Positions 1-46,352 of a stretch of DNA of 46,352 nucleotides are shown here, one piece after another. The stretch is from Bacteroidales bacterium (GTDB lineage: Bacteria > Bacteroidota > Bacteroidia > Bacteroidales > P3), in the NCBI GenBank assembly GCA_017509045.1, contig JAFWQP010000033.1:1-46352 (forward strand), given 5' to 3'. The position numbers and the translations under genes are program-made. The notes beneath the pieces were generated by a model. It had not been told where the DNA came from, searched no databases, and saw only the letters and a list, made by a program, of their open reading frames with translations. Position 1 is the first letter of the stretch; the number at the start of each line of letters is the position of its first letter.

Positions 1-59
1 ATACGCGTACATTCTTGTTCTCGAATCCCGAGGGCATGATACATGAAGCTGATATCCAT
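1..59 (-). CDS. ISL3-family transposase, N-terminal fragment (runs off the window)
   Basis: Nineteen complete codons are visible from an ATG at 59-57 and read MDISFMYHALGIREQECTR. This resembles the start of ISL3 (IS204/IS1001/IS1165) transposases, where a short YHA(F/L)G segment precedes the zinc-ribbon domain. The rest of the gene, including the DDE catalytic core, lies beyond position 1. At the opposite window edge the C-terminus of a protein of the same family is encoded on the same strand. The family call rests on this short stretch plus that agreement. Confidence 0.65.
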   Translation of the reverse strand, partial: MDISFMYHALGIREQECTR

Positions 60-140
60 AACGTATTTTTTTTTGCTTTATACAATACGTCTTATCAGCT
101 TCTTTTATTGTGTCTCACCTACGCATTTGTCGGAAGAACC
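1..140 (-). mobile_element. ISL3-family insertion sequence, 5' end (partial, runs off the window)
   Basis: This is the left end of an insertion sequence read on the minus strand. The outer end is placed at 140/141, where the minus strand reads GGTTCTTCCGACAAATG; the 3' end of a second ISL3 element at the other window edge begins with the similar GGTTCTTTC. A transposase start codon lies 81 bp inside. The insertion lies in the 3' part of the methyltransferase gene and supplies that protein's last eight residues and stop codon. The exact inverted repeat and any target duplication cannot be confirmed because the other end of this copy is outside the window. Confidence 0.7.
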
Positions 141-3075
141 TTATATATTTAGGATTGTACATGGATTTTAGTTCAATTTTATTAACCGTGTGACCGAACA
201 AGCATCTGTTATTCTTACTGATGGCAACATTAAAACGCTGTTTGTCAGTCATGCCTGAAATGTTTTGACAAACCAAGAATACACCATGCTCATTTCGAGA
301 TATGTAGCTTGCCTTATGATTTTTTTGGATGTATTCTTCTACCTCGTCTTCAATATAGAACCTATGTACGTGACACCCGCGGTACATCTTTACATCAGTC
401 AATCTTGTGGAAAAGCAGAAACTCTCATTGGTTAGATTGAAGTCACCTTGAGACGATGATTGTATCATGTTCCCAAGAAAAGTAGTGCCTTCATTCATTT
501 TTCCGATGATAGAAAAATCATCGTGTCGTATTAATGGAAAGTAATAACCTTGTGGATAGAAGTATATAGGTGTTTGTTGTGGAATGACAGCAAAATCGAA
601 ATTATTTATTGTGGTAAGGTCATTATTTGCAGACAAGAAAAACGTATTATTGTTGCAAGGCAAGTTCTTTGAGAAAAGAACAATGCAGGTTGCTACTAAT
701 GCACCTTTGAATAATTGTCCCTCAGGATGTGGTGCCACCTTTGGAAATTCAATTACCTGAAATAAACTAGTTTTCTTTATTAGAAGTTCTCTGGTATATT
801 GCGATGACGAGTCACACATTAATGAACTTTGTGTTATCAATGCACATATACCTCCATTGTTCAAAATGTTATAAGCATGCTCAACAAACAGTTTATAGAT
901 ATTCTGCTTTCCTTTATCTTTCCCTTCCGAATACTGATACTTTGATTTGTCAACCAGCCCTTTTTTCATTTGGAAATACGGCGGATTCCCAATCACAATA
1001 TCAAAGCCACCTTTGTCGAAGATGTCTTTGAACCAGGTGTGCCAGAGGAAGAAGTCTTTGTTGGCGGAGGGGTCAATGATATTGAGGCGGGTTTCTGCCG
1101 CAGAGCCTATTCCTTGCTGCACAATATAGTTCTTCACACTGCTGTTTATCAGTTCGCGATAATATGCCTTTTCTTTATGGTCGGTGAGAGAGAAGTACAT
1201 CTTCAACCAGTTACGGAGGTTCTGCTTCACCTCTTCAGAGCCGAATTCCATGCCTGTTTGGTTCTCGCCCCACCCCGCTTTTGACATACCCCGCCGCTTC
1301 GCGGCACCCCTCTCAAGAGGGGACGAAGCATCCATGATATGACTGAGATCATGGCCATCGAAACTCTCTATAAGGCTATTACCCTGCATAAACTTGTAGT
1401 CGAAGTTGGGCAAGGGTTCTGGCTTTTCGGCATCAACGACGATACTCAGCCAGAAACGCAGGCGGGCGATGTCGATGGCTCCCTTCTCGATATCTACACC
1501 GTAGATGTTGTTCTCGATGATTTGTTTTTTGAGGGCTGCACGGGATTGAGGTCGCGTACCTCCGGCACGCATATTGTATGCTGTAGAGTCCCCACACTGC
1601 GCACAGGTGTTGCTCCCTTCGGTCGCGACCCCTGTGGCTTGAGCGGGGTTATTGAAATCACACCTCTCCGAGGTGTCAGCTGCACCTATCAATGCCTCTC
1701 GGCAACGCCACAATTCATTGAGCAAGCCCATGGGGAAAGCTCCGCTGCCTATGGCGGGGTCGCAGATCTTCACCTCTCGCAGGGCGGTGTCCAATACCTC
1801 GCGATAAGGCTCCAACACCTCGGGAAATTCATGCTGCTCGACAAATTGCCTTACGGCAGTGACGAGTGAATCGTGATTAGTGATTTGATTTCCTGTCGAT
1901 TCACTATTCACTTTACTATTCAGATAGGCTATCAGGCTCTCTTTGCACATGTAGCGTACTATCTCCTTGGGGGTGTAGAAAGCGCCTTTGGCTTTGTTGT
2001 CCTCCAACAGGCTCTCAAAGATTTTGCCCAGCATCTCGGGGTCGACACCAATATCTGCATCATCGGGGTCGTTCTCATCGACGGTGAAGTTGTACGATGA
2101 CATGAAATCAAACAGCTGCTCAAACAACGAGGCGGGCAATTTCATCTTTGCATTATCAATCATATCGCGCTCAAACAAACCACCATTCAAATAAGGTAGT
2201 CCTTTCCACTGCTCCAATAGCTGCACATCCCATCCTTCATCGCGGAACAGCTTCTCGCGGTTCTGTGGCTCGGTGTTGAAGATGCCAAAGAAGAGCGGTT
2301 CCAGCACCTGCTCGAGAAAATCTTCCTTGCGGTCAAGTGGTTGCTTGGAAAAGAGGTTCTTCAGAAACTCCGGGTCGCCATTCAGCCAGCCTTTCTTTTG
2401 CAGGAAGTGCAGGAAGACAATGCGTCCCATCATCTTCTTAATGTAATCAGCAAAAAGTTTGGACAACCCGCTGTATAGAGTGGGGTCTTTGCTAATCAGC
2501 TCAACGGTTGTCCTGAGAATGCGGTCATAGTGACGGTGGTACTCGTCGAAGAACTCTTTGCTGAGGGCATCCACCGAGAAGGCATCCCGAAGGTCGTCCA
2601 TCTTGAAACGACCCGCCTTTGCTGCCACCTTGTCCAACCGCTCCAAGGGGGTCTTATACTGGCCCGCCTTATCACCCAGCACATAAGAGAATCGCTTGGC
2701 CGACGTTGTGCCCTCTTTATGGTCACAGATGTATGACAAACGCCAGTGATGCCCATCGTCGAAAACCGCGATGGCAGCATCCACCTCATATTTCAGATAA
2801 GGCTGTATCAGTTTCCTCAGCCCTACGCGCTTTCGACGCACATCGCTACCTTCTGCCACACGGGTGTAGAAGAACCCCAGCAATCGTCTCTCGGCATCCT
2901 CCATCTGCCCGAGGAAATAGTTTTGGTCACCATCAGGTGAAGGATCGAGGCGCTCTGCACTGTCTAATGTCTCATAAACATCGTTGCAGCCGAAAAGGTC
3001 GTGGACTATCTCACGGCTGAATTTAGGGTAGTTGAATGGCGACTGGAATATCTGTCGCAGTGTCTCGGTGTTCAT
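115..3075 (-). CDS. Eco57I-like class I SAM-dependent adenine-specific DNA methyltransferase, C-terminally truncated by an IS
   Basis: This is the modification half of a restriction module; the family methylates adenine N6 using S-adenosylmethionine. Motif I is DPAIGSGAF (D439), followed by NNIYGVDIEKGAIDIARLRF, and the catalytic motif is NPPYF at N697. Residues 1-400 form the long N-terminal region usual in large Eco57I-type enzymes. I start at 3075 (MNTETLRQIF), because the 28 codons further upstream lie in repeat DNA between the genes. Two in-frame repeat insertions occur, near residues 467-507 and 585-596. The protein stops abruptly after YNPKYI: the last eight residues (RFFRQMRR) and the stop come from the ISL3 element, so the end of the target-recognition region is missing. 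Its partner helicase lies 55 bp upstream. Activity is doubtful; it could equally be called a pseudogene. Confidence 0.8.
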   Translation of the reverse strand: MNTETLRQIFQSPFNYPKFSREIVHDLFGCNDVYETLDSAERLDPSPDGDQNYFLGQMEDAERRLLGFFYTRVAEGSDVRRKRVGLRKLIQPYLKYEVDAAIAVFDDGHHWRLSYICDHKEGTTSAKRFSYVLGDKAGQYKTPLERLDKVAAKAGRFKMDDLRDAFSVDALSKEFFDEYHRHYDRILRTTVELISKDPTLYSGLSKLFADYIKKMMGRIVFLHFLQKKGWLNGDPEFLKNLFSKQPLDRKEDFLEQVLEPLFFGIFNTEPQNREKLFRDEGWDVQLLEQWKGLPYLNGGLFERDMIDNAKMKLPASLFEQLFDFMSSYNFTVDENDPDDADIGVDPEMLGKIFESLLEDNKAKGAFYTPKEIVRYMCKESLIAYLNSKVNSESTGNQITNHDSLVTAVRQFVEQHEFPEVLEPYREVLDTALREVKICDPAIGSGAFPMGLLNELWRCREALIGAADTSERCDFNNPAQATGVATEGSNTCAQCGDSTAYNMRAGGTRPQSRAALKKQIIENNIYGVDIEKGAIDIARLRFWLSIVVDAEKPEPLPNFDYKFMQGNSLIESFDGHDLSHIMDASSPLERGAAKRRGMSKAGWGENQTGMEFGSEEVKQNLRNWLKMYFSLTDHKEKAYYRELINSSVKNYIVQQGIGSAAETRLNIIDPSANKDFFLWHTWFKDIFDKGGFDIVIGNPPYFQMKKGLVDKSKYQYSEGKDKGKQNIYKLFVEHAYNILNNGGICALITQSSLMCDSSSQYTRELLIKKTSLFQVIEFPKVAPHPEGQLFKGALVATCIVLFSKNLPCNNNTFFLSANNDLTTINNFDFAVIPQQTPIYFYPQGYYFPLIRHDDFSIIGKMNEGTTFLGNMIQSSSQGDFNLTNESFCFSTRLTDVKMYRGCHVHRFYIEDEVEEYIQKNHKASYISRNEHGVFLVCQNISGMTDKQRFNVAISKNNRCLFGHTVNKIELKSMYNPKYIRFFRQMRR
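1289..1323. repeat. REP-like double hairpin inserted in frame in the methyltransferase gene
   Basis: Two hairpins lie side by side: GCCGC-TTC-GCGGC (1293-1305) and CCCCTCT-CA-AGAGGGG (1307-1322). Such GC-rich palindromes are normally intergenic in Bacteroidota. Here the repeat is translated as part of a low-complexity segment (SSPLERGAAKRRG) between two conserved blocks of the methyltransferase, with the frame kept. Confidence 0.65.
1555..1680. repeat. Second in-frame repeat insertion in the methyltransferase gene, with a terminal hairpin
   Basis: The segment ends in the perfect hairpin CACCTC-TCC-GAGGTG (1661-1675). It encodes about 40 residues rich in Gly, Thr, Asn and Cys (including CAQCGDSTAYNMRAGGTRPQ) that split the stretch between motif I and the conserved LKKQIIENNIYGVD block. 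The composition differs from the flanking protein, so an inserted intergenic-type repeat is likely. Its left boundary is approximate. Confidence 0.5.
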
Positions 3076-3092
3076 AAGTGGTTGGGTTAAAG

Positions 3093-3140
3093 AATGAGTT
3101 AATGTGTGAATGCGTGAATCGATTAATGAATTAATGTTTG
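3093..3140. repeat. 8-bp-period degenerate array between helicase and methyltransferase genes (family C)
   Basis: Six consecutive octamers can be read: AATGAGTT, AATGTGTG, AATGCGTG, AATCGATT, AATGAATT, AATGTTTG. The last overlaps the final codons (NKH) and stop codon of the helicase gene. The same octamer grammar recurs in several other intergenic regions of the window. Confidence 0.7.
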
Positions 3141-6100
3141 TTAGGAACAAATGTCTCACTGAGGATTATGTCGGCAGTGAAACTGGTGCCTGTCTGGGTA
3201 GAAGTCTCTTTATCGGGCTGGGCATACTGGGTTTTCAGTTCTTCCAACTGTTTCACTATCTCAATGATAGGCATTGGTGTCTTCTTGTGCTTTCGAGACA
3301 ACCGGTTCAGGTTGTCGGCCAACTGATTATACTTACCCCGCTCAACTAGTTCCTTTAAGATATCAACAGTCTTTCGGGTATCGTCGTCGAGTAGAGAGGG
3401 TCGTACCTCGCGCAAAAAAGCAGCCGCCTTTTTAGCGTCGTTGTCCTTGCTGCCAATTTTGGGCTTATCTTCCTGGGTTTGTCGTTGCTGTTCAATCGTA
3501 TATTGAGCCAGAGCCTTTCGCACCTGTTCATAGTGTAGTTCTTCGCTATCGCCGAAAGGTACTGCCCGTTCCTCCGGCTCTGCCCGCATAATACTTGCAG
3601 CTTCTAAGAAAGAGAGTTCACGAGAATGTTCCCCAACAAGATAGAAGGATTTCTTATGCGGAGAAGAAAGATACGTGATGGTGCAAATGGGTGATTGCGG
3701 TGATGTATTCGTGTCCGCGTTCCTTCCACAACGGCTTTTGAAGGGCAGTTGCTTGATACGACGGTATAGGGTAGGGTTGCTGTAGTGAAGTGCCTGTACC
3801 TCGCGGAACAGTTCAAGCATACTGTCGGTGTCGTCGTGCTTATCGGTGTTGAAGAGATGGAACTCATGCACTATCTCGTCGTGTGAGTAGATTTTAGTGT
3901 CTTCGCCCAGGGCGGAATGGAAGCTCTGTAGCTTGATGAGTGAATTTTTCTTCAGGCTGATGATGGCATCACCCATTTCAGAGGGGTAGAACATGTAATT
4001 GTGGATAGCCTGAGCGGTAGAACCTATGCGGTTGACTCGTCCGATGCGCTGCATAAGTCGTGTGGCGTTCCAAGGACTATCGTAGTTGACAATAATGTTG
4101 GCGCGGTGCAGATTGACACCTTCGGCCAGTACGTCGCTGGTGATAATGATATTGTAACGATCGGAAGCCTCCCCCTTATAGTTGGCATCGAAACTGGAGC
4201 GTATATCGTCGCGTTTGCGATTACGGTCGCGGGCACAAACAGAAAGGATATCCTGTCGTCCTAACCGCTGTTCCAACTGGGTGGTGAGATAGTTGACGGT
4301 GTCAACGCTTTCGGAAAACACAACCAGCTTGCCCGAAGGATTGCGTTCTTTGTCAAATAGTTCGCTTTGCAGCATATCGACAAAAAGGTCTAGCTTTGGG
4401 TCGGACTTCACGGCATCCCATTGACGGCACAGGTCGCTGAGCAAAGCTTCGTCATATTTCAGCATGGGAAGAAATTCTGGTTGGAAATCGGATGCTTGGT
4501 ATAGGATGTCGTCAATATTGTAGTCCTTTTTCATTGCCAACTCAATAATCTCGTCCAGTTCCAATCCGTCGGCCTGTAGTTTTTTCACATTCAATTCGGG
4601 AGCAATGATAACCTTGTCCTCTTGGAACATCTTTATCATGCCGCGTGTGGCATCCAGCAAGGTATGCAGCGAACGCCGAAAGGCGTAGAAGCTACTTTCA
4701 AGACGTTTGACCATGTGGGTCTGATAGATGGATGCCAGGGAGTCGGCCAGCTGTTTTGCTTTCTTGCCCGACGGTACGCGATATTTGGGACAGTATTCCA
4801 CAGCTCTATATCGTGCATAGCGTAGTCCGCTGCCGTCAAACATCTTGGGGTTCACCTCCTTCAGCGAGGAAGTAGGGGTGTCTATCAATTTCTTGTATGT
4901 GTTCCAGAAGAGAATCAGCACTTCGGGTGGCATCTTGTAGGTGCGGTCCTCGGGATCGAGGAGGAGGGGAAAACGAACCTCGTTGGCGTATTGGGGCACA
5001 TGCTGTATGTTGCTGCGGGTGCGGCGTACCATCACCTTCTCCAACACAACTTGCCGCATATGCTGGTTGATGACATCTGTGCGTTGTGTTAGAACTTCTG
5101 GTTTCAGGTTTCGTCGTTGCGACATCAAGGTGTCGTACTCCTTTATCCAGGGTGCAAAGGTGTCTGTGATGTTGCTGATGCCATCTAATGTGCATTGGGC
5201 GTTATCTTGGAATAGCAACAGCTGGTTTTTGATGTCCTCAGGCGAGTTGTTGAAGGGTGTGGCAGAGAGCAACAGAATCCGCTTTTTGCCCGTCACGTTG
5301 CCGCTATTGGCGCGAGACGACTTGCAGATGCGCTGAAGCAGGTCGTAGCCACCCGTGCTATCGTGGCGGAAGTTGTGTGCCTCATCGACAATGATAAGGT
5401 CGTAATACTCTTTCTCGTCATAGCCATCGCCCGAAATCACCTTTTCGAGGCTGCCGTTGCTGATAAAACGGCTGTATTTGTTCTTGATGCCAAAGTCACG
5501 GAAGGTCTCTTCCCAGTTGCTTCGCACCGATGGAGGGAAAATGACAAGTATGCGTGTGTTATCGCCGTTGGCAAAAATAAAACGTTGGGCAATCATGGCA
5601 GCGACAACAGTCTTGCCCAAACCGACCACATCAGAAAGAAAGCACCCATTATGGCGCATCATAATGTCGTAGCCCTGCACCACCGCGTCACGCTGGTAGG
5701 TGAGGTTGTCGTAGCCTTCGGGAAGGGTTGGCGAAAAATCGTCCTCCACCTGCGAGCCAAAATGGTCTATCAACATACGCATGTACAGCTCGTATGGTGT
5801 TGGAAGCTCGTCCTCTGGGGCAAGGTGTGTACGGCGCATTATGTGCTCCATATCGGTGAAAGTGACGGGCAGCGATTGTTCCCAAAGCTTTTGAAACTCA
5901 GTTTCGCAATAGTTCACATCATCGTAGTCCTTCATTGCCACGTTGAGTTCATAACGTGGCGATGCTGTCGTCCCCAATCCCTGTTCGCTGAGATTGCTGC
6001 TACCCATGATGACCCAACCGTCGCTGTGCTCATTGTACTGCTGCGGCAGACAGAGGTAGAATTTTGCATGTAGGTCACGGGTGGGGTGGATTCTCAATTG

Positions 6101-6463
6101 CAGGCGGTCGTCGGCTATATCGTTGCAGAATTGTCGGATGCCTTTGTCTACCTCGCTATCATATTTGGATTCTTTCACATCGCGCAGGAACGCTTCGGCA
6201 TACTGCTCCAAAGATGCTTGTTGATTGCCAAAGAAAATGCGTCCAGCTGCTTGAGACTGAAGGAAGAGATTGTCGATATTGATGCCTACGAGGATGCGTA
6301 TCTCTTTTACGTTCTCCAGTTCCTTGCGCAGTTTGAAATAGCCGCTAGAACGAAAATAGCCAACTACAGCATGGAAGATGTCGAAGTTGGCCATTGCAGT
6401 GGCGATGCCGTGGAACTTGTCCATCAGCGTCGTCTCGATATTGTTGAAGAATTTAGTGCTCAT
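3131..6463 (-). CDS. PLD-domain SNF2/superfamily 2 helicase, restriction-module ATPase-nuclease
   Basis: This 1110-residue protein fuses a phospholipase D-like domain (residues ~1-180) to an SF2 helicase. The PLD part shows HAKFYL followed by GSSNLSEQG, an HxK-type half site as found in PLD nucleases. Helicase motifs follow in order: Walker A GLGKT (~280), DEAH (~359), LLSATPFNN (~398), and motif VI RIGRVNRIGS (~805-814). The C-terminal ~250 residues are charged and unassigned. It lies directly upstream of the methyltransferase and they are probably one transcript from the promoter at 6742-6775. The probable role is ATP-dependent restriction of unmodified DNA. Functional analogues are the NgoAVII and CglI systems, where PLD nuclease and helicase are separate subunits; here they share one chain. 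Its last codons overlap an octamer repeat array. Confidence 0.8.
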   Translation of the reverse strand: MSTKFFNNIETTLMDKFHGIATAMANFDIFHAVVGYFRSSGYFKLRKELENVKEIRILVGINIDNLFLQSQAAGRIFFGNQQASLEQYAEAFLRDVKESKYDSEVDKGIRQFCNDIADDRLQLRIHPTRDLHAKFYLCLPQQYNEHSDGWVIMGSSNLSEQGLGTTASPRYELNVAMKDYDDVNYCETEFQKLWEQSLPVTFTDMEHIMRRTHLAPEDELPTPYELYMRMLIDHFGSQVEDDFSPTLPEGYDNLTYQRDAVVQGYDIMMRHNGCFLSDVVGLGKTVVAAMIAQRFIFANGDNTRILVIFPPSVRSNWEETFRDFGIKNKYSRFISNGSLEKVISGDGYDEKEYYDLIIVDEAHNFRHDSTGGYDLLQRICKSSRANSGNVTGKKRILLLSATPFNNSPEDIKNQLLLFQDNAQCTLDGISNITDTFAPWIKEYDTLMSQRRNLKPEVLTQRTDVINQHMRQVVLEKVMVRRTRSNIQHVPQYANEVRFPLLLDPEDRTYKMPPEVLILFWNTYKKLIDTPTSSLKEVNPKMFDGSGLRYARYRAVEYCPKYRVPSGKKAKQLADSLASIYQTHMVKRLESSFYAFRRSLHTLLDATRGMIKMFQEDKVIIAPELNVKKLQADGLELDEIIELAMKKDYNIDDILYQASDFQPEFLPMLKYDEALLSDLCRQWDAVKSDPKLDLFVDMLQSELFDKERNPSGKLVVFSESVDTVNYLTTQLEQRLGRQDILSVCARDRNRKRDDIRSSFDANYKGEASDRYNIIITSDVLAEGVNLHRANIIVNYDSPWNATRLMQRIGRVNRIGSTAQAIHNYMFYPSEMGDAIISLKKNSLIKLQSFHSALGEDTKIYSHDEIVHEFHLFNTDKHDDTDSMLELFREVQALHYSNPTLYRRIKQLPFKSRCGRNADTNTSPQSPICTITYLSSPHKKSFYLVGEHSRELSFLEAASIMRAEPEERAVPFGDSEELHYEQVRKALAQYTIEQQRQTQEDKPKIGSKDNDAKKAAAFLREVRPSLLDDDTRKTVDILKELVERGKYNQLADNLNRLSRKHKKTPMPIIEIVKQLEELKTQYAQPDKETSTQTGTSFTADIILSETFVPNKH

Positions 6464-6557
6464 AAGGCTTGGCGTGTTGTGCGCTTCGCCTTTCAGAGCC
6501 TCATAAACAAAAAACCGTGAAACTTTCTGTCTGATTGGAGGCTCTGGACTGCCTATA

Positions 6558-6616
6558 TCCCAAAACGAGAAAGCCCACGGATAGCACCGTGAGCATTTCT
6601 GCCTTCTCGTTGGGAT
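6558..6616. repeat. Nested inverted repeat in the leader of the restriction module
   Basis: The outer arms are TCCCAAAACGAGAA and TTCTCGTTGGGA (paired apart from a two-base bulge). Inside is CACGG-ATAGCA-CCGTG. In the minus-strand transcript this forms a hairpin about 100-150 nt before the helicase start codon. It could control expression of a potentially toxic nuclease or be an attenuator; this is inference. Confidence 0.5.
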
Positions 6617-6741
6617 TAAAAATTGTCCAGATTTCCAATCACTTGAAAAGCAAAAACGCTTTATATTATGTCATTAATTTACAATTCTTTATCTCTTCTT
6701 TTGTTCGTTTGTTTTTGTTGTTAATAACTCGTTTTTTACGC

Positions 6742-6775
6742 TGCAAAGATACGACTTTTTGCCGATACAGGCAAG
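6742..6775 (-). promoter_or_regulatory. Bacteroidota-type promoter for the helicase-methyltransferase operon
   Basis: On the minus strand the -7 box TATCTTTG (followed by CA) lies 20 nt downstream of a -33 box CTTG, close to the consensus TTTG-N19/20-TAnnTTTG. Transcription would start near 6735. Confidence 0.6.
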
Positions 6776-6820
6776 TTTTCAATCCAAAATTAATAGATTT
6801 GAGAAAATGAAAATGTCGAA

Positions 6821-7858
6821 CTAATGACTAAGATAACTCTGATACTTTTCCCACGCCTTTTCAATCCCATCTAGGTTGTCGGCTGGGTCAAACGGCTGAC
6901 AGAGTATCTGCTTTTCAAAGGGCTTCCAATTCCCACAGGCAATTCCGTCCCGAAGGATGATAGGGTAGAAGTTGCCCGACGAGTTGTGGGCATGATGGCG
7001 GTGGGTTTCGGGCACCGCAATGTCGCGACTCTTATACCCAATGAGGTATTCGTCGTACGGAGGAAGTAGCAAGAGGTTTGCATGACGTACTCCATGCTGT
7101 CGGGCATCTTGGTGGATGAAGAAATCACGGTTGTGCCATTTGACAGAGTGTAGCTCGCCACCGAGGGCGGAGAGCCCTTTGCGGCAGTCGCTGACGTTCA
7201 ATCCCGACCACCATACAAAGTCCTCCAAGGTTGCCGGGCATCGGCTTATGAAATATTTGCGAGTCAGTCGGGTCAAAGCCTCCTCACGGTCTAGGTGATC
7301 TCGATGAGGAATGCGTGATTCAGCAAGGCTGTAGGTTGCTTTCATGGGGAGGAGTTTTCCACTGCACAAGGTTCCTGAGAGTTCGGCCATACGGATGTGG
7401 TACGACAGGCGGTGGTCGTCCATTTTGATGTCTTGGGCGGCAAGGGCGTTGACAAAGTCCTCCTTGGTGGCGCTGCCACAGTCCTCGGCACATCGGGCAA
7501 TTATCTCTCTGATGCGAACATACTCGCCGTCGGGGATGAAGATGTGGTTCGATGTCATCCATCCTCGGATTACACGGCGGCTCTTTTCGGCCAGTAAGTC
7601 CAGCATCCACCAATAATCATCTCCCGTGACTAGTTGCCATGTGCCCCGCATCAGGTGTAGCCGAACGATTCTTCCGATGTCGAAAGCCTTTCGGAATGCC
7701 TCGGAGGAGGGCTTCTTGGTTCGCATAGATACTGCCCAGCGCATTAGTCGATACTCTTGTGCCTGCATGGCACCTAGGTGCGCTACCACCTCTTCGGGGG
7801 TGGAGAACTGGGGCGAGCAGAGCTGCTGGTTCAGCAGACGTATAGCTACAGGGTTCAT
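6821..7858 (-). CDS. Winged-helix DNA-binding protein of the HTH_42/AlkZ family (putative DNA-crosslink glycosylase)
   Basis: 345 residues, matching the usual length of the HTH_42 (DUF1006) family. Members with known function, AlkZ and YcaQ (AlkX), are DNA glycosylases that unhook interstrand crosslinks caused by nitrogen mustard-type agents. The catalytic signature in AlkZ-type proteins is a Q-x-Q motif; here Q32-A-Q34 lies in GAMQAQEYRLMRW, the expected N-terminal place (YcaQ has QxD). Other family hallmarks are HLMRGTWQ and LLPPYDEYLIGYKSRD. It is a single gene on the minus strand, with the restriction module downstream. No promoter could be assigned. Start at 7858 (MNPVAIRLLN) gives the normal N-terminus. 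Confidence 0.75.
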   Translation of the reverse strand: MNPVAIRLLNQQLCSPQFSTPEEVVAHLGAMQAQEYRLMRWAVSMRTKKPSSEAFRKAFDIGRIVRLHLMRGTWQLVTGDDYWWMLDLLAEKSRRVIRGWMTSNHIFIPDGEYVRIREIIARCAEDCGSATKEDFVNALAAQDIKMDDHRLSYHIRMAELSGTLCSGKLLPMKATYSLAESRIPHRDHLDREEALTRLTRKYFISRCPATLEDFVWWSGLNVSDCRKGLSALGGELHSVKWHNRDFFIHQDARQHGVRHANLLLLPPYDEYLIGYKSRDIAVPETHRHHAHNSSGNFYPIILRDGIACGNWKPFEKQILCQPFDPADNLDGIEKAWEKYQSYLSH

Positions 7859-8082
7859 TGATGTAGGTTGGGGGTTAATAATAGGTCATGTGGCAACTAC
7901 GTGACTTATTTGAGCAAACTGCATATGCAAAAGTCAATATAATAGTATATCTACGATACTTCATGATATCATGATAGATGCTTTATTGTAATGAACTGAT
8001 AACGCAGTAATAGCACTATTATTGTGCTTTTTACTTAGTAACGACTAATAATCTTACATGGTGTAAAAAAACTTACGATTGA

Positions 8083-8170
8083 CTATAGGTTGGTTCTATA
8101 AATTCCAGGTATGAACAATAAGAGCTTTAGGTCACCTCCAATAATTAATTCTGAACACGAATCTCACTAA
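8083..8170. repeat. Fragments of the family B MITE-like element
   Basis: CTATAGGTTGGTTCTATAAAT at 8083-8105 resembles one family B end, and the stretch around 8133-8163 ending in TTCTGAACACGAATC resembles the other. They look like two partial or rearranged copies rather than one intact element. Confidence 0.35.
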
Positions 8171-8174
8171 TCAA

Positions 8175-8246
8175 ACATTGCTCAAAGCGAGAGCAGAGAA
8201 AGCTCGCTTTTTTCTGCCGAGCCAAAGCAATGTCACAGTATGTAAC
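8175..8246. repeat. Family A palindromic element, diverged copy A1
   Basis: The outer arms ACATTGC (8175-8181) and GCAATGT (8227-8233) pair perfectly. The inner part keeps the GAGAGCAGAGA...CCGAGCC core and the trailing GTCAC...GTAACGAATT of the other copies. The arms differ from those of other copies on both sides at once, so pairing is preserved. Confidence 0.6.
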
Positions 8247-8254
8247 GAATTATT

Positions 8255-8290
8255 ATTCGTGTCATTCGTGTCATTCGTGTCATTCGTGTT
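8255..8290. repeat. 9-bp tandem repeat, four units
   Basis: ATTCGTGTC is repeated three times and followed by ATTCGTGTT. It immediately follows the family A copy and gives rise to a spurious Cys/His/Ser-rich reading frame. Confidence 0.85.
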
Positions 8291-8615
8291 CGTCAAAAAA
8301 TGAATATTTAGTGGTTGCCTTTAATACATACTTTTCTGAGATTTCGGCCTGCTTTTGGCATCTTGCTGACCTTGGGGCGGATGAAGAGCGGATAACGATA
8401 AAAGGTAATCTGTCAATAAATGTGCAATAAGGGTGGTGAACTTAATAGGAGAGGGGAAAATTGTTAAAATTCCATTAACATTGAGAATCGATTATTATTT
8501 GTCATTAATGATAGGGGAGAGAATGCGCAATTTTGCTACGCTATATTTTGATGCTGTTATGAGGTGAATGGCTGGAATGAGTCAGGTCTGTAATGTCAAT
8601 AGGGGGAGGTTAATT

Positions 8616-8939
8616 TTGTGTTTAAATTTGTAAACACAATTACTGAAATTACATGATTATAAAAGTAAATATATAATAACATTTGTAAATTACACAAATG
8701 TAAACAGAATAATTGTGTAATACTGTTAAATAATATATAAAATATGGTATAGTAGAAATATAAATAATATATTACCAATATATTACATTGCTTTATTTAA
8801 ATCACTAATACAATGAGTTAAGGGATTATTAGGGATATGGTTATAATTGTTATGTAACTAACTGATAAATAACGATAATTAATGTTTTTACCGTAACCAT
8901 TAGATTAGATATTTTTAGATTTACATTTGTAATGTTACA
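8616..8939. promoter_or_regulatory. Cluster of TTTGTAA-type palindromes upstream of the XRE regulator
   Basis: Three inverted repeats share a TTGT/ACAA core: TTGTGTTTA-N6-TAAACACAA (8616-8639), CATTTGT-N7-ACAAATG (about 8680-8700), and TTTGTAA-TG-TTACAAA (about 8926-8941). They sit 290-610 bp before a DNA-binding regulator gene and could be its operators. The region is AT-rich, so chance contributes. Confidence 0.35.
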
Positions 8940-8947
8940 AAAATAAA

Positions 8948-8979
8948 TTTGTGTATATCAAAAAATGTATGTACTTTTG
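8948..8979 (+). promoter_or_regulatory. Candidate promoter of the XRE regulator gene
   Basis: TTTG (8948-8951), 20 nt, TACTTTTG (8972-8979) fits the Bacteroidota consensus. A second TACTTTTG at 8998-9005 has TTTG 18 nt before it, so tandem overlapping promoters are possible. Either would give a leader of about 200 nt. Confidence 0.4.
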
Positions 8980-9225
8980 TAAATTATTTTGATGATTTAC
9001 TTTTGTAAATTGATTTGGGATTGAGTCGTTGTATGATTGTAAGTGAGGGTTTGATGAGTATCGGGGTAATATTGTAGCGTGGGAGGTGAAATGTAGGAGA
9101 TTTTGGCGTTTTTTGAGTGACAAGATTTGAAATATTCTAGAGCGGTATGGATGGTGAATTGACATTTGACGGTTTAATTTGTTTATAGTGGGTTTGAAGA
9201 ATATATATTTATACATATCAAAATT

Positions 9226-9852
9226 ATGATAGAACGAATCAATTTGCTGTTAAAGGCCAAGAACATTACGGCTAGGCAGTTTGCCGAGGAGATTGGCATT
9301 CAGCCTAGCGGTATGTCGCACATTATGTCGGGGCGGAACAATCCGAGTCTTGACTTTGTGATGAAGGTGGTGAGGCGTTGGCCAGAGGTGAATATCAACT
9401 GGTTGATGCTGGGTAAGGGCGAGATGTATGCCAGTGTGCCGTTGAACGCGCAAGGGCAGGAGCATCGGGATGAGGAGCCTGTAATGGGGCGGCATGAACA
9501 GGAGCAGTACGACCTGTTTGCCCAGCCGGAGCTGCCTACGCCGCCAAAACCTAGGGAAGAGCCGCGTGTTGAGGCTAAGCCTGTGGCGCAGTATGAGCCC
9601 GTGGTGGAGGAGAGGACTGTGGTGCAGGAACCGGCACCGAGATGGCCGATGGCAGAGCCGGTTGAGCCCACTATGCCTACACCTCCCGTAGTGGAAGAAA
9701 CAGTAAGGCCTACAGCGCAACCTGCTGAGAATGGCGTAGAAGCACCGTTATCGGCACCTGCAGCCGTACAGCCGACGCAAAAGAGGAAGAAAGTGGTGAA
9801 GATGATAGTGGTGTATGACGACCATTCGTTTGCCGAGTATTATCCCGAATAG
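9226..9852 (+). CDS. XRE-family (Cro/CI-like) helix-turn-helix protein with a proline-rich linker
   Basis: 208 residues. Residues ~1-65 form an HTH_XRE domain: KNITARQFAEEIGIQPSGMS is helix-turn-helix sequence, followed by GRNNPSLDF and NINWLMLGKGEMY, the usual end of this domain in Bacteroidota regulators. Residues ~70-185 are rich in Pro, Glu and Val and probably unstructured. A conserved-looking basic/aromatic tail, KRKKVVKMIVVYDDHSFAEY, closes the protein. The target is unknown; the palindromes upstream suggest self-regulation. The start at 9226 follows a long AT-rich leader without a Shine-Dalgarno site, usual in this phylum. Confidence 0.8.
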   Translation: MIERINLLLKAKNITARQFAEEIGIQPSGMSHIMSGRNNPSLDFVMKVVRRWPEVNINWLMLGKGEMYASVPLNAQGQEHRDEEPVMGRHEQEQYDLFAQPELPTPPKPREEPRVEAKPVAQYEPVVEERTVVQEPAPRWPMAEPVEPTMPTPPVVEETVRPTAQPAENGVEAPLSAPAAVQPTQKRKKVVKMIVVYDDHSFAEYYPE

Positions 9853-9892
9853 ATTGGTTTTGTTGTCGTTCTGCATTTGTGGAAAAGTTTTT

Positions 9893-9923
9893 TTTGCTGA
9901 ATGAAAAAAAAGGTGTATCTTTG
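9893..9923 (+). promoter_or_regulatory. Bacteroidota-type promoter of the tRNA gene
   Basis: TTTG (9893-9896), 19 nt, TATCTTTG (9916-9923) is a perfect match to the consensus. Transcription would start near 9930, about 20 nt before the tRNA. Confidence 0.8.
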
Positions 9924-9949
9924 CACCCGATTTCAAACAGCGGAAATCT

Positions 9950-10023
9950 GGTCCCATAGCTCAGTCGGTTAGAGCAACTGACTCATAATCAGTGGGTCCT
10001 TGGTTCGAGCCCAAGTGGGACCA
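9950..10023 (+). tRNA. tRNA-Met (anticodon CAT), elongator type or lysidine-modified Ile
   Basis: 74 nt cloverleaf: acceptor arms GGTCCCA and TGGGACC, discriminator A at 10023, anticodon stem ACTGA/TCAGT around loop CTCATAA with anticodon CAT at 9984-9986, T-loop GGTTCGAGCC. The first acceptor pair is complementary (G-C), so it is not an initiator. The sequence fits the elongator tRNA-Met of Bacteroidota, but the lysidine tRNA-Ile2 cannot be excluded by eye. CCA is not encoded. A T-run follows directly. Confidence 0.92.
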
Positions 10024-10055
10024 CTTTTTTTTATAATCTTAAAGTAACAAATACT

Positions 10056-11069
10056 ATGAATATAGATTGGCAAAACCTACCGTTCGGTTATGTGAAGACC
10101 GACTATAACGTTCGCTGCTACTTCCGCAATGGTGAGTGGGGCGAGATTGAAGTCTCCTCGTCGGAGAATATCGAGATGCACATGGCTGCATCGAGCCTGC
10201 ACTACGGTCAGGAGGCTTTCGAAGGACTGAAGGCCTACCGTTGCAAGGATGGCAAGATCCGCATTTTCCGTCCCGAAGCTAACGCCGAGCGTCTGCAGAG
10301 CACCTGCCGCGGCATCATGATGCCTGAACTCTCGACCGAGAAGTTCGTGGAGATGTGCAAGAAGGTCATCAAGCTGAACGAGAAGTATATTCCGCCTTAC
10401 GGCACTGGCGCCAGCCTCTATCTGCGTCCGTTGCTGATTGGTACGGGCATCACCGTGGGTGTGAAACCCGCCGACGAGTACCTGTTCCTCATCTTCGTCA
10501 CCCCCGTGGGACCTTATTTCAAGGGCGGTTTCAAGGCCAACCCGTATGTCATCACCCGTAAGTACGACCGTTCGGCTCCTCTGGGCACTGGTGTCTACAA
10601 GGTGGGTGGTAACTACGCTGCTTCGCTGCGTGCACACGTCGAGGCTTGCCACGGTGGTCAGTACGCTTGCGAGTTCTATCTGGATGCCAAGGAGAAGAAA
10701 TATGTCGACGAGGCTGGTGCTGCCAACTTCTTCGGTATTAAGGATGGTACCTATATCACTCCTAAGAGCACTTCTATTCTGCCCTCTATCACCAACAAGA
10801 GCCTCATGCAGCTGGCTGAGGATATGGGCATGAAGGTGGAGCGTCGTCCTATCAACGTTGAGGAGCTGGCCGACTTCCAGGAGGCTGGTGCTTGCGGTAC
10901 CGCTGCCGTTATCAGCCCCATCGAGCGTCTTGACGACCCCGAGACCGGCAAGAGCTACCACTTTGGTAAGGAGCCCGGTCCTTGGAGCACCAAGCTGTAC
11001 AACGCCCTGCGCGCTATCCAGCTGGGCGAGGCCGAGGATGTTCACCACTGGAACACCATCATGGACTAA
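10056..11069 (+). CDS. ilvE: Branched-chain amino acid aminotransferase
   Basis: 337 residues, class IV PLP-dependent aminotransferase; catalyses the last step of Val, Leu and Ile synthesis and the first of their breakdown, using glutamate/2-oxoglutarate. The PLP lysine is K182 in GVYKVGGNYAAS. Other signatures are SSLHYGQEAFEGLKAYR near the N-terminus, RPLLIGTG (~124), and EAGACGTAAVISPIERL near the C-terminus, typical of the long eukaryote-like BCAT subgroup common in Bacteroidota. It starts 32 bp after the tRNA and ends 31 bp before a strong terminator; it may be read partly from the tRNA promoter. The codon usage is clearly biased, suggesting high expression. Confidence 0.95.
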   Translation: MNIDWQNLPFGYVKTDYNVRCYFRNGEWGEIEVSSSENIEMHMAASSLHYGQEAFEGLKAYRCKDGKIRIFRPEANAERLQSTCRGIMMPELSTEKFVEMCKKVIKLNEKYIPPYGTGASLYLRPLLIGTGITVGVKPADEYLFLIFVTPVGPYFKGGFKANPYVITRKYDRSAPLGTGVYKVGGNYAASLRAHVEACHGGQYACEFYLDAKEKKYVDEAGAANFFGIKDGTYITPKSTSILPSITNKSLMQLAEDMGMKVERRPINVEELADFQEAGACGTAAVISPIERLDDPETGKSYHFGKEPGPWSTKLYNALRAIQLGEAEDVHHWNTIMD

Positions 11070-11100
11070 GCAACTAGTTGAGATCAGAAATATCTCACAA

Positions 11101-11128
11101 TCCCGCAGCTACGGTTGCGGGATTTTTT
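11101..11128 (+). terminator. Rho-independent terminator of ilvE
   Basis: The stem TCCCGCA/TGCGGGA closes an 8-nt loop and is followed by seven T residues. Confidence 0.9.
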
Positions 11129-11189
11129 TGTGTATACAATTGGTGAATGGTGATTAGAGTATTGTGAATTGACAAACAGTAGATTTGGT

Positions 11190-11299
11190 TTATAGACAAC
11201 TTCTATTTATTACTTTAGAACACGAATTACACGAATCCAACGTATTTTTTTTGAAACTTCCTGCATGCATGAGAACGAATATATAGAAACCACCTATAG
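11190..11299. repeat. Family B MITE-like element, copy B1
   Basis: The ends, ACAACTTCTATTTAT at the left and ATATATAGAAACCACC at the right, are imperfect inverted repeats. Inside are the 9-bp-spaced ACGAAT motifs (GAACACGAATTACACGAATC) and the central CATGCATG core. Copies at 30452 and 37281 share this plan. It fills much of the 317-bp gap between ilvE and hbd. Confidence 0.65.
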
Positions 11300-11335
11300 T
11301 TTTTACTTTTTACTTTTGAACGCGGCTGCCTTTAT

Positions 11336-11369
11336 AAAAAAAGAGCCGCCCAAGTGAGCGGCTCTTTTT
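11336..11369. terminator. Bidirectional terminator at the 3' end of hbd
   Basis: AGAGCCGC (11342-11349) pairs with GCGGCTCT (11358-11365), flanked by an A-run on the left and a T-run on the right. The A-run becomes the U-tract of the minus-strand crt-hbd transcript. Confidence 0.9.
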
Positions 11370-11386
11370 GTTGGGGTTTGTGAGAA

Positions 11387-12223
11387 TCAATATTTGTAGA
11401 AGCCTTCGCCAGTCTTGCGACCTAGGAGACCGGCGCGGACCATCTTGCGGAGTAGGGGATGAGGACGGTATTTGGGGTCGCCAAATTCTTTGTAGAGAAC
11501 CTCCATGATGGCGAGGTTGACATCGTTGCCGATGAGGTCGGCGAGAGCCAGAGGACCCATGGGGTGGTTGGCACCGAGCATCATGCACTTGTCGATGTCT
11601 TCGGCGGTGGCGATGCCGTCGGCGAGGATGCCCACAGCCTCGTTGATCATGGGGATGAGGATGCGGTTGACCACGAAGCCAGGAGCCTCGTTGACCTCGA
11701 CGGGAGTCTTACCCACGGAGGTGGCAAGGTCGACGATGCATTTGCAGACTTCGGCAGAGGTGAGCTGACCCTTTATGACCTCGACGAGAGCCATACGGTC
11801 GGCGGGGTTGAAGAAGTGCATGCCGATGAACTGAGCGGGACGTCCGCTGGCGGCTGCCAATTCGGTGATGCTCAGGCTGGAGCTGTTGGTGGCGAAGATG
11901 GTTTCGGGTTTGCACACGAGGTTGAGGTCGCCGAAGACTTTCTTCTTGAGTTCCATCTCTTCGACGGCGGCTTCGATGACGAGGTCGGCATCGGCGAAGG
12001 TGGCGTAGTCGGTGGTGGTGGTGATGTTGGCGAGCAGGGCGTCGACGGCCTCTTGGGTCATCTTACCTTTCTCGACGAGTTTGGCATAGGATTTAGCAAT
12101 GGAGCCCATGGCCTTATCGATGCTGGCCTGGCTTCTACTTTTCATGACGACGGGCATCTTAGCGGCAAAGGCTTTGACAATACCTTTTGCCATAGTGCCG
12201 GTTCCAATAACGCAGATTTTCAT
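11387..12223 (-). CDS. hbd: 3-hydroxybutyryl-CoA dehydrogenase
   Basis: 278 residues, the normal length. It interconverts acetoacetyl-CoA and 3-hydroxybutyryl-CoA. The Rossmann loop is [10 protein letters not shown] at the N-terminus; the substrate/catalytic motifs [11 protein letters not shown] and GMHFFNP (catalytic His) are present, as is [18 protein letters not shown]. The end of the second beta strand reads VVMKSRS where NAD-dependent clostridial Hbd has VVLRDIK, so the acidic residue that holds the adenosine ribose is replaced by Ser followed by Arg; NADPH preference is a reasonable inference. The gene lies 35 bp downstream of crt in the same direction, so the two make consecutive steps between acetoacetyl-CoA and crotonyl-CoA. 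No thiolase or butyryl-CoA dehydrogenase lies nearby. Confidence 0.93.
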
Positions 12224-12258
12224 GGTATAAATGTATTTGTTAATGTTGTTTGAGTTGT

Positions 12259-13035
12259 TTATTTGCCGTTAAAAACAGGCTTCTCCTTGTTCAAGAAGGC
12301 TTTCATGCCGTTCTTTTGGTCTTCGGTGGCGAAGCAGTGACCGAAGATGCCGCTCTCGTACGTAATGGCTTCATCCATAGGCATGTCGTATTCAGCATTG
12401 ATGCAGAGTTTGGCAGCCTTGACTGCAAGCGGAGCATTGGCGGCAATCTGATTGGCTAGTTCTAATGCCTTGTCCATCAGTTCGGCTTGAGACACGACGG
12501 CGTTGACCAGTCCGATGCGCAGGGCTTCATCGGCCTTGATGGCCTTTCCTGTGTAGATGAGCTGCTTGGCCATACCCATACCTACGAGGCGTGCCAGCCG
12601 CACGGTGCCGCTGAAGCCGGGGATGATGCCGAGACCTACTTCGGGTTGTCCGAAACGGGCATTGTCGGAGCAGATGCGGATGTCGCAAGCCATAGCGAGT
12701 TCGCAACCGCCACCCAGGGCGAAGCCGTTGACGGCGGCGATGACGGGCACATGGAGCGTCTCGATCTTGCGGAAGACATTGGCGCCGTGGGAGCCGAAGG
12801 TTTGTCCCTGAGGCACATTGAGGTTAGCCATCTCGCTGATGTCGGCACCTGCCACGAACGACTTCTCGCCGTCGCCTGTGATAATCAGGCAGCGGTATTT
12901 GTTGCAGTCGAAATGGTCGAGGAAATGGTTCATCTCGTCGAGGATGGTACTGTTGAGGGCGTTGAGCGATTTGGGAGCCGAGATGGTAAGTATCATTACG
13001 GCTTGGCGCTCTTCTATTTTAATATAGTTGTACAT
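12259..13035 (-). CDS. crt: Short-chain enoyl-CoA hydratase (crotonase)
   Basis: 258 residues, crotonase fold. It hydrates crotonyl-CoA to 3-hydroxybutyryl-CoA (reversible). The oxyanion-hole region is [11 protein letters not shown], the first catalytic Glu lies in [11 protein letters not shown] and the second in [12 protein letters not shown], as in clostridial Crt, which it closely resembles throughout. It is the first gene of a two-gene unit with hbd. A promoter-like -7 box lies about 30 bp upstream. The pair suggests crotonyl-CoA/butyrate or related C4-acid metabolism; direction cannot be read from sequence. Confidence 0.92.
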
Positions 13036-13066
13036 AGGACACTTTGTTTGTTCGAATTTGAGTTTG

Positions 13067-13098
13067 CAAATGTACGATTTTTTTATGGATTAGCGAAA
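13067..13098 (-). promoter_or_regulatory. Candidate promoter of crt-hbd
   Basis: Minus-strand -7 box TACATTTG (13074-13067) with TTTC 20 nt upstream (13098-13095). It is a fair match to the phylum consensus and divergent from the promoter of the hydG unit. Confidence 0.5.
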
Positions 13099-13136
13099 AA
13101 ATATTAGAAAAAAGTGTGTGAATCAAATATATTTTG

Positions 13137-13144
13137 TATTTTTG
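13137..13144 (+). promoter_or_regulatory. Candidate -7 box for the TM1266-hydG unit
   Basis: TATTTTTG followed by CAG fits TAnnTTTG. The -33 region (GTGT) is weak. The box lies about 50 bp before the first gene. Confidence 0.5.
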
Positions 13145-13194
13145 CAGCATCAATAAAAGCAAAATATTCGTCTAACCCAAAAGCTTAACACCTG

Positions 13195-13446
13195 ATGGAG
13201 AAGAGAATAGGAACAGTAACCATACTAATAGTAGACCGTAGTAAGTCTGCGGAAATCAACACAATCATTTCGGATTACTCCGACCTGGTGCTGTGTCGCC
13301 AAGGTCTTCCTTTTCACGACCGTCCTGTGGCTGTGATTTCCCTTATTGTCGAAGGCCAGCCCGATCGTATCAACGCCCTCACTGGGAAACTGGGACGGTT
13401 GGAAGGTGTAGAGACCAAAGCAATATTAACCAAGAATAACCATTAA
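13195..13446 (+). CDS. TM1266-like iron-only hydrogenase system regulator
   Basis: 83 residues with an ACT-like ferredoxin fold pattern: a first strand RIGTVTILIVDRS, then the family-typical LCRQGLPF and RPVAVISLIVEGQ. Such small proteins are encoded beside [FeFe]-hydrogenase maturation genes and are annotated as putative regulators; no DNA-binding domain is visible, so a ligand-sensing or protein-partner role is as likely. It lies 13 bp before hydG and is surely co-transcribed with it. Confidence 0.85.
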   Translation: MEKRIGTVTILIVDRSKSAEINTIISDYSDLVLCRQGLPFHDRPVAVISLIVEGQPDRINALTGKLGRLEGVETKAILTKNNH

Positions 13447-13459
13447 TCCTAAAATACCA

Positions 13460-14890
13460 ATGAGAAATCAAAATTTTATAGACCGCGACAAACTGTACGG
13501 CATGCTCGATAACAATGCTCCGTCGGAGTCGCAACTGAACGACATCCTCAACAAGGCCCGCAAGCTCAAAGGCCTTAACTTGGAAGATGTGGCAAAGCTA
13601 CTTTGTGTCGAAAACGAAGCCGACATACAGAAAATTCTCGACACCGCCGAGTATTGCAAGGACGAGATTTATGGCCGTCGTTTGGTGCTTTTTGCCCCAA
13701 TCTATACCGGCAACGCCTGTGTGAACAACTGTGTTTATTGTGGTTTCCGTCGTGACAATAAGGCGCTGAAACGTAAGATTCTTACCCTTGACGAGATTGA
13801 GACTGAGACACTGCACCTCCTGCGCATGGGTCATAAACGTGCCCTGCTTATCTGTGGCGAGAGCCCCCGCAACGATGCCAACTATATGGTCGAAGCCATC
13901 CGACGCTGCTATGCCGCCAAGGATGAGAAGGGTAGCACCATCCGCCGTATCAATGTAGAGCTGGCACCTATGAGCGTGGAAGACTATGCCAAGCTGAAGG
14001 CTGAGCGTATCGGTACATACGTCTGCTTCCAAGAAACCTACGACCCCATCGAATATGCCAAGTTCCATCCCGCCGGCACGCCCAAGGCTGACTATCTCTA
14101 CCGTCTGACCTGCATGGATCGTGCCCAAGAGGGTGGCATCAACGATGTGGGTATTGGTGTGCTCTTTGGATTAGTTGACTACCGCTTTGAAATACTTGCC
14201 CTTATGGAGCATGCCCGCCATCTGGAAGAAGACTACGGCTGTGGTCCTCACACCGTCAGTTTCCCCCGTATCGAGCCTGCCGAAGGAACCCCATTCAGCC
14301 TACCTGAAAACATACCGCACCCCGTGAGCGACAAGGACTTTATGAAGATTATTGCCATCATCCGTATCGCTATGCCTTACACGGGTATCATTATCTCTAC
14401 TCGCGAGCGTCCCGAGATGCGCGACAAATTGGTCAAATACGGTGTAAGCCAGATTTCTGCAGCTTCTGAAACCAACCCCGGAGGCTATGATGAAGAAGGC
14501 GACAACACCGCTGCTAAGCCTTATGAGAAAACGGGTACTACGGGCGCACAGTTCACCCTTGGCGACCACCGTTCACTCGACGAGGTTATCAGCATGATGA
14601 TTGACGGTGGTTACATCCCCAGCTTCTGCACGGGTTGCTATCGCAAGGGTCGTGTGGGTGCTGACTTTATGGACCTAGCCAAGCCCGGTCTTATCAAGGA
14701 GTTCTGCAAACCCAACGCCATGTTTACCTTCCGTGAATACCTTGAGGACTATGCCAGCCCTGAGACTAAGGCCAAAGGTTTGGAACTGTTGAAGAAGCTG
14801 ACTCAGACCTTTAGCAAGGAAGAGCTCAAGAAGCGTGTTGAAGGCAACCTTTGCAAGATTGGTGAAGGGGAGAGAGACTTGTACTTCTAA
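13460..14890 (+). CDS. hydG: [FeFe]-hydrogenase H-cluster radical SAM maturase HydG
   Basis: 476 residues. HydG cleaves tyrosine to give the CO and cyanide ligands of the H-cluster iron. The radical-SAM cluster motif is C87-VNN-C91-VY-C94 within GNACVNNCVYCGF. The C-terminal cluster that binds the second iron-sulfur unit shows CTGC near residue 390 with a further Cys downstream (EFC). It follows the TM1266-like gene in a two-gene unit closed by a strong terminator. HydE, HydF and the hydrogenase itself are not in this window, so they must lie elsewhere if the pathway is complete. Confidence 0.95.
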   Translation: MRNQNFIDRDKLYGMLDNNAPSESQLNDILNKARKLKGLNLEDVAKLLCVENEADIQKILDTAEYCKDEIYGRRLVLFAPIYTGNACVNNCVYCGFRRDNKALKRKILTLDEIETETLHLLRMGHKRALLICGESPRNDANYMVEAIRRCYAAKDEKGSTIRRINVELAPMSVEDYAKLKAERIGTYVCFQETYDPIEYAKFHPAGTPKADYLYRLTCMDRAQEGGINDVGIGVLFGLVDYRFEILALMEHARHLEEDYGCGPHTVSFPRIEPAEGTPFSLPENIPHPVSDKDFMKIIAIIRIAMPYTGIIISTRERPEMRDKLVKYGVSQISAASETNPGGYDEEGDNTAAKPYEKTGTTGAQFTLGDHRSLDEVISMMIDGGYIPSFCTGCYRKGRVGADFMDLAKPGLIKEFCKPNAMFTFREYLEDYASPETKAKGLELLKKLTQTFSKEELKKRVEGNLCKIGEGERDLYF

Positions 14891-14909
14891 TTTTGGTATT
14901 AATACAATC

Positions 14910-14946
14910 AAAAAAGAGTGGCTGCATGGCAACCACTCTTTTTTTG
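14910..14946. terminator. Bidirectional terminator between hydG and clpC
   Basis: AAGAGTGG pairs with CCACTCTT across an 11-nt loop, with an A-run before and a T-run after, so it can end both converging transcripts. Confidence 0.92.
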
Positions 14947-14960
14947 TGTTATGCTGGAGG

Positions 14961-17597
14961 CTATGCCTCAGCAGGTTGAGGGATGTTTGAACTCAGTTCG
15001 GCTTCCAACATCTGGCTTGTAGAGCCTTTTTCAATCTCGAAGGTGAGTTTTGCCTCATTGCCTTCGGAGGGTTCGGCTGTAGTGATGTGGATGGTATCGC
15101 CCGGTAGGATGTCCGCCTTGATGATCTCGTCGGCTAGGTCGTCCTCGATATAGTGCTGAATGGCTCGCTTCAATGGACGTGCGCCATATTGTTCGTCCCA
15201 GCCTTTTTTCAGGATGAAATCCTTTGCTTTGTCGTCAAGGTCTATGTTGTAGCCCATGCTCCGAACGCGATTAAAGAGTCCCTTTAATTCAATATCTATA
15301 ATCTTGTGTATGTCAGAACGCTGTAGGCTGTTAAAATAGACTATATCGTCAATTCTGTTCAGGAACTCTGGGGCGAATTTCTTTTTCATCTCTTTATCTA
15401 TGACGGAGCGCTCCAAAGCGTTGCGCTCTGCTTCGCGGGCAGCGGTATTAAAACCAACGCCTGTGCCAAAGTCCTTCAGTTGGCGGGTGCCGATATTGGA
15501 TGTCATGATGATGATGGTGTTCTTAAAGTCCACCTTGCGTCCAAGTCCGTCGGTCAGTTGCCCATCATCGAGTACCTGCAAGAGGACGTTAAACACATCA
15601 GGATGAGCCTTTTCAATCTCATCAAGCAACACGATAGAGTAGGGTTTGCGACGTACCTTTTCGGTCAACTGGCCGCCTTCCTCGTATCCAACATAGCCCG
15701 GAGGGGCACCAATAAGACGCGACACGGCGAATTTCTCCATATATTCGCTCATGTCGATACGTATCATATTGGCTTCGCTATCAAATAGGTATTTAGCCAA
15801 TACTTTGGTGAGGTAGGTCTTACCCACGCCTGTAGGTCCCACAAAGATAAACGAGCCGATAGGGCGGTTGGGATCCTTCAAGCCTGCGCGGTTGCGGCGT
15901 ATGGCTTTCGAAATCTGTCGCACAGCCTCATCCTGTCCTACGACAGAGTTTTGCAGCTCGCTTTCCATCACCAGCAGGCGCGAGCTCTCGTTCTCGGCAA
16001 TGCGCTGCACAGGGACGCCCGTCATCATGGCAACCACCTCCGCCACATCTTGGTCGGTGACAGGGATGTGCTTGTCGCGCTCGTCGCTCTCCCACTTTTG
16101 TTTGCGCTCAGCCAGGCGCTCGCGCAGTTGCCGCTCTTGGTCGCGGTATTCGGCAGCCTCACTGTACATCTTCTTGGCAAGCACCTCTTTCTTGAGGTTT
16201 TCTATTTCTGCTATCTTGCTTTCTAATAGAATTATATCCTCTGGTACTTCAACATGTGCTATACGTACACGCGCACCAGCTTCGTCAAGTGCGTCGATGG
16301 CCTTGTCGGGAAGTAGGCGGTCACTGACATATCGTTCGGTGAGTGCGACACAGGCCTTTAGTGCCGCATCGGTGTATTGAACAAGGTGGTGCTCCTCGTA
16401 TTTCGACTTAATGTTTTTGAGTATGGTGATAGTCTCTTCGGGGGTTGTGGCCTCGACAAGCACCTTTTGGAAGCGGCGTTCTAGGGCGCCGTCCTTCTCG
16501 ATATACTGACGATATTCGTCCAAAGTGGTTGTGCCAATGCACTGTATCTCGCCACGTGCTAGCGCGGGTTTGAACATATTGGACGCATCCAACGAGCCGC
16601 TGGCACTGCCGGCGCCCACAATAGTATGAATCTCATCAATGAAGAGGATGATGTCGGGATTCTTCTCCAACTCGTTGAGGACGGCTTTCATGCGTTCCTC
16701 AAACTGGCCGCGGTATTTGGTACCGGCCACCAACGATGCTAGGTCGAGCGAGATGACGCGCTTATCGAACAGGGTGCGAGGTACTTTGCATTCCACAATG
16801 CGTATCGCCAATCCCTCTGCGATGGCACTCTTACCGACGCCGGGTTCGCCAATGAGGATAGGATTGTTTTTCTTGCGGCGCGACAATATCTGTGCAATAC
16901 GCTCCAACTCTTTTTCGCGACCCACTATGGGGTCCAGTTTGCCCTCTTGAGCCAATTGTGTCAAATCGCGACCAAAATTCTCCAGAGCCGGGGTTTTATT
17001 TTCCGACTTTGCGTCATTGCTCGAGCCGTATCTGTATTGCGGACGATGGTCGTTATCCTCGGGGTCGGCGTAGGGGTCGTCGTTGTCGTCCTCGCTTGTT
17101 TGTGCCCTGAAATCGGGTAGGGGAGTGGTATAGTCCTCTTCCTCGTTAGAAGGCAGCGAGCCCTGCTGTTTTAGATATTTGATACATTTGTCCAAATCAA
17201 TCCCCTGCTGATTGAGCAACTGGGCTACTAGGTTCTCGCCCTCCTGCAAAATGGCAAGGACAATGTGGACGGTATGTATGTACTTCGACTTGAGCCGGGT
17301 GCTTTCCAAGAAGCTTAGCCGCAGAATCTTTTCGCTTTGTCGGAGCATGGGTATCTCGCTGTCGGTGCTGTAGCGCAGGTCGCTGTCCATCTGTCCTACA
17401 GATGAGTCGATGCGCGTGCGTATGGCATGTAGGTCTGCGCCCAGGGCGGTCAGCATCTTCACTGCCGAACAATCCTTCTCGCGCAAGATGCCGAGGAAGA
17501 GGTGTTCAACTCCGATGGCACCGTTTTTCAAGCGGATAGCCTCGTCGCGACTGTTGCTGATAGACTGCTGTGTGTGTGGTGTGAGTTTAGGATCCAT
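14961..17597 (-). CDS. clpC: ATP-dependent Clp protease ATP-binding subunit ClpC
   Basis: 878 residues, HSP100 unfoldase that feeds proteins to ClpP. Domains in order: Clp_N (residues ~1-145), an acidic linker ([16 protein letters not shown]), AAA1 with Walker A GEPGVGKS (~249), a UVR-type helix-rich middle domain ([18 protein letters not shown]), AAA2 with Walker A GPTGVGKT (~588), and the D2-small domain. GVGF in the second module corresponds to the ClpP-docking loop. The start at 17597 gives a complete repeat domain. It is monocistronic, with its own promoter; no CtsR or McsA/B genes are present, as is usual in Bacteroidota. Confidence 0.95.
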
Positions 17598-17616
17598 ATA
17601 TGTAATTTAGCAAATG

Positions 17617-17647
17617 CAAAAATACTACTATTTACGCGAATAGAAAG
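17617..17647 (-). promoter_or_regulatory. Candidate promoter of clpC
   Basis: Minus-strand -7 box TATTTTTG (17624-17617) followed by CA, with TTTC about 19 nt upstream. It lies about 20-50 bp before the start codon. Confidence 0.5.
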
Positions 17648-17798
17648 TGTGCGCGATACATTGTTTTCAACATATCACGGTTGAAATCATTCCAACCCCT
17701 GCAACCCACTGTATTCTATCATCCTAACGACTGCTAAACTTACACAATCAGATTGTCCCACTTACATTATTAAATCCCATGAGCATCCACCTTGGCTT

Positions 17799-17908
17799 GT
17801 ATAGTTATTCTATCGTTATACCTTAGTTATACCTTAGTTATACCTTAGTTATTCTATATATAATAGTATAACTAAGGTATAACTAAGGTATAACTATAGA
17901 ATATATAC
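17799..17908. repeat. 110-bp palindrome made of 11-bp repeats
   Basis: The left arm carries three tandem copies of an 11-bp unit containing TATACCTTAGT; the right arm carries the inverted unit ACTAAGGTATA twice plus a partial third. The arms meet at CTATATATAATAG. The whole can fold into one long hairpin of almost pure A/T with regularly spaced CCTTAG/CTAAGG blocks. The 11-bp period is close to one DNA turn. Confidence 0.9.
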
Positions 17909-18021
17909 AAAAAACAGGGCAAAGGCAGGAGGGTGGAGGTTGTGGGTAAAAAATGGATGCTAAGGGGAGCGGGAAATCGTGGGAGAAAGGTAGGAAAGGG
18001 GGTAAGAATGGTAGAGAAAGA

Positions 18022-18043
18022 GGGCTGGAATGGGGTGGGAGGG
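18022..18043 (+). other. Canonical G-quadruplex motif upstream of gyrA
   Basis: Four G-tracts (18022-18024, 18032-18035, 18037-18039, 18041-18043) are separated by loops of 7, 1 and 1 nt. They lie in a ~150-bp stretch in which the plus strand is strikingly rich in G and A and poor in C, 64-85 bp before the gyrA -7 box. Confidence 0.55.
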
Positions 18044-18106
18044 AGGCGGTTAAGAAAATGTGGAAAAAGCGTTGAGAAAAAAGGATGATATGTGAAAAAA
18101 AAAACG

Positions 18107-18114
18107 TATCTTTG
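18107..18114 (+). promoter_or_regulatory. gyrA promoter, -7 box
   Basis: TATCTTTG followed by TA is a full match to TAnnTTTG. The expected -33 position (18084-18087) reads GATG, a weak match. The start codon is about 65 bp downstream. Confidence 0.6.
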
Positions 18115-18178
18115 TATTTTGTTTCTAAAACGAGAAGTATAATTTATAATTGGTATTCAATAATATAATATATAGAAG

Positions 18179-20710
18179 ATGAATTCGGAGAACGAAAAAA
18201 TTACGCGCGTAGACATCGAAACTACCATGAAGACTGCCTATATCGACTATGCAATGTCAGTAATCGTGTCGCGTGCGTTGCCCGATGTCAGAGATGGCTT
18301 GAAGCCGGTTCAACGCCGCATATTGTATGCCATGAACGACATGGGTATGTTTTACAATACCGCCTATCGCAAATCAGCGACCGTGGTGGGTGAGGTGCTT
18401 GGACAGTACCACCCTCACGGCGACTCGTCGGTTTACTTTGCTATGGTGCGCATGGCGCAGCCGTGGAACATGCGCTATCCGCTGGTGGATGGGCAGGGTA
18501 ACTTTGGTAGCATCGACGGCGACAGCCCCGCTGCCATGCGTTACACCGAGTGCCGCATGGAACAGATAGCCAACGAGATGCTGATGGACATCAAGAAGGA
18601 CACTGTGGATATGATGCCCAACTACACCAATGAGCGCGAGGAGCCTACGGTGTTGCCGGCACGTATTCCCAACCTGCTGGTGAACGGCTCGAACGGTATC
18701 GCAGTGGGTATGGCCACCAATATGCCTACGCACAATCTGCGCGAGGTGCTGGACGGCTGCATTGCCTATATCGACAATAACGACATTACGGTGGACGAGT
18801 TGATGCAATATGTGAAAGCGCCTGATTTTCCGGGTGGTGGCACCATATATGGCTACAACGGTGTGCGCGACGCATATAACACCGGTCGTGGCAGCGTGGT
18901 GTTGAGAGCCGACACTTCGATTGATGTGGACAATAAGGGGCGCAACATTATCGTGGCACACACGATTCCTTATGGCGTGAATAAGAGCGAGATGATTAAG
19001 CGTCAGGCCCAGTTGGTGAAGGATGGCAAGATTGTGGGCATTACCGACATCCGCGACGAGTCGGACAAGGAAGGTATTCGCGTGGTGTATATGCTGCGTC
19101 ACGATGTGGTGCCTAACGTGATATTGAACAAGTTGTTCCAGCTGAGCGAATTGCAGAGTTCGTTTGCGGTGAACAATATCGCACTGGTGCACGGACGCCC
19201 GATGCTGCTGAATTTGAAAGATTTGATTCAGAACTTTGTGGAGCATCGCGAAGAGGTGGTGACACGCCGCACCAAGTTTGAGATGGCCGAGGCCGAACGT
19301 CGTGCCCACCTGTTGGAGGGTTTCCTGCGTGCCATCGATATTATCGACGAGATTATACAGCTGATTAAGCGGTCGAAGTCGGTGGATGAGGCTAAGCAGG
19401 GGTTGATGGACACCTGGCAGTTTAGCGAGCTGCAGGCCACCGCTATCGTGGAGATGCGTCTGCGCCAGCTGACCGGCATGGAGCGTCAGAAATTGCAGGA
19501 CGAGTATGACGAGAAGTTGCGCTTCATAGCCCGTTGCAAAGAGATATTGGGCGACAAGAATGTGCTGTTTGAGGTCATTAAAGGTGAGTTGGTAGAGATT
19601 CGCGACAAGTATGGCGACGAGCGTCGGACGGCAATCCGCTACGAGGCTTCGAACTTCCGCATTGAGGATACTATCCCTGACGACGAGGTAGTTATCACCA
19701 TTTCGCACATGGGATATGTGAAACGTACGCTACTGAACGAGTATCGCGCTCAAACCCGAGGCGGTGTGGGCTCAAAGGGGAGCTCGGTGCGCAGCGAGGA
19801 CTTCGTGGAGCATATCTTTATGTGTACCAACCACAACTACTTGCTGTTCTTCACTGAGAAGGGTCGTTGTTACTGGATGAGAGCCTTTGAAGTGCCCGAG
19901 GGCGAGAAGAACTCGAAAGGCCGTCCGATATTGAACATGATCAATATAGAGCCTGACGATAAGGTGAAGGCCTACGTGAATGTGGAGAATCTGACCGACG
20001 AGGAGTATCTGAAGAATCACTATATTGTGATGTGCACGAAGAATGGTATTGTGAAGAAGACCTCGCTGGAGAGTTATTCCCGTCCGCGTGTGAAGGGCAT
20101 TATTGCTGTGGGCATTCGCGAGGGCGACGAGTTGATTGGTGCCCGTTTGACCGATGGCAATAGCGAGATATTGTTGGCATCGAAGAAGGGCAAGGTGATG
20201 CGCTGCAACGAGGACCAATTCCGCGGTATGAGCCGTGGAGCTTCGGGCGTGAAGGGCATTACTCTGGAACCTGAGGACGACTGCGTGATCGGTATGCTGA
20301 CCTCAAACGATGAGAATGAGAACATATTAGTGGTGAGCGAAAACGGCTATGGCAAGCGTTCGGATTTGTGCGACTACCGCAAGACCAACCGCGGCGGCAA
20401 GGGCGTGATGACGATGAAGGTTACTGACAAGACTGGCGGCATCATCGCCTTGACCAATGTGAACGACGATGAAGACCTGATGATTATCAACCGTTCTGGC
20501 ATTACTATCCGAATGAAGATTAGCGAGTTGCGCGTTATGGGTCGTAACACTCAGGGCGTGAAACTTATCAATCTGAGAGGTAAAGACTTTATTGCCTCCA
20601 TCACCAAGGTGCCGACTGAGAACGAGGAGGAGGAAGCCAATATGTCGACGGAAACTCCAACGGATAGTTCTGATAATGAACAAATTGAAACGCCTACCGA
20701 CAATCAATAG
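18179..20710 (+). CDS. gyrA: DNA gyrase subunit A
   Basis: 843 residues; with GyrB it introduces negative supercoils. The catalytic tyrosine is Y122 (SPAAMRYTE), numbered as in E. coli. The quinolone region reads [13 protein letters not shown]81, D82 and S83 match E. coli, but position 87, Asp in E. coli, is Phe. The C-terminal beta-pinwheel has a degenerate GyrA box ([11 protein letters not shown]; consensus QRRGGKG). The tail after residue ~815 is acidic and Ser/Thr-rich, as in many gyrases. The start at 18179 ([17 protein letters not shown]) has the usual short N-terminal arm. A TPR protein follows 71 bp downstream, an arrangement I recall as common in Bacteroidota. Confidence 0.96.
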
Positions 20711-20781
20711 AGTAGGGGAATGCAAGAAATTAACATTTAAACATACAAAATAGTAAATCAAAACTTAAATAACACAATAAA

Positions 20782-22005
20782 ATGAAGAAAATCGCATTAA
20801 TGCTGGCTCTCGTAGTAATGGGCTACGCCGTCAGCGCACAGTCACTAAACGTAACTAGTGCTCGTGAAGCACAGAACCGTGGCTACCTGGACAAAGCTAA
20901 AAAACTGATTGATGCCGCTTGTGAACACGAGCAGACCAAGAACGATGCCAAGACTTGGTACTATGCCGGTCTTATCTACAGCTCGATTGGTGGCGAGGTT
21001 GAGAAGCCCCGTTCGAAGTACAAAGATTTGGATGCCGACTGGCTGGTGAAGAGCAAGGATGCCGCCCTGCGCTGCAAGGAGTTGGATACCGAAAAGGAAT
21101 ATGCCGAAGGTAACAACACTATTCTGAGCTTCGTGGGTAACGAATATTACAAGAAAGCAGTTGCCTCTTTCCAGAAACATGATTGGGATGAGTGCATGGC
21201 CCTGAGCGAAGAGTCGGTGCGCATCTTCAACGAATGCGGCAAGAGAGAATATGCTGCCGAGTCGTATCTGATGGCCGGTAAGGCTGCTATGAATGCACAC
21301 AACAATGAGGCTGTGATGAAATATTTCAAACCTCTTGTGCGTACCAAGACCAAAGAAAACTTGGTATACAGAACGCTCTTTGACATGTACAAGTCGGCTG
21401 GCGACACTAACGAGGCTCTTAAGCTCGCTCAGAATTATGTTAAGTCGTGCAAGGACGACTACAATGCAAACATGATGATGGCTGAGGCTTATCTGCTGAA
21501 GGGTAACATGGAACAGGGCAATGCCGAGATTCAGAAGGCTTTGGAGAAGACTCAGGACAAGCCCGAACTGCACGCCAGCCTGCTGGCTGCCGCTGGTGCT
21601 ACTTACGAGGGAGTTAACGACTTTGTGAATGCCGAGCAGCGTTACAAAGAGTCGCTGCAGACGCTGCCTAACCAGTTTGTTGCCAACTTTGGCATGGGCA
21701 AAATGTTCTACAACCGCGCCGTTGACAAGCTCACTGAGGCCAACAATGTTCCTCCAACGGATGAGACAGGTCTTTATGACAAGCTGAATGGCGAATGCTT
21801 GGAGCTTTTCCGTCAGTCGATTCCTTACTTCAACAGCGCTATCAACTTTATCGATAATCTGGATGCTGAAGGTCAAGGTGCCAATCGTGCCAACTTGTAT
21901 CACTGCCTGAATGCTCTGAATACTGTATATGCTCGTTTGGAAATGTACGATGCACTGAAGCCCATCAAGGCTCGTATCGAAGAACTCCAGAAAGCTGCTC
22001 AGTAA
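20782..22005 (+). CDS. Secreted tetratricopeptide-repeat protein
   Basis: 407 residues. A signal peptide is clear: MKKIALMLALVVMGYAVSA with probable cleavage before QS. The mature part is helical with several TPR-like units, for example around residues 115-145, 155-190, 195-230 and 240-300 (CWYYAGLIY-like, YLMAGKAAM, YNANMMMAEAYLLKGN). It probably acts in the periplasm as a protein-protein scaffold; no catalytic motif is seen. It follows gyrA in the same direction and may share its transcript. A hairpin after the stop closes the unit. Confidence 0.8.
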   Translation: MKKIALMLALVVMGYAVSAQSLNVTSAREAQNRGYLDKAKKLIDAACEHEQTKNDAKTWYYAGLIYSSIGGEVEKPRSKYKDLDADWLVKSKDAALRCKELDTEKEYAEGNNTILSFVGNEYYKKAVASFQKHDWDECMALSEESVRIFNECGKREYAAESYLMAGKAAMNAHNNEAVMKYFKPLVRTKTKENLVYRTLFDMYKSAGDTNEALKLAQNYVKSCKDDYNANMMMAEAYLLKGNMEQGNAEIQKALEKTQDKPELHASLLAAAGATYEGVNDFVNAEQRYKESLQTLPNQFVANFGMGKMFYNRAVDKLTEANNVPPTDETGLYDKLNGECLELFRQSIPYFNSAINFIDNLDAEGQGANRANLYHCLNALNTVYARLEMYDALKPIKARIEELQKAAQ

Positions 22006-22039
22006 TATAAAACCGACTGATAATAAACAACTAAGATTT

Positions 22040-22071
22040 AAGCCGTCTTACTTGTTAAGACGGCTTTAAAA
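22040..22071 (+). terminator. Terminator after the TPR gene
   Basis: AAGCCGTCTTA pairs with TAAGACGGCTT around a short loop. The T-run is weak (TTTAAAATT), but the stem is perfect and GC-containing. Confidence 0.75.
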
Positions 22072-22212
22072 TTATCCGAGTAGGCACGTTATGTTAAGTA
22101 GTAAATGTTATACTAAAATCGGTCATAAGAATGTTATGAGTGTTATTTGCCCTTACCAGATGACCGTCTTTTGAGTTTTACTCCTCTCTATGGGTATGTG
22201 TGATATGGTAAG

Positions 22213-23358
22213 TTATTGCTCAATACCTGCTAGTTGCAGAATCATTCTTAGGTAGTCGTTGTAATGAGCGAGTCCGCAACCTTCGCATGTGTCGTCTGGG
22301 TCGTGATATCCACCATACGGCTGCCCCATAGTAAGAATGAAGATTGAAGGACAATAGTTGCTGAACCAGAAATGGTCGCTGTTTGGCGAATTGTCGCGAG
22401 GACGGAGATTGAGGGCAGCGCGACTTTCTTCATTTATTGCTTTGAGTTGTTCGAAGTAAGGTTTAGTCTCGGTGCTGTTGGCATTAAAAACCATCAAACC
22501 CTCATCGCCGCCACAGAACATATCGATATTGCAAAGCAATTTTACTTTATTGAAGTCGATAAGTGGATTCTCTGCGGCATATTTAGAGCCTCTTAGTCCA
22601 CACTCCTCACCACTGAAGAGCATGAAAACCATAGTATAATAAGGTTGCTTTTGGCTGACAATGCGAGCGATGTCCATGACAGCAGCTGTGCCGCTGGCAT
22701 TGTCGTGGGCACCTGGGAACAAAACCTTGTCGCCCATGATGCCGCAATGATCGTAGTGAGCGGTGAAAACAATCATGGTGTCAACAGCACCAGGAACATA
22801 GCCTACCACATTGCGAGTAAGGTAGTTGGCACGATATTGGATAGGAATGTCAGCCACCACTTTCTTCACCTTTTTGGGCAGGGCTGTTTCCAATATTTCG
22901 ATGCAGATGGGGTCAGGACGCTCTTTGTCCACAACCCATGGCGAATAAGTGTCTAACTGACTGACTCCTATCAGCCAAGTGCCATTTTTCAGTTGCTTCT
23001 TCCATGAGGCTTTGTTTAGCTTGTTTGGTGTCGCATGCCGGGCAGTTGGGTATACGCGATATTGGGTATAAGGTTCTAGCTCAACACCGTTAATCTTGAG
23101 AGACATATCCCCTTCAAGGCTATAACAATTATAGGTATATGTCTGGAAATAGTTGACTTGCAAAGGCAGAACCCCAAGACGTTTCATCTCATCTGCCAGA
23201 TATGCCGCAGCAATGCTGTCGCCATGATAGCTGGCACATCGGCCATACATCTCCTTAGATGATAGGTCTTTAATAATTTGGCGGGCATAAACTGAGTCCT
23301 GCGCGTGTAGATGGGTAAAAAATGCTATTGCAAATAAAAATACGAGTGTCTTTTTCAT
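22213..23358 (-). CDS. Secreted M28-family metallopeptidase (aminopeptidase type)
   Basis: 381 residues from the start at 23358 (MKKTLVFLFAIAFFTHLHAQ), chosen because it opens with a signal peptide; an in-frame upstream ATG would run into the preceding gene. The di-zinc M28 signature is complete: FTAHYDHCG, HDNASGTA (metal Asp), FSGEECG (catalytic and metal Glu), NIDMF (Asp) and SDHFWF (His). It is exported, probably to the periplasm. It lies 4 bp after the transporter gene, so peptide breakdown and transport may be linked. Confidence 0.88.
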   Translation of the reverse strand: MKKTLVFLFAIAFFTHLHAQDSVYARQIIKDLSSKEMYGRCASYHGDSIAAAYLADEMKRLGVLPLQVNYFQTYTYNCYSLEGDMSLKINGVELEPYTQYRVYPTARHATPNKLNKASWKKQLKNGTWLIGVSQLDTYSPWVVDKERPDPICIEILETALPKKVKKVVADIPIQYRANYLTRNVVGYVPGAVDTMIVFTAHYDHCGIMGDKVLFPGAHDNASGTAAVMDIARIVSQKQPYYTMVFMLFSGEECGLRGSKYAAENPLIDFNKVKLLCNIDMFCGGDEGLMVFNANSTETKPYFEQLKAINEESRAALNLRPRDNSPNSDHFWFSNYCPSIFILTMGQPYGGYHDPDDTCEGCGLAHYNDYLRMILQLAGIEQ

Positions 23359-23362
23359 CGAA

Positions 23363-24973
23363 TCAAAAACCTGGGAAATGAATAAACAAAGTAGGTAGAA
23401 TGAGTAGGAAACCAATCAGTATCAATGATAAGATGAATTTCCAAATCCATTTCACCCATGTGGCGTAGGGTATCTTAGCCACACCGATACATGCGATAAG
23501 CACACCGCTTGTTGGCGTAATCATGTTGGTGAACCCATCACCGAATTGGAATGCCAGCACAGTGGTTTGGCGGCTGACGTTGATGAGGTCGGCAAACTGT
23601 GCCATGATGGGCATGGTCAAGGCCGCTTTGGCTGAGCCGCTAGGCATGATTAAGTTGAGCAGGGTTTGGAAAGCATACATCACCCCTACCGAGGCCACCT
23701 CGCCCGTCTCGGCCAGCGAGCGTGTCAAACCATACAGTATGGTGTCGATTACCATACCGTCTTTAAGAATAAAAATGATGCCGCTGGCAAGCCCAACGAC
23801 CAGAGCGGCAGAGAGAATGTCTTTACAACCCGTAATAAAGAGTTTTGCAATATCGTCAGCACCCTGTCGGTCGGCAATGCCGCTACAGATGCCCATGGCA
23901 AGGAATAGCGCGGATATTTCCATCACATACCAACCATAGCCCAACACACCTACTACCAAATAGCAAATTGTAAACAGCAGTATGTCGAGGATGAAAAAGT
24001 GTACCGACTTGCGTAACATAACGTATCCTGTCACCACAAACGCCCCTGATAATATGGGCAACAACGGCATGGTGTGCTCCCCGCCACCAATGGCAATCGT
24101 GGTTTGAGGCATTAGCACAGCGCATACAATCATCACTGCGGACAACAGTACGTACATCACCCATGCTGTTGTCGGTGAATGGTATTCCACAGGATTGTCG
24201 CGTTGTTCCATCGCTCGCTGGCGCCAGTAGTCGTCCAGCTTATACATTGGCGACTTCTCTGGGTTGCGTTTCACCCGATTGGCATACCACAATACAAATG
24301 CAATACCAATTACTGTCAGCACCACCCAGCATAGAAAACGGTATTCCAAACCTGAGAAAATGGGTAGTTCGGCAATGCCTTGCGCTATGCCGATAGTGAA
24401 TGGGTTAAGCATAGCACCTGCAAATCCTATATGCGCTGCCACATAGCACATACACACTCCCACTATCGAGTCATATCCCATCGAAATGGCAAGAGGCACA
24501 AAGATGATAACGAAGGCTATCGTTTCCTCGCTCATCCCAAACACAGCGCCAAAGAGGCTGAACATAATCATGATGAGAGATATAATGATGTTCTCCACCC
24601 CTATTTTCTGAAAGATGCGATATTTGTTCAACCGTAACACCTTGCGCAAGAATGCCATCACTCCTACATCGATAGCATGGCTATTGTTCAGAATCCAGAA
24701 GGCACCTCCCACCATCAAGATGAAGATGATGATGTCGGCTTTGTCGACAAAGCCATTGAACAACGAGGAGAACACCTGCCATGTCTGTGGGTGGCTGTCG
24801 ACATAGTGAAATGAGTCCGATTGCACCACTTCGCGCATAGAGGTGCTGCCGTCAGCGTTCTGCACGGTTACGGTCTCACGTACAAATTCGCCCGCCGGCA
24901 CCAACCATGTGCATACTGCCGCCAACACGATTAGGGCAAAAACAATGGTAAAAGTATGGGGAATCTTCTTCAC
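23363..24973 (-). CDS. YfcC/DcuC-family transporter
   Basis: 536 residues with about 12 hydrophobic segments. The first (FTIVFALIVLAAVCTWLVPAGEF) carries the WLVPAGEF motif typical of the YfcC family (C4-dicarboxylate anaerobic carrier superfamily). Two half-repeats show the conserved helical hairpins, including IMPSGSAKAALTMPI and TPTSGVLIACIGVAK near the C-terminus. Members are thought to move basic amino acids or dicarboxylates; the substrate here is unknown. It overlaps the CYTH gene by 4 bp and precedes the M28 peptidase by 4 bp, so all belong to one operon with purC. Confidence 0.85.
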   Translation of the reverse strand: MKKIPHTFTIVFALIVLAAVCTWLVPAGEFVRETVTVQNADGSTSMREVVQSDSFHYVDSHPQTWQVFSSLFNGFVDKADIIIFILMVGGAFWILNNSHAIDVGVMAFLRKVLRLNKYRIFQKIGVENIIISLIMIMFSLFGAVFGMSEETIAFVIIFVPLAISMGYDSIVGVCMCYVAAHIGFAGAMLNPFTIGIAQGIAELPIFSGLEYRFLCWVVLTVIGIAFVLWYANRVKRNPEKSPMYKLDDYWRQRAMEQRDNPVEYHSPTTAWVMYVLLSAVMIVCAVLMPQTTIAIGGGEHTMPLLPILSGAFVVTGYVMLRKSVHFFILDILLFTICYLVVGVLGYGWYVMEISALFLAMGICSGIADRQGADDIAKLFITGCKDILSAALVVGLASGIIFILKDGMVIDTILYGLTRSLAETGEVASVGVMYAFQTLLNLIMPSGSAKAALTMPIMAQFADLINVSRQTTVLAFQFGDGFTNMITPTSGVLIACIGVAKIPYATWVKWIWKFILSLILIGFLLILPTLFIHFPGF

Positions 24974-25458
24974 GGCATTGATGCTAAAAAACTATTTCTA
25001 TAACATGGGTCCGACGAAACATCTTCGCCAAACCAGTCGGGAGGCACAAAACTATTGGCGGCATCTGTGTCGGGGAACTCAACCTCTACAAGAATCAACC
25101 CCTCGTGCCTGCCGTGAAACACATCCAGTTCGGCAGTCAGTCCCGTGTAGGCATCATTCCCCATCAAATCACATAGGTCTATTCGGTAGCGGGTCTTCCC
25201 CACCCTACCGCTGTCGCATTTCGCCAGCAGTTTTTGGTAGCTCTGAGCGTTGAGGGCAAACTCCTCCTCCCTATTGTGGATGGCCGACGAATTGCCCTTC
25301 ACTATGCGTTCCTTCACCGTTAGGATATAGGCATCGCCCATCCTACGAATCCGCAGGGTGGGCGATGTGCATAAGTACGCCTGCTCAACCTCAAAATGCT
25401 CGTATTGGTCGATATTGTTGGGCAATGAGCGCACCAAATACTTGCGTTCTATCTCCAT
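24970..25458 (-). CDS. CYTH-domain protein (triphosphate tunnel metalloenzyme)
   Basis: 162 residues, one CYTH domain. The signature ExExK is MEIERKYLV at the very N-terminus; further beta-strand motifs with basic and acidic tunnel residues are LRIRRMGDAYILTVKER and GKTRYRIDL. Relatives hydrolyse inorganic triphosphate or thiamine triphosphate or make cAMP; the specific substrate cannot be told. It starts 4 bp after purC ends and overlaps the transporter gene by 4 bp. Confidence 0.85.
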   Translation of the reverse strand: MEIERKYLVRSLPNNIDQYEHFEVEQAYLCTSPTLRIRRMGDAYILTVKERIVKGNSSAIHNREEEFALNAQSYQKLLAKCDSGRVGKTRYRIDLCDLMGNDAYTGLTAELDVFHGRHEGLILVEVEFPDTDAANSFVPPDWFGEDVSSDPCYRNSFLASMP

Positions 25459-25461
25459 AAA

Positions 25462-26412
25462 TTACGACAGACTATTGAGACACTCCGTTACATTTTTCTC
25501 AATCCTAGCCTCCACGTCGGTGCAGTCATCAGCCTTTTGGAACTTCTCGCCGGTGATATGTTCGTACAGTTCGATATATCGGTCGGTGATACTGTTCACA
25601 ACCTCGTCCGTCATTTCGGGCACCTGCTGGCCTTCTTTCCCTTGGAAACCGTTTTCCATCAACCATTCCCGCACAAACTCTTTCGACAGTTGTCGCTGCC
25701 GCTCACCCTTTGCCTGCCTTTCTTCATACCCTTCGGCATAAAAATAGCGACTGCTGTCGGGGGTGTGTATCTCGTCAATCAGATAAATCTTGCCGTCGCG
25801 CTTGCCAAATTCGTATTTTGTGTCCACCAAAATCAACCCTTTGGCGGCAGCCATCTCGGTGCCACGTTGGAACAAGGCGAGAGCGTACTTCTCCAGCTGG
25901 TCGTAATCCTCCTTCGTCACCAGTCCGGTGCGGATAATCTCTTCGCGCGAGATATTCTCATCGTGTCCCTCATCCGCCTTGGTCGTGGGTGTAACGATAG
26001 GATTGGGGAATTTTTGATTCTCGATCATACCTTCGGGCAGCTGCACTCCGCACAACGTGCGTGCCCCCGCCTTATATTCGCGCCAAGCGCTACCCGCCAG
26101 ATAGCCTCGCACAATCATCTCCACTCTAAAGCCCTCGCACTTCAATCCCACCGTCACCATCGGGTCGGGCGTTGCCAGTTTCCAGTTAGGCACTATGTCG
26201 GCGGTGGCATCCAGGAACTTTGCAGCAATCTGATTCAGCACCTGTCCCTTATAGGGTATGCCCTTAGGCAATACCACATCGAATGCACTGATGCGGTCGC
26301 TCACTACCATAGCCATATATTTATCGTCGATATTGTACACATCGCGCACCTTGCCCACATAAAGGCTCTTCTGGTTAGGAAAAGAAAAGTTTGTTTTAAC
26401 TACAGCTTTCAT
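25462..26412 (-). CDS. purC: Phosphoribosylaminoimidazole-succinocarboxamide synthase (SAICAR synthase)
   Basis: 316 residues. It condenses CAIR with aspartate using ATP in purine synthesis. Visible signatures: [17 protein letters not shown] (nucleotide-binding start), [37 protein letters not shown]-like block, [12 protein letters not shown] and [14 protein letters not shown]. The length suits the long SAICAR synthase found in Bacteroidota and yeast. It is the first gene of an operon with CYTH, YfcC-like and M28 genes, an unexpected mix. Confidence 0.95.
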
Positions 26413-26460
26413 ATTTTTTATTATTTAAAGTTTAAATGAAAAGATTGTTTGAATGATTGA

Positions 26461-26514
26461 ATGTTGGCTCGGCATAGCGAGCAAGCTCTCTTAGCTCTCA
26501 CCTTTTATAACGTT
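26461..26514. repeat. Family A palindromic element, copy A2
   Basis: It contains the core GGCTCGGCATAGCGAGC, the inner hairpin GCTCG-GCATAG-CGAGC, AGCTCTC...AGCTCTCACC and an outer end AACGTT. The outer stem is shorter than in other copies. It lies in the 154-bp gap between rsmD and purC. Confidence 0.75.
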
Positions 26515-26566
26515 AATGCTTGAGTGAAAACACTCATACAATCAAACAATTTACAATTGTCAAATA

Positions 26567-27112
26567 TCATTCGTCTAGTTTTTGTGCAAAAAAGGTAAAA
26601 TTCACTTTGCCATAATGACGGTGCTGCCAAAAATGGGGATGTTCCTCAAATTGATACTCCCGTGGATGTTCCAACACAAAGATTCCATCTTCGGTCAAAA
26701 TATTGTGTTCGAAAACCATGTCCGGTAGGCTTCTTAAGTTATCCAAAGAGTATGGTGGGTCGGCAAAAACAATGTCGAACTTCTTATATGCACGTTTCAG
26801 CAGGTCGAACACATCGGCGCGTACAACATGTATGTTCTTTACCCCAAACTGTTGTGCTGTCGCTTTTATAAAGTCGGTACATTGGGCGTTGATGTCAATA
26901 GCTGTAACCTCTTTGGCACCCCGTGAAACAAACTCGAGCGACACTGCGCCAGTACCGGCAAAAAGATCCATCACCGCGCAATCCTCATAGTCTACGTAGT
27001 TGTTTAATATATTAAACAAACTCTCCCGTGCCATATCAGTTGTCGGTCGGACAGGCAGTGAGGCAGGAGGGTTAAGTCGTCGACCCCTAAGTGAACCAGC
27101 TATAATGCGCAT
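26567..27112 (-). CDS. rsmD: 16S rRNA (guanine(966)-N(2))-methyltransferase RsmD
   Basis: 181 residues, class I methyltransferase fold. Signatures: MRIIAGSLRGRRL and RPTTDMARESLFNIL at the N-terminus, SAM motif MDLFAGTGAVSLEFVSRGA, VTAIDIN, and the catalytic DPPY (FADPPYS). It methylates G966 of 16S rRNA in the 30S subunit. The upstream neighbour on the same strand is a DUF3822 gene, a pairing I recall in Bacteroidota, although here a 231-bp repeat-filled gap separates them. Confidence 0.93.
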   Translation of the reverse strand: MRIIAGSLRGRRLNPPASLPVRPTTDMARESLFNILNNYVDYEDCAVMDLFAGTGAVSLEFVSRGAKEVTAIDINAQCTDFIKATAQQFGVKNIHVVRADVFDLLKRAYKKFDIVFADPPYSLDNLRSLPDMVFEHNILTEDGIFVLEHPREYQFEEHPHFWQHRHYGKVNFTFFAQKLDE

Positions 27113-27127
27113 CTAATTAAATTAAAA

Positions 27128-27325
27128 ATTAAAAATTGAAAAATGGAATGTGTTAACGTGTTAATGTGTTAATGTGTTAGTCCTTGGCGCATCAAAGACT
27201 CACGAATTTACGAATTAACGTTGTACAAGGTGAGAGCAGAGAGAGCTTGCTCGCTATGCCGAGCCAAACAACGTCACGAAGTAACGAATTAACGAATTCA
27301 TGAAACGTATTTTAGTTTTTAGTTC
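27128..27325. repeat. Family C repeat region with inserted family A element
   Basis: Four octamers (AATGTGTT, AACGTGTT, AATGTGTT, AATGTGTT; 27147-27178) are followed by a unique-looking stretch, GTCCTTGGCGCATCAAAGAC, then ACGAATTTACGAATTAACG. The same sequence occurs inverted at 38701-38832, with the difference that here a family A element interrupts it. Confidence 0.85.
27221..27285. repeat. Family A palindromic element, copy A3 (filled site)
   Basis: The outer arms ACGTTGT (27218-27224) and ACAACGT (27268-27274) pair perfectly. The element is bracketed by GAATTAACG on both sides (27212-27220 and 27286-27294). The otherwise identical repeat at 38.7 kb has this 9-mer once and no element, so this copy looks like an insertion with a 9-bp target duplication. 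Confidence 0.8.
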
Positions 27326-27343
27326 TTACTTATTCCTTCAATC

Positions 27344-28168
27344 TCACAACACCATCACATGTTTGTAGCTGTGGAGTGTTTGGAATGCAGGGTTGGCGTA
27401 AGAGAACGGGAGACCGGTATACAGTGTCACGTTGGGGAAATAGTGTTGCAACATGCCGTACATCTCGCGTCCCACCTCGCCGCATATTGCCAACTCCATG
27501 TCGGGAGTTTCCAGATGTAGCCTCTTCATCACCTCCAACGCATGGTATAGTAGCTCGTCGTCGCTTCCAGCCATAAAACTATTGCATAACAATATCCGTT
27601 GATTGTAGAAAGCTTCATAGTCCCCCACCCCATCGCGCACGTGCATCAGCATCACCGGATGCTGAGCACTGCGTTGTATCAGCGTCTCGTTCACCAGCAC
27701 CACATGTTGGCACACCACATCCACACCAGGTATCGCTACCTTGAACGCAGTCACAGTCTCGGCCTCGGCGGCAAACACCACCCACGACTGCATGCACTCG
27801 CAATAGGCGTGGAATACGCCCATGCTGCCGTCCATGCTTGCTGCCATCTTCAGGTACTGGCTGTCTCGCCCTGCATCGTACAGATGCTCGGGCACCCATA
27901 CGGCGTGATTCGTCGGTACCACCAGACTCACTTCCTTGCAGCCGAATGTGGGGATGCCCGCTGAGGTAAAAAGCCCTGTTATCGACTGCGACAGCTCGCC
28001 CATGCCGCGGTGCAAGTCTATTTCCGCTTCCCCGAAGGTCAGCAGCTCACGCCCCACAGTCATCGCTGAAAAAGAAAATCCATTTGCACCGAGGCAAATG
28101 GATAATCTTATTTCGTCAGTGGCAACAGCCTTGTCGGTCGTGATAATCGATGTGACGCGGCCTGCCAT
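27344..28168 (-). CDS. DUF3822 family protein
   Basis: 274 residues from MAGRVTSI at 28168; an ATG 18 bp further upstream would overlap the preceding gene's stop, so the choice is not certain. The family is restricted to Bacteroidota, is often encoded beside rsmD, and has a two-lobed layout resembling a degenerate actin/hexokinase-like ATPase fold, although no phosphate-binding loop can be pointed to here. The middle is rich in small hydrophobics (QSWVVFAAEAETV). No catalytic motif is visible and the function is unknown. It begins 1 bp after the membrane-protein gene ends, so the two are co-transcribed. Confidence 0.75.
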   Translation of the reverse strand: MAGRVTSIITTDKAVATDEIRLSICLGANGFSFSAMTVGRELLTFGEAEIDLHRGMGELSQSITGLFTSAGIPTFGCKEVSLVVPTNHAVWVPEHLYDAGRDSQYLKMAASMDGSMGVFHAYCECMQSWVVFAAEAETVTAFKVAIPGVDVVCQHVVLVNETLIQRSAQHPVMLMHVRDGVGDYEAFYNQRILLCNSFMAGSDDELLYHALEVMKRLHLETPDMELAICGEVGREMYGMLQHYFPNVTLYTGLPFSYANPAFQTLHSYKHVMVL

Positions 28169-28169
28169 T

Positions 28170-28835
28170 TTATTCGAAATTACCATCGGTGATAGCCTGG
28201 GTCATGTCGCCCACCTTCCAACCTTGGAAGCGGTGGTTCTGCTCCAGTTCGGCCAGCTTGTTCACCACCAGCTGGTGGTCGAGGTCAGACAGCAGGTCCT
28301 CCATCTTCACCAGGCATTCAAACACGGGCATGTGATAGCCGCTCTTCTCGATATATCCAGCCTGCAGCTCGAAGTCGTACTTCTTGTCGCGGGGATAAGG
28401 CACATAGCGCAGGTTCATAATCTCCTCGTCGGTGAGATGGAACTTTTTGTTCTTACGCAGGTTCTCTATAGGGTTAACGTACTCCACCACGCGCGAGACA
28501 TAGCCTGCCTTGATTTGATCGGCCTCGGTCATCTCGTTGATGTCCACATCCTCGGGAATCTTGTCGTAGTTGATATTCTTGTTCACCACTTTCATGCTGT
28601 CCTCATGCAGCAGACGGTTGAACAGCGTGTCAAAACTGCCTGTATAGCAGCCGTAGGTCACCTTATAGGCATCCTCCAGTGTGCGGATGGCCTTCAGTTT
28701 CTCTGCGCAGGCGTCGCGACGTTTGGTGTACTCGTTATCAAATTTCACAGGCTTCATAATGCTTGTATACAGCCAGACTGCCAGTCCGACTATCACCAAG
28801 GCGAGAATGATTTGAATAATAGTTCTTTTCTTCAT
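28170..28835 (-). CDS. Uncharacterised protein with one N-terminal membrane helix
   Basis: 221 residues. Residues 5-25 (IIQIILALVIVGLAVWLYTS) form a membrane anchor with the positive KKR before it, so the bulk should face the periplasm. The soluble part contains RTLEDAYKVTYGCYTGSFDTL, a pattern recalling pilin- or pseudopilin-like segments following a single hydrophobic helix, but without a prepilin cleavage site. I do not recognise the family with certainty; similar single-helix proteins beside DUF3822 genes are known in Bacteroidales. It is the first gene of the pair with DUF3822 and has a good promoter box. Confidence 0.7.
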   Translation of the reverse strand: MKKRTIIQIILALVIVGLAVWLYTSIMKPVKFDNEYTKRRDACAEKLKAIRTLEDAYKVTYGCYTGSFDTLFNRLLHEDSMKVVNKNINYDKIPEDVDINEMTEADQIKAGYVSRVVEYVNPIENLRKNKKFHLTDEEIMNLRYVPYPRDKKYDFELQAGYIEKSGYHMPVFECLVKMEDLLSDLDHQLVVNKLAELEQNHRFQGWKVGDMTQAITDGNFE

Positions 28836-28869
28836 GATATGTTACATTTTATATTTTCAATTCAAGTTG

Positions 28870-28877
28870 CAAAGATA
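28870..28877 (-). promoter_or_regulatory. -7 box upstream of the membrane-protein/DUF3822 unit
   Basis: Minus-strand TATCTTTG followed by CA fits the phylum consensus; the -33 position is a weak match. The box is about 35 bp before the start codon at 28835. Confidence 0.55.
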
Positions 28878-28924
28878 CGAAAAAACTATGAGGTGATAAG
28901 AAAAAAAGTGAAAAAGATTTTTCA

Positions 28925-30337
28925 TTATTGTTCCCGATGGTTTATAACAATTTGACAGTCAAAGTTGTCCGAAATCCACTTTGCTAGCCTTTCTGCACAA
29001 TAAACCGAGCGGTGCTGCCCTCCAGTGCAGCCAAAAGCAACCGTCAGACTAGTGAACTTTCGCTCTAAATATTTCCTAATCGATGCCCCTACCAACTGCT
29101 GTGCTCCTGCCAGAAAACGCTCCACCGCCTCGTCCCCTTTCAAGAATTCTATTACAGGTCTGTCCTTGCCCGTGTAGCATCTATACTCGGGATAACGTCC
29201 CGGATTGGGCAGAGCCCGACAGTCGAACACAAAACCACCACCATTGCCCGACGGGTCTTGCGGCAGCCCTTTCTTATACGAAAAACTGGTCACCGTCACT
29301 GTCAGCCCTGTGGCGGTGGTGGCAGGGCTTTCAGCCTCCTCCGACTCCACAATCCGCTGCCACACTAGGTTCAAGTGGGGCAGGTCGATAGGCAGTGGGT
29401 GGCATTCCACCACCTGTCTGAGATTGCGGATGGCCAATGGGATGCTGCCGAGGAAATAGTCTTTGCGCTCATAATATCCCCTATACCCGTAGGCACCCAA
29501 CGCCTGCATAATGCGGACAAGTACATAGCCGTAAAACCTCTGTCGGAACGCCTCCTTGTCAATAGGTTGTATAGTGGAAAGACAGTTAATGTAATGAGTC
29601 AGCAACTCCTGTCGCACAGGCTCGGGCAAGTCGCTTTTAGCGCTGTAGAGCAGCGATGCCGCATCATATTGGGCTGCCCCCCTCCTACCCCCTTGGTAGT
29701 CGATATAATAGGGCTGTCCCTCCAACAGCATGATGTTTCGCGACTGGAAGTCGCGGAACATGAAATAGCCGCAGTCCGTATCCAGCAGCCAATGGCTAAA
29801 TGCCACAAAGTCCTCCTCCAGCAACTCTTCGTTGAAGGGGATATACCTTAGTTTGAGGAAATAGTATTTAAAATAGTTCAAGTCCCACTGTATCGACCTA
29901 GTGTCGAAGTCGGTACGAGGGTAGGCGTAGCTGAAGTCCATATCGCGTCCCGCCACCTGCATCCGAGCCAGGTCAGCCAGCACTTGTTTATACAGCTCCA
30001 ACATCTCGTTGTCGAAACCTCCACCCTGCCGCCGTTTGTCGAGGAGCATGGCGTACAGGGTTGTATCGCCAAGGTCTTGTTGCAGATAGTGCATCCTGTC
30101 TTCGCTCACGGCGTACAGCTCTGGAACGGCAATGCCTCGCTCCTTCAATGCGTGGCTGTAGTAGTAGAATGCCTCGTTCTCCGTCACGTCGGCGTTATAT
30201 GCACCGATGCAGTGGTGCGCTGAGCCCATCAGTCGCCAATACTTTCGGTTGCTGCCGTTGGCGCCAAGCTCCAACATCTCCTTCACCCTCTCACCCGACC
30301 ATCTTTCGAATAGCAACTTAAGAATCTCCTCTGTCAT
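28925..30337 (-). CDS. Aminoglycoside-phosphotransferase-like kinase fused to a RapZ C-terminal domain
   Basis: 470 residues from MTEEILKLLF at 30337; the frame continues 34 codons further upstream but only through a family A repeat. Residues ~1-340 are an APH/choline kinase-like domain: GSNRKYWRL (nucleotide loop), FMFRDFQSRNIML (catalytic HxDxxxxN replaced by RDFQSRN), and YYIDYQGGRRG (metal-binding DxG-like). Residues ~345-470 match the RapZ/YvcJ C-terminal domain: SFSYKKGLP, DCRALPNPG, GKD and FGCTGGQHRSVYCAERLA. RapZ-C in E. coli binds RNA and senses glucosamine-6-phosphate; APH-like relatives AmgK phosphorylate cell-wall sugars. The fusion suggests a sugar kinase acting in cell-wall or nucleotide-sugar metabolism. 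Its substrate is unknown. Confidence 0.85.
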   Translation of the reverse strand: MTEEILKLLFERWSGERVKEMLELGANGSNRKYWRLMGSAHHCIGAYNADVTENEAFYYYSHALKERGIAVPELYAVSEDRMHYLQQDLGDTTLYAMLLDKRRQGGGFDNEMLELYKQVLADLARMQVAGRDMDFSYAYPRTDFDTRSIQWDLNYFKYYFLKLRYIPFNEELLEEDFVAFSHWLLDTDCGYFMFRDFQSRNIMLLEGQPYYIDYQGGRRGAAQYDAASLLYSAKSDLPEPVRQELLTHYINCLSTIQPIDKEAFRQRFYGYVLVRIMQALGAYGYRGYYERKDYFLGSIPLAIRNLRQVVECHPLPIDLPHLNLVWQRIVESEEAESPATTATGLTVTVTSFSYKKGLPQDPSGNGGGFVFDCRALPNPGRYPEYRCYTGKDRPVIEFLKGDEAVERFLAGAQQLVGASIRKYLERKFTSLTVAFGCTGGQHRSVYCAERLAKWISDNFDCQIVINHREQ

Positions 30338-30344
30338 ATTAAGT

Positions 30345-30376
30345 AAGATTGTTTGATTGTCTGATTGCTTGATTGT
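30345..30376. repeat. 8-bp-period array upstream of the APH-RapZ gene
   Basis: Units AAGATTGT, TTGATTGT, CTGATTGC and TTGATTGT follow one another without gaps. The same units recur at 36547-36586. Confidence 0.6.
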
Positions 30377-30384
30377 TATTCCAT

Positions 30385-30442
30385 GACGTTGCTCGGCTCG
30401 GCATAGCGAGCAAGCTCTCTCTGCTCTCACCTTATGCAACGA
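30385..30442. repeat. Family A palindromic element, copy A4
   Basis: The arms CGTTGC (30387-30392) and GCAACG (30436-30441) pair perfectly around the core GGCTCGGCATAGCGAGC and AGCTCTCTCTGCTCTCACC. It lies 48 bp upstream of the APH-RapZ start. Confidence 0.85.
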
Positions 30443-30451
30443 TTGACTAAT

Positions 30452-30568
30452 GGGAGCTTCTAAAAATTCGTTTTATTCGTTATCATGCTTGCATGACGAT
30501 TCAAAACATCAATTCGTTAGATTCGTGCGATTCGTGTTCAAAAGTAATAATTAGAGGTTGCCTAATAT
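30452..30568. repeat. Family B MITE-like element, copy B2 (inverted)
   Basis: Read on the minus strand it follows the B plan: GGCAACCTCTAATTATTAC, GAACACGAATCGCACGAATC, the central CATGC-AA-GCATG hairpin and TTTAGAAGCTCCC at the end. The terminal AGCTTCTA/TAGAGGTT-type ends are imperfect inverted repeats. Confidence 0.7.
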
Positions 30569-30613
30569 AACTTCACCAGCCACTCAAGTATTAATACAAT
30601 CAAATTTTTAGTT

Positions 30614-30958
30614 CTAATCGGTTAATTCGTCCAGCATGTGGCAACTGCCGGTGAAATAGGCTCCCGACTCTATAGCCAGTTTGTTGGCAACAATGTCGCC
30701 CCTCACGCGCGAGGTGGCATAAAGTGTGAGAAACTCTTTGACCGAGAGGTTGCCGTCGATGATGCCTATCACATTGGCGTTCTGGCAGACCACGTTGCCT
30801 GTGATGCGTCCTTGCTCGCCGACCACCAGTTTGCCAGTGAGGGTGATATTACCTTCGAGGGTGCCATCCATGCGGAAGTCACCGTTAGCCACAATGTCGC
30901 CTTTGATGGTGGTTCCTACGGTGATAGTGTTGATAAGGCTGTTGGGTGTATCGCTCAT
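30614..30958 (-). CDS. Bactofilin (polymer-forming cytoskeletal protein)
   Basis: 114 residues, a single bactofilin domain with a short N-terminal tail. The right-handed beta-helix repeats are visible as alternating hydrophobic/Gly pattern: GTTIKGDIVANGDFRMDGTLEG, LVVGEQGRITGNVVCQNANVIG, VRGDIVANKLAIESGAYF. Bactofilins polymerise into membrane-associated filaments that position cell-wall enzymes. The gene lies 101 bp downstream of the PorW-like gene on the same strand and could be the last gene of that cluster. Confidence 0.93.
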   Translation of the reverse strand: MSDTPNSLINTITVGTTIKGDIVANGDFRMDGTLEGNITLTGKLVVGEQGRITGNVVCQNANVIGIIDGNLSVKEFLTLYATSRVRGDIVANKLAIESGAYFTGSCHMLDELTD

Positions 30959-31059
30959 GGGTATTATAGTATAAGTATATATGTTGATATGTTCGATTTC
31001 TTTATTACCGTCGTTTTTCGTCTCGGCATACGATTAGGCTCGTCGGCATTTGGATTTTA

Positions 31060-33819
31060 CTAGTTGTCGTTTAGATAGTACTTGTTATAGAACAGACTGT
31101 ATGCCTCTACCTGCTTGCGGTTGTAGAGTGTGGTGTAGTTTTGTTTAGAGATAGCAAACACTTGGTAGTCGTTCTTATCGTAGTCGGCGAGGGGTCCGTC
31201 GGCCAGTTGTAGGTGTTGGGCAAAGTCTTTTGCCTCGCTGGCGTTGACAAAGGTGCTGATGGTTACCATCTGGGTAGAGTCGGTGAACATCAATGGGCTT
31301 GTCTTATATCCTGAGTTGGCATAGTAAGTGCTGATAAATGTGCCCACTTTGGCTTGCAATTGGGTGGCTCGTATCTTCTTCTCTTTCACTATGATGATGA
31401 CATGGTGAGCCATATCCGCCTTGTAGCGAAACAGCCGTGCTTCGGGCGGAAGGCTCTCCGTCGGAGTCCGTCCTTGCTCAGCCTTAGTCACATCGCGGCT
31501 GGCGAGGGCGTTAACCTTCTCGTCGATGCTGTTGGGGTCGGTAATTGTTTCGTCTGTGCCGCTGTTGGTTACGTATTTCGCACCTTCGCCAAGCAGGAAG
31601 TCTAGCTGCGTCTGTGCCAGTGGCACGATGCTGTCGGTCTTGGGGTAGTCGGCAATGATGCCTTGCAGGGTGGCGACGGCGCGACTCTTGTTATCAAGAC
31701 GGGCATACGAAAGGGCTTCCCAGTAGCGGAATTTGCCCAGCATCGGTTCGTTGGAGTACAGCTCCTTAGCGGTGGCTACGGCGTTCAGCACATCGTCGTA
31801 TCTGTGTTTGCGATAGAGTGTATATACGTCGTTATAGTCTTCGCGTATCAATTGGCTGCGGCGCATGATTTCTTTGTAGTAGTCTTCGTCGAGTATCAGG
31901 TTGGCAAAGTCGCTGTCGGGGAATCCCATCAGCACCATATTGCGATAGTAGTTGGCATTGGGGGTGTTGCCCTGCTTGTCGTAGATTTTGTACAGCATGA
32001 AGAATGCCTGCACTATCTCGCTGTTGGTGGTGTAGCTGTCCGCCATGCGAAGGTAGCACTCTAAGGCTTTGGGTATGTTGTGAATGCCGTCGTAATAGAT
32101 ATATCCTGCGTTGAGCAGGCAGACAGCGGTCTGCGCCTGCATCGAGTCTTGCTCCGCCTCGCTCTTAGGCAGATCTTTGAGGTAGTATGCCACACAGTGT
32201 GGGTCGTCGGGGTTGTCGGCAGCCACTTTTTTGTCACCCTCTTGGGCTTCATTGGGCTGGCTGTCGGCAGTGTTGGTGTCGGCTTCGTCGGGCGGAGTGC
32301 CCGTTTGGGCAAGCATGTTCATGCCCAGCATACCTTTTTTCGATAGGAACCAATAGTCTTCCAATGGGCGCATACCCCATCGTTGGCGGAAGGTTTCCTT
32401 ACCTTTTTGGACGGTGTTGCTGTTGTAGAAATACCAGTCGCCCTGCAGGGTGTTCTGTTGCGAACGGGCATCGCCCGCAAGCTGTTCCAACAGTTCGCGT
32501 TCCTTCGCCTCTGCTTCGGCCTTGCGCAAAGCTTCTATCTTGTCGTTGATGAGTGCTGCGCGCTCGCTCTCGGGCATGTTGGCAACGGCAATAAGGCTGT
32601 CGTTACGCTCGATGACACGGGTGTAGGCAACTAGTGATGTAAGCAGGTCGTAGCGCGACTTGTGGTTGGCGTAGTGTGGGAAGTCGGGCTTGATGATTTG
32701 CAGGGCTGTGTCGTAGTAAATCTGCGCATGGTCGTAGTCTTGCAGTTTGCTGTAGAGGATGTCGCCCAGACGGAGTGCGGAGCGGGCCTTCTGTGCGGGA
32801 TTGCTGACAGATACGGCTGTCGAGGTGCGGAAGGCATCGCACGCCTTCTTAGTCTCGCGCATACCCATATACATCTCGCCTTTGGCGTAATAGATTTGGT
32901 CCAGAAACTCCTCGTTCTTCTTGTCGTGCAACATACGGTCAAGCAGACGTTCCAATTTTTCGCGGTCGGTATGCTGCAGGTCGGCGCACGATGCCATATT
33001 GAGCCGGGCGTTGAACTCCATCTCGTACGAAGGGTTGCACCGCAGCACCTTCTCGTAATATTTCGAGGCGGTAGGGCGTTTGTCCAGCTCTTGGTATATT
33101 TGGCCAAGGATAAAATATATGCGTGCCTTTTGCCGATTGGTGGGATGTTCGTCGAGAGCTTGTTTCAGAAACTGCACCCCCTTCTTATACTTCTCTTGCG
33201 GCAGGGTGCACTCAGCCATGGCTAGATATAGGTTCAACTTCTGCTTGGAGGCGAAGTTGCCCTTGCCCAATGCTGCCACCAGTTCGTCGAGCGACCCTTC
33301 GGCATCTAGGTAGCGATGGTCGAGGGTGGCGCAGCGGGCATAAAGTATGGCTGCCTCGTCGGCAATGGCAGTGCCACCGTATTGCGACATGAGCAGTTGG
33401 CAGGTGCTGGCGGCGTTGGCGAGGTCGTGCTTATAGAAGGTGGCGTAGGCGGTGAGCAGATAGCATCGTGAGATATAGGGTACATGCTCCTGCCCATTGA
33501 CGAAGACGCTGTGCTTCTTGATGCCCTTGATGCTCTTTTCGATAGCGCGGTCGAACTGAGGATATAGCGACATGCTCTCCTCCTTGGTACCCACCTTATA
33601 GACGGGTAACAGGCGGGTGTAGTCATCCTTGCATTTGGTGTCGAGAAGTGCCAGTCCCTGCTTAAGGCTTTCGTTTCCGTTCCACCAAATGTTGTAGTGG
33701 GCGGTAGTGTTGTGGTATTGGATATTACCCCAATTCGCCTTTTGGGTAGAACACGACACCAAGCCGACAACCCATGCCGTGGCCGTCAGCAACAAAAGTA
33801 TCGTCTTTCTACTCAGCAT
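31060..33819 (-). CDS. PorW/SprE-like TPR lipoprotein (type IX secretion / gliding)
   Basis: 919 residues. A lipoprotein signal ends in VVGLVSC with the lipidated cysteine at C23. The body is filled with TPR-like helices (for example YFILGQIYQELDKRPTASKYYEKVL and YILLNAGYIYYDGIHNIPKALECYL-like segments). The C-terminal ~110 residues (VIIIVKEKKIRATQLQAKV...FAISKQNYTTLYNRKQVEAYSLFY) resemble the conserved end of SprE/PorW proteins. In this family the lipoprotein is needed for T9SS export and links rotary core to translocon. It lies 18 bp downstream of ychF. A T9SS cargo gene at 44.7 kb supports use of this system by the cell. Confidence 0.72.
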   Translation of the reverse strand: MLSRKTILLLLTATAWVVGLVSCSTQKANWGNIQYHNTTAHYNIWWNGNESLKQGLALLDTKCKDDYTRLLPVYKVGTKEESMSLYPQFDRAIEKSIKGIKKHSVFVNGQEHVPYISRCYLLTAYATFYKHDLANAASTCQLLMSQYGGTAIADEAAILYARCATLDHRYLDAEGSLDELVAALGKGNFASKQKLNLYLAMAECTLPQEKYKKGVQFLKQALDEHPTNRQKARIYFILGQIYQELDKRPTASKYYEKVLRCNPSYEMEFNARLNMASCADLQHTDREKLERLLDRMLHDKKNEEFLDQIYYAKGEMYMGMRETKKACDAFRTSTAVSVSNPAQKARSALRLGDILYSKLQDYDHAQIYYDTALQIIKPDFPHYANHKSRYDLLTSLVAYTRVIERNDSLIAVANMPESERAALINDKIEALRKAEAEAKERELLEQLAGDARSQQNTLQGDWYFYNSNTVQKGKETFRQRWGMRPLEDYWFLSKKGMLGMNMLAQTGTPPDEADTNTADSQPNEAQEGDKKVAADNPDDPHCVAYYLKDLPKSEAEQDSMQAQTAVCLLNAGYIYYDGIHNIPKALECYLRMADSYTTNSEIVQAFFMLYKIYDKQGNTPNANYYRNMVLMGFPDSDFANLILDEDYYKEIMRRSQLIREDYNDVYTLYRKHRYDDVLNAVATAKELYSNEPMLGKFRYWEALSYARLDNKSRAVATLQGIIADYPKTDSIVPLAQTQLDFLLGEGAKYVTNSGTDETITDPNSIDEKVNALASRDVTKAEQGRTPTESLPPEARLFRYKADMAHHVIIIVKEKKIRATQLQAKVGTFISTYYANSGYKTSPLMFTDSTQMVTISTFVNASEAKDFAQHLQLADGPLADYDKNDYQVFAISKQNYTTLYNRKQVEAYSLFYNKYYLNDN

Positions 33820-33837
33820 GATGTATACAATGATAGT

Positions 33838-34938
33838 TTACACATTAAACCTAAAGTGCATGATGTCGCCGTCCTGCACCACATAGTCTTTACCTTCGAT
33901 GGCTATCTTGCCCGCCTCGCGGCATTTCGCCTCGCTGCCCAGGCTGACATAGTCGTCGTACTTGATGACCTCGGCACGGATAAAGCCACGCTCGAAGTCG
34001 CTGTGTATAATACCTGCTGTCTGAGGGGCTTTCATGCCTTTCTTGAATGTCCAGGCACGGCATTCCTTTGGACCTGCGGTGAGGAAAGTCTGTAGGTTGA
34101 GCAGTTTGTAGGCTGCTTTAATAAGGCGGTTGACACCCGACTCTTTCAACCCGAGGTCTTCGAGGAACATCTGTTTTTCCTCGTAGGTTTCCAGCTCCGC
34201 TATGTCGGCCTCGATACCCGCGCCGATGACTAGCACTTCTGCTTCCTCGTCTTTGACGGCTTGACGCACTGCGTCGACATAGTGGTTGCCAGTCACCACC
34301 GACGCTTCGTCGACATTGCATACGTATAGGATGGGTTTGGCGGTGAGCAGCATGAGGTCTTTCGCAGCCTCCTGTTGGCTCTCTTCCAGATGCACGGTGC
34401 GGGCACTCTTGCCCGACAGCAGCGCGTTGCGATAGAGGTCCATCACCTCTACCAGCCGTTTTGCCTTGGGGTCGCCACCGGCTTTGGCTTTCTTCACCTC
34501 TTTCTCGTAGCGGTTTTCGATGGTCTCGAGGTCTTTGAACTGCAGCTCGAGGTCGATGGTCTGTTTGTCGCGGATTGGGTCGACACTGCCGTCGACATGG
34601 GTCACGTTGTCGTCGTCGAAACAGCGCAGCACATGGATGATGGCATCAGTGGTGCGGATGTCGCCGAGGAACTTGTTGCCAAGGCCTTCGCCCTTGGAGG
34701 CTCCTTTGACCAGTCCGGCAATGTCGACTATCTCCACCGTGGCAGGCACCACGCTGGCGGGATGCTCTATCTCCACCAACTTGGCAAGCCGCTCGTCGGG
34801 AACTGTGATTACTCCCACGTTGGGTTCGATGGTGCAGAAGGGAAAGTTGGCAGCCTGAGCTTTGGCATTACTCAAGCAGTTGAAAAGGGTGGACTTGCCC
34901 ACGTTGGGGAGCCCTACGATGCCGCATTGCAAACTCAT
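33838..34938 (-). CDS. ychF: Redox-regulated ATPase/GTPase YchF
   Basis: 366 residues, the usual length. The P-loop is GLPNVGKST, near the N-terminus, with NFPFCTIEPN, switch region DIAGLVKGASKGEGLGNKFL and the NVDE (CNVDEAS) specificity motif replacing NKxD, which marks YchF as ATP-preferring. The C-terminal TGS-like domain ends with YVVQDGDIMHFRFNV. YchF binds ribosomes and influences oxidative stress responses. It overlaps the glycosyltransferase gene by 4 bp. Confidence 0.95.
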   Translation of the reverse strand: MSLQCGIVGLPNVGKSTLFNCLSNAKAQAANFPFCTIEPNVGVITVPDERLAKLVEIEHPASVVPATVEIVDIAGLVKGASKGEGLGNKFLGDIRTTDAIIHVLRCFDDDNVTHVDGSVDPIRDKQTIDLELQFKDLETIENRYEKEVKKAKAGGDPKAKRLVEVMDLYRNALLSGKSARTVHLEESQQEAAKDLMLLTAKPILYVCNVDEASVVTGNHYVDAVRQAVKDEEAEVLVIGAGIEADIAELETYEEKQMFLEDLGLKESGVNRLIKAAYKLLNLQTFLTAGPKECRAWTFKKGMKAPQTAGIIHSDFERGFIRAEVIKYDDYVSLGSEAKCREAGKIAIEGKDYVVQDGDIMHFRFNV

Positions 34939-35873
34939 GACAGCACCTCCTTTTCAATCAGGTATTGGTTGCGGGTGGTGGAGTTGCGGCAGATAAGCTC
35001 GCCGAGGAATCCTGCCAAGAACAGCACCGTGCCCATTAGGATGAACAGCATGGAGACGTAGAACCACACGCTGTTGGTGAGAGCGATGCGGCCACAGAGG
35101 CGCATAACGCAGACGATGACGAAGGCGACGAAACCCAGCAGGAACGCCAGCGTGCCCATCAGTCCGAAGAAGTGCATGGGCTGTTTGCCGAATTTCGACA
35201 TGAACATGATGCTCATCAGGTCGAGATAGCCGTTGACAAAGCGGTTGAGGCCGAACTTGGTGACACCGAACTCGCGTTTGCGATGCTGCACCACCTTCTC
35301 GCCGATATGGGTGAATCCTGCCCATTTGGCTATGACGGGGATATAGCGGTGCATCTCGCCGTAGACCTCGATGCTCTTCACCACATCGTGGCGGTAGGCC
35401 TTGAGGCCGCAGTTGAAGTCGTGGAGCTTGATGCCGCTCATCTTGCGTGTGGTCCAATTGAAGAATTTGGAGGGGATGTTCTTGGCAAGTTTCGAATCGT
35501 AGCGCTTCTTCTTCCATCCGCTCACCAGGTCGTAGCCATCCTCCTTAATCATGCGGTACAGTTCGGGCACCTCGTCGGGACTGTCCTGCAGGTCGGCATC
35601 CATGGTGACGACCACGTCGCCTTGGGCGTGGCGGAAGCCCACGTTAAGGGCGGCCGACTTGCCATAGTTGCGGCGGAATTTCACTCCTTTGTATCTGGGG
35701 TTCTTTGTATGTAGTTCTTCTATTACCTGCCACGAACGGTCTTTGCTACCGTCGTCGACCATAACGACCTCGTAGTCGAATTGATGCTCATTCATCACGC
35801 GGTCGATCCATTCTGCCAGATGGGGCAGCGACTCGTCTTCGTTGAAAAGCGGTACAATGATTGATAAATCCAT
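34935..35873 (-). CDS. Family 2 glycosyltransferase, DPM1/GtrB-like membrane type
   Basis: 312 residues. The GT-A domain shows SIIVPLFNEDESL, VMVDDGSKDRS (DDGS) and TMDADLQDSPDE (DxD-like, metal/nucleotide binding), followed by CGLKAYRHDVV. Two C-terminal membrane helices lie at about residues 235-262 and 270-300. Enzymes of this layout move a sugar from a nucleotide donor to a polyprenyl-phosphate on the cytoplasmic face. It follows DUF4199 by 19 bp and overlaps ychF by 4 bp. Confidence 0.88.
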   Translation of the reverse strand: MDLSIIVPLFNEDESLPHLAEWIDRVMNEHQFDYEVVMVDDGSKDRSWQVIEELHTKNPRYKGVKFRRNYGKSAALNVGFRHAQGDVVVTMDADLQDSPDEVPELYRMIKEDGYDLVSGWKKKRYDSKLAKNIPSKFFNWTTRKMSGIKLHDFNCGLKAYRHDVVKSIEVYGEMHRYIPVIAKWAGFTHIGEKVVQHRKREFGVTKFGLNRFVNGYLDLMSIMFMSKFGKQPMHFFGLMGTLAFLLGFVAFVIVCVMRLCGRIALTNSVWFYVSMLFILMGTVLFLAGFLGELICRNSTTRNQYLIEKEVLS

Positions 35874-35892
35874 TTTAGTATCTCAGTGTTAG

Positions 35893-36450
35893 TTATTTGT
35901 CTTTTTTTTCGATTACTGTTCCCTTCTCTGTTCGGAATATTAGGGCGGCAAAGAAGGTGATGATGATGCTCATCACCGCCGAGCGGAACGCACCAATGAA
36001 AGCCCAGTCGCCGGCGGTGTAGCGGCGCACTAGCTCCACCGCCACCTTAGCTTCGGCACTGCTCTCTGCCGACTCCATCATGGCGATGCGCTGTTGGTTG
36101 TAATAATCCACCAACGAGGTGTCCAGCACCCCGCAGTGCAACCAAGTCCACAGGCCATACACCACGGCGCTCACCACGCCTATGCCCAAGCCCAGCAGCA
36201 TCAGTTCTTTCAACGTCACCTTCCCGTCGGGCAGTTGTCGGCGGTATTGGTAGCACGACCAAACGATAGCAATGGCAAGAACCAGTTCGGTAACATAGTT
36301 TTCTGGCGATGACATAGGCGACGTGGCGAGCCAGTCGCGCAACAGCATAACCATCGACATCACCGCCCCCGTCAACGCTCCGTCGATAAAGTAGGCTTTG
36401 CGGTAGTTACCGTATATTGTTGATTCATATCGTCTAAATATCTTTGCCAT
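35893..36450 (-). CDS. DUF4199 family membrane protein
   Basis: 185 residues with about four hydrophobic segments (around residues 23-40, 53-68, 87-107 and 155-172). Position and pattern fit DUF4199, a Bacteroidota membrane family of unknown function often encoded directly before a family 2 glycosyltransferase, as here (19-bp gap). It may anchor or assist that enzyme; this is inference. It is the first gene of the five-gene cluster leading to bactofilin. Confidence 0.8.
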   Translation of the reverse strand: MAKIFRRYESTIYGNYRKAYFIDGALTGAVMSMVMLLRDWLATSPMSSPENYVTELVLAIAIVWSCYQYRRQLPDGKVTLKELMLLGLGIGVVSAVVYGLWTWLHCGVLDTSLVDYYNQQRIAMMESAESSAEAKVAVELVRRYTAGDWAFIGAFRSAVMSIIITFFAALIFRTEKGTVIEKKDK

Positions 36451-36467
36451 TCTTTTGTATTAAATTG

Positions 36468-36475
36468 CAAATATA
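36468..36475 (-). promoter_or_regulatory. -7 box upstream of the DUF4199-GT2-ychF cluster
   Basis: Minus-strand TATATTTG followed by CA fits TAnnTTTG; no clear -33 box is present. It is about 20 bp before the DUF4199 start codon. Confidence 0.45.
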
Positions 36476-36546
36476 CACAAAAAAAACGATATGTCTTTCA
36501 TTTTATTGTGTGAGAAATATATTATTGAATGCATCATCGTGTTTTT

Positions 36547-36586
36547 TTGATTGCTTGATTGTCTGATTTCTTGATTATTTGAGTAT
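36547..36586. repeat. 8-bp-period array, five units
   Basis: TTGATTGC, TTGATTGT, CTGATTTC, TTGATTAT, TTGAGTAT follow in perfect register. Confidence 0.65.
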
Positions 36587-36628
36587 TTTCACTCAAACAT
36601 TGACACATTACTCACCTTAATATTTCGA

Positions 36629-36653
36629 TTCATCCGCCAAACGGATAGATGAG
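36629..36653 (-). mobile_element. Possible remnant of the ISL3 transposase 3' end
   Basis: The minus strand reads a frame ending IYPFGG and stop, close to the TYPFSG and stop that ends the ISL3 transposase at 46219. The DNA similarity spans only about 23 bp and includes a small hairpin, so a shared hairpin rather than a true relic is possible. A family A copy begins exactly where the similarity stops. Confidence 0.3.
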
Positions 36654-36722
36654 GTTACTTCGTGACGTTGTTTGGCTCGGCATAGCGAGCAAGCTCTCTC
36701 TGCTCTCACCTTATACAACGTT
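36654..36722. repeat. Family A palindromic element, copy A5
   Basis: It starts GTTACTTCGTG, has arms ACGTTGT (36665-36671) and ACAACGT (36715-36721) and a complete core. It abuts copy A6 with a period of 66 bp. Confidence 0.88.
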
Positions 36723-36788
36723 ACTTCGTGACGTTGTTTGGCTCGGCATAGCGAGCAAGCTCTCTCTGCTCTCACCTTAATACAACAT
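36720..36788. repeat. Family A palindromic element, copy A6
   Basis: Almost identical to A5 (same GTTACTTCGTGACGTTGT start and core). The right arm is ACAACAT, one transition away from perfect pairing. Confidence 0.88.
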
Positions 36789-36845
36789 TGAGGTCTATTT
36801 CATCCCATTTTGAATACTCTTTGTCTCTACTCTTAGGGGTGGAGG

Positions 36846-36900
36846 CAGAGCGAACCCAGAGCGAACCCAGAACGAAGGCAGAGCGAACCCAAAGTGGAAG
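36846..36900. repeat. 11-bp tandem repeat, five units
   Basis: CAGAGCGAACC occurs three times exactly, with CAGAACGAAGG and CAAAGTGGAAG as diverged units. The 11-bp period matches that of the palindrome near clpC/gyrA, although the unit is unrelated. Confidence 0.85.
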
Positions 36901-37047
36901 CAACCGTCTGTTATAATTATACCCAAAAGAACAAAATCCAGGGTGCAGCTTTTTAGAAAAAAAAGGTTGTTGACGCACTCTATTTTACCTTTCGGAAACT
37001 CTAAAAATAGATTCTTCCGACTAATACGTAGGCGAACCACACTTTTT

Positions 37048-37196
37048 GTGCTACAGTGCTACAGTGCTACAGTTATAGTTCAGGTGCTCTTATTTAATGA
37101 AATTTTATATATGTATTTATATATCAAATATATAGGTATATCAATAGCGTTTTGATAAGTCTAAAACGAACTGTAGCAACTGTAGCGCTGTAGCAG
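37048..37196. repeat. 149-bp element flanked by CTACAG-rich inverted repeats
   Basis: The left end is GTGCTACA repeated three times, then GTT (37048-37074). The right end (37169-37196) reads, inverted, as three similar GCTACAG units. About 24 of 27 positions match. The inside is AT-rich and has no gene. This could be a MITE-like element whose terminal repeats are themselves 8-bp arrays. Confidence 0.65.
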
Positions 37197-37280
37197 ATTG
37201 TTTCGTTATGTCGCAACAATGTCTTGTTGGTCAGAGGTTTGTAGGGACTGCATCTATGTTGTTGAAGTTTACAATTACTT

Positions 37281-37397
37281 TAAGGGACTTCTATTAATAA
37301 CCTTTGAACACGAATTGCACGAATCTAACGAATTTATTATCTGAATCTTCATGCAGGCATGATAACGAATAAAACGAATTTATAGAAGTACCCTTTA
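37281..37397. repeat. Family B MITE-like element, copy B3
   Basis: The best-preserved copy. Ends: TAAGGGACTTCTATTAAT and, inverted, TAAAGGGTACTTCTATAAAT. Inside are GAACACGAATTGCACGAATC, 9-bp-spaced ACGAAT motifs and the central hairpin CATGC-AG-GCATG. No coding capacity. Confidence 0.8.
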
Positions 37398-37477
37398 TGT
37401 TACTTTGTTACCTTGTTACCTCGTCCTATTTTGCAACTAACATTTAACACTTAACTCTTTTCGCATGGGTCAATCAG

Positions 37478-38575
37478 TTATATGAGCGATTTGATATCGT
37501 GCATCGGGTCGGCAACCTCAAGTATGTGAATTCTGCGTAGGCGTTCTTCTTCTGAAAAGGCATCTTCCATCAAGCGGGCAAGGGCTTCGCATACCTCGTA
37601 AGGAGTATCAGCCACTACGCAGGCATCTGTAAGGGCGGTGCCCTCCACCATCGGGCTGTTCACCAGGCAGTGGCGACCTTCGTAGAGGGCGTTCATCAGC
37701 TTCAGTTTCACTCCTGTAGCCTGCCAGGTGAGCAGTAGGTTGACTTGTGCCTCTTGCAGTAAGCGGTGCATGGTTTCGTCGTCGGGGTTGGCCACCAATC
37801 GCACATTGGGGTGTTTTGCAATAGCTTGCTGCAGCTCCTCGTCCGGATTTCTTCCTGCCACTATAAATGGATAGGGGCAGCGGTCTACCACCTGTTCCAG
37901 CAGGTGGTGGACGGCATTGATATTCTCAGGCACAGAAAGGTTGCCGTGGTATAGCACATAGTCGCCCATCCCTGTGAGTGAGGTGACGGATGTGTGTCCG
38001 TGGGATGGTGGCAGCAGTCGCACATCTCCGCACCCTATGGCACGGAAGTGGGCTGCATCAGTGTTCGAAATGGCCAGCACCCTAGTCGCCTTGCTCAACC
38101 ACTGCTCATATTGGCGCAACTTACGTGCCTCAATACGAAAGAAGAGACGCTTCCACGGGCTCTTCTCCACAGCGGCGAGCGAGTTGTAGTAGTCGTGTTC
38201 CACGTTGTGGGCACGAACGATGATGTGCCTCCCCTCCCCTGCTAGCTGTTCTAGCAGTAGGCAGCAGTGCAACCCTTCTAGAAGTATGGGGTAATCGTCT
38301 TGTCTAAGGTGTTTCAGCAATGCCTCAGAGCAGCGCGAGGCCACTATGTAGGGGCGTCGTTCCAATTGGTGACGGAGCCCTACCTGGCGTGGGTAATAGC
38401 ACACTTCCTCACACCATTGATCTAATTCCTTAGCCTCTGCTCTTCCGTAAGTGTAGCAGTGTAGATGAATCTTAACGCCTGCCTTCGAAAGCGCGACAAT
38501 GCGATAGTATACGTCTATCACACCGCCATAGTCGGCAGGCCAAGGAACATTGAATGTGACAATGTGGAGATGCAC
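37478..38575 (-). CDS. Glycosyltransferase, GT4/GT1-like GT-B fold
   Basis: 365 residues. The N-terminus HIVTFNVPWPADYGGVIDVYYR is the typical first Rossmann strand with glycine-rich acceptor loop; HNVEHDYYNSL and ISNTDAAHFR follow. The donor half includes YVLYHGNLSVPENINAVHHLL, FIVAGRNPDEEL and the sugar-binding region TGVKLKLMNALYEGRHCLVN. No membrane segment. It is monocistronic, bounded on both sides by repeat clusters. The sugar and acceptor are unknown; a role in surface polysaccharide assembly is likely. Confidence 0.82.
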   Translation of the reverse strand: MHLHIVTFNVPWPADYGGVIDVYYRIVALSKAGVKIHLHCYTYGRAEAKELDQWCEEVCYYPRQVGLRHQLERRPYIVASRCSEALLKHLRQDDYPILLEGLHCCLLLEQLAGEGRHIIVRAHNVEHDYYNSLAAVEKSPWKRLFFRIEARKLRQYEQWLSKATRVLAISNTDAAHFRAIGCGDVRLLPPSHGHTSVTSLTGMGDYVLYHGNLSVPENINAVHHLLEQVVDRCPYPFIVAGRNPDEELQQAIAKHPNVRLVANPDDETMHRLLQEAQVNLLLTWQATGVKLKLMNALYEGRHCLVNSPMVEGTALTDACVVADTPYEVCEALARLMEDAFSEEERLRRIHILEVADPMHDIKSLI

Positions 38576-38593
38576 TTTTTAGAAGATAAGTAG

Positions 38594-38671
38594 TTTTTGA
38601 AGTAAGAAGTAAGAACTATGTTTTTGAAGTAAGAAGTAAGAACTATGTTTTTGAAGTAAGAAGTAAGAACT
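38594..38671. repeat. 27-bp tandem repeat, three units
   Basis: A 27-bp unit (TTTTTGAAGTAAGAAGTAAG plus AACTATG) occurs at 38594-38620 and 38621-38647; the third, from 38648, diverges near its end. Within each unit AAGTAAGA is itself repeated at 8-bp distance. Confidence 0.9.
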
Positions 38672-38700
38672 AAGAGCTAAGAAGTTGGGGCAGCTATTTT

Positions 38701-38832
38701 TTTAAACTAAAAAGTAAAAACTAAAAACTAAAATACGTTTCATGAATTCGTTAATTCGTAAATTCGTGAGTCTTTGATGCGCCAAGGACTAACACATTAA
38801 CACATTAACACGTTAACACATTCCATTTTTCA
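38701..38832. repeat. Family C repeat region, inverted copy (empty site for family A)
   Basis: The reverse complement matches 27128-27325 nearly base for base (octamer array, GTCCTTGGCGCATCAAAGAC block, ACGAATTTACGAATTAACG, then AATTCATGAAACGTATTTTA) except that the family A element is absent. The last ~4 bp touch the 3' end of the MBL gene. Confidence 0.88.
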
Positions 38833-39597
38833 ATTTTCAATTTGTAGTCCGTCGTAGGCGATATGGACGTGTGGCGGGAGCTCTTTCGATACTTCGGCAT
38901 AGAACCCCATCTCGTGGCTGACATGGGTGAGGTATGCTTCGCGGGGGTGTACCTGCGCTATGATTTCTAATGCTTCAGGCAGGCAGAAATGGGAGAAGTG
39001 TTTTGCTTTTCGCAAGGCATTGATGACAAGTATGTCGGCATTTTTTATCTTCTCCATCTCACTGGGTTCTATGTGGTTGGCATCGGTTATATAGACCAAT
39101 CCTCCAATACGGTAGCCCAGCACAGGTAGTTGCTTGTGCATCGCCTTGATGGGTGTTATCTCTACCCCTGCCGCACGGAAGGTGTCGTCGCCCGACAACT
39201 CGTGGAGGTTGGCTTCGGGCAATCCGGGAAACTCATGCGGCACAAAGATGTAGTGGTAGTCGCGCTCAATTGCCACACGCGCCTCTTGGTTGCAATAGAG
39301 TTCCATCTTCTGACTCTGCACATAGTTGAATGAGCGTATGTCGTCCAGCCCTGCCACATGATCGCGATGGGCGTGGGTGATTAGTATGCTGTCGATATGC
39401 ATGACTTTTTCGCGCAGCATCTGCTCGCGGAAGTCGGGACCGATGTCGATGAGTATGTTCTTACCTTCTTCGGTCTCCACCAACGCCGAGGTGCGCAGAT
39501 GCTTGTCGTGGCTGTCGGTCGACTGGCAGACGGCACACCTACATGCTACGACGGGTACTCCCATCGAAGTACCCGTCCCAAGGAAGGTCAGTCTCAT
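38830..39597 (-). CDS. MBL-fold metallohydrolase (PhnP-like)
   Basis: 255 residues. The metal motif is HAHRDH (ILITHAHRDHVAGLDD, ~residue 74), and further ligands are probably ITDANH and THVSHEMG. The N-terminal FLGTGTSMGVPVVACRCAVCQS, with the Cys pair, is typical of the PhnP/YycJ-like group that cleaves phosphodiesters such as cyclic nucleotides or ribosyl phosphates. It begins 9 bp after the response-regulator gene ends, and is the last gene of a cyclophilin-regulator-hydrolase operon. The exact substrate is unknown. Confidence 0.85.
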   Translation of the reverse strand: MRLTFLGTGTSMGVPVVACRCAVCQSTDSHDKHLRTSALVETEEGKNILIDIGPDFREQMLREKVMHIDSILITHAHRDHVAGLDDIRSFNYVQSQKMELYCNQEARVAIERDYHYIFVPHEFPGLPEANLHELSGDDTFRAAGVEITPIKAMHKQLPVLGYRIGGLVYITDANHIEPSEMEKIKNADILVINALRKAKHFSHFCLPEALEIIAQVHPREAYLTHVSHEMGFYAEVSKELPPHVHIAYDGLQIEN

Positions 39598-39606
39598 CTT
39601 GATTGA

Positions 39607-40302
39607 TTAGTCGTTTTTCACTGTCAGACGGAAGCCGACACCGTGTACGTTGACAATCTGCACTTTGGGGTCTACCTTGAGGTATTTGCGCAGCTTGGTG
39701 ATGTAGACATCCATGCTTCGGGCGGCGAAGTAGCTGTCGTCCTTCCAAATCTTTTGCAAGGTGCTGGTGCGGTCGACTAACTGGTTGAAATTCATGGCAA
39801 ACATGCGTAGCAGTTCGCATTCCTTCATGGTGAGCCGCTGCACGTCATCGCCACAGGTGAGGGTCTGGTGGGCGTAGTCGAACACGATGTTGCCAATGTG
39901 GAATAGGTTCTTGTCGGGTTTGCCGTCGTCGAAAGAGCGGCGTATGGTGGCATTGACTCGTGCCAGCAGTTCTTCCATGCTGAAGGGTTTGGTCACGTAG
40001 TCGTCGGCGCCTATTTCGAATCCTTTCAGTTTGTCGGCCTCGAGGTTTTTGGCTGTGAGAAAGATGATGGGGATGCGTTTGTCCACACGACGTATCTCTT
40101 TGGCGACGGTGAATCCGTCCTTGATGGGCATCATGATGTCAAGGATGCAGGCATCGACATCGTCGTTCTGATAGGAGTCGAGAGCGGCCTGACCGTCTAC
40201 GGCCAGAAACACGGTGTAGCCTTTTTGGGTGAGGTAGGCCTTAAGGATAGTGCCCAGATTGGGGTCGTCCTCTGCAACGAGCAGTTTTATACCTAAGTTC
40301 AT
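39607..40302 (-). CDS. rprY: OmpR/PhoB-family response regulator, RprY-like
   Basis: 231 residues. The receiver domain (~1-120) has the acid pair E11/D12, phospho-acceptor D55 (ILDIMMP) and the VTKPF lysine; the winged-helix effector (~135-231) ends in SMDVYITKLRKYLK and VHGVGFRL. The linker and effector sequence resemble RprY of Bacteroides and Porphyromonas, a regulator of stress and sodium/oxidative responses. The partner kinase RprX is not adjacent, so it is encoded elsewhere or the regulator is an orphan. It lies 33 bp after the cyclophilin gene and 9 bp before the MBL gene. Confidence 0.85.
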   Translation of the reverse strand: MNLGIKLLVAEDDPNLGTILKAYLTQKGYTVFLAVDGQAALDSYQNDDVDACILDIMMPIKDGFTVAKEIRRVDKRIPIIFLTAKNLEADKLKGFEIGADDYVTKPFSMEELLARVNATIRRSFDDGKPDKNLFHIGNIVFDYAHQTLTCGDDVQRLTMKECELLRMFAMNFNQLVDRTSTLQKIWKDDSYFAARSMDVYITKLRKYLKVDPKVQIVNVHGVGFRLTVKND

Positions 40303-40335
40303 TTTGTCTTTATTTTTTTGGTTATTGTTTATGTT

Positions 40336-40788
40336 TCAATCTATTATTTCAATCTTTTCAATCAAATCGCCTGCCGCTATCTTGTCTATCACGTCAAGGC
40401 CTTCCACCACTTGTCCGAAACAGGTGTGCACACCGTCGAGGTGCTGGGTGTTTTCGCGGTTGTGACAGATGAAGAACTGACTGCCACCTGTGTCTTTTCC
40501 TGCATGTGCCATCGACAGCACTCCTCGGTCGTGATACTGTCGTTCCGCCTGGGTTTCGCATTTGATATGCCATCCCGGGCCGCCGGTGCCGACGCGTGGG
40601 TCGCCAAGGTTGCGGCTATAGGGGCAGCCTCCCTGTATGACGAAACTGGGGATGACACGATGAAAACGAAGGCCGTCATAGAATCCCGATTTGGCAAGCT
40701 TCACAAAATTGTCGACTGTGTTGGGAACCTCTTTCGCATAGAGTTCCACCTTCATTGTCCCTTTTGGAGTTACTATCTTTGCAAACAT
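40336..40788 (-). CDS. Cyclophilin-type peptidylprolyl isomerase
   Basis: 150 residues, single cyclophilin domain without a signal peptide, so cytoplasmic. The catalytic region is [16 protein letters not shown] (active-site Arg in FHRVI), followed by [15 protein letters not shown] and [13 protein letters not shown]. It catalyses cis-trans isomerisation of proline bonds during folding. First gene of a three-gene unit with the response regulator and the MBL hydrolase. Confidence 0.92.
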
Positions 40789-40798
40789 ATTAAGATTG

Positions 40799-40935
40799 TT
40801 TGATTCCTTGAATGTGTTAACGTGTGAATTTTTGAATGTGTTAACGTGTTAATGTGTTAATGTGTTAGTCTTTGGCGCATCAATGATTAACGAATTTACG
40901 AATTTACGAATTCAAATTTTCACTTTTCAATTATT
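40799..40935. repeat. Family C octamer array, nine units, plus trailing ACGAAT repeats
   Basis: Units of exactly 8 bp run from 40799 to 40870: TTGATTCC, TTGAATGT, GTTAACGT, GTGAATTT, TTGAATGT, GTTAACGT, GTTAATGT, GTTAATGT, GTTAGTCT. Then TTTGGCGCATCAATGATTAA and repeated TTACGAAT octamers follow. It lies between lepB and the cyclophilin gene. Confidence 0.8.
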
Positions 40936-41009
40936 CTTTAGTGCTATATTAACTTAAAAAATTGCAAAAAATTGTATCAAGGTATCATTTTTTTCACATT
41001 TTTTTTTGT

Positions 41010-42557
41010 TTACCACTGCGAGGCTTTGCGGAAAATGCGGTTCCAACGTACGCGGTGGTGGTCTTTGTCGAACGAGAACACTACAAGGCTCGCCTTGCCT
41101 ACGATGTGGTCTTCAGGCACAAAACCCCAGTACCGGCTGTCGGCTGAGTTGTGGCGGTTGTCGCCCATCATCCAGTAGTAGTCCATCTTGCAGGTGTAGG
41201 TGGTGCTTTCTTCGCCATTGATGTAGATCTTGCCATCGCGCACCTGCAGCGTGTTGCCCTCGAACACTTCTATCAACCGCTGATACAACGGGAGGGTCTG
41301 CAAGGTGAGCGTCAGCGTCTCGCCCTTGGCGGGGATATGTACGGGACCGAAGTTGTCGACGCTCCAGTTGTAGCCTTGGGCATGGGGGAATAGCGAGAGG
41401 AGGTCGGTGGTGTCGTATGTCACTTCGGTGACCGATATGACGTCGGGACGCGACTGCATCTCCAATGCCATCTGTTGGGTGAGTGGCACACGGTATTGTG
41501 TGCCGCCTTCGTACATCATTATCCCCAGCGCGTTCTCGTAGTCTTCGTGACTGATGCCCATGTTGTCGAGTATCTTGCGGGCGTTGAGTCCGGGTGTGAA
41601 CTGGATGTCGTAGGTCTGCTGACTCTCTGTGGGGAAGGGCATCTCTTTGCCGTTGACATAGACTTTGTGGTCGATAATTTGGATGTCGTCGCCCGGCAGC
41701 CCTACGCAGCGTTTGATGAAGTTCTCGCGCTTGTCGACAGGCCGCACACGGATGTGGTTTTCTACCATCTGGTTGCCCACGGGCAGCCGTTTGGCATTTA
41801 GGACGTTCTCGCGGCCCATATCGCGCACTAGGTCGTGGTAGCTCATGTTGCTCTGCCATGCGGTGCACACGGTGTCGCCGTCGGGATAGTTGAACACTAC
41901 GGCATCCATGCGCTCTACACTGCCCAAGCCGGGGAAGCGGTGGTAGGGACGCTTGATCCATTTGAGGTACGACTCGTGTTGGCCGTTGGTCAGGGGCATG
42001 ACGTTGTGCACCAGCGGCATTGCTAGCGGTGTCATCGCCATGCGGGGGCCGTAGGCCAGTTTCGACACCAGCAGATAGTCGCCCGTGAGCAGCGATTTCT
42101 CCATCGAGCTGGATGGTATATTGTAAAACTCCAACACTTTGCCACGAATTATCACGGCGGCGACAAGCGCAAAGACGATGGCATCCATCCAGTCGCGCAG
42201 TTCGCTCACCTTGTGGGGCTCTTCGTTGCTGGGGTCGTGGTACTGCATTTTGTTCAGTCCCAATATGGGCAGGTAGCACCATGGGAAGATGACCGCAAAG
42301 GTCTGCTCAAAGAAGTTGTAGCGGTGGAACACTTTGGCGGTCTCCACCACCAGCAGCAGGAATGTGAAGATATTGATGGCGGGAATGAGGAAATAGATAT
42401 ACCATTTCCAGCTCTTGCCACATATCTTAATCCACACCACGATATTATAGATGGGGATTAGTGCTTTCCAGGGCGCTACGCCCGCCTTCTTAAATACAAA
42501 CCACAGGCCGACAAGGCAGCCAACAAAGTAGAGGACCAATAGAATGTCGTAGATCAT
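41010..42557 (-). CDS. lepB: Signal peptidase I with an N-terminal DUF5684-type membrane region
   Basis: 515 residues, longer than the ~320 of E. coli LepB. Residues 1-105 hold three or four membrane helices with the VFKKAGVAPWKALIPIYN motif (DUF5684-like) common in Bacteroidota proteins. One more helix (~124-140) precedes the S26 catalytic part: nucleophile S151 in IPSSSMEKSL and general-base K282 in FIKRCVGLPGD, then the final box GDNRHNSADSRYWGFVP. It removes signal peptides from exported proteins on the outer face of the inner membrane. It would serve the secreted proteins encoded here. Monocistronic, flanked by octamer arrays. Confidence 0.92.
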   Translation of the reverse strand: MIYDILLVLYFVGCLVGLWFVFKKAGVAPWKALIPIYNIVVWIKICGKSWKWYIYFLIPAINIFTFLLLVVETAKVFHRYNFFEQTFAVIFPWCYLPILGLNKMQYHDPSNEEPHKVSELRDWMDAIVFALVAAVIIRGKVLEFYNIPSSSMEKSLLTGDYLLVSKLAYGPRMAMTPLAMPLVHNVMPLTNGQHESYLKWIKRPYHRFPGLGSVERMDAVVFNYPDGDTVCTAWQSNMSYHDLVRDMGRENVLNAKRLPVGNQMVENHIRVRPVDKRENFIKRCVGLPGDDIQIIDHKVYVNGKEMPFPTESQQTYDIQFTPGLNARKILDNMGISHEDYENALGIMMYEGGTQYRVPLTQQMALEMQSRPDVISVTEVTYDTTDLLSLFPHAQGYNWSVDNFGPVHIPAKGETLTLTLQTLPLYQRLIEVFEGNTLQVRDGKIYINGEESTTYTCKMDYYWMMGDNRHNSADSRYWGFVPEDHIVGKASLVVFSFDKDHHRVRWNRIFRKASQW

Positions 42558-42860
42558 ATTTGATTGCTTTATTTTAAAAGTAAAAACTAAAAACTAAAAA
42601 CTATAAAGGTGATTTCTTGAATGTGTTAACGTGTTAATGTGTTAATGAGTTAGTCTTTTTTGAATGTGTTAACGTGTGAATTTTTGAATGTGTGAATGTG
42701 TGAATGTGTTAACGTGTTAATGTGTGAATCTTTGATTTACGAATTTACAAATTAACGAATTAACGAATTCAAGATTTACGAATTAACACATTAACGAATT
42801 TACGAATTCAAATATTCAATTTCCAATTTTCAATTTAATAAGTTTTCAATTTCCTTAACG
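42558..42860. other. Intergenic region filled by octamer arrays
   Basis: These 303 bp between lepB and a glycosyltransferase gene contain no gene. Nearly all is family C repeat (42617-42812), followed by the AT-rich CAATTTTCAATTT-type tail that also flanks the other copies. Confidence 0.75.
42617..42812. repeat. Largest family C octamer array, about 14 plus 9 units
   Basis: From 42617: TTGAATGT, GTTAACGT, GTTAATGT, GTTAATGA, GTTAGTCT, a 3-bp slip, then TTGAATGT, GTTAACGT, GTGAATTT, TTGAATGT, GTGAATGT, GTGAATGT, GTTAACGT, GTTAATGT, GTGAATCT (to 42731). A second register of TTTACGAA/TTAACGAA units follows. Units vary but the 8-bp phase does not. Confidence 0.85.
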
Positions 42861-44114
42861 TTATTTTTCATTAAATATTGCATTGATTGTTTTTATCAGC
42901 GTTTTTTTCTCATTATCCCAGCACAGCTCTTTGCGGGCACGGGCAAAACGCCTGTCGCGTTCTTCTTGTGGCATAGTATGCCAGGCATGAAGTGTATCGG
43001 CAATCGTATTTGCCAACCTGCCAAGGTATTGGTCGTATGCTTCCCCATCTTTGACGGCGGGGCACGCCTCGGTTGTGGCTCCAATCCCATAGTGTTCTAT
43101 CACCCTTTGTATCTCCACAAAGCCTGTTGCCAACAAGGGCACCCCAGCCTGCACAAAGTCGCCCACTCGGTTGGGCAGTGCACAGCGATAGCTCAGCCCC
43201 AAGTCTTCTAGTAGGCATACGCCCATGTCGGCCTTGGTGGTTAGCGCATGCAGCTGATTGGGGTCGACCCGTCCAAGAAACATAATACGTTCTGACCAAG
43301 GCTTGTCAGCGGCATACTCTCGCAGTTCGTCTAACAGGTCGCCGTCGCCCGCCACCACCAATCGGCACTGTGGCAGCCGCCCCATCACATCTACCAGCTC
43401 CCTCACTCCGCGCCCTACGTTCACCGCACCTTGATACAATAATACTTTAGCCGGTGAGTCACCGACGACATTCAATGCTGCTGCACCTGGATAATTCTCA
43501 ATTTGTGAGGGCTTACACAGGGGTAAGCGTGAGGACTTACACAGGGGTAAGCCCCTACGATTTTGTACATTGCGCACCACCGTCATCGCCACCCCGTAGC
43601 GCCGTCGATATTCTTCAGCCACGCTTTGGCTCACCGTGAAGGCGGCATCTACCCTCGGCAGGCAGGTGCGTTCTACCCATTTCCATACCCTTTGAACCCG
43701 TGGCTTTCCTACCAGCTCTGGCACGTCGGGAAACAGTTCGTGGGCATCAAACAGCAGTTTTTTCCCCCGTAGCCTCGCGGCCCAGCAGCAAGCCGGCAAC
43801 GTGTCGCTGTCGTTGGCATAGAAGGCGTCGGCACGCATCAACAGCAGCTTGAGCAGTAGCCGCATATTATATTCGGCATAAAACAACGCCGACCGCCTAA
43901 ACAGCAACCGCATCCGCACACATCTGTATGGCCTTGCATCCAACGCCATTTCGGCCACCTCGTTAGAGGTGTGCCCAAAGCCCGAGGCATGTCCCAGCCT
44001 CCGCCCAATTAGCGTCACCGCGTAGCCCGACTCCTGCAAGGCTCGGCAACTACGGTCCACCCGCTGGTCGGTCAGCAGGTCGTTGGTGACAGCCATGATG
44101 ATTCGTCGTGCCAT
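42861..44114 (-). CDS. Glycosyltransferase family 4 protein
   Basis: 417 residues. GT-B fold: first strand RIIMAVTNDLLTDQRVDRSCRAL, acceptor-side YANDSDTLPACCWAARLRGKKLLFDAHELFPDVPE, and donor-side VLLYQGAVNVGRGVRELV, RLVVAGDGDLLDELRE, IMFLGRV and a C-terminal ALPNRVGDFVQAGVPLLATGF (sugar-nucleotide contact). No membrane segment. It carries a 16-residue insertion near residues 187-203 made of two 8-residue repeats (LPLCK-S/P-S), coming from an inserted 24-bp direct repeat. The start codon overlaps a perfect hairpin (44114-44147). It probably builds a surface polysaccharide. Confidence 0.85.
   Translation of the reverse strand: MARRIIMAVTNDLLTDQRVDRSCRALQESGYAVTLIGRRLGHASGFGHTSNEVAEMALDARPYRCVRMRLLFRRSALFYAEYNMRLLLKLLLMRADAFYANDSDTLPACCWAARLRGKKLLFDAHELFPDVPELVGKPRVQRVWKWVERTCLPRVDAAFTVSQSVAEEYRRRYGVAMTVVRNVQNRRGLPLCKSSRLPLCKPSQIENYPGAAALNVVGDSPAKVLLYQGAVNVGRGVRELVDVMGRLPQCRLVVAGDGDLLDELREYAADKPWSERIMFLGRVDPNQLHALTTKADMGVCLLEDLGLSYRCALPNRVGDFVQAGVPLLATGFVEIQRVIEHYGIGATTEACPAVKDGEAYDQYLGRLANTIADTLHAWHTMPQEERDRRFARARKELCWDNEKKTLIKTINAIFNEK
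43505..43552. repeat. 24-bp tandem duplication of an intergenic-type repeat inside a glycosyltransferase gene
   Basis: Two units of 24 bp (43505-43528 and 43529-43552) differ by one base. Each holds the palindromic core CTTACACAGGGGTAAG. Units of eight codons keep the frame. Confidence 0.85.
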
Positions 44115-44147
44115 GCGTTATTACTTTTCGATTATACTAGTAACGCA
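44114..44147 (-). promoter_or_regulatory. Hairpin over the start codon of the family 4 glycosyltransferase
   Basis: The arms TGCGTTA and TAACGCA (7 bp, perfect) close a 20-nt loop in the transcript leader; the 3' arm ends on the A of the start ATG. It could limit translation initiation. This is a structure prediction by eye only. Confidence 0.45.
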
Positions 44148-44662
44148 TAATGGCAAAAAAACGTATTTTAAGACCAAAATATTCTTGTCACCATTCTTAA
44201 ACCCAAATCGGTCAATAGACCGACTTTTCATTTCTGGTGGGTTCTATTTAATAACTAAAGTTTGACAAGTTATGGCAACTTCTATAAATTACCCCGTAGG
44301 GGTTTTCGTTAGACTAATTAATAGAACTCATCTTGTTTTTCTTCACGCTAGTTTGAATGAGTGACCGAATTCTACAGAGTTGAACCTCGGAGGCATATCG
44401 TTCACAGCTATTTACGGCCTGAAAGGCCATAACATATATAGCCCAGGGCATCGCCCTGGGTGGACAGTACAAGCCACCGTCGCCCCGAAGGGGCAAAAGT
44501 ACCATACTTTTGCCCCTTCGGGGCGTTAATTACGTCCATCATTTACCCAAGGCGATGCCTTGGGCTATGGACTGCTGGTCTTTCAGGCCGATAGAAACAT
44601 TTATTGTCCACGACAATCTAGGCGATGCTGTTTGTGTCTAAAACAACTTGTCAAACTTTAAA
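44115..44662. other. 548-bp intergenic region holding a 405-bp palindromic element
   Basis: No gene is supported; a 63-codon frame inside (44314-44505, minus) lies across hairpins. The region is mostly the element at 44256-44660; the ~140 bp before it carry a hairpin at the glycosyltransferase start and family B-like fragments. Confidence 0.7.
44256..44660. mobile_element. 405-bp non-coding element with perfect 16-bp terminal inverted repeats
   Basis: Ends are TAAAGTTTGACAAGTT (44256-44271) and its exact inverse AACTTGTCAAACTTTA (44645-44660). Inside, two sets of hairpins face each other: GGCCTGAAAGGCC, CCCAGGGCATCGCCCTGGG and GCCCCGAAGGGGC on the left, mirrored by GCCCCTTCGGGGC, CCCAAGGCGATGCCTTGGG and TCTTTCAGGCC on the right. 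The centre, 44483-44525, is a near-perfect palindrome. GC-rich hairpins of this type are widespread, unnamed repeats in Bacteroidota. It ends 2 bp past the stop codon of the T9SS gene, so it could also act as a terminator. Confidence 0.75.
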
Positions 44663-46036
44663 TCACTCCACCACCAGCCGCTTGGTGGCGATACCTGTCG
44701 GGGTGTGTACTAGTACCACATAGGTGCCCTTCGTCCAACCCGTCACGTCGAAGCCAACCGACCTTCCGCGACCCTCGACCTTATGCTCCAGCACTCGGTT
44801 GCCACGCACGTCGTACACCTCCAGCCCGTCAATCCCATACGACGACATCACCACCACGCTCCCGCTAGCCGGATTGGGCATCAGCCGCACAAAGCGCGAC
44901 AGGTCGCTTCTGTCGTCAGGCACCTCTATTTCCTCGTGCTGCGTGGTGTCGGCAGGCCTCTCGTAGTGCAGTTGCCACCGCATAGAACTCCAATCGCTCC
45001 ACCGCAGTGTGTCGTACTCGCGGCACACCGTCCGCACATACGCCACCATCGGCGTGTCGCAATAGGCAGTGTCCGTAAACTGCCAGCGGGTCGTATTGTT
45101 CAGCCTCACAATGGTGCCGTCCTCGGGTGCTATGCCGTCGCGCCCGTACGACAGCTCAAACTCCCTGTGCAGGCTGTCTTGCTCCCACTGCAACGTCACC
45201 GTGTCAGTATAGTTGCCCCTCAAAAACAGCCCGCTCACCCTTGGGCACTCCGGTGCGTTGGCAAACGACGTGTCCACCACCTCAATTATCGGCAGCACCA
45301 TCAGAAACTGGTCAGACATCACCCAATGCCACTGATAGGGTGTATAATTACCACCGTGAGAGTTGTAATGATATATCTTCCATAAGGAGATCAGATAATT
45401 CGTATCAGGAAAACTCTCCGTGATATGCGTAGTGTAACCTGATCGGCTGGGCGTTATTGCTTCCTCTGGAGAGAATAGCCAGAAACGCGATGTTGCACCG
45501 ACATAAAACGAATCGTATAATACTATCGGCTTGTCAAAATAATAGTCAAATATTCTAATATATGGAGCCCCCGATCCTGAGTATATATGCGGTTGGTAAT
45601 CGCTAGAGACTGCATTCAACATATACTCATAAAAAGGTCTGCCTGCCGTGTCAGTCTCCTCCCACTGCACCATGGCCTTGAGTTCGAAGGTGTCTGTCGA
45701 TGCATCGTATAGCAGTAGATATTCCGGTGGATTCATCGGATAGGTTAATCCCCCGCGATTTTCTATCACGGCAGACAGTCCCACAATTTTCACTCCCGTG
45801 GGACTATCGGTATAATTATATTGCACCACATCTTCAAATTGCATCGCTTCATGGGTGATGGGGTATAAAATCCTACAGGAAATTCCTTTTCCATGATGGT
45901 TTGAATCCGAATGGACCCACGCGTCAAAATCAAACTGTTCGTATCTTACATACGAAGTATCCCTAAAACTGTGCGACTGTGCCGCCACTCCCACCGCCAC
46001 CAACACAGCTACCACAACTAAAGCTATCTTTTTCAT
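44663..46036 (-). CDS. T9SS cargo protein with signal peptide and type A C-terminal sorting domain
   Basis: 457 residues. The signal peptide is MKKIALVVVAVLVAVGVAAQ. The middle (~270-365) has a fibronectin-type III-like strand pattern (VTLQWEQDSLHREFELSYG, MVAYVRTVCREYDTLRWSDW). The C-terminal ~75 residues are a T9SS type A sorting domain: RLMPNPASGSVVV, LEVYDVRGNRVLEH, VTGWTKGTYVVLVHT and KRLVVE. The protein is therefore exported by Sec, then across the outer membrane by the type IX system, and anchored or released. No enzyme domain is recognised; it is probably a surface adhesin-like or matrix protein. It depends on a PorW-like component such as the one encoded at 31-33.8 kb. Confidence 0.85.
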   Translation of the reverse strand: MKKIALVVVAVLVAVGVAAQSHSFRDTSYVRYEQFDFDAWVHSDSNHHGKGISCRILYPITHEAMQFEDVVQYNYTDSPTGVKIVGLSAVIENRGGLTYPMNPPEYLLLYDASTDTFELKAMVQWEETDTAGRPFYEYMLNAVSSDYQPHIYSGSGAPYIRIFDYYFDKPIVLYDSFYVGATSRFWLFSPEEAITPSRSGYTTHITESFPDTNYLISLWKIYHYNSHGGNYTPYQWHWVMSDQFLMVLPIIEVVDTSFANAPECPRVSGLFLRGNYTDTVTLQWEQDSLHREFELSYGRDGIAPEDGTIVRLNNTTRWQFTDTAYCDTPMVAYVRTVCREYDTLRWSDWSSMRWQLHYERPADTTQHEEIEVPDDRSDLSRFVRLMPNPASGSVVVMSSYGIDGLEVYDVRGNRVLEHKVEGRGRSVGFDVTGWTKGTYVVLVHTPTGIATKRLVVE

Positions 46037-46165
46037 ATTTTTCTCATTATTATATTATTAAAATACAGAAAACTTTCAAAAACCACCTGCTTGCTTAAGT
46101 CATTTACATTATTTGTAATGCACATTATTTCTATCCAATAGCCTAGTCTAATTGGAACATACCGT

Positions 46166-46352
46166 GGTTCTTTCAATATCACTAACCACAAAGGGTGTAG
46201 AACCCCATAACATATGGTTCATCCGCTAAATGGATAGGTGGAGTCGTGTAGGGAGAGGAGTTTGAGTTTGAAGAAGGGCATGTCTCTGTAGCCATAGGCC
46301 TGCCGTTTCATGGTTTTGATTTTATTGTTGATGCCTTCGAGTTTGCCGTTGG
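46166..46352 (-). mobile_element. ISL3-family insertion sequence, 3' end (partial, runs off the window)
   Basis: The element's outer end is tentatively placed at GGTTCTTTC (46166), similar to the end at 140. The transposase stop codon is 53 bp inside. Orientation is the same as that of the copy at the left window edge. Confidence 0.6.
46219..46352 (-). CDS. ISL3-family transposase, C-terminal fragment (runs off the window)
   Basis: Forty-three codons and a stop are visible. NGKLEGINNKIKTMKRQAYG followed by YRDMPFFKLKLL is the diagnostic C-terminal DDE block of ISL3 transposases, where EGINNKIK carries the last catalytic Glu region. The ending is TYPFSG. The N-terminal part lies outside the window. 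Confidence 0.88.
   Translation of the reverse strand, partial: NGKLEGINNKIKTMKRQAYGYRDMPFFKLKLLSLHDSTYPFSG

Follow-up and report, generated by a model that had tools for sequence, protein, structure and literature searches.

A 66-bp two-hairpin element at filled and empty repeat sites of Bacteroidales

Filled and empty sites in the window and its genome

The stretch of DNA considered here, called the window, comprises the 46,352 nucleotides of contig JAFWQP010000033.1 in the assembly of a Bacteroidales bacterium (GCA_017509045.1), hereafter the source genome. What we call the rsmD gap (27113–27343) holds a composite repeat at 27128–27325 (forward strand), which consists of arrays of the 8-bp units AATGTGTT and ACGAATTA, is itself a dispersed repeat, and contains a palindromic element. 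A paralogue of this repeat without the element lies at 38701–38832 on the reverse strand, and global alignment of the two leaves a single gap of 74 bp in otherwise nearly identical sequences. The motif GAATTAACG occurs at 27212–27220 and 27286–27294 of the filled site and a single time in the empty copy. An earlier note on this DNA had pointed to these near-identical repeats, with the palindrome in the first only and GAATTAACG twice versus once, and the alignment confirms it. The note went on to read them as a palindrome of about 65 bp inserted with a 9-bp target duplication or else precisely excised, while warning that the flanks are repetitive and that slippage is possible. The flanks are indeed arrays of 8-bp units, and thus the window pair alone is ambiguous between a duplication and an extra unit. 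The 74 bp are made up of an element proper of 66 bp, reading ACGTTG...GAAGTA at 27218–27283 on the forward strand, and of 8 bp (27284–27291, forward strand) that match one unit of the host array and looked like a target duplication. The ends of the element were taken from filled and empty pairs in two host repeats and transferred to this copy by alignment.

Four such pairs are available. The filled copy on contig C132 differs from its empty paralogue at 42724–42800 of the window (forward strand) by 66 bp at the junction, with no duplication, and one more 8-bp unit differs further to the right. The other host repeat, family B, is a dispersed sequence of about 40 copies that is unrelated to the 8-bp arrays; modules are present in some of its copies, singly or in tandems of up to three, and are missing from many others. 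Three family-B pairs (L306/L324, L299/L308 and L303/L315) each show a 66-bp gap and no duplication. In the pair L316/L308 the 66-bp gap is displaced by two bases and the 3′ end of the element is mutated, and the alignment of L301/L312, which involves three tandem units, gives no clean whole-unit gap. Empty family-B junctions read CTCAAC-ATCACC, CTCGAC-ATCACT and CTCATC-ATCACC, and filled ones have identical left bases followed by the module. Since the left bases follow the host (AAC, GAC and others) and the GTAAC to the right belongs to the module itself (seven of nine filled copies by our own count), the insert is ACGTTG...GTA, placed between A (or G) and A. Insertion therefore occurs at A^A or G^A with zero target duplication. 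The additional 8 bp of the window pair reflect gain or loss of a single host array unit via slippage, which is where the caveat of the earlier note applies. Its 9-bp duplication has to be given up, as none of the four pairs in two host repeats is duplicated and register is preserved in arrays with periods of 7 and 9 (see below). What stands is a discrete palindrome with the same ends, present or absent at matching sites in several unrelated contexts, and it is highly probable that the 66-bp hairpin was inserted. There is a general caution here: a seeming target duplication within a short-period array can be a single array unit.

Across the whole assembly (2.71 Mb in 154 contigs) a 68-bp module has 48 matches, the weakest listed with an E value of 2.2e-12, and the likeness is thus no matter of chance. 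Tandem copies are counted singly here, and four contigs (C48, C50, C51 and C57) have copies at their ends, which may lower the number of distinct loci. In retrieved stretches of the same genome, 57 module copies were read when diverged ones are included. There are at least four host contexts in this genome, namely the 8-bp arrays, family B, an array of GGTAACAA and arrays of AATCAAGC, and by eye the module subtype tracks its context. Within the window, a head-to-tail tandem of 66 and 67 bp (36656–36721 and 36722–36788, both on the reverse strand) is found in a family-B context, next to a family-B flank at 36787–36880 (forward strand) whose first two bases overlap the second unit. The AATCAAGC arrays provide a third context, with a copy at 30375–30441 (reverse strand) and a truncated copy in a context of that type at 26464–26514 (reverse strand). 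A diverged relative of the AACATTG type, 78% identical, lies at 8174–8236 (forward strand), and another copy of the host array repeat at 40825–40914 (forward strand) has no element. Thirty family-B copies were read, comprising by our own count nine filled, 17 empty, one with a truncated module and three that are neither. The tree built on family-B flanks, for which 26 rows were used and four left out, calls for at least eight changes between filled and empty, and is poorly resolved, with one of 23 inner branches starred. Other repeats are also present in the window. An inverted pair at 30448–30570 and 37275–37397 (123 nt, 83% complementary) is apparently a separate dispersed family, and a 24-bp tandem pair at 43505–43552 lies inside an open frame (42861–44114) that is weakly glycosyltransferase-like.

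Hairpin structure and target sites

The element is composed of two abutting hairpins, 66 bp in all, or approximately 80–95 bp in what we call the Rikenellaceae type. Hairpin 1 starts at the 5′ end (ACGTTGC...GCAACGT or ACCGACG...); the ACGTTGT and ACAACGT arms are its two sides, and are not terminal at the 3′ end. Hairpin 2 is short and ends one base short of the 3′ terminal A (...GTA or ...TTA). Among 28 diverse copies of the CGTTG type, standard pairing is found in 90.1% of cells over the 17 pairs of hairpin 1. Two-sided changes are seen at 10 of these 17 pairs, against a mean of 5.1 in shuffles (none of 500 reaches 10) and 1–5 in slid controls; further pair types are no more numerous than in shuffles (155 of 500 reach the count). 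A free fold recovers the same helices, and base pairing is maintained by compensatory changes. Folded as single DNA sequences, the element reaches only modest stability (z −1.65 and −1.57), and the 93 copies collected by pattern were picked by their core, the conservation of which is thus by construction.

GNA triloops give very stable DNA mini-hairpins. In 19 of 28 distinct types hairpin 2 pairs completely and closes on a triloop, and nine types do not fit; of 213 unique copies, 98 could be parsed and 87 of these have the full structure. A GNA loop is present in 15 of the 19 types, as in ACC-GAA-GGT. When 3′ halves were shuffled the mean was 6.7 and the maximum 13, and since these shuffles were drawn among related sequences no probability can be derived from the comparison. 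The closing base of hairpin 2 in the Rikenellaceae type is mostly one base before the 3′ end, where the mean stem is 4.07 (at most 3.36 at the other offsets tested).

The same type gives the clearest view of the target. With the 5′ start set by the search pattern and the 3′ ends restricted to a few trinucleotides, 23 of 42 copies are in tandem arrays which continue in register beyond the element (21 of period 7 and two of period 9), whereas swapping flanks between copies gave 2.8 on average and never more than 8 in 200 draws. As background, the same register test is positive at 415 of 6,020 (6.9%) intergenic A|A sites of these loci. The array units that hold the elements differ and include ATGCAAA, AAACGGA, ATTTTGA and CTAACGACC. 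Fourteen distinct elements were selected for perfect register; the search pattern fixed their 5′ start (ACCG or ACTG) but put no constraint on the 3′ boundary. All 14 are at A^A, their 3′ ends being TTA in seven, GTA in four and other, with an ambiguous boundary, in three. Several of the 19 copies below the register threshold are in arrays by eye (L211 and L225) and others are in unique sequence; copies outside arrays have no obvious 7–9-bp flanking repeat, again by eye.

Some further observations concern the arrays themselves. Approximately 7% of intergenic A|A sites in Rikenellaceae-type loci lie in tandem arrays of 6–10 bp, mostly of period 7 and with many different units. At L183 (4983–5204) three elements stand in tandem with one 7-bp array unit between each, giving a period of 92. 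Ends of the GTA type are found in five of five copies in ATTTTGAA arrays versus two of 42 elsewhere (Fisher p 1.4e-5; loci within L174–L283, related and not independent, under the same limits on 5′ start and 3′ ends as in the register test), and this link of 3′ end type to array type may arise from flanks that travel too.

Relatives, distribution and the search for an enzyme

Parts of the window have collinear counterparts in five congeners. Of the 29 loci with the rsmD gap, the 14 in query orientation were examined, and in 13 of them the gap is only 2–39 bp with no repeat. At L143 of genome G037, a related species, the gap holds a different array repeat of 407 bp, which gives this site the look of a hot spot. 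Six repeat-bearing sites of the window were aligned with one to four relatives (those at 38590, 40790 and 42540 with G102 only), and the insert is absent in the relatives shown; at the 36510–37490 site, which lies outside the alignments, G102 has approximately 1 kb without the hairpin. Over 107 kb of collinear stretches from the five relatives, a profile search found no hairpin and BLAST found no family-A array (the 8-bp-unit kind). The rsmD gene is 75–81% identical in these relatives, a divergence which bars base-level reading of the sites. The earlier note had named copies always fixed at orthologous places as the observation that would speak against insertion, and the sites are instead empty in collinear relatives. 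Because the host arrays and the hairpin are both missing there, the composites were gained as wholes too, and since a composite is dispersed along with its hairpin, most copies in the source genome need not be separate insertions.

In the named-genome collection the core pattern matched at least 114 stretches. Among the 80 matches listed, all have Bacteroidales or Bacteroidetes-type titles apart from one titled only "bacterium P3", and carriers include Alistipes, Rikenellaceae, Prevotella (Prevotella sp. P5-92 among them), Coprobacter secundus and Tidjanibacter. By similarity search 39 of 99 genomes of the genus have the module. The exact pattern is present in five of the 295 genomes sampled from the order, where its reversed control pattern matched none. 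Both counts include the source genome. The element is thus patchy, with high copy number in few lineages. In the congener G008 the module occurs in arrays of CTATAAC, CTTGAAC and CTCTTAA. The core pattern found no hairpin in viral contigs, nor did BLAST of the window copy in plasmids and phages, and a scan for insertion within coding genes gave no clear case. At L220 an element stands beside a possible oxidoreductase frame, as read by hand. The literature searches made found no description of the hairpin or of the arrays.

A transposase that could act on the element was sought in three families, DDE families being outside the scan and many of the genomes being incomplete MAGs. Y1 transposase genes (PF01797, IS200-type) number two in the source genome and are present in nine of 14 module-bearing congeners and six of 30 named carriers (the sets overlap), so that the Y1 transposase is neither constant in carriers nor absent from them. 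PF04986 (IS91-type) is found in one and PF01548 (IS110-type) in three of 31 named carriers, and the source genome has neither. None of 35 loci of these three kinds (33 distinct), inspected approximately 1.5 kb to each side where the contig allows, has the hairpin; a single weak match (E 0.08) and two partial motif strings were seen. The 26 Y1 loci among them (24 distinct) include none with the module, and hence none with ends common to the module and a Y1-transposase element, the defining mark of PATEs. RAYT/Y1, IS91-type and IS110 transposases were therefore set aside as resident drivers, not being found together with the element, and the full-length transposon with ACGTTGT ends that the earlier note had proposed to look for did not appear in the three families. 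The two lone Y1-transposase genes of the source genome (L039 and L040) are RAYT-like and lie within unrelated palindromic repeat arrays of their own.

No clear bias of the kind that lagging-strand insertion would predict was seen by a crude measure on loci of at most 8 kb, where 46 of 83 copies are on the strand of positive skew. A recurring neighbour gene was also considered and dropped, the largest open-frame cluster spanning five of 80 listed loci; the top 25 neighbour clusters, judged by eye on partial sequences, are ordinary chromosomal genes or antisense frames. With respect to flanking genes the copies are arranged sense-sense in 21 cases, antisense-antisense in 12, divergent in nine and convergent in eight, and 12 are inside predicted frames.

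Explanations for the movement, and known systems

We lean towards a non-autonomous hairpin, similar to PATEs or REPs, that is moved in trans, a single-strand route included. On this reading the window insert would be one copy of a non-autonomous mobile hairpin family, an enzyme supplied in trans would move it, and folded single-stranded DNA would be what moves and is rejoined at A^A, as is thought for PATEs or REPs. Entry, at A^A or G^A, is often within 7–9-bp tandem arrays of other repeats, and tandem copies could form by insertion beside the element's own ...TA|AC end, although unequal recombination would make them too. Clean insertion, fixed ends, two hairpins and own-end tandems are all expected from PATE- or REP-like single-strand movement. 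Points on the other side are the lack of a driver in the three transposase families scanned, the strand counts without clear bias, the dispersal of composites along with their hairpin in the source genome, the link of 3′ end to array type, further pair types at the level of shuffles, and the modest stability of the single-sequence fold.

It is also conceivable, but in our estimate rather doubtful, that recombination and slippage suffice, with gene conversion or unequal exchange copying whole composites, and with the hairpin coming and going via short homologies (the AAC at both of its ends) instead of transposing by itself. Such a history would fit the way in which module subtype follows context by eye in the source genome, the dispersal of family A and B copies along with their flanks, and the joint absence of arrays and hairpin from relatives, and tandems of period 66, or of 92 with the 7-bp unit included (L183), resemble unequal exchange. 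However, elements of this one kind are found in arrays whose units differ widely, as well as in host repeats of the source genome that are unrelated to one another, and pure recombination does not predict the single A^A junction of the 14 selected copies, the 5′ start of which was set by pattern. An unlikely possibility to our mind is movement into 7–9-bp arrays at A^A by an undescribed enzyme or host pathway, with the type of the 3′ hairpin going with the array chosen. It is raised by the HUH and IS110 transposases being undetected in most named carriers, which would make such an enzyme or pathway necessary, and the match of 3′ hairpin and array would then come from targeting coded in the element or from arrays produced by the same machinery. 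If true, this would be a new way of moving DNA in Bacteroidales.

Two further explanations are still less probable. A structured RNA or transcript element under selection for processing, termination or attenuation, whose mobility is secondary or past, or which in a variant moves by RNA copies, would account for the conserved core and the covariation, and a weak leaning towards the sense strand of the neighbouring genes (21 co-directional copies in sense versus 12 in antisense) goes in the same direction. Yet Rfam gave no match at gathering scores for the window and 16 loci, orthologous sites lack the hairpin, copies stand in both orientations and all four gene arrangements, and the distribution is patchy, with high copy in few lineages (the five of 295 genomes given above); we consider this explanation very unlikely. 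A classical DDE-type MITE with an 8–9-bp target duplication was suggested by the GAATTAACG on both sides of the window copy, and flanking 8-mers are identical by eye in three of 15 family-A-type copies, an identity that an 8-bp array yields anyway. No fixed-length target-site duplication, by which class II MITEs are defined, was found: all four pairs, drawn from two contexts, have a junction gap of 66 bp, non-array copies have no obvious 7–9-bp flanking repeat by eye, and register is kept at periods 7, 8 and 9, which is impossible for one fixed duplication length. The MITE explanation is accordingly extremely improbable. A likeness to attC sites of integrons was considered as well and dropped by reasoning on arm polarity.

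The family is sharply defined: its ends are resolved to the base, its junctions obey a rule and its structure is constrained, and yet no enzyme is visible. As it belongs to one of the major gut orders, the long-standing question of what moves hairpins that have no transposase (CGTC REPs, SMRs and GC clusters among them) becomes testable in culturable anaerobes.

When compared with described families, the element appears to work like a PATE or an SMR, and we do not class it as a member since, for each family compared, a defining trait is missing or in doubt. PATEs of Haloquadratum are IS605-derived and palindrome-associated, and a version of 52 bp with the termini only has been reported (PMC3119063). 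They share with the element the lack of a transposase gene, near-terminal palindromes (here subterminal hairpins at both ends), very short forms and the absence of target duplication. PATE ends, however, match resident IS605-type elements (PMC3119063), whereas no such IS was found here and 24 of 30 named carriers have no Y1 transposase. SMRs of type A, also from Haloquadratum, are likewise approximately 100 bp and free of target duplication, have a strong preference for other repeats, and have no mobilising agent described for them (PMC3119063). They differ in that they target IS605 and PATE palindromes and have prominent inverted terminal repeats according to the same text (PMC3119063), whereas 7–9-bp tandem arrays are favoured here and terminal inverted repeats are not prominent in the elements listed.

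More distant likenesses are found as well. BrickBuilt and other MITEs of Porphyromonas gingivalis are non-coding Bacteroidales elements with a tandem-repeat component, but BrickBuilt is set apart by terminal inverted repeats of the IS5 kind and by short duplications that are not consistent (PMC4596501). GC clusters of yeast mitochondria are short hairpins mobile in AT-rich intergenic DNA under structural constraint (PMC4478555); they are organellar and flanked by AG or ACT direct repeats, and thus provide a distant analogue for which we claim no homology.

Many-copy folded hairpins are also seen in REPs, BIMEs and REPINs (PMC3733652; PMC6006769), the latter source treating Y1 subclasses and their flanking hairpins. 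Unlike these, the element spans 66–95 bp with two hairpins, forms head-to-tail tandems, lacks the GTAG tag, and has a stem that is larger and includes a conserved internal loop. As to the GTAG REPs, which are mobilised by a RAYT flanked by copies, the tag is missing from the A1 consensus, the RAYT-like genes of the source genome stand in other arrays, and Y1 loci have no module. CGTC REPs have no dedicated transposase and have been reported from Bacteroidetes among other phyla (PMC3733652). In many A1 rows hairpin 1 does have CGTC or TGTC at its foot; nevertheless the unpaired tag, 8–9-bp stem and 4–5-nt loop of CGTC REPs are not reproduced, as the first CGTC bases lie within the hairpin 1 stem and both stem and loop differ. 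PATEs, SMRs and CGTC REPs come closest to this element in behaviour.
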